From NCBI GenBank assembly GCA_018333785.1, contig JAGXSU010000062.1:1-47671 (forward strand): DNA of 47,671 nucleotides, read 5' to 3'. The notes beneath the pieces are model-generated. The model saw only the letters and a list, made by a program, of their open reading frames with translations, was not told where the DNA came from and ran no database searches. Shown here one piece after another: positions 1-47,671 of the stretch (position 1 is the first letter of the stretch; every line of letters begins with the position of its first letter). Origin of the DNA: Methylomicrobium sp. GTDB taxonomy: Bacteria; Pseudomonadota; Gammaproteobacteria; Methylococcales; Methylomonadaceae. The position numbers and the translations under genes were made by a program.

Positions 1-256
1 CGTCCTATCATTTGCCGTTGACCAACAACGAAGCTGAGCGGGCACTGCGGCACTGGGTGATTTTGAGACGCATCAGCTATGGCACTCGCACCGAACAAGG
101 CTCGCGGGTATTCGCCATTTTAATCAGCGTGATCGAAACCTGCCGTAAAAGACAACAATCCCCTTGGCTTTATTTGGCTGTCGTCATTGATCATCAGCGG
201 ACCGGACGGCCGATTCCAAAATTGCCTCCAGTGGTCTGGGGGGTCTGAATAGTTAC
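1..256 (+). mobile_element. IS66-family insertion sequence, right end only
   Basis: The window opens inside an IS66-family element. The end of its transposase gene is followed at once by a terminal inverted repeat at 238-256 (GGGGGGTCTGAATAGTTAC). Read inward, this end starts GTAAC, the usual IS66-family tip, and the transposase stop codon lies inside the repeat. The same 18 bases in inverse orientation occur at 47451-47468, where a second copy begins. The rest of this copy lies outside the window. The right end sits 75 bp upstream of the first pilin gene, so the insertion may have altered transcription of the pilin cluster. Confidence 0.85.
3..248 (+). CDS. IS66-family transposase (TnpC type), C-terminal fragment
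   Basis: This is the carboxy-terminal 81 residues of a transposase whose start lies before the window. The pattern of asparagines and an acidic-arginine helix (LTNNEAERALR), then a short strand and the conserved SVIETCRKR...PWLYL stretch, matches the end of the DDE domain of IS66 transposases, where NxxAERxxR carries the last catalytic glutamate. The reading frame is intact to the stop at 246-248, inside the terminal repeat. The N-terminal part seen at 47515-47671 is probably from a sister copy of the same element. Confidence 0.85.
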   Translation, partial: SYHLPLTNNEAERALRHWVILRRISYGTRTEQGSRVFAILISVIETCRKRQQSPWLYLAVVIDHQRTGRPIPKLPPVVWGV

Positions 257-331
257 AATCGTATAGCTACGGGCTAATCATTTGCCTCATGCCCATCCTG
301 GCATTTTGACTTTAAGCACTGACTCTTGGAG

Positions 332-934
332 ATGACCTTGATCACTTACCCATTAAAAAATCAGGGACTCACATTACTGGAATTGCTGATGACGCTTATC
401 ATCGTGGGCATTATCAATGCGTTTGCTTTGCCGAGCTTCAGCAGAACGCTCAGTCAAAATCAATTAACGACACAAGCGAATACATTAATCACCGGACTCA
501 ACTACGCACGAAGCGAAGCGATAAAAAGGGGTCATCCTGTTGTGATAAGAAAAACCGGAGCAGAGTGGGAAAATGGCTGGCGTATATTTGTCGACATGGA
601 TCGCTCCACAGCAGCTAAAACCAACAACTTTGATGCAGGAACCGATCTTGAATTACGCATTTATGAAGCACTACCACCTCATTACACCCTCAGGGGCAAT
701 AATAATTTTGTCAACTTTATCCGCTACGAATCAACAGGGCTGAGTAACAATATTGGCAGTTTTGCGCTCTGTGACAATAAAGACAACGATAATCTGCCCC
801 AACCATGGACAGCCAGACTTATCATTGTCAACCGAGCCGGACGAGCAAGAATAGGCCGGGACACCAATAACAATAATATTCCGGAAAGAGAGGGAAATAT
901 TGATATTGTTTCCTGTACGGTTTCCCCGTTTTAA
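332..934 (+). CDS. fimT: FimT/GspH-type pseudopilin (minor type IV pilin)
   Basis: Minor pilin-like protein, probably part of the initiation or tip complex of a type IVa pilus. A short basic leader ends in glycine (KNQG) and is followed by the N-methylated pilin helix LTLLELLMTLIIVGII, with glutamate at mature position 5 as prepilin peptidase substrates require. The region TGLNYARSEAIKRGHPVVI is typical of the GspH/FimT family, as is the C-terminal cysteine pair. The start is uncertain: ATG at 332 directly abuts a GGAG, whereas TTG at 338 has that GGAG at good spacing (6 nt). It is the first gene of the pilin cluster and is separated from the next by a repeat element. Confidence 0.85.
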   Translation: MTLITYPLKNQGLTLLELLMTLIIVGIINAFALPSFSRTLSQNQLTTQANTLITGLNYARSEAIKRGHPVVIRKTGAEWENGWRIFVDMDRSTAAKTNNFDAGTDLELRIYEALPPHYTLRGNNNFVNFIRYESTGLSNNIGSFALCDNKDNDNLPQPWTARLIIVNRAGRARIGRDTNNNNIPEREGNIDIVSCTVSPF

Positions 935-980
935 AAAGGATAAAGACATTCCGTTGCGATAGGATCATCTCATCGCGAAG

Positions 981-1168
981 TTTATAAAGCGGTGCCAGCC
1001 GCAACGTCATTCCGGCAGGGATTGCCGGAGCCGTCAGACCGCGTTAGCGAATCCAGGTCACATGGATAGCTCGAAGCTTACTATCCATGGCACTGGATGC
1101 CCGTTTCCAGACGGGCATGACGGGCTTATGGATTTAGCTGAAACATCTTGCTAATCAGGACAGTTTTT
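981..1168. repeat. MITE-like palindromic repeat, copy A
   Basis: Intergenic imperfect palindrome between the two FimT/GspH genes. The core holds nested inverted pairs: CCGGCA/TGCCGG, ATCCAG/CTGGAT and CATGGATAG/CTATCCATG. The right end, read inward, is CCTGATTAGCAAGATGTTTC. That end matches the left ends of the copies at 10015 and 46675 and the right end of the copy at 8985. No coding potential is evident. Confidence 0.75.
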
Positions 1169-1411
1169 ATAATCAGATAAAATCATTGAGCCCTCTTCAA
1201 GGATTTATTTTCAGTTGCCACCACACCCTACATTTTTGTTTTGAGCTAAATTTCACAGATAGCTCATACGATCTATACTAGTCTTTCACAAGCTTCAATC
1301 AGAACCTTTTAAGAGACGAAATTATTACTGTTATTTATGCATCATGCCTAATGTTCTATGTAGCCTTGGCATTATAATGCGGCTACTCATTAAACAGACT
1401 ATCTGAAATGT
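1169..1411 (+). other. Intergenic region with possible promoter for the second pilin gene
   Basis: No gene was seen here. A perfect TATAAT lies at 1373-1378, 33 bp before the pseudopilin start at 1412, but the expected -35 position (about 1350-1355) is poor. It is the only promoter-like signal found for the compact gspH-pilV-pilW-pilX run, so it is offered as a weak candidate. Confidence 0.3.
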
Positions 1412-1963
1412 ATGCGCAACAAAATTAAAATGAGCGCCGGTTTTACGCTGTTGGAACTGATGTTAGTCATCGGCATTGCCGGCTTGATTTTAACCATGGG
1501 GATACCCAGTTTTATGGACAGTGTTAAGAGCAATCGCTTGGCAACACGCGCCAACGAACTGGTGACCGCATTAAATCTTGCTCGTAGCGAGTCGATCAAA
1601 CGGGGCTTAAGAATCACCGTCTGCAAGAGCACTACCGGTAGTTCGTGTTTGACTACCGGCTCTAACTGGACAGCAGGATGGATCGTGTTTACGGATCAAA
1701 ATAATAATGCGGTTTATGACAGCGCCAGCGAAACCTTATTAAGGGTTCAAGCTAACCAGGCTTCTAACATTACAATGAATGGTACAACCAATATTGCCAA
1801 TTATGTTTCTTATGTGGCTTCAGGTCGAAGTCAATTGATAGCAGGTAGCACCCAAGCCGGCAACATTACAGTCTGCGATGACAGAATAGGGAATGTGGGC
1901 ATCGATCTGGAAATAAACACGGTAGGTCGGGTGAGAACAACCCGAAGCATTGCCTGCCCATGA
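1412..1963 (+). CDS. GspH/FimT-type minor pilin
   Basis: Second pseudopilin of the FimT/GspH family, 183 residues. The leader MRNKIKMSAG ends in glycine and precedes FTLLELMLVIGIAGLILTM, with Glu at mature position 5. The body carries the family features: a LVTALNLARSESIKRG helix, WTAGWIVFTDQN (the W..GW.vf.D motif) and C-terminal cysteines. An alternative start at ATG 1430 would leave a four-residue leader and is less likely. It overlaps the next gene by four bases (ATGA), which implies translational coupling with pilV. In other type IVa systems this protein joins PilV, PilW, PilX and PilE in the priming complex for pilus assembly. Confidence 0.88.
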   Translation: MRNKIKMSAGFTLLELMLVIGIAGLILTMGIPSFMDSVKSNRLATRANELVTALNLARSESIKRGLRITVCKSTTGSSCLTTGSNWTAGWIVFTDQNNNAVYDSASETLLRVQANQASNITMNGTTNIANYVSYVASGRSQLIAGSTQAGNITVCDDRIGNVGIDLEINTVGRVRTTRSIACP

Positions 1964-2466
1964 TTCGACAACGTCACACTCATTTTATGCAAAAATCAGC
2001 CGGATTTACCTTAATTGAAGTCATGATTGCCATGGTTATTTTGGCTGTGGGTTTGTTAGGCTTGGCAGGCCTTCAGGCTATAGGGCTGCGCAATAATCAA
2101 AGCGCTTACAACAGAAGCCAGGCGACCCAGTTGGCTTATGACATGTCGGATCGCATCAGAGCCAATCCAATCAATGCCCGGAATTTTGCAACCAGTGTCT
2201 ATGCAACGGTAACCCCCCCGTCAAGTGCAGCGATAAAGACCGCGTGTAACGCAGTAGCAGGAACCTGCTCACCTGCAGATATGGCAGAAAATGATTTGTT
2301 TGAATGGAACCGAAATTTAATAGCCACATTACCCAGCGGCGCAGGTTTGATCCGGGTGTCCGGAACGGTCTATACCATAACCGTAACCTGGGACGATAAA
2401 AGGGAAGCCGAAGGAGTAGCTAACAATACTGCGGATACCAATTTTCGAATGAGTTTTCAATTATGA
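1960..2466 (+). CDS. pilV: Type IV pilus minor pilin PilV
   Basis: PilV-like minor pilin of 168 residues. The prepilin leader ends KSAG and the mature protein starts FTLIEVMIAMVILAVGLLGL, followed by the PilV hallmark AGLQAIGLRNNQSAYNRSQA and a segment about membrane and DRIRANP. A start at ATG 1987 (MQKSAG) would give a more usual leader length, but the ATG at 1960 overlaps the upstream stop and fits coupling. PilV connects the other minor pilins to the major pilin in known systems. It overlaps pilW by four bases. Confidence 0.9.
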   Translation: MIRQRHTHFMQKSAGFTLIEVMIAMVILAVGLLGLAGLQAIGLRNNQSAYNRSQATQLAYDMSDRIRANPINARNFATSVYATVTPPSSAAIKTACNAVAGTCSPADMAENDLFEWNRNLIATLPSGAGLIRVSGTVYTITVTWDDKREAEGVANNTADTNFRMSFQL

Positions 2467-3608
2467 GTGTTATTTTCCCGACCCCATCAGTTAAAAAACA
2501 GACCCATAATTTTTTATCCATGGAAAAACGAGATGCAGCAAGCAGGCGGCAAAAGTTCCTGACATCTAAACAAGCGGGCATGACGCTGGTTGAAATCATG
2601 ATTTCCTTGTTGATTGGGGCTATTTTACTGGGTGGCGTCTTACAAATATTTCTCAGCACAAAACAAACCTACAGAATGCAAGAAGGAATATCCCGCCTGC
2701 AGGAAAATGCCCGGTTTGCTATGGAGTTTCTTACCCGCGATCTTCGTATGGCGGGCCTCATGGGATGCTTAAGTAGACAGCAGGCGAGTATCACAAATAA
2801 CTTGAATCCTTCTGGAACTGGTTATGACCCACAAATTCATAATTTCCAACAGAATATAGCCGGAACCAATGGCACAGCAGGAGCTAATGCGGCACTGGAT
2901 CAACCCGATTCAATCACACTCCAAGGAGCTCTTGGTACTGGCTTGACGATTCAACCCCCTTTTGGCCCTCAAGCATCAGCCGTCCTTAAAGTAGCGTCTG
3001 ACAATGGACTGAAACAAGGCGACATAATTCTGGTGAGCGATTGTTCTAAAGGTGATATTTTTCAGATATCCAATGCAAATCCAGATTCCTCAGGAAATCT
3101 TGTCCACAACACAGGAAACGTAACAGAACCGGGAAACTTCAATCCCAGCAATCCTGGTTGCCCAGGCATGAATGCCCATTGTTTGTCTAAAGTTTACAAT
3201 AACGAAGCTCAAATATACCAGGTGTCAACGTTTACTTATTCTATCCAAAATGGCGCGAATGGGGAGCCAGCCCTATGGCTAAGCACAGCTCTAGGATCAT
3301 CGACAACCAACACAGAGCTTGTTGAAAACATTGAAAATATGCAAATTTTATACGGTGAAGATGCCAACAGCGATGGCGCGCCTGATTATTACGTCCCGGC
3401 TGGAACGGCTGGACTTAACATGACTCAAGTCGTAAGCGTAAGGGTTAGCATTCTTGCATCAACAGAAAATGGTCTTTCGTCGACGCCTCTGGCATATACC
3501 TACAACGGGGGAACCACTACATTCAAATGGACCGCGCCAACGCAATCAGATAGACGTATAAGACGCGTTTTTACCTCAACTATCGCAATACGAAACCGAT
3601 TACCTTAA
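2463..3608 (+). CDS. pilW: Type IV pilus minor pilin PilW
   Basis: PilW-family minor pilin of 381 residues. The pilin helix MTLVEIMISLLIGAILLGGV is followed by the family signature FLSTKQTYRMQEGISRLQEN and ARFAMEFLTRDLRMAGLMGC. The predicted leader is about 39 residues from the ATG at 2463, which is long. Starting at ATG 2520 would shorten it to about 20, and this cannot be settled here. The C-terminal half has the usual PilW end, an RVSILA strand and an RRVFTSTIAIRNRLP tail. It forms one operon with pilV upstream and pilX 13 bp downstream. Confidence 0.9.
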   Translation: MSVIFPTPSVKKQTHNFLSMEKRDAASRRQKFLTSKQAGMTLVEIMISLLIGAILLGGVLQIFLSTKQTYRMQEGISRLQENARFAMEFLTRDLRMAGLMGCLSRQQASITNNLNPSGTGYDPQIHNFQQNIAGTNGTAGANAALDQPDSITLQGALGTGLTIQPPFGPQASAVLKVASDNGLKQGDIILVSDCSKGDIFQISNANPDSSGNLVHNTGNVTEPGNFNPSNPGCPGMNAHCLSKVYNNEAQIYQVSTFTYSIQNGANGEPALWLSTALGSSTTNTELVENIENMQILYGEDANSDGAPDYYVPAGTAGLNMTQVVSVRVSILASTENGLSSTPLAYTYNGGTTTFKWTAPTQSDRRIRRVFTSTIAIRNRLP

Positions 3609-3621
3609 CCATTAGATATTT

Positions 3622-4155
3622 ATGTTTATAACAACCCGCATGTCTAATTCTCAATCCGGTGCCGTTTTACCCATCAGCCTGATCATGGTCTTATTATTGA
3701 CAATGATTGGCGTCACCGGGATGCAAACTACTTCACTGGAAGAAAAAATGGCAGGCAATTCCAGGGACAGAAATCTGGCTTTTCAAGCAGCAGAGTCGGC
3801 TTTGCGCGAAGGTGAGAATTTTCTGACCGCGGCTTCACTGCCTACATTTACTACAGGCGGTACCAATGGGCTTTATGCAATATCCAGCACGGTCATTTCA
3901 GAGAACACCCTTAAGACCAGTGACACTTTTTGGAGCAATAACGACAAAACAGTCAAGTTAAATAATGAGGACGTCGAGAAACATGTTGTCTCTGCTCCCC
4001 GTTATGTCATTCAGCAACTGGCTTTCAGTGAAGGTGGCGGTCAAAGTCTGGATGCCGGCATTCATCAAGAAAATGAAATGTACCAGGTCACAGCTCGTGG
4101 TGTAGGCGGCAATGCGACGACGGTTGTTATTGTGCAATCGACTTACAAGCGCTAG
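3622..4155 (+). CDS. pilX: Type IV pilus minor pilin PilX
   Basis: PilX-family protein of 177 residues. A hydrophilic leader ends QSG and is followed by AVLPISLIMVLLLTMIGVTG, then the PilX_N signature TTSLEEKMAGNSRDRNLAFQ and AAESALREGE. There is no glutamate at mature position 5, as in the GspK/PilX class thought to sit at the pilus tip. In Pseudomonas, PilX works with PilV, PilW and PilY1, and the same order is kept here. The gene ends 111 bp before pilY1. Confidence 0.9.
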   Translation: MFITTRMSNSQSGAVLPISLIMVLLLTMIGVTGMQTTSLEEKMAGNSRDRNLAFQAAESALREGENFLTAASLPTFTTGGTNGLYAISSTVISENTLKTSDTFWSNNDKTVKLNNEDVEKHVVSAPRYVIQQLAFSEGGGQSLDAGIHQENEMYQVTARGVGGNATTVVIVQSTYKR

Positions 4156-4266
4156 TGAGGGTGAGAGATAAGACACCTTACGGTAATCAAAAAAAATTTT
4201 TAGACGTCAAGAGTGATTCAACCCCCGTTTGGCTGTCTGTTGTAACCCTAAAGCAGGATACGCATC

Positions 4267-7200
4267 ATGAAACATCGCACTAAAACCCTGTCCAATTCCA
4301 GTTTAGCCGCCATCCTGCTAATGTCGTTTTTCTCTGCACCTGCCAAAGCGCTGACTATCTCTGACGTACCTTTATATTTAGCGGCCAACGTGGATCCGAA
4401 TCTGATGTTCATATTGGACGACTCGGGATCCATGCAATTTGAAATCATGCCGGATGACTATTTGTATTTTAACCAACTTGGCGGTTCAGTCACATGGACG
4501 TTCCCCCGAGCAAATAATGTTTACGGAAGCGCTGATTATGGTAATCGCGTTGCTACGGTTGATGAAAATGTCCCCTATACTGCACTGACCCGCTCGCCTC
4601 AAGTCAATACCCTCTTCTATAATCCATCAATAACCTATAAACCCTGGATTAAAAATGATGGGACATTTTATACCAATGCATCTATAACTTGTGCCTTACA
4701 TAATCCACAAATAACAGGAACAGGGGAGGGATTTTGCCGAGATTTAACCACAAACATGACCAACTATAACAGTAACACCTGGAGAACCTGCACAAATACA
4801 ACAACGGGCGACTGTACGTTCAGCACTGATACTAAAACATTTTGGTCGGCTACTTACTTTTGGAAAAGCGATGCTACGACCGATAGATGGAATTGGAACA
4901 GTTATGAGAAAGTGGAAATACGGCCATCCACTGCCTCTTATACGGGGCATGGGCGAAACAACAGGACAGATTGCACGAATGGAGTTTGTACCTATGCCCA
5001 GGAAATCCAAAATTTTGCTAACTGGTACTCCTATTATCGTTCCCGTATTTTAACCGCCAGAGCAGGGATAGGGATCGCTTTTTCTCAACAAAGCTCAAAT
5101 ATGCGCGTGGGTTTTGGAGCAATTAACAAAGCGGCTACAACTGTAGACAATGTCTCAGCCAGCACAATAATCAGCGGCGTTCGGCCTTTTTCAGGGACTA
5201 ACCGGCAAAGTTTTTTTACAAGTTTATATGACCATCCTATCCTTGACTTAGGAACCCCATTACGCAAAGCATTAGATGATGCAGGACAGTACTTTTCCCG
5301 CACCGATAATCGTGGACCTTGGGGTGCGGTACCCGGCAGCGACAATTCAACTGCACATTTAAGCTGCCGCCAAAATTTTACCATTTTAATGACTGACGGC
5401 TATTGGACGGGCACACCAACCTCAGGTGTTGATATCTTTCAAGCCAGCACCGCGGGAGCGCGCGCCAATGTAGATAATTCCTCCGGAGCATTAATTACTG
5501 CAACGGACGGCACAACTTTTCAATATGCGGCCAGCGATCCGTTTCGTGATAACTACAGCAATACCTTGGCCGACGTGGCGATGTATTATTGGAACAGGGA
5601 TTTACGTACTCTACCTAACAACGTTCCAACCACAACCACGGACCCTGCGTTTTGGCAGCATATGGTTACATATGGCGTGGGCCTGGGTGTAAGCGGCTCA
5701 ATAGCCCCAGATACTGCCTGGAATGCTCTTAATAGCGGCTCTGCGGTAAATTGGCCGGATCCCAGTCCAAATACCTGGAATTGCGCTGGCGCAATTTGTC
5801 CTGCAAGGCTGGATGACTTATTACATGCTGCAATCAACGGTAGGGGCGGCTTTTTCAGCGCCGCCGATCCCAATACTTTCGCCACCGAATTAAGCTCAAT
5901 ACTCAGTGCGATTACAGACCGAACTGAAGCGTCTTCCGCGGCCGTAACCACCAACTCAACACGACTGGACACCAACTCTGTGGTCTATCAGGCAAAATTT
6001 GACAGCCGCAACTGGACAGGGCAACTGTTGGCTTTTCCCGTCAATTCCAATGGCAGCCTGGCATCCACCGCTTCCTGGGATGCAGGGCAAAGAGTGACTG
6101 CGCAAGGCAGTTTGGGACGCTCAATTTTCAGCTTTAACCCTAACAACACCGGCACCAAGGGCGTCAGTTTTTATCATACCAATCTAAATACCACACTCAG
6201 CGCTGCCCAAATTAATTATTTGCGAGGTGACCAAAGTGCGGAACAACCCAGCGGCACTTTCAGAAAAAGAACCGGAACTAATGCCTTGTTTGGCGATATT
6301 GTCAATTCGGATCCCTGGTTTATTGGGGGCACCAATTTCGGCTATCATCTACTTAAGCCCAACACCGATGGAACCCCGACACAAGAATCAGCAGATTATG
6401 TGACCTACCGCAGCAGCGCCACTTATAAAGCCAGAACACCTTTGGTGATAGTGGGCGCCAACGACGGCATGTTGCATGCGTTTAATGCCAAAATTTCCGG
6501 AACCGGTAATGGTGATGAGGTGTTTGCTTATGTACCTCACACAATACTTAATTCATTAAATGCGCTAACCGAACCGGCTTATACCCATAAGTATTTTGTC
6601 GACGGCCCGCCCATTGCTGCCGATGCTTATTTCGATGCCGACAATGATAATGATAAGGAGTGGCGCACTGTAGCAGTCGGTACGCTTGGCGCCGGCGGCA
6701 AAGGTGTATTTGCGCTGGATGTTACATTTTTGGATCCCGGCGATAACACGTATCAAACTGCCGAAACGGCTTTTTCAGCAGATCGCGTACTCTGGGAGAT
6801 TAACAGCTCTAAAACCGGTTTCGCCGATCTGGGTTTTACCATGGGTCAAGCTTCTATCGTCCGCATGGCCAATGGGGAATATGCAGCGATATTCGGCAAC
6901 GGCTATAACAGCACCAACCATAAAGCCGTACTCTATATCGTTAATATAAAAACAGGGGCTTTAATCACAACGGATGCGATTGATACAGGCGCTGGAAATT
7001 CGACTGCGAAAAACGGCCTGTCCACACCTATCGCTGTCGATGTCAACGGCGACCGTGTTGTCGATGTCATTTATGCAGGCGACTTGTTAGGGAATATGTG
7101 GAAATTTGATGTCAGCAATTCAGACCCGTCTAAATGGAATATACCATTTAAGTCGACAGGTAAAGACGCTGCTGCTCTCCCTCTCTACCAGGCTAAAACT

Positions 7201-8043
7201 GCTGCCGGCGTTAGCCAGCCCATTACTGCCAAGCCGCAAGTAGGCAAACACCCGAACAGCGGCGTCATGGTTTATTTCGGTACCGGTAAATATTTTGAAA
7301 CCGGCGACCACACGGTAGGAACCAGCCCCCTGGTACAAACTTTTTACGGCATCTGGGATGATTGCGTCAAAGTGGCCGGAGTTACGGGAAACTGCTCAAG
7401 CACTTTTCCTAATACCACTCGATCTAATTTAGTCGCTCAAACCATCTTGCTCGAAGGCGTCTTTACCGCTCCAACGGTCGAGGAAGAAGGCGAAGAAGAA
7501 CCTGAAGAGCCTGGTTTTAACATTGAGCAAAACATAAGAGTAACGTCAAATAGTACCGTTGATTATGCGACCAAAAAAGGCTGGTACATGGATCTGTTGT
7601 CGCCGCCTACGCCTACTGCCAAAGGCGAAAGAGTCGTCAGTCAAGCCTTGTTGAGAGGCGGACGGATTATTTTTGCAACGTTGATTCCGGATGATAACCC
7701 TTGCGCCAGCGGCGGCACCAGTTGGCTAATGGAATTGGATTCACTGACCGGCAGACGCATTGCCAAATCACCGTTTGATTTGACCGGAAATAACTTAATC
7801 AATTCGGAGGATTTAATTTTGCTCGTTTTGCAAGATGGCGTTTATTCGATAGGATCGACCACGGGTGATAAAACGGCGGTGTCCGGAATACAATCCAATG
7901 TAGGCATCATCAAAACCCCCGGCGTCATCTCTGCAGGCGACCTGGAATACAAATATACCAGTGGTTCGACAGGTGTTATGGAAGTCACGACAGAATCGGT
8001 CAGCGGCACATCAGGGCGCCAATCCTGGCGGCAGTTGCGGTAA
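4267..8043 (+). CDS. pilY1: Type IV pilus tip adhesin/assembly protein PilY1
   Basis: Large secreted pilus-associated protein of 1258 residues. The signal peptide ends near residue 28 (SAPAKA). A von Willebrand A-like region begins with the metal-ion site LMFILDDSGSM at about residues 46-56 and includes ILMTDGYW. The C-terminal half is the PilY1 beta-propeller: IVGANDGMLHAFNA, TLGAGGKGVFALDV, a calcium-loop motif DVNGDRVVDVIYAGD near residue 923, and a YFGTGKYFE strand. A very acidic insert (EEEGEEEPEEPG, about residues 1076-1087) is variable in the family. Related proteins regulate pilus extension and retraction in a calcium-dependent way and mediate surface sensing or adhesion. It follows the minor pilin genes. 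An AGGATA ribosome site lies just before the ATG. Confidence 0.93.
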   Translation: MKHRTKTLSNSSLAAILLMSFFSAPAKALTISDVPLYLAANVDPNLMFILDDSGSMQFEIMPDDYLYFNQLGGSVTWTFPRANNVYGSADYGNRVATVDENVPYTALTRSPQVNTLFYNPSITYKPWIKNDGTFYTNASITCALHNPQITGTGEGFCRDLTTNMTNYNSNTWRTCTNTTTGDCTFSTDTKTFWSATYFWKSDATTDRWNWNSYEKVEIRPSTASYTGHGRNNRTDCTNGVCTYAQEIQNFANWYSYYRSRILTARAGIGIAFSQQSSNMRVGFGAINKAATTVDNVSASTIISGVRPFSGTNRQSFFTSLYDHPILDLGTPLRKALDDAGQYFSRTDNRGPWGAVPGSDNSTAHLSCRQNFTILMTDGYWTGTPTSGVDIFQASTAGARANVDNSSGALITATDGTTFQYAASDPFRDNYSNTLADVAMYYWNRDLRTLPNNVPTTTTDPAFWQHMVTYGVGLGVSGSIAPDTAWNALNSGSAVNWPDPSPNTWNCAGAICPARLDDLLHAAINGRGGFFSAADPNTFATELSSILSAITDRTEASSAAVTTNSTRLDTNSVVYQAKFDSRNWTGQLLAFPVNSNGSLASTASWDAGQRVTAQGSLGRSIFSFNPNNTGTKGVSFYHTNLNTTLSAAQINYLRGDQSAEQPSGTFRKRTGTNALFGDIVNSDPWFIGGTNFGYHLLKPNTDGTPTQESADYVTYRSSATYKARTPLVIVGANDGMLHAFNAKISGTGNGDEVFAYVPHTILNSLNALTEPAYTHKYFVDGPPIAADAYFDADNDNDKEWRTVAVGTLGAGGKGVFALDVTFLDPGDNTYQTAETAFSADRVLWEINSSKTGFADLGFTMGQASIVRMANGEYAAIFGNGYNSTNHKAVLYIVNIKTGALITTDAIDTGAGNSTAKNGLSTPIAVDVNGDRVVDVIYAGDLLGNMWKFDVSNSDPSKWNIPFKSTGKDAAALPLYQAKTAAGVSQPITAKPQVGKHPNSGVMVYFGTGKYFETGDHTVGTSPLVQTFYGIWDDCVKVAGVTGNCSSTFPNTTRSNLVAQTILLEGVFTAPTVEEEGEEEPEEPGFNIEQNIRVTSNSTVDYATKKGWYMDLLSPPTPTAKGERVVSQALLRGGRIIFATLIPDDNPCASGGTSWLMELDSLTGRRIAKSPFDLTGNNLINSEDLILLVLQDGVYSIGSTTGDKTAVSGIQSNVGIIKTPGVISAGDLEYKYTSGSTGVMEVTTESVSGTSGRQSWRQLR

Positions 8044-8112
8044 TCAAGGATTGTTTAAATCGGCATGGATCACAATAATGACCTACTATTTGCGTTTTTA
8101 AGAAGGCAAGAC

Positions 8113-8448
8113 ATGAAAAAAATACGACCCACTTTAACAATCGCTTTGATTTTGATGAGTTCAACCTTATTTTGCGCCGAAGCTGAAACAGGTCACTATA
8201 AAAATACGGGACTGGTTTCTGCTTTCATTCCAGCAACCGGCACCGTTATCATTGATGACAAAAACTACCATATAGATAATGAAGCGGTTATCCATTACCA
8301 AGAAGGAGCGGAAAATCCCCGCCAGATCAATAACAGATCAGGTGTTTCGCTGCAATCAGGCCAGCGGGTTGGCTTTAATTTAGACAGTTCTAATTTTGTC
8401 CCGCCAAGAATCTCTGAAATCTGGTTTTTAAAAGATCCCGAAGAATAA
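8113..8448 (+). CDS. Small secreted PilY2-like protein
   Basis: Exported protein of 111 residues between pilY1 and pilE. The ATG at 8113 is preferred over the upstream start at 8065 because it has an AAGGC ribosome site and begins a clean signal peptide (MKKIRPTLTIALILMSS, cleavage near AEA). The mature part is a small beta-rich domain with GLVSAFIPATGTVIIDDKNY and a C-terminal SEIWFL strand. That pattern and the position resemble PilY2, the small accessory protein found after pilY1 in Pseudomonas. The assignment rests mainly on context, so no gene symbol is given. Confidence 0.6.
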   Translation: MKKIRPTLTIALILMSSTLFCAEAETGHYKNTGLVSAFIPATGTVIIDDKNYHIDNEAVIHYQEGAENPRQINNRSGVSLQSGQRVGFNLDSSNFVPPRISEIWFLKDPEE

Positions 8449-8499
8449 GTTAACGCGATTAAACCAGACGGTAAATATTAAACGGAGCACCATTAAACT

Positions 8500-8934
8500 A
8501 TGAAAAATCAAAATGGGTTTACCTTAATTGAATTGATGATCGCGGTTGCGGTCATTGGCATTCTTGCCGGTATCGCTTATCCCAGTTACCAGGATCATGT
8601 TTTTAAATCCCGACGTGCCGATGCGAAAGCGGCTTTATCAGGCTTAGCCAATGCGATGGAGCGGTATTTTACTGAGGAGAATGACTATGAGACGGCGCGG
8701 GGTACAAATGGCGTCCCGCTTAGTACTGTATTTGTCTCAACCAGCCCGGTAGACGGAGGTACAGTGGCTTATAACTTAAGAATCAATGCAGCCGGTACTT
8801 CTACTTATACGCTTCATGCCGTCCCTACCGGCCCTCAAGCCAATGATAGGTGCGGCACCTTGACATTGGCTCATACCGGCGCCAAAGGTATCAGCAGCGC
8901 TCATACAGGGGTTGTTGTATCCGACTGCTGGTAA
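8500..8934 (+). CDS. pilE: Type IV pilin-like protein PilE
   Basis: Minor pilin of 144 residues with a six-residue leader (MKNQNG), then FTLIELMIAVAVIGILAGIAYPSY with Glu5, and the characteristic QDHVFKSRRADAKAALSGLA and MERYFTEENDYE stretches of PilE. Two cysteines near the C-terminus (DRC and DCW) form the usual D-region disulfide. The cluster position after pilY1 and pilY2 matches Pseudomonas pilE, a minor rather than major pilin. A repeat element follows, and no terminator was recognised. Confidence 0.9.
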   Translation: MKNQNGFTLIELMIAVAVIGILAGIAYPSYQDHVFKSRRADAKAALSGLANAMERYFTEENDYETARGTNGVPLSTVFVSTSPVDGGTVAYNLRINAAGTSTYTLHAVPTGPQANDRCGTLTLAHTGAKGISSAHTGVVVSDCW

Positions 8935-8984
8935 AAGTTTTCCTAATTACGTATGACTTTCAGCGGATGGATGGACCTTAAAAT

Positions 8985-9200
8985 AGCCGTCATACCGGCA
9001 TGGATTGCCGGTATCCAGTTTACATGGATGTACCGATTCTTTTTTGATTGGGGTGATTCCCTGCTCGCATCCATGCAGTTTGGACCCCGGCAACCCACTT
9101 GTGCCCCAGAGGGTATGCCGGGGCGACGCCACTCTTAGAACTCATAGGTTCACTCTATTTCAGTTTTGGCTGAAGCTTATACTTAATCAGGAAAGTTTTT
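8985..9200. repeat. MITE-like palindromic repeat, copy C (divergent)
   Basis: Intergenic element between pilE and the convergent glutaredoxin-like gene. The core has CCGGCA/TGCCGG, a TATCCAG...CATGGATG arm and GCATCCATGCAG, plus an extra GC-rich arm (CCCCGG/CCGGGG) absent from copy A. The right end, read inward, is CCTGATTAAGTATAAGCTTC, which aligns with the ends of the other copies. Short open frames inside it are by-products of the repeat. Confidence 0.65.
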
Positions 9201-9241
9201 GGGATTTTCTAAGTTCGGGCGGTGGAGAACCTCATTGATGG

Positions 9242-9487
9242 TCACAGCGTTGAAATGAAGTCTGTTACATCGAACCCCGTAAACGGCCAAAACAAGGCCT
9301 TTTGACTTTCAGCATGCAACAAAACAGGGATACGAATCGCGTAAAGCGCTTGCCATTGCTCCTCCTCCGCTATATCGATGAGTTCCAGTTTCATCTCAGA
9401 ATTTAACTGCCTGCATTCAGTTAAAATCAATTCTGCCTCTTCACATAAGTGACAACCGGCAGTGCCCAATAACAGAAAATTTTGCAT
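9242..9487 (-). CDS. Glutaredoxin-like protein (DUF836/thioredoxin fold)
   Basis: Small thioredoxin-fold protein of 81 residues. FLLLGTAGCHLCEEAELIL gives the first strand, a CxxC motif (CHLC near residues 11-14) and the following helix. IRIPVLLH supplies the cis-proline, and the tail GFDVTDFISTL is typical of the DUF836 group. It likely acts as a cytoplasmic thiol-disulfide protein, substrate unknown. The ATG shares one base with the stop of the upstream yqhA-like gene (TGATG), so the two are probably co-translated. Confidence 0.75.
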   Translation of the reverse strand: MQNFLLLGTAGCHLCEEAELILTECRQLNSEMKLELIDIAEEEQWQALYAIRIPVLLHAESQKALFWPFTGFDVTDFISTL

Positions 9488-9993
9488 CAATGTTTTGTAA
9501 GCTTATCCAGGTAACCCATAAAAAAAGCGGACAACACAAAAGTCAAATGGACAATCACGTACCACATGATCTTATCGTTATCCGTTGCATGGATATTCAT
9601 AAACACTTTTAGCAAATGAATTGAAGAAATGGCAACGATGGATGATGCCACTTTCATTTTTAACGAAGTGTAGTCATGCGTGCCCAGCCAATCGAGCTTT
9701 TCGGCAGCCTCACTTAAATCCATTCTCGAGACGAAATTTTCATAACCGCTAAACATGACAATCACAATCAGGCTGGCAACCAATGTCAAATCAATCAGGG
9801 TCAATAATTTAAGAATTAACAACGATTCGTCCAATTCCAAAATGGAAGGAATGATGTGGATTAACTCCTGGAAAAATTTTATTGCCAGCGCCAACAGAGC
9901 TACACTCATTCCCAAATAAATGGGTGCCAATATCCAACGACTGGCATACATCAGCCTTTCCATTGAGCGCTCTATTTTTTCTCTTACCGGCAT
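9487..9993 (-). CDS. YqhA family (UPF0114) inner membrane protein
   Basis: Membrane protein of 168 residues with about four hydrophobic segments. The N-terminus [20 protein letters not shown] followed by [10 protein letters not shown] is characteristic of the YqhA/UPF0114 family, as are [27 protein letters not shown] and the [19 protein letters not shown] stretch. Biochemical function is unknown across the family. It is the first gene of a two-gene unit with the glutaredoxin-like gene. A MITE-like repeat separates it from metH upstream. Confidence 0.85.
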
Positions 9994-10014
9994 ACTGTTT
10001 TTATTAAAAATTAA

Positions 10015-10218
10015 CCTAATTATAAAGATGTTTCAGCGCTTACTCTTGTCCATAATCGAGCGCGTCAGTCCGGCAGAGCCTGCCTCGGCCAGGGATTGCC
10101 AAAATCCAGGTCACATGGATAGTTCAAAGTCTACCATCCATGGCACTGGATGCCCCTTTCCAGACTGGCATGACGGGCTTATAGATTGAGCTGAATATCT
10201 TGCTTATCACGAAAAGTT
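10015..10218. repeat. MITE-like palindromic repeat, copy D
   Basis: Intergenic element between the yqhA-like gene and metH (both minus strand). Its left end (CCTAATTATAAAGATGTTTC) and right end are imperfect inverted repeats. The core has the ATCCAG/CTGGAT and CATGGAT/ATCCATG pairs shared with copy A. The right end reaches the metH stop codon at 10217-10219, so in the metH mRNA the element forms the immediate 3' untranslated structure. Confidence 0.75.
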
Positions 10219-13200
10219 AATGATGCAAATGCGCTGAAAGCCATCGTTCGGCAACTTCAACGGCGATTCCCTTGCGGGCAGCATAATCTTCTAACTGGTC
10301 ATTTTCTATTTTTCCCACATTGAAATATTGTGATTCCGGATGGGAAAAATACCAGCCACTGACCGCCGATGCGGGATACATGGCAAAGCTTTCAGTCAGT
10401 TCGATTCCGGTCGTGGGCGTCACGTTCAATAATTTAAACAATTTACTTTTTTCTGTGTGATCCGGGCAAGCCGGGTAGCCAGGCGCGGGCCTTATACCCT
10501 GATAAGACTCACTGATAAGTGCTTGCGCATCATAGGTTTCATTTTTGGCATACCCCCAGTAGTCTTTTCTCACCACTTGGTGCATGTATTCTGCAAAAGC
10601 TTCGGCAAGCCTATCGGCTAATGCTTTAAGCATAATGGAGCTGTAATCATCATGATCAAGCTCAAACTCTGCTAACTTTTCCTCAATACCGATACCTGTC
10701 GTTACGGCAAAGCCACCAATATAATCAGCTTTATGACTGTCATCAGGAGCGATAAAGTCTGACAGGCAATAATTAGGATGACCCGGTGCCTTCAAGCTCT
10801 GCTGGCGCAGTTGATGCAGTGTTTCCAATCTTTCCTGACGGCTGTCATCAGTAAATAAAACAATGTCATCGCCCTCGCTGTTTGCAGGGAAAAATCCAAT
10901 CACGGCCCTGGCTTTCAGCCATTTTTCATTAATTATTTTCTTCAGCATGCTTTGGGCATCTTCAAATAACTTTCTGGCTTCAACACCCACGATTTTATCG
11001 TCGAAAATTTTCGGGTATTTTCCGGCCAGTTCCCATGTCTGGAAAAAAGGCGTCCAATCTATATACCAAACCAGTGTATCCAACGGAAAATTATCGAATA
11101 CTTTGGTTCCTAAAAAGCTGGGCTTGCAAGGCTCAAAGTCTTTCCACAAGAATTTATTATTTCTAGCATCTTCCAGCGAATGTTGTTTTGCTTTTGCTTT
11201 ACGGCCTTTATGTCGCTCCCTGACCTCTTTATATTCCTCTCGGGTTTTCTCAACAAAGGCCGCTTTCAAATCGTCACTGAGCAAGTTACTGGCCACGCCC
11301 ACACTGCGCGATGCATCGGTTACATAGATCACCGGGCCGTGGTAATTGGGTTCAATTTTCACCGCAGTATGAGCCCGTGATGTGGTTGCCCCACCTATCA
11401 ATAAAGGAATATCAAACCCTTGCCGTTCCATTTCCTTGGCCATATGCACCATTTCATCAAGTGATGGCGTGATTAATCCGCTTAAGCCAATAATATCGAC
11501 TTTTTCGTCTCTGGCTGTTTGCAGGATTTTTTCGGCCGGCACCATTACCCCTAAGTCGATGACCTTGTAGTTGTTACATTGCAAAACCACACCGACAATA
11601 TTTTTACCGATATCATGCACATCACCTTTAACGGTAGCCATCAGGATTGTGCCGTTCGTTTGCACTTCACCCGACTGTTCTGCCTGCATAAACGGCATCA
11701 AAAATGCGACCGATTTTTTCATGACGCGCGCGGACTTGACGACCTGGGGTAAAAACATTTTACCGGCACCGAATAAATCGCCAACGACATTCATGCCGTC
11801 CATCAATGGACCTTCAATAACGTGCAAGGGTTTTTCTGCTTGCTGACGCGCCTCTTCAGTGTCTTCATCAATGAAATCGGCTATGCCTTTGACTAATGCG
11901 TGTTCCAAACGTTTACTGACAGGCCAGCTTCTCCATTCAAGATCTTCCTTGACTGCCACGCTGCCATCGCCACGGTATTTTTCAGCAATTTCTAATAATT
12001 TTTCTGTTCCTGTTGAGGTCCGGTTTAATACGACATCTTCAACGGCATCTTTCAGTTCTTTGGGTATGTCTTCATAAATGGCGAGCTGCCCTGCATTGAC
12101 GATCCCCATATCCATGCCCGCTTGGATTGCGTGGTATAAAAACACAGCATGGATAGCTTCTCTAACCGGATTATTGCCACGAAATGAGAACGAGACATTG
12201 GATACACCGCCTGAGACCAGCGCGTGAGGCAGGGTCCTTTTAATTTCTTGGGTGGCCTCGATAAAATCCATGCCGTAGTTATTATGTTCATCAATACCCG
12301 TTGCTATAGCAAAGATATTGGGATCAAAAATAATGTCTTCAGCAGGAAAATTGATTTTTTCAGTCAACAACGTGTAGGCTCTTTGACAGATTTTAACTTT
12401 CCTTTCCAGCGTGTCGGCCTGCCCCTCTTCATCGAAGGCCATTATGACCGCAGCTGCGCCATAACGCCGAATGAGCTTTGCATGCTCAAGAAAAACTTCC
12501 TCGCCTTCTTTTAACGAGATTGAATTAACGATTCCCTTACCTTGAATACATTTTAATCCGGCTTCCAAAATATCCCATTTTGATGAGTCCAGCATGATAG
12601 GCACTTTGGAGATATCCGGCTCTGCTGCAATAAGACGTAAGAATCTCACCATCGCATCTTTCGACTCCAACATGCCTTCATCCATGTTGATATCGATAAT
12701 CTGAGCACCGTTTTCTACTTGTTCCTTGGCGACTTCCAGTGCAGCCTCATAATTTTCTTCAACGATCAGGCGTTTAAACTTTGCCGAACCGGTAACATTG
12801 GTTCTTTCACCAACATTGACGAATAATGAGGCAGGACCAATATTCATTGGCTCTAATCCGGATAAGCGGCATTGTTTTTCAATCGTGGGTATAAGCCTCG
12901 GACTAAAATTCTGCACACTTTTGGCAATGGCCCGGATATGATCAGGAGTTGTCCCGCAACATCCGCCAATGATATTTAAATAACCGCTTGCGGCCCATTC
13001 AGCGATATGGACCGCCATATCTTCGGGCGATTCGTCATATTCACCGAATTCATTAGGTAACCCCGCGTTAGGGTGCGCAGAAACGAACACATCAGCGATA
13101 CCGGATATTTCTTCTATATGCTGACGTAATTCTTTTGCCCCTAATGCACAGTTGAATCCAAAAGAAATAGGCTCAACATGGCGCAATGAATTCCAGAATG

Positions 13201-13906
13201 CAGCAACAGTCTGCCCTGACAAGGTTCTTCCCGATGCATCAGTGATAGTTCCGGAAATCATCACCGGTAACTTATAACCCAAAGTCTCAAAATATTGATC
13301 CACTGCAAAAACAGCCGCTTTGGCATTAAGCGTGTCAAATATCGTTTCAATCAGGATGATATCGGCACCACCATCAATCAAACCACGCGTTGCTTCAGTA
13401 TAGGCTTCAACCAGCTCTTCAAAGGTAACGTTGCGATACCCCGGATCATTTACATCCGGCGACATCGATGCCGTTCTATTGGTCGGACCTAAAACACCCG
13501 CAACAAATCTCGGTTTATCAGGATTTTTATAGCTTATTTCATCAACGGCCAGCTTGGCTAAACGTGCAGACTCATTATTGATCTCATAGGCCAATTCCGA
13601 CATTTGATAATCCGCCATTGCAATTTTGGTGGAATTAAATGTATTCGTTTCAACAATGTCGGCACCCGCTTCAAGGTAAGCCAAGTGAATTGACTTAATG
13701 ATTTCGGGTTGCGTCAAAGACAAAAGATCATTATTACCTTTTAAATCAACCGGCCAATCAGCAAATCTTTCGCCTCGATAATCTTTTTCCTCCAGACGAT
13801 AACTTTGAATCATTGTCCCCATGGCGCCATCCAGTATTAAGATTCGCTTAGATAAAAGTTGCTTGAGGACTTCTAGTTTTGTCATTGAGTTGTCAATCAT
13901 ATTCAT
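10217..13906 (-). CDS. metH: Cobalamin-dependent methionine synthase
   Basis: MetH transfers a methyl group from 5-methyltetrahydrofolate to homocysteine through bound cobalamin. The length of 1229 residues matches the four-module enzyme. Seen in order are the homocysteine module with the zinc-cysteine motif [10 protein letters not shown], the pterin module ([22 protein letters not shown]), the B12 module with [14 protein letters not shown] supplying the axial histidine, and the C-terminal activation module ([12 protein letters not shown]). All modules look intact, so reactivation by S-adenosylmethionine is expected. The start could be ATG 13906, 13900 or 13885. The 65-bp gap to the divergent DUF2970 gene leaves no room for a B12 riboswitch. 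Confidence 0.97.
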
Positions 13907-13971
13907 AATTAATTGTTGCCGGAATGGTCAGCAGACTTTAGTATTCGGATCTGTTCGACACAGGAGAATTC

Positions 13972-14163
13972 ATGTCTAAAACTAATATTTTATCCGTCAT
14001 TAAAAGTGTCTTAGCCGCTGCAATTGGCGTCCAAAGTGATCAAAATAGGAAAAAGGATTTCGAAGAGGGTTCCTTTTCAAGTTTCATCATAGTAGGTTTA
14101 ATATTTACAGTATTGTTTATATTAGCCCTAAGTTATTTGGTATCCAAGATTATTGGTAGTTAA
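13972..14163 (+). CDS. DUF2970 family small membrane protein
   Basis: Protein of 63 residues. The N-terminal half has SVIKSVLAAAIGVQSDQNRK followed by DFEEGS, the signature of DUF2970, and the C-terminal half is a single transmembrane helix (FIIVGLIFTVLFILALSYLV). Function is unknown. An AGGAG site lies seven bases before the ATG. It is divergent from metH, with the 65-bp gap carrying both promoters, and it is followed by a strong terminator at 14235-14275. Confidence 0.75.
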   Translation: MSKTNILSVIKSVLAAAIGVQSDQNRKKDFEEGSFSSFIIVGLIFTVLFILALSYLVSKIIGS

Positions 14164-14234
14164 GCAATTTATTAAAAAAAGAAAGCTCAAAACACCACAG
14201 CTCTAATCGTTCAAATTTATTTGTAGCTTTAAAA

Positions 14235-14275
14235 CAGCAAAAAAAACCCAAGCTAAACTTGGGTTTTTTTTGCTG
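14235..14275. terminator. Bidirectional rho-independent terminator
   Basis: An 18-bp perfect inverted repeat (14235-14252 and 14258-14275) around a 5-base loop has CCCAAG/CTTGGG at the inner stem and runs of eight A and eight T on its flanks. It can therefore stop transcription from both the DUF2970 gene (plus) and the convergent unknown operon (minus) that ends at 14292. Confidence 0.9.
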
Positions 14276-14291
14276 TGCCTACCAGTTCGCT

Positions 14292-14714
14292 TTATTCAGA
14301 AGTTTTAAAGCTATTCTTTATGCCTATAAATAATTCTTTCCAACCACTAAAAATGCTGGCTACTGTCAGAGGCTCTTTTAATATCAACTTGGTTTTAACG
14401 AGGCCTACACTGATTATGCCAGCCAATGGCGGTAATACCTCAAAAAGCACTGACAACAACATGCCGCCGATACTTTGCGAACCGCCTGTTTTCCTGTCCC
14501 CAATACTGGTCAGTTCTCTATCATAATCTGGATTAATTTCAACACCTTTCATTCCGTCAATGATCCAGATGTTTAAATTGACAAAAAGGACTTGCACGGT
14601 CAAAAACAAAACCGAGCATGCAGCAACCCAAAACAAAACATTGTTTACCTTAGCTCTACTCGCTGATTGGAAAACCCAGAGGGCAACCAACACCATTATA
14701 ATTCCACCTATCAT
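14292..14714 (-). CDS. Unknown membrane protein
   Basis: Not recognised. The start at 14714 is chosen because AGAAGG lies eight bases upstream; this gives 140 residues. Visible are two closely spaced N-terminal transmembrane helices (MIGGIIMVLVALWVF and VLFWVAACSVLFLTVQVLFV), a polar loop with DYDRELTSIGDRKTGG, and a further hydrophobic stretch (MLLSVLFEVLPPLAGIISVG) before a cytosolic tail. It lies 26 bp downstream of the secreted protein at 14741-15136 on the same strand and probably shares its mRNA. Local AT content is high. Confidence 0.6.
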   Translation of the reverse strand: MIGGIIMVLVALWVFQSASRAKVNNVLFWVAACSVLFLTVQVLFVNLNIWIIDGMKGVEINPDYDRELTSIGDRKTGGSQSIGGMLLSVLFEVLPPLAGIISVGLVKTKLILKEPLTVASIFSGWKELFIGIKNSFKTSE

Positions 14715-14740
14715 TGTTATACCTTCTTGAAATTTAATTA

Positions 14741-15136
14741 TTATATTTTTGTTAAAAAGAAATAAAGGTAAGTACACTTGATTATCATGTCAGAACCTTC
14801 TTTTTCAATAACCTTACATGACTCGTATTTTTCTCTTCCAGGAGTTGACTGCTTTTTAATCATCCCGCCTTCAACGCTGTATTTTAAAGGTATCTCGAAC
14901 GATTTAGTTCGACCGCCTGTGTCTATTGCCTTTGTTTGGAGGATGCCATCAGTTCTAAAATCCCACTGAACATTTAATAATTTTTTATCTCCATCCAGCT
15001 TTGCAGCTTCCGCAGTTACATTCCATGCACCAATAATCTCAGATTGATCTTTCAGCATGACATCTGCATTTGCGGCAAGCGCCACTGAAAATGCTGCCAA
15101 GCTGCAACTTAATTTGTAACATAATTTTTTTATCAT
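14741..15136 (-). CDS. Unknown secreted protein, possibly lipocalin-like
   Basis: Protein of 131 residues with a signal peptide (MIKKLCYKLSCSLAAFSVAL, cleavage near ANA). The ATG at 15136 has GAGGA seven bases upstream. The mature part starts with IIGAWNVTAEA and contains WDFRTDGILQTKA, a pattern often seen in small lipocalin-like beta-barrels (GxW near the start, then a strand ending in xFxxDG). Two cysteines near the end (SCKV and KCTY) could pair. It is the first gene of a two-gene unit with the membrane protein downstream. Function is unknown and the fold suggestion is tentative. Confidence 0.6.
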   Translation of the reverse strand: MIKKLCYKLSCSLAAFSVALAANADVMLKDQSEIIGAWNVTAEAAKLDGDKKLLNVQWDFRTDGILQTKAIDTGGRTKSFEIPLKYSVEGGMIKKQSTPGREKYESCKVIEKEGSDMIIKCTYLYFFLTKI

Positions 15137-15255
15137 CAACCAGTCCTCATCATGCTCTAGTTTACCCACGAAATTGGATTATACCACACGGTAAAACGAG
15201 AACTAATTTAGTAACGGTTGAATACACTCAATCAATATCTCCCTTACTTTTTTCC

Positions 15256-15307
15256 TTGACTTTATTTTTACCTGAAGTATCATAAATGGCTCATTTGCTA
15301 TGCAAAT
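15256..15307 (+). promoter_or_regulatory. Promoter with operator-like palindrome for the 43-residue peptide
   Basis: TTGACT at 15256-15261 and TATCAT at 15278-15283 with 16-base spacing form a sigma-70-type promoter that would start transcription near 15290. Immediately downstream, ATTTGC-TAT-GCAAAT (15293-15307) is a perfect 6-3-6 palindrome placed where a repressor would block the start. Both were seen by eye; binding is an inference. Confidence 0.5.
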
Positions 15308-15345
15308 AGCACTTTCAATCATTAATAATTACAGGTGGGACACTC

Positions 15346-15477
15346 ATGGGTGCGATCTTAGATCTAACTGAAATGTTAAAAGAGCCAGCTGGCATGGTCG
15401 GCGCAATCGTTGTTATTGCTGCGGGTTACTTCCTAGTAAAATGGGTATTTGCCGAACCTAAAGACGAAGACAAATAA
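15346..15477 (+). CDS. 43-residue single-helix membrane peptide
   Basis: Small gene of 43 codons encoding a peptide with an amphipathic N-terminus (MGAILDLTEMLKEPAG), one transmembrane helix (MVGAIVVIAAGYFLVKWVFA) and a charged tail (EPKDEDK). Support for it being real: an AGGTGGG ribosome site six bases before the ATG, a good promoter at 15256-15283, and a terminator with a long U-run at 15509-15555, making a complete single-gene transcription unit. The family is not recognised. It lies between an unknown secretory operon and the HTTM-DCC gene, in the block beside pmoCAB. A subunit-like helix or stress peptide are both possible. Confidence 0.7.
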   Translation: MGAILDLTEMLKEPAGMVGAIVVIAAGYFLVKWVFAEPKDEDK

Positions 15478-15508
15478 AAAAGTCTTAAAACCGCTCTTTA
15501 TAAAAATC

Positions 15509-15555
15509 TAGGCCGTTGAGTAAGATCTGATCTTATCACGGCCTTATTTTTTTTC
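15509..15555 (+). terminator. Rho-independent terminator after the 43-residue peptide
   Basis: The arms AGGCCGT...TAAGATC and GATCTTA...ACGGCCT (15510-15545) pair with one bulge and are followed by a run of eight or more T. It separates the small peptide gene from the HTTM-DCC gene at 15600. Confidence 0.8.
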
Positions 15556-15599
15556 ATCTCCTTATACTTTATACTTTATACATTTGCTTCTAGCTTTCA

Positions 15600-17495
15600 A
15601 TGTATAAATATATTAGAAATCAAGTCACTCGACTATATAATCAAAAATCCCCTGCAATTGGTATTGGCATTTACCGTTCGTTATACGGTTTTGTAACGCT
15701 ACAAGAAATAATATTCCTACTTTACTTTAATCATTTAATATTTGACCCTATACCGTATATAGACGTCGAATACCCAATGATACCTTTCTTTCTTTGTCTT
15801 TGGGCAATATCCTCTTTTTTTATATTCATTGGCTTTCAATGCCAAATCTCACTTATAGTAAACTATATATTCTGGATTATTTTTGTCCAATTTACGCCTA
15901 TGCAACGCGACTTTGATGGTGGATTCGACGCGTTTATGATTGGCGCTGGTTTTTTTCTTATGTTTTTACCTACTGACAAAGCCTTCAGTATTGATCAACT
16001 AAGATCTAAATTAACCCATCCCTTTTTTCATCTGCACAAAAGCACTATTAATGAGATTCCTGCGCTTTGTTATTACGTTCCCATTCTTTTTTGCCTTGGC
16101 TTTCTTTATTTTGACTCTGCCATTCACAAGCTTTTTGCCGAACATTGGAGAAACGGCCTAGGCGCGTGGCTTCCATCAACACAGCCTTATTACATCTCTG
16201 CCATTGATTTCTCCTGGCTTTTAAATCAAGAATATTTGCAGAAATTTATTGGTTATTTAATTTTTGCCTTTCAATTCTCATTTGTCTTTTTATTTTTTAA
16301 TCGTTATTCACAACCCATTTATTTATTCATTGGCATGGGTTTACATGCAGGTATCGCTTTATCTTTAAATATCTATCCCTTTGGGATAGGCATGTTAATT
16401 TTTTATACTTTAATGATTCCATTTTCTTGGTGGAATTATCTTACATTACTCATCGAATCAAAAAACCCCAAGTTGACTGTTTTTTATGACAAAAACTGCC
16501 CTCTTTGCAATAGGACTGTATTCATACTAAAACACTTTGATATCTTTAATAATTTATCTTTTTTAAATGCTCAAGATCATGCTCATAGTCATCATCAATT
16601 ATCAGATATACCTATTGACATCTTGCTAACTGATCTTTATGCATTCGACAATAATAATGTATATAAAGGCCTGGATACTTATATCAATATCTTATTTAAA
16701 ATGCGGTATCTATCCCCAATTGGCCTTGCACTCAAAACCCCGGGCATTTATCGTTTTGCTAAAATCAAATACCGGAATATTGCCGACAATCGCCTACGTA
16801 ATCCTTGTGACATAGAATGCCACTTACCAAAACCGATTAAATCTTTCAGTTTTTACAGCTCTATTTTTGAATCCCCCGACCCATTAACTCAGAAAAATAA
16901 ACTTTCAAAATTAACCAAAGCGCTGCTTTTAATAGCTATCCTTCAACTCAATAGCACTATCCATTATGGACTTCTATACAGGCTCAATATTGACCTAAAA
17001 AACTCCACTTTAGGGCTAACACTTCATCAAGCCAGTAACTCACTGTTAATGCTTTCTCAGACCTTCCTTGGCATAATTCCACACGCTCTTTATCTCCATG
17101 ATCACTTCGCCGGATACAATCAGATAATTGCGATTACCTATCTTGATAATAATGGCAAAGAACAATGGCTGCCCTTCATAAATCAGGAAGGCCGCATATT
17201 AGCTCCTCACTGGGGCAGAGTTCACTCGATGTGGGCAAATATCGCTGTCACACCCCATATTGAGCCAAAACGGTTAAACAAATTTATCATGAAAGTTACT
17301 GCTTATTGGGCACCGAAATTAGGCTTATCTCTGGCTGACTCTACTTTTTACATTAAAACTAAACCTAACATTTCACCTAACCAGTGGATTTATGACCTCC
17401 GAAAAATTAATGCTTCAACTGAATGGTCAACCTCAGGAGTTGCCATCTGGAAGGACTTTACCTATTCTTCTAAACTTGACTTGAGCAATGACTAG
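15600..17495 (+). CDS. HTTM-DCC fusion membrane protein with unknown C-terminal domain
   Basis: Polytopic protein of 631 residues. Residues 1-285 are an HTTM (vitamin K-dependent carboxylase-like) membrane domain with several helices and conserved pieces such as FTPMQRDFDGGFD, DSAIHKLF, WRNGLGAW and GLHAGIAL. Residues 291-400 are a DCC-family (DUF393) thiol-oxidoreductase-like domain: LTVFYDKNCPLCNRTVFIL with CxxC at 300-303, then a RYLSPIGLALKTPGIYRFAK helix region. Residues 430-631 hold a further hydrophobic helix and an unrecognised domain. HTTM and DCC proteins are often encoded side by side, and here they form one polypeptide. Substrate is unknown; a redox or maturation role at the membrane is an inference. 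No clear Shine-Dalgarno was seen before the ATG at 15600. Confidence 0.75.
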   Translation: MYKYIRNQVTRLYNQKSPAIGIGIYRSLYGFVTLQEIIFLLYFNHLIFDPIPYIDVEYPMIPFFLCLWAISSFFIFIGFQCQISLIVNYIFWIIFVQFTPMQRDFDGGFDAFMIGAGFFLMFLPTDKAFSIDQLRSKLTHPFFHLHKSTINEIPALCYYVPILFCLGFLYFDSAIHKLFAEHWRNGLGAWLPSTQPYYISAIDFSWLLNQEYLQKFIGYLIFAFQFSFVFLFFNRYSQPIYLFIGMGLHAGIALSLNIYPFGIGMLIFYTLMIPFSWWNYLTLLIESKNPKLTVFYDKNCPLCNRTVFILKHFDIFNNLSFLNAQDHAHSHHQLSDIPIDILLTDLYAFDNNNVYKGLDTYINILFKMRYLSPIGLALKTPGIYRFAKIKYRNIADNRLRNPCDIECHLPKPIKSFSFYSSIFESPDPLTQKNKLSKLTKALLLIAILQLNSTIHYGLLYRLNIDLKNSTLGLTLHQASNSLLMLSQTFLGIIPHALYLHDHFAGYNQIIAITYLDNNGKEQWLPFINQEGRILAPHWGRVHSMWANIAVTPHIEPKRLNKFIMKVTAYWAPKLGLSLADSTFYIKTKPNISPNQWIYDLRKINASTEWSTSGVAIWKDFTYSSKLDLSND

Positions 17496-17520
17496 TCGCT
17501 TTTTTTATTTAAAATACAAG

Positions 17521-17549
17521 TTGCATAGCTTTTTTTCCCGTGATATAAA
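17521..17549 (+). promoter_or_regulatory. Sigma-70-type promoter for small lipoprotein
   Basis: TTGCAT (17521-17526) and TATAAA (17544-17549) are separated by the ideal 17 bases. The expected start site near 17556 leaves about 60 bases of leader before the lipoprotein ATG. Confidence 0.6.
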
Positions 17550-17616
17550 ATAGCTGTGCTATATGATTAGTACTTTATATAAATAAAATAATTCTATAGA
17601 AATTTTGGAGGATAGT

Positions 17617-17733
17617 ATGAAAAAAGTTATATCTCTTTTAGCAATGGCATTAATGATTGTTGGCTTGTCTGGTTGCTTAGACGATCCTGATTCATCAAAA
17701 CAAAAAGTAGAACAATCTACTATTAGCCTATAA
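17617..17733 (+). CDS. 38-residue predicted lipoprotein
   Basis: Short gene with a strong ribosome site (GGAGG six bases before ATG). It encodes a basic start (MKK), a hydrophobic segment and a perfect lipobox LSGC with the lipidated cysteine at residue 20. The mature part is only 19 residues, acidic then polar (CLDDPDSSKQK). It has its own promoter (17521-17549) and a textbook terminator (17741-17778), so it is very likely expressed. It is similar in size and layout to entericidin-type or other small outer-membrane lipoproteins, but no sequence family was recognised. It lies just downstream of the pmoB end, on the opposite strand. Confidence 0.7.
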   Translation: MKKVISLLAMALMIVGLSGCLDDPDSSKQKVEQSTISL

Positions 17734-17740
17734 TATATTT

Positions 17741-17778
17741 AAAACCCAACTTGTTATCTAGCAAGTTGGGTTTTTTAT
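17741..17778 (+). terminator. Rho-independent terminator after small lipoprotein
   Basis: A 13-bp perfect stem (17741-17753 with 17762-17774) contains AACCCAACTTG/CAAGTTGGGTT around an 8-base loop, and the descending arm runs into six T. Confidence 0.88.
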
Positions 17779-18280
17779 TGCCTGTAATAAATTAATTTTA
17801 GTGTTTCTTCATTTTCCATATTTTAATTAAATACCCGCTAAACATTAAGCACTCCTTGCCGATTCTATAAGACCCAAAATCGTCACTTATCTATAAGATC
17901 CTACTATTTTATATTCTTAATTTAAAGACTTATCCTTCTTTAAAACCCAAATAACCCTCAACCTATTAAACAACTTTCTTTTGTAATAAGTCATTTTTTA
18001 CAACAAGCTAGTTATTTTGCTTTCGAATATCTTTTCTTAAAGCCCCCCTTTTTTACTTCCATTATTATCGGGACATTTGGATACATAGCAATTCATTACC
18101 CTCTGACATATCTCTATCTAATACTGGTATACCGAAATCATTAACTTTCACTACTAGTTACGATCAAAACGCGTTAATTTCAACAACATTTCCATCTCCG
18201 TCATTAGTGACAAATCGAACTTACCTGTTTTTTTCAATTATTTCTAAATATACATTCAACAAATTTTGATTTATTTTATT
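17779..18280. other. AT-rich intergenic region with possible coding remnants
   Basis: There is no intact gene in about 500 bp between the lipoprotein terminator and the pmoB terminator. On the minus strand two adjacent short stretches in different frames read like protein: 18164-18220 (ending DGDGNVVEINAF, stop) and 18065-18151 (GTG start, VKVNDFGIPVLDRD, stop). This could be a decayed gene or chance. Confidence 0.35.
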
Positions 18281-18319
18281 CAAAAAAAAACCCCTGGTTA
18301 AGTAATTAACCAGGGGTTT
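18281..18319 (-). terminator. Rho-independent terminator of pmoCAB
   Basis: A 14-bp perfect stem (18288-18301 with 18306-18319) contains AACCCCTGGTTAA and its complement around a 4-base loop. On the minus strand it is followed by a run of about nine T (A-tract at 18282-18290). It lies 41 bp past the pmoB stop. Confidence 0.92.
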
Positions 18320-18360
18320 AGTTTTCTTAGTTAGATTTAACCTTAACTAAGATCCAAACA

Positions 18361-19605
18361 TTAAATAAATGTTGGGATTAATGGAGCGTCAACAGTTACT
18401 AACTGACGTGTTCCATCTTCATTGAAGAAGAACAACAATCCAGCAAAACGGCTATCTGGATCGTAAATCAAGTCAGCTAAACGGTAAACTTCCCATGCAG
18501 CGTCAGATGCAGTAACTTCAACAGTTCTGGTTTCACCTGGAGCTAATGGGCTGTTATCGCTAACAGTCAAGCCTTCTTCAGCCAACAAATCATCTGGATA
18601 ACCAGTTTCATCTTCAAGAACCGCAGGGTCTAAGAATCTAACACCAGCAGTGTTGAACTCACCTAAACGAACTGCGTCATCACCGTTGTTGGTGATTTCC
18701 AAAGTCATTTGCATTGAACGACCTGGAACACGGTAAGTAGCATCAACAACTTTAACAGCAACAGTTGATTGTGGAACTTCCATTGACTTAATACCGCGCA
18801 ACAAACCTGCTTGTAAAGGAGTTGTTACAGGATACTGTTCGTTAGTAGAACCCATTGAGAACGCAACCAAACCAATAGTACCAGCAGCAAATGCCATAGC
18901 TACTTTCTTATCAGTTGCAGAGATCAATGAATCTGCTTTACCAGCTTCTACAGCGATGTGACGTGGAACGAAAATTGGTTTACGTATCCAATATACAACC
19001 CAAGCTAGACCTAAGGCATACCAGAAAGCGTGCCAGAAGTAGATATTGCTCAGATTATAAGTTTCCAGATCGATAGTTTCGCCAGTTAAAGTAGTGATTG
19101 GATTTTTGAAATCACTCATTTTACCAGAGATTGTTACCCATTTACCTGGACCAATAATTGGACCACCACCTTCTACGTTTAACATTGTGTGAATGTGCCA
19201 ATCGCCTGGACGACGTGCTTTCAACAATACTTTAAACTCGTAGGTTTCACCCAGTTCCAAAGAAACTGAACGAGGAACTAATTGACCACCAATCCAAGAA
19301 CCTGCACGAATAAATACAGGACCAGGAATACCGATGTTCAAGAATGCGCTTTCTGGTTTATCAACAGTTTCAGGCCAACCTGTAAACACGAAGAATTTTC
19401 CAGAAATTGTCATTGTGTCGTTTACAGTGACTTCTTCTTTTGACCAGTTCAGATCGTACCAGTGAATAGTACGCATCCGCATAAATGCGGCCTGTGACTT
19501 TTCGCCGTGAGCTGAAGCAGTTGGAGTGTAAAACATCGCTGCGGTTACAGTTACCAGCAGTGCGACAAAGGATAATTTAGCTACCTTGTCTTTAATTATA
19601 TTCAT
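18361..19605 (-). CDS. pmoB: Particulate methane monooxygenase subunit B (PmoB)
   Basis: The periplasmic copper-binding subunit of pMMO, which oxidises methane to methanol. The length of 414 residues matches the Methylococcus protein. A signal peptide ends at SA before His33, and GDWHIHTML supplies His137 and His139, so the amino-terminal His33/His137/His139 copper site is intact at the canonical numbering. Two membrane helices separate two cupredoxin-like domains (first helix near AFWYALGLAWVVYWI). GAGGAGG precedes the ATG. It is last in the operon and is followed by a strong terminator. Confidence 0.98.
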   Translation of the reverse strand: MNIIKDKVAKLSFVALLVTVTAAMFYTPTASAHGEKSQAAFMRMRTIHWYDLNWSKEEVTVNDTMTISGKFFVFTGWPETVDKPESAFLNIGIPGPVFIRAGSWIGGQLVPRSVSLELGETYEFKVLLKARRPGDWHIHTMLNVEGGGPIIGPGKWVTISGKMSDFKNPITTLTGETIDLETYNLSNIYFWHAFWYALGLAWVVYWIRKPIFVPRHIAVEAGKADSLISATDKKVAMAFAAGTIGLVAFSMGSTNEQYPVTTPLQAGLLRGIKSMEVPQSTVAVKVVDATYRVPGRSMQMTLEITNNGDDAVRLGEFNTAGVRFLDPAVLEDETGYPDDLLAEEGLTVSDNSPLAPGETRTVEVTASDAAWEVYRLADLIYDPDSRFAGLLFFFNEDGTRQLVTVDAPLIPTFI

Positions 19606-19700
19606 ATATCCTCCTCTATAATAGAGAATCTATAGTTTTTATGAGTATCAAGTATATTAATTACTTGTTCTTATGGATTTATCTAAAACAACTTCTGCAA

Positions 19701-20444
19701 TCAAGAAGATTGTACGAAGTCAGTTTTTCCAAACCATTTGCCGAAGAAGTGCCACAAGAAGTAAATCAAGATGCTCACGAAACCAGAGAAGAACGCAGAT
19801 ACTGGAGCAACGTCTTTACCGAATGTTCTTAAAGTACCTTTTTCAACCATTCTGATATATTCAGGAGTACCAGTTCTAACGTAGTGGTAACCTTGTAAGT
19901 CAGCCAGTGTCATCATCATACCGTTGTATTCAACAGGAACGTGTAATGGTGCAATTATCGGCCAGTTGCCTGGGTAGAATAATAAACCATAAGCCAAACC
20001 GCCTAATACTGCAGTCAATGTCATGCTGTTAGATAACAACAATACAACATCAAGCACGATAGCACCGGGCATTAAGTTTGAAGGGAACACGAAGTTTACT
20101 GGGAAATAAGTCCATCCCCAGAAGTTGAAGTATCTGTTGATCCACTCACCTAACAATAAGCCAAGTATGCAGAATACAGCACCGAATGGAAGACGATATC
20201 TCCACCATAAAACAGCTTGAACAGCAGCTGGGAATGTAATTGAAACGATAGGAGCTACAGTTACCCATAGACGTCTATCTTTCCAATCGGTCCAGAAATC
20301 CCAATCTCCACCAGTCAACATATAGTGAATATGATAACCACCTAAAACTACAAAGAATAATGTGAAACAAATTAGCCAATCGAACGTGCGTGAAGCTTTT
20401 ACAGCTTCAGCGCGTGAACGTACAGCTGATTGAGATGCGCTCAT
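19701..20444 (-). CDS. pmoA: Particulate methane monooxygenase subunit A (PmoA)
   Basis: Integral membrane subunit of pMMO, 247 residues, the usual length for type I methanotrophs. Diagnostic stretches include GGDWDFWTDWKDRRLWVTV, FPAAVQAVLWWRYRLPFGAV, LGEWINRYFNFWGWTYFPVN and MLTG. These distinguish PmoA from AmoA and from divergent PxmA. A strong AGGAGG site lies upstream of the ATG. It is preceded by pmoC with a 115-bp spacer containing an RNA hairpin and followed by pmoB after 95 bp. The sequence is the main support for assigning the organism to gammaproteobacterial methanotrophs. Confidence 0.98.
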   Translation of the reverse strand: MSASQSAVRSRAEAVKASRTFDWLICFTLFFVVLGGYHIHYMLTGGDWDFWTDWKDRRLWVTVAPIVSITFPAAVQAVLWWRYRLPFGAVFCILGLLLGEWINRYFNFWGWTYFPVNFVFPSNLMPGAIVLDVVLLLSNSMTLTAVLGGLAYGLLFYPGNWPIIAPLHVPVEYNGMMMTLADLQGYHYVRTGTPEYIRMVEKGTLRTFGKDVAPVSAFFSGFVSILIYFLWHFFGKWFGKTDFVQSS

Positions 20445-20499
20445 TAGCTTACCTCCTAAAGGATTTAAATTATATTTTTTATTTTATCTCTTAATCTGA

Positions 20500-20527
20500 G
20501 CCGCTTTGTATGTTACTACAAAGCGGC
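20500..20527 (-). promoter_or_regulatory. Intercistronic RNA hairpin between pmoC and pmoA
   Basis: An 11-bp perfect stem (20500-20510 with 20517-20527, GCCGCTTTGTA and its complement) with a 6-base loop lies 32 bp after the pmoC stop. No U-run follows on the minus strand, so it looks like a processing or 3'-stabilising structure, possibly giving pmoC mRNA a different level from pmoA-pmoB, rather than a terminator. Confidence 0.7.
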
Positions 20528-20559
20528 CAGGAGATAGTTTTACTTTCTTTAACCGGCTA

Positions 20560-21312
20560 TTATGCCAAGTCTTTTTTCAGAAGCTTTGCAATTGCTGCAA
20601 CTTCTGTATTTACCACACCTAATACACCCAGAGCAGCCCATCCGAAGAATACGAAGCCGTAGTGTAATGGAGCAACAAACAACTCTTCCATAAACCAGAA
20701 AGTGTGACCCCACTCATTCAGACCTACGTTAGGTAAGATCATGAATGGACCAACGATAGCTACCATATATTGCATATGGAGACCTTGTTGGTAAGTAGGA
20801 AGTCTAGTTTTGGCATATAAGAAGCATGCGCCACCAGTAATGATGTAGATTGGGTAGCTCAAATAGAACTCGATAATGTGACTTGGTGTGAAGTCAGTAT
20901 CGCGAACGATTGTTTGATGCCATGTTCCATCTTGCTCAGTGAAGTAGCTAGCGCCGAAGTAAATGGCGATACCGTACATAACTAACCAAACCCAATGTGT
21001 GAAATGTCTTCTTAACTCTTCTCTTGGAGTAATTGACATTACTTTCCGATCACGAGTTTTCCAGATGTAACCCCACAGGATAGATGCGGTCATTACTTCC
21101 AAAACCATTTCGATATAAAGAAAGTTCATCCAATATGTTTCGAACTCTGGAGCAAATGAGTCTAAACCAGCTGACCAGCCGTAAACTCCTTCATACCAGC
21201 GAACCCAAGCGTAAAATACACAGTAAAGTGCAGCGCCTGCAAACATATTTCTTTTGTTTAAAAGCGGTGCTTCCGCAGCATCAGCCTTAACTGACTCAGT
21301 TGTAGCAGCCAT
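20560..21312 (-). CDS. pmoC: Particulate methane monooxygenase subunit C (PmoC)
   Basis: Membrane subunit of pMMO, 250 residues, first gene of the operon. The copper C site ligands are present as D128, H132 and H145 (DGTWH and TPSHIIEFY), equivalent to Asp156/His160/His173 of Methylococcus. The copper D ligands are N199, H203 and H217 (NEWGHTFW and APLHYGF), equivalent to Asn227/His231/His245. The constant offset of 28 reflects a shorter N-terminus. AGGAGG precedes the ATG. A sigma-70-like promoter about 120 bp upstream and the hairpin downstream suggest separate control of its transcript level. Confidence 0.98.
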   Translation of the reverse strand: MAATTESVKADAAEAPLLNKRNMFAGAALYCVFYAWVRWYEGVYGWSAGLDSFAPEFETYWMNFLYIEMVLEVMTASILWGYIWKTRDRKVMSITPREELRRHFTHWVWLVMYGIAIYFGASYFTEQDGTWHQTIVRDTDFTPSHIIEFYLSYPIYIITGGACFLYAKTRLPTYQQGLHMQYMVAIVGPFMILPNVGLNEWGHTFWFMEELFVAPLHYGFVFFGWAALGVLGVVNTEVAAIAKLLKKDLA

Positions 21313-21434
21313 TTCTACCTCCTAAAAATTATTGAATCCCCAACGTGAGCTGGGAGTTTTTTAACTTACTTCCGTATATCGCATTGTTAATTTTACTTAA
21401 ACAAAGCATCTACCAATCCAATTTGGTGCTGAGC

Positions 21435-21462
21435 AGTTTATCAGCTCAACGCACCTTGTCAA
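21435..21462 (-). promoter_or_regulatory. Sigma-70-type promoter of pmoCAB
   Basis: On the minus strand a perfect TTGACA (21462-21457) and TAAACT (21440-21435) are 16 bases apart. Transcription would begin near 21428 and leave a leader of about 116 bases before pmoC. Methanotroph pmoCAB operons are known to use sigma-70-like promoters upstream of pmoC. Confidence 0.6.
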
Positions 21463-22348
21463 GACAAAAATTACTTCACTATTTTAATCGCCAACACCGC
21501 AGCCCCACCCATACGCATGAAACACATGACTTCTTATCAGACTTATTCCATTTTTTTAATAACTTAACGACTCATTCTCAATTTTTATTCAATCGCTGAT
21601 GTTTTTAACCAAAAGCGCTTAATTTCCATCTACCAGGATTAAGCCATCCAGAGGACTGGACTTTTATTTTATACCTCTAACCCAACTGAATGCCCGACCC
21701 AAACAACTGCCTGAAGATCACTTGCACGAAGAAGATCGACGCACAATTGTCTGTGCGATAGATTTTAATTGAATATCTGGTACATGAGAGGGCTGTGCTG
21801 CGTTCGCAGAAGCGGCCTATAAGCGCGGACAAAAGACAACAATGCTGCCTGCCCTTTTTGATGATGAAAAAACGTGTTTATTATGAGGCCAAAAAAAATC
21901 AGACCAGCTCGCCTATCGTCCAAAGAAATGTATTTTGATACTGCGGCCACATCAAAATACAGAACACGAAAGACTGGGTAGCTTGTTGACTCAAGACTTG
22001 ATCTGCTCTTTATAGTTAAGCAATTGAAAAACCAGCAGCCTGGCATCGCTCTAATTGCTCTTCACTGGTAACTTCCCACATGAAGTCAGATTCATGGAAC
22101 ATTATGCACCTCCCGATTGAGGTACCTACTTTAAGCAAAGAGCGTCATCTTTTGTTTTTGAACTGTAAACTGAAGCTTCGCAGTTTATATAGAATTTTTA
22201 GAGTACTTTGTTTGCATTAAGTGCTGTCGTCGCTCCTGCCGCACAAGCATAATGCCAGTCCGTTATTATAATTATTGGGAAACTTCAGCTCTAAATTAAT
22301 CCAACTGAAAAATATTTTCAGCTGGATTTGATAGTCATGCTGCTTTTT
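21463..22348. other. About 0.9 kb without an intact gene upstream of pmoCAB
   Basis: No convincing gene. On the plus strand broken open stretches follow each other: about 21633-21770 (contains DFYFIPLTQLNARPKQLPED), then about 21774-21935 (ERAVLRSQKRPISADKRQQ), each closed by stops. They vaguely recall a DDE transposase end (IS4/IS1634-like) and may be a decayed insertion sequence; this is weak. The minus-strand frame at 21765-22046 overlaps them and has no ribosome site. Confidence 0.35.
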
Positions 22349-22786
22349 CTATATCTCATCTATTCCGGACAGACCATAAACCGACCAATTGTTTGAATCC
22401 ATCAATCCGGATTGATCAGTTTTCTTATCGTAACTAATTCGACAAACATACCTTTTGACAGAGTTTTCTGAGCTAGGCTTACTCACCTCAACTTCTCCGT
22501 TTATCACATACTGATGATCACCTATACTCCATGCATTTAAAGCTTTGTCGGAAAAAGACAGCGAAAACTCATCGCCCAGCTCTTTTTTAATGTAGTTATT
22601 GCACTGCGCAAATGCCATCTCGGTGTATTCATCGATAACACTCTCCATATCTGCCTTATCATCCGTTTCCACTAAAAAGAGATCGGAACCGGCTACTTTA
22701 TAAACAAAAGGTAAGACAACCTCTCTTTGAAAAAGGATGAGACCCAAAAGGCCGAAACCAAAAAGAAAAATAGCGTATTTTTTCAT
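22349..22786 (-). CDS. Unknown membrane-anchored or secreted protein
   Basis: Protein of 145 residues, not recognised. It begins MKKYAIFLFGFGLLGLILF, a single N-terminal helix that is either a signal anchor or an uncleaved signal. A polar body follows with an acidic helix (DDKADMESVIDEYTEMAF), a C-x-N pair and two cysteines (FAQCNNY and RYVCRISYD). The ATG at 22786 is preferred over a TTG at 22804, although neither has a clear Shine-Dalgarno. It stands alone between the pmo upstream region and the RRM gene. Confidence 0.55.
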   Translation of the reverse strand: MKKYAIFLFGFGLLGLILFQREVVLPFVYKVAGSDLFLVETDDKADMESVIDEYTEMAFAQCNNYIKKELGDEFSLSFSDKALNAWSIGDHQYVINGEVEVSKPSSENSVKRYVCRISYDKKTDQSGLMDSNNWSVYGLSGIDEI

Positions 22787-23153
22787 AGTTATTTTTACAA
22801 CCAACTGTGTTAATTTAGGTTTAAATGATTCTATCAGAAAAGCTGAGCTCTCAAAGTTTGACTATCAAATTTAAACATATTTTACTCTCTAACCTTACCA
22901 TTTAAATTTTTTTCAGAATGAATTGAGCACCCCCCTTATCCCTTTTATCATTAACTTCCTAACAACCAAATCAGGGAATAAGACCGATTTTATACAAATA
23001 CCGATAGAATCGCCGCAATTATAAAGTTGAACACTTAAACCTCTGGCGCCACTCAAATTGCTGGACTTATTTCGTAAAAGACATTAGAAAATTGCAAACT
23101 ATAAAAACAAATCACTTCACACATGCTTGAAGTCATTTTATGAGGAGTCCACC
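22787..23153. other. Intergenic region, nothing recognised
   Basis: About 370 AT-rich bases between the divergent anchored protein and the RRM protein genes. No hairpin, repeat or good promoter match was found; a GAGGAG ribosome site for the RRM gene lies at its right end. Confidence 0.4.
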
Positions 23154-23588
23154 ATGCTTGTATTGCTGAAAAGAATTCCATCTGATACCAGTAAATATGA
23201 GATTTCTTCTTTTTTTGGATCCGCATTAAAAGGAGGTTTTTTTGCTAAGCGAGGATACATTCATGATATAAAAATCATGATGATAAAGAAAAATCATAAA
23301 AATACAGCTTTTGAATTTTACGGGCTCGTTAGAGTAGAACCCGAATCCGTGGGTCAACGCGCAGTCAAGCAACTTAACGGCAAACAGATAAACGGTAAAA
23401 ATATTGCAGTAAGAGAGTTTTTCTCACGTAATTGGCATAACGACCCAAGATTAAGACGCAACCACACCGACCTTCCGTTTCAAGACAGGAGAAAAAACGA
23501 AAGGAGAAAGCATAAATTTATTATTGTCGAAGAAACCACTATTGATAGTCACACTAACTGGGACAATATAACAAATCGTCTTTTCTAG
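23154..23588 (+). CDS. RRM-domain RNA-binding protein
   Basis: Protein of 144 residues. The ATG at 23154 has GAGGAG seven bases upstream and begins the first strand of an RNA-recognition motif (LVLLKRIPSDTSKYEISSFF). The RNP1-like strand is EFYGLVRVEPES, and the domain closes with AVKQLNGKQINGKNIAVREF. After the domain comes a basic tail with DRRKNERRKHK. The RNP aromatic residues are only partly conserved. Small RRM proteins occur in some gammaproteobacteria, with RNA targets mostly unknown. The gene ends tail-to-tail with gmk, the two stop codons overlapping in CTAG. Confidence 0.65.
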   Translation: MLVLLKRIPSDTSKYEISSFFGSALKGGFFAKRGYIHDIKIMMIKKNHKNTAFEFYGLVRVEPESVGQRAVKQLNGKQINGKNIAVREFFSRNWHNDPRLRRNHTDLPFQDRRKNERRKHKFIIVEETTIDSHTNWDNITNRLF

Positions 23589-24214
23589 TAATTATGCGAA
23601 CGGCCTAATAATGAAGAGAGCAATGGCTCCAACTTACTCATCTGCCTGGCCTTATCAAGCCGGTTGGCAAAAATAATGCACTTCAGGGCTTGCAATGATT
23701 CCTCAAACACATCGTTTACAATTAAATAATCAAACTCTTCGTAATGACTTATTTCAGTCACGGCATCATCCATTCTTCTCGCAATAGTAGCCTCACTGTC
23801 CTGACCTCTGTTTCGAAGTCTCTGCTCCAAAATCTGTATGGAGGGAGGAAGAATAAAGATAGAAATAACCCCTGAACGTTTTTGACGAATTTGCTGGGCA
23901 CCTTGCCAGTCGATTTCAAGGATCACATCAATATTTTGATGTAAAAGCTCGTCGACAGTTTGCAGCGCTGTCCCATAAAAATGATCAAAAACCTTGGCGT
24001 ACTCTAAAAAAGCATCTTGCTTGATTTCGTTTTGAAAATCATCCATTGAGACAAAATAATAATCCTCGCCATCAATTTCACCAGGCCGCATGGATCGTGT
24101 AGTGTGCGAGACAGAAACCGATAACCGCTCCACATCTTTAACTAAACGCCTGACCAAGCTTGTTTTTCCTGCTCCTGACGGGGCGGAAATGATATAAAGT
24201 TTTCCGTTTTCCAT
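23585..24214 (-). CDS. gmk: Guanylate kinase
   Basis: Cytoplasmic enzyme phosphorylating GMP to GDP with ATP. The 209 residues match the family. It has the P-loop SAPSGAGKTS at residues 10-19, the GMP-binding region VSHTTRSMRPGEIDGEDYYF, EIDWQGAQQIR and the lid region with RLRNRGQDSE. Gene order yicC then gmk on the same strand, 105 bp apart, is common in proteobacteria. The usual rpoZ-spoT partners downstream are absent; instead a convergent RRM gene follows. Confidence 0.96.
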   Translation of the reverse strand: MENGKLYIISAPSGAGKTSLVRRLVKDVERLSVSVSHTTRSMRPGEIDGEDYYFVSMDDFQNEIKQDAFLEYAKVFDHFYGTALQTVDELLHQNIDVILEIDWQGAQQIRQKRSGVISIFILPPSIQILEQRLRNRGQDSEATIARRMDDAVTEISHYEEFDYLIVNDVFEESLQALKCIIFANRLDKARQMSKLEPLLSSLLGRSHNY

Positions 24215-24319
24215 AAATCTGTCTGATTAAACTGTTGAAACTTAGAATGTGATCGCTAATTGAATTCGCCTCATCTTGGATTCGTTCGACATAAAGATAA
24301 CGAACTGAAACCGGCCTGC

Positions 24320-25186
24320 TTACTCAATATTTTGGACCTGCTCGCGCATCTGCTCTATCAATACTTTCAATTCAATTGAAATATTGGTGACTTCTTTATC
24401 ACCTGATTTTGAACCCAGCGTATTGGCTTCCCGATTCATTTCCTGCATTAAAAAATCAAGTCGCCGCCCAACCGGCTCCTGCTGTTCAAGCACTCGCAAC
24501 ACTTCAGTTACGTGGGTTTCAAGCCGGTCTAATTCTTCTTCGACATCGAGTTTTTGTGTCAAAAAAACAAACTCTTGCTCAAACCTTTCAAAATCAGGCT
24601 CCGCAACCAGCTCCGCAATTCTTTTATTTATTTTTTCGCGCAAATTAAGCAGTACTTGCGGCATGCGTTCATGTACTGCTGAGATTAATTCTTTGACCCT
24701 GGAACATCGCTCTTCAATCATCAAACTTAACTGTTCGCCCTCCCTTTCCCGAACCGCCAACAATTGCATTAATGCGCGATGGACCAATTCAGAAATGTCG
24801 GTTTTAAGCTGATTTATGTCCGCCTCAGACTCTTGTTGAATGCCAGGAAAGGCCAGCACTTCCAAAGCAGAAAATGGCCGGGCTGATTGCATCATGCCTT
24901 CAATTTTTGACGTTACAGACAAAAGTGACGCCACTGCCTGCATATCTATAGTGAGATCTTGTATGGAATGAGCCTGCTTTTTACAAATTAATGCGCATTC
25001 GACTTTACCTCTTTTTATACCGTTTGAGAGAACTCCGCGTAAATCCGATTCCAATGGTCGCAATCGCTCAGGCAATTTAAACGACATTTCACAATAGCGG
25101 TGATTCACAGATCTTAATTCGCAACTGATAATTAAATTATTGACTTCTGCCTCACTACCTGCAAATGCCGTCATACTTCTGATCAT
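24320..25186 (-). CDS. yicC: YicC/YloC family endoribonuclease
   Basis: Protein of 288 residues with the diagnostic N-terminus MIRSMTAFA, then ELRSVNHRYCEMSFKLPERL, and the C-terminal DUF1732 part EELDRLETHV..FLMQEMNREANTLGSKS. E. coli YicC is a metal-dependent endoribonuclease implicated in small-RNA decay. The gene is typically adjacent to rph and gmk, as here. AGGTGG precedes the ATG. It is divergent from the protein kinase gene with only 41 bp between start codons, so their promoters must overlap. Confidence 0.93.
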   Translation of the reverse strand: MIRSMTAFAGSEAEVNNLIISCELRSVNHRYCEMSFKLPERLRPLESDLRGVLSNGIKRGKVECALICKKQAHSIQDLTIDMQAVASLLSVTSKIEGMMQSARPFSALEVLAFPGIQQESEADINQLKTDISELVHRALMQLLAVREREGEQLSLMIEERCSRVKELISAVHERMPQVLLNLREKINKRIAELVAEPDFERFEQEFVFLTQKLDVEEELDRLETHVTEVLRVLEQQEPVGRRLDFLMQEMNREANTLGSKSGDKEVTNISIELKVLIEQMREQVQNIE

Positions 25187-25227
25187 TTTCCACCTATAAT
25201 TGCCGGGACTTTGTAAGGATTTCCTTC

Positions 25228-26124
25228 ATGACTGATTTTTACGATCCTTCCACCTACCCCAAACAGTGGAACTATCTCCAATCCGGCACCATTATAGACG
25301 ACTATATAATAGAGCGGGAACTTGCGCATGGCGGATTTAGTTCGGTCTATCTTGCACGGCAACGAATTGATCAAATCCAAGTGGCCATTAAGGAATATTT
25401 ACCGAGAAAACTGGCACACCGGACCTGGAACAACCATGTTGTCGCTCACAGTGATGAAAATAGGGATTTATTCATGCGCGGGCGATCACTTTTTTTCGAA
25501 GAGGCGAAAGCGCTTGCCACATTAAAACACCGCAATATTGTCGATGTAATCAATTTCTTTCAAGAAAACTCTACCGTCTATATGGTGATGACTTATGACT
25601 ATGGTTTCTCGTTAGATAAGATTTTAAAAGACCGGCTGATTACAATAACTCACGCCTTTCTTGTAAAAGTTTTTACAGCACTGATGTCAGGAATCGGTTT
25701 TATTCATGAGCAACATCTGCTGCATCTGGATATCAAGCCCGCCAACATCCTGATACGCCCTGATAATGATCCGCTTTTATTGGATTTTGGTGCTATCCAG
25801 AGTTTCCCGAATTCTATAAAAAATAAAAACAGTAAAATTTTAACAAAAGGTTTTTCCCCCATTGAACAATATAATACCGCCAGCCAATTGGGACCCTGGA
25901 CGGATATTTATGCAATTGGTGCAAGCATCAGAGCCTGCCTCGATCTGAAAGCGTCGCCACCGGCTCCTGAAAGAAATAAAAAAGATACGCTATCTCCCGC
26001 TGTTAAAGCGCATAAAAAAAAGTATCCAACGCCTTTTCTCGAAGCCGTTGACTGGGCTATGGCAATTCAACCAAAAGACCGTCCCCAGTCAATCGATGAA
26101 TTCTTAATTGCTTTTAATTCATAA
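25228..26124 (+). CDS. Ser/Thr protein kinase (Hanks type)
   Basis: Cytoplasmic eukaryotic-like kinase of 298 residues consisting of the kinase domain only, with no transmembrane helix or sensor domain. Visible elements are the glycine loop ELAHGGFSSVY (32-41), catalytic Lys55 in VAIKEY, helix-C Glu92, the catalytic loop HLDIKPANIL with Asp168 and Asn173 (HLD instead of HRD), and DFG at 186-188. The HLD form removes the Arg that usually reads activation-loop phosphorylation, so activity may be constitutive. It is inserted between yicC and rph, genes of RNA metabolism that are normally adjacent. Substrates are unknown. Confidence 0.85.
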   Translation: MTDFYDPSTYPKQWNYLQSGTIIDDYIIERELAHGGFSSVYLARQRIDQIQVAIKEYLPRKLAHRTWNNHVVAHSDENRDLFMRGRSLFFEEAKALATLKHRNIVDVINFFQENSTVYMVMTYDYGFSLDKILKDRLITITHAFLVKVFTALMSGIGFIHEQHLLHLDIKPANILIRPDNDPLLLDFGAIQSFPNSIKNKNSKILTKGFSPIEQYNTASQLGPWTDIYAIGASIRACLDLKASPPAPERNKKDTLSPAVKAHKKKYPTPFLEAVDWAMAIQPKDRPQSIDEFLIAFNS

Positions 26125-26347
26125 CTTTCGAATTTTTTGTAAAATTAATGCCCACGCTTAGTTCAATTATTTCCCACAACCGCCATTCATAATTAAGCAC
26201 AAAATCCAATCAAGCGACCCTATCAATCAGCTACACCCCAATTCAAAACGGAATAGCATTACTAAGCCTGAATAACCTCATTAATCCCGACCGTTATTTA
26301 TCCTGTTTCAGGTATACTGTGGAAATTTTTATTAAAAGAGCGACACT

Positions 26348-27070
26348 ATGAGACCCAGCGGAAGAAACCCGGATCAACTGAGAGAGATTAAATTTACCTG
26401 TGGATTTACAAGGCATGCAGAAGGCTCGGTTCTGGTTGAATTTGGTGACACGCGAGTTTTGTGTACCGCTAGCGTCGACAAGTTTGTCCCACGCTTCATA
26501 AAAGGCAAAGGTGAAGGCTGGATTACCGCTGAATATGGTATGTTACCCCGATCCACACATGAACGCATGGGACGAGAAGCCAGTCGCGGCAAACAAGGTG
26601 GCCGGACAATGGAAATTCAACGTTTGATTGGCCGTTCGTTACGTGCAGCAATCGATCTTAAAGCATTGGGCGAACACACCATCACAATAGACTGTGATGT
26701 CCTGCAAGCCGACGGAGGCACCCGCACCGCGTCGATTACCGGAGGCTTTGTTGCCTTGTCCTTGGCAATCAATCAAATGATGGCCAAAAAATTAATCAAG
26801 TCCAACCCTATCCATGGACAAATTGCCTCTGTGTCGGTTGGTATTTATCAGGGCATTCCAGTATTGGATCTGGATTATGCCGAAGACAGCCAAGCCGAAA
26901 CAGACATGAATGTCGTAATGAACGATGCGGCGGCTTTTATTGAAGTTCAGGGCACCGCAGAAGGGCATGCTTTCCGTAAGGATGAAATGGATGCCATGCT
27001 GGATTTAGCCAACATGGGCATTAATCAATTATTAGAAAAACAACGCGCCGCTATAGAAGCCTATAAATGA
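26348..27070 (+). CDS. rph: Ribonuclease PH
   Basis: Phosphorolytic 3'-5' exoribonuclease that trims tRNA 3' ends. The 240 residues match the family, with [16 protein letters not shown] at the start, then [35 protein letters not shown] and the [19 protein letters not shown] phosphate-site region. The C-terminal helix is complete, unlike the frameshifted rph of some E. coli K-12 strains. A TATACT at 26313-26318 could be the -10 element, with no good -35. It overlaps rdgB by four bases. Confidence 0.97.
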
Positions 27071-27678
27071 TAATAAGCCGTTCTCAACCGATTGTTTTGG
27101 CCAGCAGCAATCCCGGAAAAATCCGGGAAATCCAGGCGATACTGGATGGTCATCCCATTTTGCCCCAATCCCGGTTCAAGGTCGTTGAGGCAGAGGAAAC
27201 CGGCAGCACATTCGTTGAAAACGCCATAATAAAAGCCCGCAATGCAGCACAATATGCGCAACTTCCTGCCATTGCCGATGACTCAGGATTAGTCGTTGAT
27301 GCATTGGACGGCGCACCCGGGGTCATTTCAGCCCGCTTTGCAGGAACCGGTGCCAGCGACCAAGACAACCTGGAGAAATTATTGTCTGAGTTGGACGGTG
27401 TCCCAACAAACCTGCGCACCGCCCGATTTATATGCATTATGGTTTTCATGAGGCACGCAATGGACCCCTGCCCGGTCATTGCTCAAGGTGTTTGGCAAGG
27501 ACTGATCATGGCGCAGGCACAAGGTGAGAACGGTTTTGGCTATGATCCTGTTTTCTGGGTACCGGAATTTAATTGTGCCTCAGCGCAATTGTCTCCCGAA
27601 CTGAAAAACAGTGTCAGCCATAGAGGCCAGGCCTTACGGGCATTGATAGCCGCTCTTGGTTGTGCAAAAAGCGCTTAA
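27067..27678 (+). CDS. rdgB: dITP/XTP pyrophosphatase (RdgB/HAM1)
   Basis: House-cleaning nucleotide pyrophosphatase that removes dITP and XTP. It is 203 residues long with the family motifs [55 protein letters not shown] and a C-terminal [10 protein letters not shown]. It is coupled to rph through an ATGA overlap, a frequent arrangement. The stretch [15 protein letters not shown] differs from the more usual charged sequence but remains in frame. Confidence 0.95.
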
Positions 27679-27729
27679 CCCTGACACACACTCAGCCGCA
27701 AGACGACTTTCAACCTGATCATAACCGCT

Positions 27730-28794
27730 ATGCCGTCTTTACTCGATATTGCCTCTCAGTTTACAGATTCAGCTCAGATTGCCGGCATCAACCCTCTGGG
27801 CGAAGGCCTGATTAATGACACTTATCTGGTCACCACATTTACTGGCGGATGGGTGTTACAAAGAATCAATCCTGTGGTTTTTCCTGATCCCAAGCTGGTT
27901 ATTCGCAATATGGCCGTACTCAATCGTCATATTGCCGAAACGGGGCAAAACACGCTTAAACTACAAATTCCAGGTATCATTCAAACGCAATCAGGAGAAG
28001 ATTGCGTTTCTGATCAACAGGGCCATACCTGGCGTGCAATCACGTATATTCCAAACACAATCAGCCTTGAGACGGTGGAAAGTCCGGGCCAGGCAAGGCA
28101 AACCGGGTTTGCATTGGGCCATTTTCATCGCTTGCTGAATAAATTGAATCCCACAGACCTTTACGACACGCTGCCCGGCTTTCATATCGCACCGGAATAC
28201 CTGTCCCGTTACCGTCAGGTACTCAGCCAGACGAACACCTTGCATGGCTCCGCTGACAGCCGCTTTTGCCTTGATTTTATTGACCAATATGAAGAACTTA
28301 CGCGTGTTTTGGAAAACGCAAAACACCAAGGGCTTTTAAAATTACGGGCCATTCACGGGGACCCCAAGTTTAATAACTTTTTGTTTGACAAGGATACCCG
28401 CGAAATTACAAGCCTGATCGATCTGGATACCGTTAAACCGGGTTTATTACATTACGATATCGGCGATTGCGTTCGATCACTTTGCCAATCGCCGGCAGGT
28501 CAATTTAACCTTGAAATTTGTGAAGCGTTACTGACCGGCTATCTGGAAGAAACAAGCTCCTTCTTGACCGAAGATGATTACGCCTATCTTTATCGTGCCA
28601 TCCAATTGATTCCATTCGAATTGGGACTGCGTTTTTTCACGGACTTTCTGGAAGGCAACCGGTATTTTAAAGTGACGACACCGCATCAAAACCGGAGCCG
28701 GGCCATTGCGCAATTTCAACTGTGCGAAAGCATAAGCAAACAGGAAGCCGAAATAAAAAGTTTGATTGAACGACTGTACAACCGTGCCATGTAG
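27730..28794 (+). CDS. APH-family phosphotransferase, possibly sugar 1-kinase
   Basis: Kinase of the aminoglycoside phosphotransferase/choline kinase fold, 354 residues. Seen are GLINDTYLV and WVLQRINPVVFPDP in the N-lobe, then the catalytic HGDPKFNNFLFD (about residues 208-219) and the metal-binding LIDLDTVKPG with DIGD. The WVLQRIN and VFPDP pattern recalls the N-acetylhexosamine 1-kinase (NahK)-like branch, so a sugar or amino-sugar substrate is plausible. It follows rdgB by 51 bp on the same strand and may share its transcript. Resistance function is not implied. Confidence 0.8.
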   Translation: MPSLLDIASQFTDSAQIAGINPLGEGLINDTYLVTTFTGGWVLQRINPVVFPDPKLVIRNMAVLNRHIAETGQNTLKLQIPGIIQTQSGEDCVSDQQGHTWRAITYIPNTISLETVESPGQARQTGFALGHFHRLLNKLNPTDLYDTLPGFHIAPEYLSRYRQVLSQTNTLHGSADSRFCLDFIDQYEELTRVLENAKHQGLLKLRAIHGDPKFNNFLFDKDTREITSLIDLDTVKPGLLHYDIGDCVRSLCQSPAGQFNLEICEALLTGYLEETSSFLTEDDYAYLYRAIQLIPFELGLRFFTDFLEGNRYFKVTTPHQNRSRAIAQFQLCESISKQEAEIKSLIERLYNRAM

Positions 28795-28892
28795 GCTTAT
28801 CGATATCCGTGCCTGCTCAAAGGCCTTTTCAGCAATACTTGACGCGTTAATCCTTTTTTACTGCAAGCACAGGCAACTATTCAAGTAAGTCT

Positions 28893-30845
28893 TTATGCTT
28901 GCCTGTTGAAATACTCAACCAAAACGGGATGAAACGTGTCAATTTGCTCCACGCTGAGACCCGCTTCGGGCGATACATAATCTGCATAACTCAGCAAGTG
29001 AGCGGGATTTAAGAACCCGACGATTCTTTCAAGTTCGCTCAAGCGTAACCCCTTCCTCAATAAATGAATAATGCAGGTATGCCTTAAGCAAAGAGGACTC
29101 ACCTCTTCAGGACTGACTACGCCCGAATCTATCGCAGTCAATGTCAGCCATGCGGAGAGGTCAGCCAGGGAAAAAGTCTTACCGGTGTACCAAGCCGGAA
29201 AAAGTCCGGATTGCTCAAAAAAAACGGACAACCCGGGCGGCAATTCAATCCGGCGTGCCGAGGCGCCATTAACATTGATTGATTGTGTATGTTTATTAAA
29301 GTCTTTGGGAGTCAAATGAGCCACTTCAGTTAAAGATAACCCGCATAGCAGCAGGCTGATCAATTGTTTGCTCATGTTATTGGCGTTAGCTAAAAGACTG
29401 CGCAATTCATTTTGTGATAATTCTCTAATCACCGGAGCAGGTTCTACTTTTTCAGCTTCCAGGACCTGTGCCTTAGGCGTTTTATTTTTTTGCGAAACGC
29501 CCGGAAAATGCTCCGAGGCTTTTTTGTGAGACCGTTTACGATTAAATATGGCCAATTCGGACTGATTTGAAGGCTGCCGCTTTAAAAGCCCACTCATCCA
29601 GACACTGATCAACCCCAATAAAAATGAACCGGACAGAGCAAGCCAGGCATCACTCGTGTAATTTGGCCGGATTGGCTCCCTGGACTGGAGCGCACGCGCT
29701 ACAACATTCATCAAAGGGTATCTTTCAAGTTGCTGCGTTTCAATGCGCATCAATTGCTCCTGATGCTCCCGGTAAACTTTTTCCAGACCCTCGACCTCGC
29801 GATGTAATTGATCGTTTTGCATAAGAACATTCGTGTAATGATCATCAAGTTCTTTTTGCTCGGCCAATTGTTTCCTCAAGGTTATTGAGATCTGTCTGGC
29901 ACTAAAATAACGCCGTTCCGCATTAGAACGTACCATTTTTATACTGAGAAGACGTTGGGCATCAATTTCATTTTGCAGCTTCTTGATTTCCTCCGGGATC
30001 ATTTTTAACGACGGTTGTATCGCTATGTTTGACCGGTAATTATCTTGACTGAAATCATTCAACTTATCTTTTAAATTTTGCAAACGCTGCTGAAGGTTAA
30101 TAATCACAGGATTATCTTGTGGCGGCAGAATAACTTCACCATTCGTTATAGCCTTGTTGATTGCATCCAGTTGGGCTTTGGCTTTAAGCTCCTCCTCGCT
30201 GGCATTGCTGTAAGAAGAAATTAACCCTCTTATCCGCGCTTTCGTTTCATTTTGCTCAGATACTGCCGATTTAATCGCATTATCCCGTTCAAAGTCATCC
30301 ATTGCGATACGCGTCGCTTCTATTTTATTTTCCAAATCAGCCAGGGTGGCTTTGATCTGTTCAGCAAGCTCATTTTTACTTTTTGATGAATCCGCAACGC
30401 GTGCGTCCAAATAAACATCAATCCACGTATTGATCAGCAAAGGCAGCAATTTGGCATCTTCACCTTCCGCCCGAATTTCCATCAAGTGAGCTTCAGGAAC
30501 AGGCTCCAATACCAGCATTCTTCGAAGCTGGGAAACATCCATAAGCGTGCCGGGGCGCAAGACTTCCAATCGTTTTAATGTTTCTTCAAGAAGCTCTTGC
30601 GACAACAATACTTGCTGTTGGATGATGAAATGCTGAACTTGTTGCGAATCGGTTTGATCAAAACCAGCCGCGGCTGAATAGAGGAGTTTGGCACTGCTTT
30701 GATAGATTGCCGGTCGACTGAAAGTGTAAGTTAAACTCAACAAAGCTGAAATGCCAAACGCCAAGCCAAAAACCATGGCTTTTTGGGGGGACAAAAAGGC
30801 TGGCAAACCGGCATCTGATGAATGGCTTTGTAGTAAATCTTTCAT
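28893..30845 (-). CDS. Wzz/GumC-type chain-length protein fused to a degenerate tyrosine-recombinase domain
   Basis: Inner-membrane protein of 650 residues. Residues 1-22 are cytoplasmic, with the first helix about 23-42. Next comes a Wzz-type periplasmic region with long coiled coils (about 150-375), a proline-rich REPIRPNY motif and the second helix about 401-421, the layout of polysaccharide co-polymerases. After a basic linker, residues 474-625 read like a tyrosine recombinase catalytic domain: LRSLLANANN, LISLLLCGLSLTEVAHLTPK, INVNGASARRIELP, SPLCLRHTCIIHLLRKGLRL, ERIVGFLNPAHLLSYADY. Arg588 and Tyr620 remain. The first catalytic Arg is Ser504, the first His is Leu585 and the His/Trp is Phe611, so it is probably not a recombinase. 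It follows the SNF2 gene by 40 bp. No polysaccharide genes are adjacent. Confidence 0.75.
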   Translation of the reverse strand: MKDLLQSHSSDAGLPAFLSPQKAMVFGLAFGISALLSLTYTFSRPAIYQSSAKLLYSAAAGFDQTDSQQVQHFIIQQQVLLSQELLEETLKRLEVLRPGTLMDVSQLRRMLVLEPVPEAHLMEIRAEGEDAKLLPLLINTWIDVYLDARVADSSKSKNELAEQIKATLADLENKIEATRIAMDDFERDNAIKSAVSEQNETKARIRGLISSYSNASEEELKAKAQLDAINKAITNGEVILPPQDNPVIINLQQRLQNLKDKLNDFSQDNYRSNIAIQPSLKMIPEEIKKLQNEIDAQRLLSIKMVRSNAERRYFSARQISITLRKQLAEQKELDDHYTNVLMQNDQLHREVEGLEKVYREHQEQLMRIETQQLERYPLMNVVARALQSREPIRPNYTSDAWLALSGSFLLGLISVWMSGLLKRQPSNQSELAIFNRKRSHKKASEHFPGVSQKNKTPKAQVLEAEKVEPAPVIRELSQNELRSLLANANNMSKQLISLLLCGLSLTEVAHLTPKDFNKHTQSINVNGASARRIELPPGLSVFFEQSGLFPAWYTGKTFSLADLSAWLTLTAIDSGVVSPEEVSPLCLRHTCIIHLLRKGLRLSELERIVGFLNPAHLLSYADYVSPEAGLSVEQIDTFHPVLVEYFNRQA

Positions 30846-30885
30846 TCTGTTAAGAATACACTTCCATAATTAAAGGTTTATTAAC

Positions 30886-33800
30886 TCAAACCGGCTTAAA
30901 AAGCGACGTCAGATCATCCAGGGTCAGGCTCTCAATTTTGCCTGCATCCTCCTGATAAACCTCATCGGCCAAGGCCCGTTTTTTCTCCTGCATCTTCAGA
31001 ATCTTTTCTTCTACTGTATTTTCAGTCATTAATTTATAGACAAAAACAGGCTTATCCTGACCGATGCGATAGGCTCGATCAGCTGCTTGAGATTCAACCG
31101 CAGGATTCCACCATGGATCATAGATAATAACCGTATCGGCTTGTGTCAAGTTCAAACCGACCCCGCCCGCCTTAAGGCTGATTAAAAACACATTGACCGC
31201 ACCGCTGGTAAATGTGTTGATCACCTCGTCTCTGTCCTTGGTTTGGCCGGTTAATTGAGTATACGGAATATTGCGCTCAATCAGCTCAACTTCAATAAGC
31301 CGCAGCATTTTTGTAAACTGAGAAAACACCAGTATTCGCCGCCCCTCTTCAAGCAACTCCGGCAGCATCTCCATCAACAAATCAAGCTTGGCCGATTCTT
31401 TAACTTTTTGAGCTTCCTTCAAAGGTAATGTTCGGGGATCACAACAGGTTTGCCTTAGTTTAAGCAAGGCATCCAAAATGGTGATGTGACTGCGAGCCAA
31501 GCCTTTTTCCTCAATAGCTGCACGCACTTTCTGCTCCATGGACAAACGAATACTCTCGTATAAAGCAGCTTGTTTATCATACAACGGGACCGAGCGGATA
31601 ATTTCTGTCTTGGGCGGCAATTCCTTTGCCACTTCCTGCTTGGTTCTTCGCAACAAAAATGGCGCCAGACGTCGGGATAATCTGTTTTTTTGTTCAACAT
31701 CACCTTCCATCTCAATAGGCGATCGGTAAACCCGTTTAAAAAAAGCACTATCACCTAAAAATCCAGGCATTAAAAAATCAAATTGAGCCCACAATTCTCC
31801 CAAGTGATTTTCCATGGGCGTTCCTGTCAAACTTAGACGGTGAGTTGCTTTAATTTGCCGGACAAATTTTGACGCATTGGTTTTGGGGTTTTTAATCATC
31901 TGCGCCTCGTCCAGAATAAGGTAGTAATAGCGCGACTTTAGTAACACATCGGCATCTCTGGACAACAGCGGATAAGTAGTCAAAATCAAATCATGACTAT
32001 CAATTTTATCGAACAGGCTCTTACGGTCCGCTCCCTGCAGGGTTAACACTTTTAACCCGGGCGTAAAGCGCTCTGCTTCCCTGCGCCAATTCCCCATCAG
32101 GCTGGTCGGCGCAACGATCAGGCAAGGATCAAACAGCCTTCCCGCCTCTTTCTCTAATAACAAGTGCGTCAGCGTTTGAATGGTTTTGCCCAAGCCCATA
32201 TCATCAGCCAGAATACCGGCAAAATGATATTCTCTCAAAAACTGCAACCAGTTCAATCCCTGGCGTTGATAGCCACGCAGTTCGGCATTTAAGCCCTGAG
32301 GCAACACAGACGCACCAATACCCGAAAAATTTTTCAATTTCCTGCCTAACTCTCTTAAGGATTTACCGCCTCTGATGCTGAATACACCATAGCTTCGTTC
32401 TTCAACGTCAACGAGACTTGCCGCATCATAGCGAGAAAGTTTGAGTGTTCCATTGCCGTTAGCCAACCCTGTATTGAATAACTCATATAAAACATTAAGA
32501 ATGGGCTGCAGTTGGTCTGACGAAATCGAAAGATAGTTGTGAGTCCCTACTGAAATATTGAGCCTGTCCGGCAAAGAATCAAGATCATAATGCTCAAGGA
32601 CAGGCATGATCAAAGGCAACAAGGGTAAAGACTTGCCGTCGATAGTGACATTAAAACTCATGTCGAACCAGTCACTGTCTTTTTCTTCTATCTCGGCATC
32701 AAAAGACTCCGACATTTGAAACTGCATCAGAAAACTGGCATCTTTCTCAATGACCCACCCCTCTTGCTGGAGTTGCGGACACACCACTTCCAGAAAATCC
32801 CGCCACAAATAGGGATTGTCCATGCTGCTGTTTTTCAGCCCTCCCCATAACAGACGTTCATTTTTATCCGCCGATGACCACTCAAAGCCCAAACCGGTGA
32901 GCCTCGCCAATGCCTCCCGCTCCCTTTCCTGATCACGATGAATGCGCAAAACGCCGTGAGTCCCTTTAACGACAGATAATACGTACTCTTGGTCAAACAG
33001 CAAAACATCGCCATAATCAAAACCCATTTTTACAAAATGATTGTAGTGACGCCCACCCTCCTCTTTTCCTAACAGAATAAGATGCGGCCGGGGCGCTATA
33101 TCCTTCAGTTCGATCAAATCCATAGCCTGGGGCGGCGGCACCGGAAAATCAGGATGCCTGAATATCAGCATTTCACTGAATTGTTCGACCAAAACTTCCG
33201 GCACAGGGGGCGCAGTCATCAGGTAACTGGCCTGCTCAGCACTTAAAGGCCGGGTATCTAATGCCCCGATTCTATTCTGGCTTTCATCCAGATAAAGCGG
33301 CGGCGTAACGCGAATCAGCTTAGCCTCCGGCTCTATTACGCCAAGCAATTGATAATCGCCACAGTCTTGTTTTTGCCAGTTGAATTGTATTTGGCGAGGT
33401 TCGCCTGGTGTTAAAGGTGAGTTTTCAAGATCCAGATAGAACAATCTTCCCGTACTAATGAGCTTGGTCAATACCAAATGCCCTGCAGCGCCCGCGATGA
33501 TAGGCTGACTAGAAGGCGTCAGCTTAAGAGCGGTGAGCAATCGGATAATTTCCTCATCTTCAGCCTGAATAAACGAGCTATAGCTATAGTTGTAGCGCAG
33601 ATTATTAATGCTGGTCTTTTTGCCCTTACTTAAACCGCCAGCTGGCTTCTGCCGGGTTTCCATAAGATCCAGTATGTAGCCATAAGGTTTTGATCCCGGT
33701 ATTAATAAATAGGCCAGGAACTCCTGAAAATCAGATTTACTTTCGGGCTTTGCTGCATAAGCTTCCAGCCATCTTAAACAATCGGCTGTATGCGTTTCAA

Positions 33801-34119
33801 TGACTTTCGGATGGGCCAATATTTTTTGATAGTACAGACAGACAGCGGCAACATGTTTGCAGTTATAACCGACCGTGCAAGAACAGCGACCGTTGATCGA
33901 GATTGACTTGAAATTGTTTTTCCATAAAACGGTGATTTTTTGCTCGTAACCTTTTTTACCCATTCCCTTAACCGACGAAACCAGCACCGCTGAATCATTT
34001 TTTTCATCGATACTGACATCGGTGACTTTTTCGTTCAAAAAATAATCCATGCCCCCGGCAAATGCCGAATCGCTGCATTCATAGCGAATATCTGAATTTA
34101 AAATCGCTTTCTGATTCAT
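30886..34119 (-). CDS. SWIM zinc-finger SNF2-family helicase
   Basis: Large cytoplasmic Swi2/Snf2 ATPase of 1077 residues. A SWIM zinc finger lies near the N-terminus (CSC...CKH at residues 79-89). A middle region carries bacterial SNF2-associated sequence, then the helicase core: LADDMGLGKTIQTL (Walker A), VAPTSLMGNW, LDEAQMIKN (DEAQ box), LTGTPMENHLGELW, and in the second lobe VFSQFTKML, LKAGGVGLNLTQAD and QAADRAYRIGQ. Such proteins move along double-stranded DNA; bacterial roles include transcription recycling or genome defence. It is first in a likely two-gene unit with the Wzz-recombinase fusion 40 bp downstream. No other defence genes are nearby. Confidence 0.92.
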   Translation of the reverse strand: MNQKAILNSDIRYECSDSAFAGGMDYFLNEKVTDVSIDEKNDSAVLVSSVKGMGKKGYEQKITVLWKNNFKSISINGRCSCTVGYNCKHVAAVCLYYQKILAHPKVIETHTADCLRWLEAYAAKPESKSDFQEFLAYLLIPGSKPYGYILDLMETRQKPAGGLSKGKKTSINNLRYNYSYSSFIQAEDEEIIRLLTALKLTPSSQPIIAGAAGHLVLTKLISTGRLFYLDLENSPLTPGEPRQIQFNWQKQDCGDYQLLGVIEPEAKLIRVTPPLYLDESQNRIGALDTRPLSAEQASYLMTAPPVPEVLVEQFSEMLIFRHPDFPVPPPQAMDLIELKDIAPRPHLILLGKEEGGRHYNHFVKMGFDYGDVLLFDQEYVLSVVKGTHGVLRIHRDQEREREALARLTGLGFEWSSADKNERLLWGGLKNSSMDNPYLWRDFLEVVCPQLQQEGWVIEKDASFLMQFQMSESFDAEIEEKDSDWFDMSFNVTIDGKSLPLLPLIMPVLEHYDLDSLPDRLNISVGTHNYLSISSDQLQPILNVLYELFNTGLANGNGTLKLSRYDAASLVDVEERSYGVFSIRGGKSLRELGRKLKNFSGIGASVLPQGLNAELRGYQRQGLNWLQFLREYHFAGILADDMGLGKTIQTLTHLLLEKEAGRLFDPCLIVAPTSLMGNWRREAERFTPGLKVLTLQGADRKSLFDKIDSHDLILTTYPLLSRDADVLLKSRYYYLILDEAQMIKNPKTNASKFVRQIKATHRLSLTGTPMENHLGELWAQFDFLMPGFLGDSAFFKRVYRSPIEMEGDVEQKNRLSRRLAPFLLRRTKQEVAKELPPKTEIIRSVPLYDKQAALYESIRLSMEQKVRAAIEEKGLARSHITILDALLKLRQTCCDPRTLPLKEAQKVKESAKLDLLMEMLPELLEEGRRILVFSQFTKMLRLIEVELIERNIPYTQLTGQTKDRDEVINTFTSGAVNVFLISLKAGGVGLNLTQADTVIIYDPWWNPAVESQAADRAYRIGQDKPVFVYKLMTENTVEEKILKMQEKKRALADEVYQEDAGKIESLTLDDLTSLFKPV

Positions 34120-34209
34120 TCGGGAACAAACTTCACTTGAGGTCGAGAGATTATGAACAAGGTAACGGCATCTTTATACTAAAGAGCCTTAGGGCAGTGC
34201 GAATCAATT

Positions 34210-35181
34210 TCACAGTGCTTTCAATGCACCGGTGCAACTGCTGCCTTGACCTGCTGTACAACCAAAACAATGATCACGAACAGTAATAGGTTGCCCGTTT
34301 AAAAGAGAGGAACTCAAGCCACTGATATGCGCTTTGCTTTCAGGTAACGCACCCAGGGGTAAAGTCAGCATTTGATTGAAATCACAATCGTAGACATAGC
34401 CTTGCCAATCAACGCTCAACGTATTGCGGCACATCACTTGTTCAAGATTTTCTGCCTGATGATTGGATTTGAGCAACTGCATATACTCCTCGAATAAATT
34501 ATTATTGGTAAGGTATTTGGCAAATCGCTGTATCGGCAAATTGGCCAGCGCAAAAAGCCGGTTGAATACAATACCGTAATGGCTCAATAAGTAATCCTTA
34601 TAGGTTTTTTCCAGTGCGGACTGCTCCGGAGGAAGATTGATACCCTGAGGATTGAACACCAGATTAAGCTGTAAATCACTGCCCGGCTGACCGTAACCTA
34701 AGGCATTCAATCGCTGCAAAGCAGCCAAACTGGCTTGAAAAGTCCCTTTGCCCCGTTGCTTATCAACATTATCCTCCAGATAACACGGCAAAGACGCGAT
34801 GATCTCAACCTCATGGTCGGCTAAAAATGCAGCCATATGTTCATAACCCGGCTCTTCAAGAATCACCAGATTACAGCGATCAATCACCTTGACCCCCATC
34901 GCTCGCGCCCGGCTGACCAAATAAGTGAACTGGGGATTCATCTCAGGCGCCCCGCCGGTCAAATCAAGCGTTTTTATTTTTGCCTGTTCAATAAACACCA
35001 GCACTTCCTGGATAGTCTCTAGCGACATCACCTCGGTCCTTTTGGGGCCTGCATTGACATGACAATGGGTACAACTGAGATTACAAAGGTACCCCAAGTT
35101 AACTTGCAGAATCTCCAGATTTTTTCTAAGAATGGCTGGAAAATCTTTATCGCCGGTATTCAAAGCGGTCGCTCTCATCAT
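34210..35181 (-). CDS. arsS: ArsS-like radical SAM protein
   Basis: Radical SAM enzyme of 323 residues with the iron-sulfur motif CNLSCTHCH, a GGAPEMNP glycine stretch for SAM binding, and a C-terminal cysteine-rich end HCFGCTAGQGSSCTGAL. This combination is typical of the family named for arsenosugar biosynthesis protein ArsS (DUF3641 C-terminus), which follows ArsM methylation in cyanobacteria. No arsM or other arsenic gene is in the window, so the substrate here is open. It begins one base after the stop of the DUF3047 gene, implying an operon. Confidence 0.8.
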   Translation of the reverse strand: MMRATALNTGDKDFPAILRKNLEILQVNLGYLCNLSCTHCHVNAGPKRTEVMSLETIQEVLVFIEQAKIKTLDLTGGAPEMNPQFTYLVSRARAMGVKVIDRCNLVILEEPGYEHMAAFLADHEVEIIASLPCYLEDNVDKQRGKGTFQASLAALQRLNALGYGQPGSDLQLNLVFNPQGINLPPEQSALEKTYKDYLLSHYGIVFNRLFALANLPIQRFAKYLTNNNLFEEYMQLLKSNHQAENLEQVMCRNTLSVDWQGYVYDCDFNQMLTLPLGALPESKAHISGLSSSLLNGQPITVRDHCFGCTAGQGSSCTGALKAL

Positions 35182-35182
35182 C

Positions 35183-35851
35183 TCAATCTTTGCTTAAAAA
35201 AATATCGCCATAGTAAGCGGTCACTTTCCCTTTGCCGTTATCGGTATCCGTCATAACCGCAACAGCGTCAATGTAACGAATGTCTTTATCAACATGTTGT
35301 CTTAAATCCTCCAGCAAATTCCGTTTTTCAATAAACCAGGTTCCGGTCGCATCTTCAGTGGTTCTAAGCGCCATCATGATTGCGTTATTTCCGGCAAAGG
35401 CATTAGGCCAAACGGACCCTTTAGGTGAAGATCCCGCCCAGACATAATTGATTGCCTTGGTCCGCCAAAAAGCAAGCCCCCCATCAACAACCGCATAAAC
35501 CCGGGCCGCATAATCATCGCCCGGCTTACTGTGTTCGTCTCGCAAACTCAAGCGATTCTCGATACGCCAACGCCAATTGATAAACGGGGTTTTCAATAAA
35601 TCTATGCGTTGCTTTTTAAACAGCCCGGAAGCTGCATTTTCGCTGATTGCTTGCAAAACCAACGTCTGATCTAAAAGCAACAGGCGATAATCTGTTTCAC
35701 TGCTGAATGATTTGGGTTGCCATCCGTCTAAAGAATCCCCAGAAAAATCCCCCAAAACCAGACGATCTGCCAAGGCATTGTTCAGCAACCCAAAGCAAAG
35801 AAGGCCTGTCAGCATAAACGTTCGGTAATTTTTACCCACTAGTTTTATCAT
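35183..35851 (-). CDS. DUF3047 family secreted protein
   Basis: Exported protein of 222 residues. From the ATG at 35851 the signal peptide runs to about NNALA. The mature part has LVLGDFSGDSLDGWQPKSF, INWRWRIENRLS, DDYAARVYAVVDGG and YVWAGSSPKGSVWPN, the pattern of DUF3047, a jelly-roll-like domain of unknown function. The C-terminus with AVAVMTDTDNGKGKVTAYYG is typical. A TTG at 35863 would add four residues and is less likely. It lies one base upstream of arsS and is presumably co-transcribed with it. Confidence 0.8.
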   Translation of the reverse strand: MIKLVGKNYRTFMLTGLLCFGLLNNALADRLVLGDFSGDSLDGWQPKSFSSETDYRLLLLDQTLVLQAISENAASGLFKKQRIDLLKTPFINWRWRIENRLSLRDEHSKPGDDYAARVYAVVDGGLAFWRTKAINYVWAGSSPKGSVWPNAFAGNNAIMMALRTTEDATGTWFIEKRNLLEDLRQHVDKDIRYIDAVAVMTDTDNGKGKVTAYYGDIFLSKD

Positions 35852-36062
35852 TGAAATCCGCAAATAAAATCAAGCCACACATAAGCCACCATTGTACTCG
35901 ATTGCTTTTCGCAATAAAGGTGAAGCACTAAATTAAAATCCGGTTCAATCCTGACCGCTTGCAATTAAAAATGACTCAATAACTCAATTGAATAAAAAAA
36001 CACTGGAAAAAGAGTTTATACCTCATGTAAAATGCGCCGCTCTACATAGTCAACTCAATAAT

Positions 36063-36149
36063 GCCTGGGTGGCGGAATAGGTAGACGCAAGGGACTTAAA
36101 ATCCCTCGCTCGTAAGGGCGTGCCGGTTCGATTCCGGCTCCAGGCACCA
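36063..36149 (+). tRNA. tRNA-Leu (anticodon UAA)
   Basis: The gene is 87 bases with CCA encoded. The acceptor arm GCCTGGG (36063-36069) pairs with TCCAGGC (36139-36145) with a final G-U. The anticodon stem AGGGA/TCCCT encloses loop CTTAAAA with anticodon TAA at 36097-36099. The long variable arm (CGCTCGTAAGGGCG) and T-loop GGTTCGATTCC are those of a class II leucine tRNA. It reads UUA and UUG codons. No neighbouring integrase or duplicated 3' end was seen, so this copy is not being used as an attachment site here. Confidence 0.97.
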
Positions 36150-36476
36150 TTCAAATCATTTCCTAAGAAATATCAAGAAAGTTTATTCATCCTTGATTTT
36201 TTTGACATTACCTACTTAAAAAAACTTATTCCGTATTTATTTTTGCAGACCCTTGGCTGTTATTTTTTTAGAACGCGCGAATACATATGCGAAAGCAGGC
36301 TGCAACGTCCTGTTACAAATATCCTGAAATCTGAAAAAAATTATTCGATATCGGCAGCTCTGAACTCCCACCCATTGAAGCTTTAAGACGGCATCCCTGC
36401 TGCCGACATACCCGAAAAGCTTACGCCTCTCCCTCTTGATCATCAGACCGGAAATGACTGCTCCGATCCCCAGAAA
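36150..36476. other. Intergenic region after tRNA-Leu, nothing recognised
   Basis: About 330 bases with no gene having a ribosome site and no repeat. Open frames here either run out of the tRNA or lack family features. Confidence 0.4.
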
Positions 36477-36506
36477 AGAAAAAACCGCCGGTGAGCGGTC
36501 TTTTTG
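36477..36506. terminator. Bidirectional rho-independent terminator
   Basis: The short stem ACCGC/GCGGT (36484-36488 with 36495-36499) lies between A-rich and T-rich flanks, so it has a U-run on both strands. On the minus strand it would end the parA transcript 52 bp past the stop. Confidence 0.65.
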
Positions 36507-36557
36507 TCATTGGATTACGCTTGAAATAATAAGCTTAATCAATAGCGGGCGATTTAT

Positions 36558-37352
36558 TTATACCCGCTTTTGATTGATTTCACTGTGTAACGCTCTGAAT
36601 TCATCGGTCAGTTTATGATGAGGCGCGTAGTGAACAAGCGGCTTGGCTTCGCTGTGTGACTCTCTTATTTTTACCGAAGGAGATATTTTTGCATCCAGCA
36701 CCGGATGACCCAGTGATATTAATTCTTCGACCAATTGACGGGGGAGATTGGCCTGTTTTTGGTACTGATTGACGACAATGCCTTCAATTTCAAGGTTTTG
36801 ATTGTGATCGGTCTTAACTTCAGCAAGCGCTTGCATCAATGTAAACAAGGCTTCTCTTGAAAACGCATCGCAGTCAAACGGAATAAGGCACTTATCCGCT
36901 GCAATCAATGCGGATTGGCTGTAAAAATTTAAAACAGGCGGCGTATCGATGTAGATGGTATCGAACCCTTCCAACTTATCTAACGCTTCTTTGAACTTAA
37001 AGATTTTATACCGTGACTCGAGGCGGGCTTGCAGAGGCTCCAATTCAGGATGAGAAGGAATGATGTAAAGATTGGGAAAAGGCGTTTCATGGATAACGCT
37101 TTCAAGCCCGGAATCATTGGAGCCAAAAAACCCTAAACTCAAACTGGCTTTGAAAAAGTGAGCAATGGTCTGGTCCGAATTAGTGACGTTGCCTCCCAAC
37201 AGGTACTGGGTAGCATTGCCCTGAATATCCAGGTCAACGACCAAGGTTTTTTTGCCTTCAACCGCGTTAATGGCGGCTAAATTACAGGTGATGGTCGATT
37301 TACCAACGCCGCCTTTCTGGTTGAAAATAACCCTTTTCATACTGTTTACCAT
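36558..37352 (-). CDS. ParA/MinD-type P-loop ATPase
   Basis: Deviant Walker-A ATPase of 264 residues (260 if ATG 37340 is used). Motifs: FNQKGGVGKSTITCNLAA, VVDLDIQGNATQYLLG and YIDTPPVLNFYSQSAL. The C-terminal part ALAEVKTDHNQ..GIVVNQYQKQANLPRQ is of ParA type. No parB and no centromere-like repeats are next to it, so this is an orphan, perhaps positioning a protein complex rather than the chromosome. It lies 48 bp downstream of the DUF1451 gene on the same strand. Confidence 0.85.
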   Translation of the reverse strand: MVNSMKRVIFNQKGGVGKSTITCNLAAINAVEGKKTLVVDLDIQGNATQYLLGGNVTNSDQTIAHFFKASLSLGFFGSNDSGLESVIHETPFPNLYIIPSHPELEPLQARLESRYKIFKFKEALDKLEGFDTIYIDTPPVLNFYSQSALIAADKCLIPFDCDAFSREALFTLMQALAEVKTDHNQNLEIEGIVVNQYQKQANLPRQLVEELISLGHPVLDAKISPSVKIRESHSEAKPLVHYAPHHKLTDEFRALHSEINQKRV

Positions 37353-37400
37353 GAGTTCAGATGAGTAATTGAGTGCATTATAAAGTCAACATTAATAATA

Positions 37401-37883
37401 TCAACAACGGACAAACGTATCGGCGCCGCAGGCTGGGCACTTGGGAATAACACTGGTTGTTTTAAAGGCAATCTCCTTATTGCACTGATCACAGACAAAT
37501 GTTCCGGGGCCTGTCACTTCGCCGCTGTGATAAGTATTTTGCTCGGCAAGGGTTTTCAGCTTGGCAAGTTCGACACTGGTTTTATCGGCGACACTCATAA
37601 AGGCATCGAGTGCAAAATTTTCAATCAGATCGATGTCAAACTTTAGCCATTCGGATAAATCACCAGAGTCTTCGTCATTTAAAGCGTGAGCCGCATGCTC
37701 AACGTCACGCTTCACGTAATCAGATATTTTCGATAATTCTTCCTGAGTCACCCCACCTATTTCGCTGGTTTTCTCCTTGGCTTTTTCCAGCGCATTGGCC
37801 AATGAATGAATACCATCATCCATGACCTCATAGAGATGCCCCATCAGATCGTTATAGGCTTCGATCAGCTTATTGTCACTCAT
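37401..37883 (-). CDS. DUF1451 zinc-ribbon protein (YbeL-like)
   Basis: Protein of 160 residues. A helical N-terminal domain (MSDNKLIEAYNDLMGHLYEV) is followed by a C-terminal zinc ribbon with two CxxC knuckles (CDQCNKEI and CPACGAD), the layout of DUF1451/YbeL. In E. coli ybeL also lies just upstream of leuS and divergent from it, as here, which supports the assignment. Function is unknown. Confidence 0.85.
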   Translation of the reverse strand: MSDNKLIEAYNDLMGHLYEVMDDGIHSLANALEKAKEKTSEIGGVTQEELSKISDYVKRDVEHAAHALNDEDSGDLSEWLKFDIDLIENFALDAFMSVADKTSVELAKLKTLAEQNTYHSGEVTGPGTFVCDQCNKEIAFKTTSVIPKCPACGADTFVRC

Positions 37884-37909
37884 GTTATTGACTCCTTAAA
37901 ATGAGACTT

Positions 37910-37936
37910 TTGATTTGCACAAGTGTACTGTATTCT
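37910..37936 (+). promoter_or_regulatory. Possible leuS promoter
   Basis: TTGATT at 37910-37915 and TATTCT at 37931-37936 have only 15 bases between them (16 if read as TTTGAT at 37909). This is a moderate match in the short divergent gap before leuS. Confidence 0.35.
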
Positions 37937-37938
37937 AA

Positions 37939-40416
<2,478 letters not shown>

Positions 40417-40443
40417 TGAGCAAGGTAATTGAGTAATATCGAC

Positions 40444-40935
40444 ATGATGATAACAAGAGTGCTGGCTTTGAGTTTGGCGTTAATGACCGTTGCATGCGGC
40501 TATCATTTGCGCGGAGCGATTGATTTGCCTGAGCAAATGCGTAAGATTTATATTAAAAACGCCTCCAATTCCTTGCAGCAACAATTCACTAAAACAATGA
40601 AAGCGTCATCCGTAGATGTCGTTAAACAAATAAATCAGGCAGGCCTGGTTGTCGCCGTATTTAACGAGAAAATGGATCGCCGGGTTCTTTCACTGAGTTC
40701 TACCGGAAAAGCCAGCGAGTTTGAGCTGAATTACTCATTGGATTATGAATTGCAGGACGCGTCAGGAGCTGTATTGAAAAAAGTTCAAAGCATTGAGATC
40801 ACCCGTGAATATTACAATGATCAGGAAGCCATTATTGCTAAGACCAATGAGGAAGTGATCATTCAGCAAGAGCTATATCAGCAAGCAGTAAAATCGATAG
40901 TGAATACGGCCAGATCTGATCTGACCAGCAAGTAA
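40444..40935 (+). CDS. lptE: LPS-assembly lipoprotein LptE
   Basis: Outer-membrane lipoprotein that plugs and assembles LptD for lipopolysaccharide export. From the ATG at 40444 it has 163 residues, a short signal and a lipobox with Cys18 in TVACGYHLRG, the usual LptE start of the mature protein. The remainder (STGKASEFELNYSLDYEL, EITREYYNDQEAIIAK) matches the family beta-sheet and helix. It sits between leuS and holA as in E. coli. Confidence 0.93.
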   Translation: MMITRVLALSLALMTVACGYHLRGAIDLPEQMRKIYIKNASNSLQQQFTKTMKASSVDVVKQINQAGLVVAVFNEKMDRRVLSLSSTGKASEFELNYSLDYELQDASGAVLKKVQSIEITREYYNDQEAIIAKTNEEVIIQQELYQQAVKSIVNTARSDLTSK

Positions 40936-40941
40936 TCAGTA

Positions 40942-41967
40942 ATGCGGTTAAAACTGGATCAGCTGGAAGCCAACTTGAATAAACAGCTGCAAGCTGTTTA
41001 TTTGATATGTGGCGACGAACCCTTGCAATTGGGTGAAGCGGCAGATCTGATACGAAAAGCGGCTAAAAAGGTCGGTTTTGATAACAGGGAAGTATTGACG
41101 GTGGACACTCATTTCGATTGGCGAGAACTGAGTGCCGCCGCCGAAGCCATGAGCATTTTTTCCGAAAAAAAACTTATTGACCTGCGCCTGCCCAGCGGCA
41201 AACCGGGCATGGAGGGTAGCAAGGCTTTCCTGCATTACTGCGAGCGGCGTCCTGAAGATACGATTTTACTCATCACCTCCGGAAAACTTGAGGCATCGGC
41301 CAGCAAATCGAAATGGGTGCAGGCTATCGAGAACACAGGCATTCTGGTTCAAGTCTGGCCGCTGGCGGGCAAGGAGCTGATGAATTGGCTATCGCAACGC
41401 CTTCAGCAAAAGGGAATGAGCGCCGATAGTGATGGCCTGAAAATTCTGGTCTCGCGTATAGAAGGCAACCTGCTGGCTGCAGCGCAGGAGATTGAAAAGC
41501 TTTTCGTTTTATACGGCCCGGTAAAATTAAAAAACGAGGATATTGCTTCCGTAGTGGCTGACAGTTCCCGTTATGATGTTTTTAATCTGGCCGATGCCTT
41601 ATTAGCAGGAAATGCCGAACGCATCGTCAAGATTTTAGAGGGATTAGAAGCCGAAGGAGTCGCCGCCCCCATTGTACTTTGGTCAATCACGCGTGAAACC
41701 AGAGTGCTGTGTAAGATCAAGCAGAGTATACGCGACGGTCATTCTAGAGATCAGGCCTTTTCAAAAAACCAGGTTTGGGATAAACGTAAACCCCTGATTG
41801 ATGCCGCTATTCATCGCCTTAGTACTAACCGGCTTGATCAGGCGCTTTTGTTGAGTGCCAAAGCCGATCGACAAATCAAGGGCGCGCAACTGGGCGACCC
41901 TTGGCAGACTCTTTTAACGATCTGTTTGCTTTTGGCCGGCCTTGATCCTATGGCAGAAACAGGCTAA
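40942..41967 (+). CDS. holA: DNA polymerase III subunit delta
   Basis: Clamp-loader subunit that opens the sliding clamp, 341 residues. Features: AVYLICGDEPLQLGEAADLI at the N-terminus, MSIFSEKKLIDLRLPSGKP in the clamp-interaction region, SRIEGNLLAAAQEIEKL and SRYDVFNLADALLAG in domain II. It starts six bases after lptE. Its last 20 bases overlap, tail to tail, with the histidine kinase gene on the other strand. Confidence 0.95.
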   Translation: MRLKLDQLEANLNKQLQAVYLICGDEPLQLGEAADLIRKAAKKVGFDNREVLTVDTHFDWRELSAAAEAMSIFSEKKLIDLRLPSGKPGMEGSKAFLHYCERRPEDTILLITSGKLEASASKSKWVQAIENTGILVQVWPLAGKELMNWLSQRLQQKGMSADSDGLKILVSRIEGNLLAAAQEIEKLFVLYGPVKLKNEDIASVVADSSRYDVFNLADALLAGNAERIVKILEGLEAEGVAAPIVLWSITRETRVLCKIKQSIRDGHSRDQAFSKNQVWDKRKPLIDAAIHRLSTNRLDQALLLSAKADRQIKGAQLGDPWQTLLTICLLLAGLDPMAETG

Positions 41968-42619
41968 ACCTTGCACCACCCAACGTACTGTCATTGTCTA
42001 GGGTTATAAAGCCGTTGCGTTGACCCTGGCTATGAAGTTCAGCAATCGTTGACGCAAAATGAAGCCCAAGACCGGTATTGCCTTTTCCCAGCTCGCCGCT
42101 TTTGACTCCCTGAGTGCCCGCCATGATGCCGTAAGAAAAACCAGGCCCGTCATCTTCGATGCATAAGCAGACATAATCACCTTGCTGACGTCCTGATAAG
42201 CGTATCGCTTGGCGGCAATAACGCAACGCATTGTTAACGACAGAAACCAGAACCGTATTGATTAACGTATCATCGCAAAAACAAAACAAGTCATCACTGC
42301 ATTCCACTGCGAGCGAAATCTGCCGTAATTGAATCTGCAGGCTTTGCTGATAGCCCACCTCTTCCAACATATCGAGAACCCGGCACTCTTCAAGCAGAGG
42401 CTTGAAGTGGCTTGCATCCAGCCGGTAAAGTATCAGCAACTGCATGACACAACTGTTCATTCGGGCAGTTTCGAAATCCAGTATCTGAAATTCCGGCTTT
42501 TCGGAATTGGCTTGCTCTAACGCAAGTGTTCTGATCAAAGACCGAACGGTTTGAAGTGAATTTTTTAAATCATGAACTGACGAGGCAAGAATCTGACTGA
42601 ATTTTGCATTCTGGCTCAT
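41948..42619 (-). CDS. Histidine kinase without sensor domain
   Basis: Cytoplasmic kinase of 223 residues consisting only of transmitter parts. The phosphoacceptor helix SSVHDLKNSLQT has His16. A dimerisation region follows, then an ATP-binding domain with N box SVVNNALRY (about 126-134), G1 DDGPGF (156-161) and G2 GKGNTGLGL. There is no transmembrane helix, PAS or other input domain, so the signal must come through a partner. Its ATG shares one base with the stop of the response regulator gene (TAATG), marking them as a pair. Confidence 0.85.
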   Translation of the reverse strand: MSQNAKFSQILASSVHDLKNSLQTVRSLIRTLALEQANSEKPEFQILDFETARMNSCVMQLLILYRLDASHFKPLLEECRVLDMLEEVGYQQSLQIQLRQISLAVECSDDLFCFCDDTLINTVLVSVVNNALRYCRQAIRLSGRQQGDYVCLCIEDDGPGFSYGIMAGTQGVKSGELGKGNTGLGLHFASTIAELHSQGQRNGFITLDNDSTLGGARFSLFLP

Positions 42620-44307
42620 TATTGAGACGCCGTTGAATTGATTTTATGGGACAAATTATTCAACTGGGCTTGCAGATGTTCTATTTTTTCTTTTTTGACA
42701 CCAAATTGTGACGCTTTATTGATGAACGTCTGAATGCGTTGAATTTTTTCTTTGTTCACTTCGTTGGTCTTTAAGTCATGCAACAAAATCTTGACCATAT
42801 TAATCATAATGGTTTTGTTTTCCGGCATGGTCGTTGCCGCCCTTTGGAAAACCTGCGTCGCTTCGGTGATATTGCCCTGCTTAAATAAATCCACACCCTT
42901 ATTATTGATATCGACCAATTCCTTTTTGATACGCGCTATCAATTTTTCACCTTGCTGGGCATTACCGGTCTCGTTCAGCACTTTTCTGACGTCTTCCATA
43001 AAATGATCATCGTCGGCATGGTTTTTAATCAGCTGCTCAAGTTGTTTATTTGCCGCCTTATCATCCCCTTTCAAATAACTGGTTTTGATCATTTCCAATC
43101 TAAGATCGGTAGGCGCCTTGTTTCCCAGCTCCAGACTCAGTTTTTGCGCTGTTTGATACGCCTGCACCGATGACTCTTCATCGGCCAGCTGATGAAAAAC
43201 CTCTGTTTCCAGCAACGCAGCTCTCAGCTCCGCCTCAGGATTGCCAAAATAAAGCGAGCGCATGTCCTTTAAGGTTTTGAGCGCTGATTTGGCGTCCGTT
43301 TTTGAATAAATTTTGGCCAACCCCGCAAAATCGCCGGAAGAATGATGAACGGAGTTTTTGCCCAGATCGATTGCCGTTTTATACGCTTTTTCGGCGATGG
43401 ACAGTTCGCCATTCATATTGGCCATAGTCGCCAGCTTCTGCTGCCTCAAGATGGCCTGGGGAGATAAAGCGGTCGCTTCATTTAAAGTATTCTGAGCCCC
43501 GGCAAAATCGCCTTGCGCTTCATGCGTTTTGGCCAGCCAGTCAAAGGCTTCCAGCATCATCGGATAGTCATCAATCAATTTCCGGAAAATAGCTTCGGCC
43601 TCGCTAAAATCATCCTGCAGATAGGCAATTATCCCCAGGCCCAGAGTGGCCCAATTTAATTCACTTTGTTCTAAAACAGCCTGATAAATGGCTTTGGCAT
43701 TTTTGAAATCGCCGATTTTAATGGCCAGCTGGGCACGCAGCTTGAGAAGATGCGTGTGCATCAGGCGATTGTTTTCCAGCAGCTTTTTGTCGCAATGCGC
43801 AATTGCAAGACTGATGTTGCCTGAATCCAACGCTTTCTCTATGTCGCCCAGATACTCTTTGCGGGAAATATTTCTTTTGATCCGGTTAAGCAACTGTTCC
43901 GCATTAAAAGGTTTGGTCATGTACTCATCGGGCTTGTTGTCCATTGCCCCCAAGACCATACTTTGAGTCTGTTCGGCCGTCACCATGATAAATACAGCAT
44001 AGAAAGGAAGCAGTTTCCTGAATCTGGCTTCTTCCAGTATCTGCTGGCCGTTTTTACCTGAACCCAGGTTGTAATCGCAAAGCACGATATCAAAACTGTC
44101 CTTTCGCATTGCGGCGATGGCGCTGGAACCGTTGGCTGCCTCGGTTATGAGTTTCATGTCAAAACCATAGATCATTTCCCGGATCGCCTTGCGCATGGTG
44201 GCCTGATCCTCGACGATAAGTACTTTCTTTGATTTAAGCGATTGCTTCATCTGGTGAAGTTTAAACGGTGATGAAAAAGTGTCCAGCGAAACGTCAAATA
44301 AATCCAT
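42619..44307 (-). CDS. Response regulator with C-terminal TPR repeats
   Basis: Two-component receiver joined to a long tetratricopeptide region. From ATG 44307 it has 562 residues (ATG 44250 and an upstream start at 44349 are alternatives). The receiver shows VLIVEDQATMRKA, phosphoacceptor Asp78 in VLCDYNLGSGKNGQ, IMVTAEQ and Lys132 in MTKPF. From about residue 150 on there are helical repeats of TPR type (ALDSGNISLAIAHCDKKLL, YQAVLEQSELNWATLGLGII). There is no DNA-binding domain, so output is likely through protein contacts. It is translated just ahead of its sensorless kinase. Similar RR-TPR proteins exist in other gammaproteobacteria with little known of their role. Confidence 0.88.
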   Translation of the reverse strand: MDLFDVSLDTFSSPFKLHQMKQSLKSKKVLIVEDQATMRKAIREMIYGFDMKLITEAANGSSAIAAMRKDSFDIVLCDYNLGSGKNGQQILEEARFRKLLPFYAVFIMVTAEQTQSMVLGAMDNKPDEYMTKPFNAEQLLNRIKRNISRKEYLGDIEKALDSGNISLAIAHCDKKLLENNRLMHTHLLKLRAQLAIKIGDFKNAKAIYQAVLEQSELNWATLGLGIIAYLQDDFSEAEAIFRKLIDDYPMMLEAFDWLAKTHEAQGDFAGAQNTLNEATALSPQAILRQQKLATMANMNGELSIAEKAYKTAIDLGKNSVHHSSGDFAGLAKIYSKTDAKSALKTLKDMRSLYFGNPEAELRAALLETEVFHQLADEESSVQAYQTAQKLSLELGNKAPTDLRLEMIKTSYLKGDDKAANKQLEQLIKNHADDDHFMEDVRKVLNETGNAQQGEKLIARIKKELVDINNKGVDLFKQGNITEATQVFQRAATTMPENKTIMINMVKILLHDLKTNEVNKEKIQRIQTFINKASQFGVKKEKIEHLQAQLNNLSHKINSTASQ

Positions 44308-44349
44308 TCTGCTCTTTGCTGAAGCGCAGCTGCGCTCCAGACAAAGCAA

Positions 44350-44690
44350 GAAAATAACCGGCAGTTCTTACTATAAAAGTCATTATTGATCATAAATTGG
44401 CTTTTCAAACTGAAAATAATTCGGCTTAATTCCCGGCATTATAAAGGCATAACTCAAATACAGGCAGCCTCTTAATCGACCGTTTAAAAACAGCCGCTTT
44501 TTCTTGCCGACACCCTTTGCTTTCAGCGAGCTGGATTTACTCAAATCAAACGAGCCGCTGCACACTCCACCTGTTTTTTAAAACTAAGACAGCCCGATTT
44601 GATTTCTTTGTTTGGGACTGGCTTGAAAAATAGACGAGCCATCCCCACATTGACAGAAACCCTATTAACTGAACTGAGGAATCTATAAGC
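44350..44690 (+). other. Intergenic region upstream of htpG
   Basis: Holds the heat-shock-type promoter at 44622-44648 and, at its far end, the upstream region of the divergent response regulator gene. Nothing else was recognised; short minus-strand frames here lack ribosome sites. Confidence 0.5.
44622..44648 (+). promoter_or_regulatory. Sigma-32 (heat shock) promoter of htpG
   Basis: CTTGAAA at 44622-44628 and CCCCAC at 44643-44648 with 14 bases between them match the RpoH consensus (CTTGAAA, spacer 13-15, CCCCAT). Transcription would begin about 35 bases before the htpG ATG, leaving room for the GAGGA ribosome site at 44676-44680. Confidence 0.8.
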
Positions 44691-46610
44691 ATGACTGTTG
44701 AAGCCAAAAAAGAAACCCGCGGATTTCAAACCGAAGTTAAACATCTTCTGCATTTGATGATCCACTCCTTGTACAGCAACAAGGAAATATTTTTACGCGA
44801 ATTAATCTCCAATGCCTCTGATGCGGCCGATAAACTGCGTTTCATGGGACTATCGAATGATGCGTTATACGAAGGCGATAGCGAATTAAAAATCCGTATC
44901 AATTTCGATAAAGACCAAAAAACCATCACCATCATCGATAACGGGGTGGGTATGGATCGCCAGGAAGTGCAGGAGCATATCGGCACCATCGCCAAATCAG
45001 GAACCAAACAGTTTTTTGAGTCATTGACAGGCGACCAGGCCAAAGACAGCGAATTGATCGGCCAGTTCGGTGTCGGTTTTTATTCCGCATTTATCGTTGC
45101 CGATAAAGTGACCGTTAAAACCCGCAAAGCCGGCTTATCCGCTGAAGAGGGGGTGTTGTGGGAATCAGCCGGAGAAGGCGAATACACACTGGAATCCATT
45201 GAAAAACCAACCCGCGGCACCGAAATCACCTTACACCTGAAAGAAAGCGAAGACGAATTTTTAGACGGTTACCGCCTCCGCTCCATTGTCAGAAAATTCT
45301 CCGATCATATTTCTTTGCCGATAGTCATGGACAAGGTAATTCCGGCGGAAAAAGACGACGAAGGCAATGAAACCAGCCCTTCCAGAATCGAAGAAGAAAC
45401 CGTCAACAGCGCCTCGGCTTTATGGACCAAAGCCAGACAGGATATTTCCGATGAAGATTACAATGAGTTCTACAAACACGTAGGCCATGATTTTCAAGAT
45501 CCGATGGCTCATGTCCATAGCAAAGTGGAAGGCACCAACGAATACACCTTGTTGCTTTATGTGCCGTCGAGAGCCCCGTTTGATTTATGGGACCGGGATG
45601 CCAAACACGGCGTCAAACTCTATATCAAGAAAGTCTTCATCACCGATGATGCCGAACAGTTGATGCCGCGTTATTTAAGATTCATTCGTGGTGTGATTGA
45701 CGCCAGTTCCTTGCCGCTCAATGTATCAAGGGAAATCCTGCAACAAAGCAAACAAATCAGTAACATCAAATCCGGTGCGGTTAAAAAAGTGCTGGGCTTG
45801 CTGGAAGGTATCGCCAAAAACGAACCTGAAAAATATGAACAGTTCTGGACGGCATTCGGTAATGTCATCAAGGAAGGACCTATCGAAGACTTTAGTAACC
45901 GCGAACGTATCGCCAAATTATTGCGCTTCTCTTCAACCCATACCGATAGCGAAAAACAGGATGTGTCTCTGGAAGATTATGTCAGCCGCATGAAAGAGGG
46001 CCAGGAAAAAATCTATTACGTGACCGCAGACAGCTTTGCTGCCGCCAAAAATAGTCCGCATCTGGAAATTTTCCGTAAAAAAGGCATAGAAGTATTATTG
46101 TTATCCGACCGGATTGACGAGTGGCTGATATCCAGCGTGTCCGATTTTGACGGCAAACATTTACAATCCGTCGCCAAAGGTGATCTGGATTTAGGCGGCC
46201 TGGAAGACGAAGAAGAGAAAAAAGAACAAGAAACCGTCAACAAAGACTTTGAATCGGTACTGAGCCAAATCAAAGAAGCGCTCAAAGACAAGGTTAGCGA
46301 AGTGCGTTTGTCACACCGCTTGACCGACTCCCCGGCCTGTCTGGTAAGCGATGTTTACGGCATGAGTCTCAATATGGAGCGCATCATGAAAGAAGCCGGT
46401 CAAAAAATGCCCGGATCGAAACCCATATTCGAGTTAAACCCCCATCACCAGTTAGTCACGCGTCTGAAAGAAGAACAAGACGATCAACGTTTTGACGATC
46501 TGGCGCACATTCTGTTCGATCAGGCGGTACTCAGCGAAGGCGGACAACTGGAAGATCCCGCCGCGTTTGTGCATAAGTTAAACGGCTTGTTACAGGGTCT
46601 GTTGAAATAA
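44691..46610 (+). CDS. htpG: Molecular chaperone HtpG (Hsp90)
   Basis: Bacterial Hsp90, an ATP-dependent dimeric chaperone of the cytoplasm. It is 639 residues long and complete. The GHKL ATP site is seen as [28 protein letters not shown] and [17 protein letters not shown]. The middle domain has [14 protein letters not shown] with the catalytic-loop Arg, and the C-terminal dimerisation domain includes [12 protein letters not shown]. It is a single-gene unit, with an RpoH-type promoter before it and a strong terminator after it. Confidence 0.98.
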
Positions 46611-46619
46611 TGCATGAAT

Positions 46620-46647
46620 AAAAAAGGCCGGGCAACCGGCCTTTTTT
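46620..46647 (+). terminator. Rho-independent terminator of htpG
   Basis: A 12-bp perfect stem (46620-46631 with 46636-46647) has a GGCCGG/CCGGCC core, a 4-base loop and flanking A and T runs, 10 bp past the htpG stop. Confidence 0.93.
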
Positions 46648-46674
46648 ATGGGCAATAGGAAATTAAAGAGGATT

Positions 46675-46850
46675 ACCTGATTATAAAGATGCTTTAGCAA
46701 GAACGTCTTTCCGGCAGAGCCTGCCCCGGTCAGGGAATGCCGGAATCCAGGCTCCATGGATGGATTTAAGCTTACCGTCCCTGGGACTGGATCCCCGCTT
46801 CCCGGCGGGGATGACGAGTTTGTGTGTTATCTGACAAAGTAGAATTAAGG
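46675..46850. repeat. MITE-like palindromic repeat, copy E
   Basis: Intergenic element between htpG and the convergent secreted protein gene. The left end CCTGATTATAAAGATGCTTT matches the other copies. The core has CCGGCA/TGCCGG, ATCCAG/CTGGAT and a GC-rich arm CCCCGC/GCGGGG not seen in copy A. The right end is more diverged. Confidence 0.7.
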
Positions 46851-46887
46851 TCTTGCCGAATGAATGACGCTTTATTAGGGCGATAGT

Positions 46888-47433
46888 TCATTTAAAACAC
46901 AGAGTGCCCGCCAAACCGTCAAATTGGTTTTTGCCGGTAATTATATTAATGACGCCATTGACTTGAATGTTGCTGTTGATCGGATCAAGAAACACAAACT
47001 TTCCCGTCCCCTTTACCGGATTCATGGTTTCTGAAATGGGTATTTGTCCCTTTTCATCAGGAAAACCCAATGGGGTCGCAACATCATTTGACGTAAAAAT
47101 CAGGCCTGCCTGATCAGCAGAACCCAAAATATGGTTTAGAAAAGTGGTTCCAGAGATATCCTGACCGATGATTTGCCCTTTAAATGGCCCGTTTATCTTA
47201 ATGACCGGCTTTGACTTTTTTTTTGCGTTAGTTTTAACCAAGTAGATCTGATATTGACCAATCTGTTCGAAACTGCCCTCAATAGAATCAGAATTCATAG
47301 GATCCAGCGGAATGGCGTTGGAGCCAACAGTTCCACTTTTAATACTATAACAACCGTGAAGTTCGTCATTTGCAGAAACTGCTGTTATTGAAAAAGTAAA
47401 GGCCGCAAAGGCCAATAGGGTTTTAATCTTCAC
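46888..47433 (-). CDS. Unknown secreted protein
   Basis: Exported protein of 181 residues, not recognised. The start is GTG at 47433, with GGGAG seven bases upstream at 47441-47445. The signal peptide is MKIKTLLAFAAFTFSITAVSA. The mature part has a cysteine near each end (HGCYSIKSG and TLCFK), likely a disulfide, and beta-rich repeats such as KGTGKFVFLDP and IQVNGVINIITGKN. The IS66 left end starts only 17 bp upstream of the GTG, just before the ribosome site, so the native promoter has been displaced. Confidence 0.65.
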   Translation of the reverse strand: MKIKTLLAFAAFTFSITAVSANDELHGCYSIKSGTVGSNAIPLDPMNSDSIEGSFEQIGQYQIYLVKTNAKKKSKPVIKINGPFKGQIIGQDISGTTFLNHILGSADQAGLIFTSNDVATPLGFPDEKGQIPISETMNPVKGTGKFVFLDPINSNIQVNGVINIITGKNQFDGLAGTLCFK

Positions 47434-47450
47434 TGGTGATCTCCCAAAAA

Positions 47451-47671
47451 GTAACTATTCAGACCCCCACAAAAAAACTGTATTTTTAAGCCACCAAGAC
47501 TTATTCTGTGCGCCATGCAACTGAGCGATCATGATCTAAACCAACTGGATGAAGACAAGCTTCTTGACCTGCCGGAAGAGGATTTGCGTCGCCTTTCGAT
47601 TCGCTTGCTCAACGATCTCAAGGAAGCACGCGAGCGCTTGAAGCAAAACTCGCGCAATAGCTCCCGGCCAC
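47451..47671 (+). mobile_element. IS66-family insertion sequence, left end only
   Basis: The left terminal repeat GTAACTATTCAGACCCCC at 47451-47468 is the inverse of 18 of the 19 bases at 238-256. The transposase start codon follows 46 bp further on, with no room for tnpA or tnpB, so this is the single-gene (ISBst12-like) IS66 layout. The element runs off the window end and lies in the same orientation as the copy at 1-256. Confidence 0.85.
47515..47671 (+). CDS. IS66-family transposase, N-terminal fragment
   Basis: The first 52 codons of the transposase up to the window edge. It starts MQLSDHDLNQLDEDKLLDLP, contains a leucine-rich helix (LSIRLLNDLKEARERLKQ) and ends NSRNSSRP, the N-terminal leucine-zipper and NSSxPP signature of IS66 transposases. 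It is probably the same protein whose C-terminus is seen at 3-248, from another copy. Confidence 0.85.
   Translation, partial: MQLSDHDLNQLDEDKLLDLPEEDLRRLSIRLLNDLKEARERLKQNSRNSSRP

Follow-up and report, generated by a model that had tools for sequence, protein, structure and literature searches.

Tyrosine recombinases are known as DNA enzymes and, in the case of MrpR, as DNA-binding repressors. In the stretch of Methylomicrobium sp. DNA analysed here (contig JAGXSU010000062.1, positions 1 to 47,671, 47,671 nucleotides in full; the window), such a fold, without key catalytic residues and without the charge of a DNA binder, is kept as the predicted cytoplasmic end of an envelope polysaccharide protein. 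What does it do there? The gene (28893..30845, minus strand) encodes a polysaccharide co-polymerase fused to a degenerate tyrosine-recombinase catalytic domain. It is one open reading frame of 650 amino acids with an ATG start and zero internal stops, which confirms a preliminary description of this DNA that had called the gene intact. A second full-length copy with 43% identity to the window gene is found elsewhere in the same genome. Automatic annotation may call such genes integrases or leave the domain unnamed.

The N-terminal part was analysed with family profiles and with a predicted structure. Two membrane helices, read from the predicted model and from hydrophobicity, would span residues 20-43 (30717..30788, minus strand) and 396-421 (29583..29660, minus strand), the second being preceded by the proline-containing stretch REPIRPNY. 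In the model they flank the periplasmic co-polymerase part at residues 44-395 (29661..30716, minus strand), a Wzz-like alpha/beta portion with coiled-coil helices, the long ones at 133-189, 194-234 and 278-370. The best NCBIfam match of this part was EpsF (E 5.8e-9, residues 106-394), which at 35 bits is far below the curated cut-off of 423 bits, and Pfam Wzz was also below its cut-off (E 0.0031, 18.2 bits, cut-off 25.5). When the full-length model (pLDDT 78.2, pTM 0.35) was compared with solved structures by Foldseek, Wzc came first (E from 4e-9), then KpsE and WzzE, then XerA. The matches to Wzc, KpsE and WzzE were at E 4e-9 to 1e-4 with low TM-scores. By layout and fold, not by the Pfam Wzz threshold, residues 20 to about 421 look like a polysaccharide co-polymerase, in agreement with the two-helix, coiled-coil Wzz/GumC layout proposed earlier. 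No kinase family, and so no C-terminal tyrosine kinase of the PCP-2a type, was reported for the protein by the Pfam and NCBIfam scans. The window's genome contains further Wzz-like matches, of which one in four is over the cut-off.

Behind the second helix, a linker of residues 422-472 (29430..29582, minus strand) that is predicted to be disordered leads to the recombinase-like domain at residues 473-650 (28896..29429, minus strand), which was delimited by profile, structure and alignment. The single sequence gave a weak match to Pfam Phage_integrase (E 4.3e-5, 23.8 bits, cut-off 27.1). A profile of 30 relatives found XerA 4a8e at E 3e-10 and the P2 integrase at 2.1e-7. The AlphaFold2 model of the domain (pLDDT 92.8, pTM 0.90) matched 4a8e, an archaeal Xer recombinase, with a Z score of 16.8 over 150 residues and an rmsd of 2.9. 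Further integrases, Cre and lambda Int followed in the structural ranking, and the MrpR structure 8a0a was also among the matches (Z 11.5). Among the best 50 matches listed from a viral structure library, the named rows were integrases or recombinase-domain proteins and several rows were nameless. A chance similarity to recombinases is ruled out by the profile and structure matches, and the predicted tyrosine-recombinase catalytic fold of residues 473-650 is not in doubt. The preliminary description had claimed that the C-terminal residues follow a tyrosine recombinase and had offered to drop the claim if residues 470-650 showed no structural match to one; the XerA match upholds it. The model lacks the core-binding half of a recombinase; the linker occupies its place, with pLDDT below 50 at residues 423-469 and a membrane helix just before.

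The occurrence of the fusion was followed from the genus to the phylum. Within the genus it was present in 3 of 3 genomes searched, the window's own included. In the family, 44 of 101 genomes matched the full-length query and 57 did not. Sorted by reading of the result rows, the 44 comprised 30 near full-length fusions in one frame, 4 fragments or broken frames with the domain, 1 cut by a contig end, 4 with the co-polymerase only and 5 with weak similarity to other co-polymerases. In the class, the domain profile matched 21 of 369 genomes at 1e-6. Six of these had fusion-length frames of 658-685 amino acids (E 1e-36 or better); the other 15, at 1e-9 to 1e-6 in frames of 103-460 amino acids, were read as ordinary recombinases or pieces. 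Across the phylum, 3 of 398 genomes matched at 1e-12 in frames of 658-680 amino acids, one of which (genome G788, locus L164) is a further divergent fusion. No plasmid copy was found at 1e-10 when the whole protein was compared by tblastn with 72,556 plasmid records.

Named genomes were scanned with one short pattern that is absent from the window's own copy; 62 stretches matched and 45 were confirmed, which makes this a sample. In all 45 confirmed loci the domain sits behind a co-polymerase, in one frame in 43, with the domain serving as the query, so that loci without it could not appear. The carriers include Methylobacter, Methylotuvimicrobium, Nitrosospira, Nitrosovibrio, Nitrosomonas, Aromatoleum, Rubrivivax, Paraglaciecola and Accumulibacter, among others. 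A search for the same fusion in other Methylococcales had been proposed earlier; it is present in methanotrophs and also outside this order, in ammonia oxidisers, Aromatoleum and others. The methanotroph Methylotuvimicrobium buryatense 5G has its fusion at locus L118. At L120 and L140 the fusion is split over two overlapping frames, either because the frame broke recently or through an error in sequencing.

Strand exchange by tyrosine recombinases needs the first catalytic arginine and the box-II histidine. The catalytic positions were read from a family alignment of 71 distinct domains, obtained from 89 loci found by similarity (E <1e-20), with 88 domain hits, after identical domains had been dropped; methanotrophs and nitrifiers weigh heavily in its counts, and it does not contain the divergent L164. 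At the place of the first arginine the window copy has Ser504 (29334..29336, minus strand), and arginine was found in 0 of the 71 domains, the residue being T, S, N, D or A in every one. The box-II histidine occurred in 0 of 70 (one gap), with Leu585 in the window. The second arginine, Arg588 (29082..29084, minus strand), was kept in 68 of 71 domains and replaced by S or T in 3. At box III, where the window has Phe611, there was histidine in 9 of 71 and tryptophan in none. Tyr620 (28986..28988, minus strand), at the place of the nucleophile, was kept in 63 of 71 and was L, F or C in 8. The window copy thus reads S, L, R, F, Y at the five columns.

For comparison, 30 recombinase loci were taken, of which 26 distinct controls were kept, and aligned jointly with the family by profile. 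Counted over the rows having a letter (2 to 9 controls were gapped per column), they had the first arginine in 23 of 24, the box-II histidine in 17 of 17, the second arginine in 21 of 21, H or W at box III in 21 of 21 and the tyrosine in 21 of 21. The family columns line up with the R/H/R/H-W/Y positions of the controls, so the earlier assignments of Ser504, Leu585, Arg588, Phe611 and Tyr620 were right, and the catalytic degeneration claimed with them is borne out by the first arginine (0/71) and the box-II histidine (0/70). The candidate lysine column, at window residue 529, was basic in 84% of the controls versus 6% of the family, the placement of this lysine being uncertain. Neither the family nor the window copy has the R, K, H, R, H/W, Y set of an active recombinase. 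Since the first arginine and the box-II histidine are lost and column 529 is seldom basic, strand exchange by the domain is very unlikely.

The charge of the domain was then compared with that of recombinases, the net charge of a whole domain being a coarse measure. The net charge of the 71 family domains ranged from -14 to 0 around a median of -6, with a pI >7 in 2 of 71, and the window's own domain had -4 and a pI of 5.8. Control recombinases found by the same profile had a median of +8 and a pI >7 in 17 of 17 rows (18 loci gave the 17 rows, three of which are apparently copies of one gene in one genome). The recombinases of the window's own genome had a median of +6 and a pI >7 in 11 of 11; this set came from 12 loci out of 28 integrase-family matches, with L158 lacking a frame at its centre and L159 and L161 ending alike. 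The lengths differed (172 residues for the family, 186 for the 17 rows, the last 185 for the own-genome set), and a comparison over the same 129 columns agreed: the mean numbers of basic and acidic residues were 16.4 and 10.4 in the 26 controls versus 9.3 and 14.0 in the 71 family members, a mean difference of about +6 versus about -5. Six columns were basic in at least half of the controls. In the family, three of them were basic in 0-6%, one (residue 512) in 37% and two (residues 531 and 588) in 99% and 96%; Arg531 was kept in 70 of 71 domains. Since the domain is acidic and the core-binding half is missing, DNA binding is unlikely. The acidic turn is a point new to this analysis. Of the "DNA or protein binding" suggested in the preliminary description, the protein half is favoured and the DNA half is unlikely, given the acidic domain and the absent core-binding half.

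Selection on the gene was estimated from five non-independent pairs in two groups of three genomes; L001 apart, the region borders are approximate. The domain had dN/dS values of 0.09, 0.10 and 0.13 between three orthologues of the window gene; in two paralogue comparisons they were 0.25 and 0.28. The co-polymerase part had 0.08-0.14 in the five comparisons, and the linker 0.22-0.47, above both flanking parts. The paralogue's domain, at 0.25 and 0.28 versus 0.14 and 0.12 for its co-polymerase part, is therefore about twice as relaxed. With values of 0.09-0.13 versus 0.25-0.28, the domain is by this estimate under purifying selection, less strict in the paralogue. The family has conserved residues of its own, Y591 (68/71), Q598 (68/71), P625 (63/71) and P640 (69/71), and the conserved patches lie around RH[TS]YIxYLVRQGLRL and in the C-terminal tail. 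The window copy departs from the common residues with Cys591, His594, Lys598 and Ser625.

In a tree of 51 fusions, 12 Nitrosospira/Nitrosovibrio copies (L108, L113, L114, L116, L119, L121-L125, L127, L129) grouped with eight Methylobacter-type copies (100/100), and the Nitrosomonas copies fell apart from this group. Since the Nitrosospira/Nitrosovibrio copies group with those of the Methylobacter type and not with those of Nitrosomonas, the tree points to a gene transfer between methanotrophs and ammonia oxidisers, in either direction. This tree and that of the N-terminal part were midpoint-rooted for drawing only, and the placement of long-branched rows is unsure; of the two paralogues in the genus, the window copy has the longer stem (1.33 versus 0.43).

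Four loci from four genomes of one genus (L062, L063, L071 and L072) encode close co-polymerase relatives without the recombinase domain; in L062 and L071 the protein ends some 60 residues past the second membrane helix. In the tree of the N-terminal part these four co-polymerases grouped with two fused proteins (100/100), and the fork joining them to one of the fused proteins had 94/84. Given the midpoint root as drawn, the lineage is most simply read as a loss. A separate copy of the domain gave no match in three of the four genomes; in the fourth, one match in a 330-amino-acid frame at 3.7e-4 is probably an ordinary recombinase. The idea of a split gene, with the domain carried separately, was followed in the four domain-less and two fused genomes, and none of the domain-less four had a convincing copy. 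Since four genomes of one genus have a domain-less co-polymerase and no convincing copy of the domain elsewhere, the domain is not indispensable. The relatives outside the Methylococcales and the domain-less lineage are additions to the earlier observation.

The gene neighbourhood was surveyed for the window and 85 further loci, some of them duplicates of one genome. Directly upstream of the fusion gene, after a gap of 40 bases, lies a SNF2-family helicase gene (30886..34119, minus strand), named after its same-cluster relative L074, whose best NCBIfam match was the SCO1167/SCO6262 family, below the cut-off. Counting the window, 12 distinct loci have a same-strand gene of this cluster upstream, with gaps of -4 to 405 bases and the duplicates L103, L110, L115, L117, L118 and L138 left out of the count. 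At L064, where a contig end truncates the fusion, it lies downstream instead. The helicase is a conserved upstream neighbour for no obvious reason. Downstream on the same strand, 10 distinct loci have a family-2 glycosyltransferase (TIGR04283), which overlaps the end of the fusion or starts within 42 bases in 9 of the 10 (start codons were set mechanically and the overlaps are approximate). The gene after it belongs to the fatty-acid hydroxylase family in 7 of the 10 loci. Six other distinct loci, three in the window's genus, have upstream on the same strand a gene that is GH17-like at 26.7 bits versus a Pfam cut-off of 28.2 (L131), and some of these loci also have a glycosyltransferase-2 synthase close by. 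Two neighbour clusters were scanned in Nitrosospira; one was an aminopeptidase and the other a hydrolase. The downstream gene in the window is convergent and no glycosyltransferase. Immediately around the gene in the window there is no recognisable Wzx/Wzy cluster, and the neighbours vary between clades. Mixed as it is across clades, the neighbourhood speaks weakly for a polysaccharide role without fixing the function. Scans for repeats and signals gave three imperfect pairs of inverted repeats with nothing useful in them, promoter-like sites at chance level (3 versus 3.5 in shuffled sequence) and 5 terminator-like sites versus 2.8 (sd 1.8).

We infer that purifying selection keeps a dead recombinase fold here as a module for protein interaction or assembly in the cytoplasm, and give this reading a probability of about 0.6. 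The domain would stand at the cytoplasmic end of the co-polymerase, past the second membrane helix, on a flexible tether of about 50 residues, where Wzc has its tyrosine kinase, and would act as a protein-protein module of the co-polymerase ring. It would neither cut nor join DNA. Contacts of the C-terminal tail from neighbour to neighbour might help to assemble and gate the ring, or the domain might dock a glycosyltransferase or a regulator at the membrane. An assembly or docking module is the best explanation since the domain takes the position of the Wzc kinase, is flexibly tethered and has a C-terminal tail of the family's own. The earlier idea of a recombinase fold re-used as a module behind a co-polymerase gains support from the architecture, the fold and the catalytic loss. 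Counted against the protein module are the N-terminal matches below curated cut-offs, the pTM of 0.35 for the full-length model, the departures of the window copy from the common family residues, the lack of a recognisable Wzx/Wzy cluster close to the gene and the change of neighbours from clade to clade, the four genomes that do without the domain, the relaxed paralogue domain, the nearly constant Arg531 and Arg588, and a DNA enzyme, the SNF2 helicase, as a common neighbour.

These last points would fit a membrane-tethered regulator that has lost catalysis, still binds DNA and ties export to the chromosome or to transcription in the manner of MrpR. Arg531, Arg588 and Tyr620 are kept in 70, 68 and 63 of the 71 domains, the helicase gene is upstream in 12 distinct loci, and MrpR, which matches the domain structurally at Z 11.5, is a precedent of a recombinase fold turned repressor according to the parts of the paper used (PMC10516654). 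However, the family is acidic (pI >7 in 2 of 71), and of the six columns that are basic in the controls three are basic in 0-6% of its members, one in 37% and two in 96-99%. The core-binding domain that MrpR has is absent. MrpR also has a groove described as positively charged in those parts (PMC10516654); the net charge of -4 in the window domain and the family median of -6 would speak against such a groove here. We regard such a regulator as unlikely. Some remaining chemistry through Arg588 and Tyr620, for example covalent phosphotyrosyl chemistry on a nucleic acid or another phosphodiester, would explain why the two residues are kept in 68 and 63 of 71 domains. It is highly improbable, since the first arginine (0/71) and the box-II histidine (0/70) are gone, L, F or C replaces the tyrosine in 8 of 71 domains and S or T the arginine in 3, and the tyrosine retained in MrpR came without recombination activity, as far as the parts of PMC10516654 used go.

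The domain might instead be a passenger, an integrase fragment that was once fused and is kept because it folds harmlessly. The loss of the catalytic residues, the lineage that has neither the domain nor a convincing separate copy, and the paralogue domain, with a dN/dS about twice that of the co-polymerase part, agree with this. Purifying selection at a dN/dS of 0.09-0.28, residues conserved family-wide and the retention of the domain in 45 of 45 confirmed named loci, in a scan blind to domain-less loci, speak against it, and we consider a mere passenger improbable. An assembly or annotation artefact joining two genes could be suspected from the weak single-sequence matches at both ends. Its probability is negligible: 3 of 3 genus genomes have the fusion, as do 30 of 101 family genomes in a near full-length single frame, and of the 45 named loci 43 have it unbroken. 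An assembly error, which the preliminary description had named as fatal to its claim, is thereby effectively refuted by independent genomes.

Tyrosine recombinases form a tetramer by a cyclic contact in which the tail of one subunit enters its neighbour. As a more specific form of the protein-module reading, which we hold tentatively and consider possible but doubtful, this contact would now build and gate the cytoplasmic ring of the co-polymerase and so replace the kinase ring of Wzc, with no DNA involved. In Wzc, according to the parts of the paper used here, the kinase domains form an octameric ring with the C-terminal tail of one subunit reaching into the next, and autophosphorylation is proposed to take the octamer apart (PMC8285477). 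If the ring is formed in this way, a recombinase domain has taken on a role in the cell envelope that consists of protein assembly alone. If the domain is a protein module in the wider sense, a mobile-element fold would have found an unexpected new use, and the fusions would define a co-polymerase group whose cytoplasmic module is not a kinase.

Among known systems, the fusion resembles Wzc (PCP-2a) in having two membrane helices round a periplasmic Wzz-like and helical part, followed by a globular cytoplasmic domain; Wzc ends in a tyrosine kinase, whereas the fusion ends in the degenerate recombinase fold. It is also close to the EpsF/GumC-type co-polymerases without a kinase, with EpsF as the best NCBIfam match of the N-terminal part, but it is far below the EpsF curated cut-off and has an extra domain. 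With XerA/XerD and the P2-type integrases it shares the fold of the catalytic domain, the second arginine and the tyrosine; unlike them, the window copy is without the first arginine, both histidines and a core-binding domain, and its charge is reversed. In the literature used, the closest earlier case found of a dead recombinase fold is MrpR (YopR), the repressor of prophage SPbeta, a tyrosine-recombinase fold that has lost most of its catalytic set but keeps the tyrosine. Three of its seven catalytic residues are left, the tyrosine and the lysine among them, and its groove is positively charged in the text and negatively charged in one figure legend, as far as the parts used show (PMC10516654). 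MrpR, as described in those parts, has a core-binding domain and binds DNA, whereas the domain of the fusion is without this half, acidic and apparently tethered to the membrane. A description of a co-polymerase/recombinase fusion was not found in a search of open-access full texts; the preliminary description had likewise known of no described example of the architecture.

The window's genome is rich in ordinary relatives of the domain, with 26 of its 28 integrase-family matches over the cut-off. Outside the window, at G000:C49, three integrase-family genes (L159, L160 and L161) stand in a row, and L159 and L161 terminate in identical residues.
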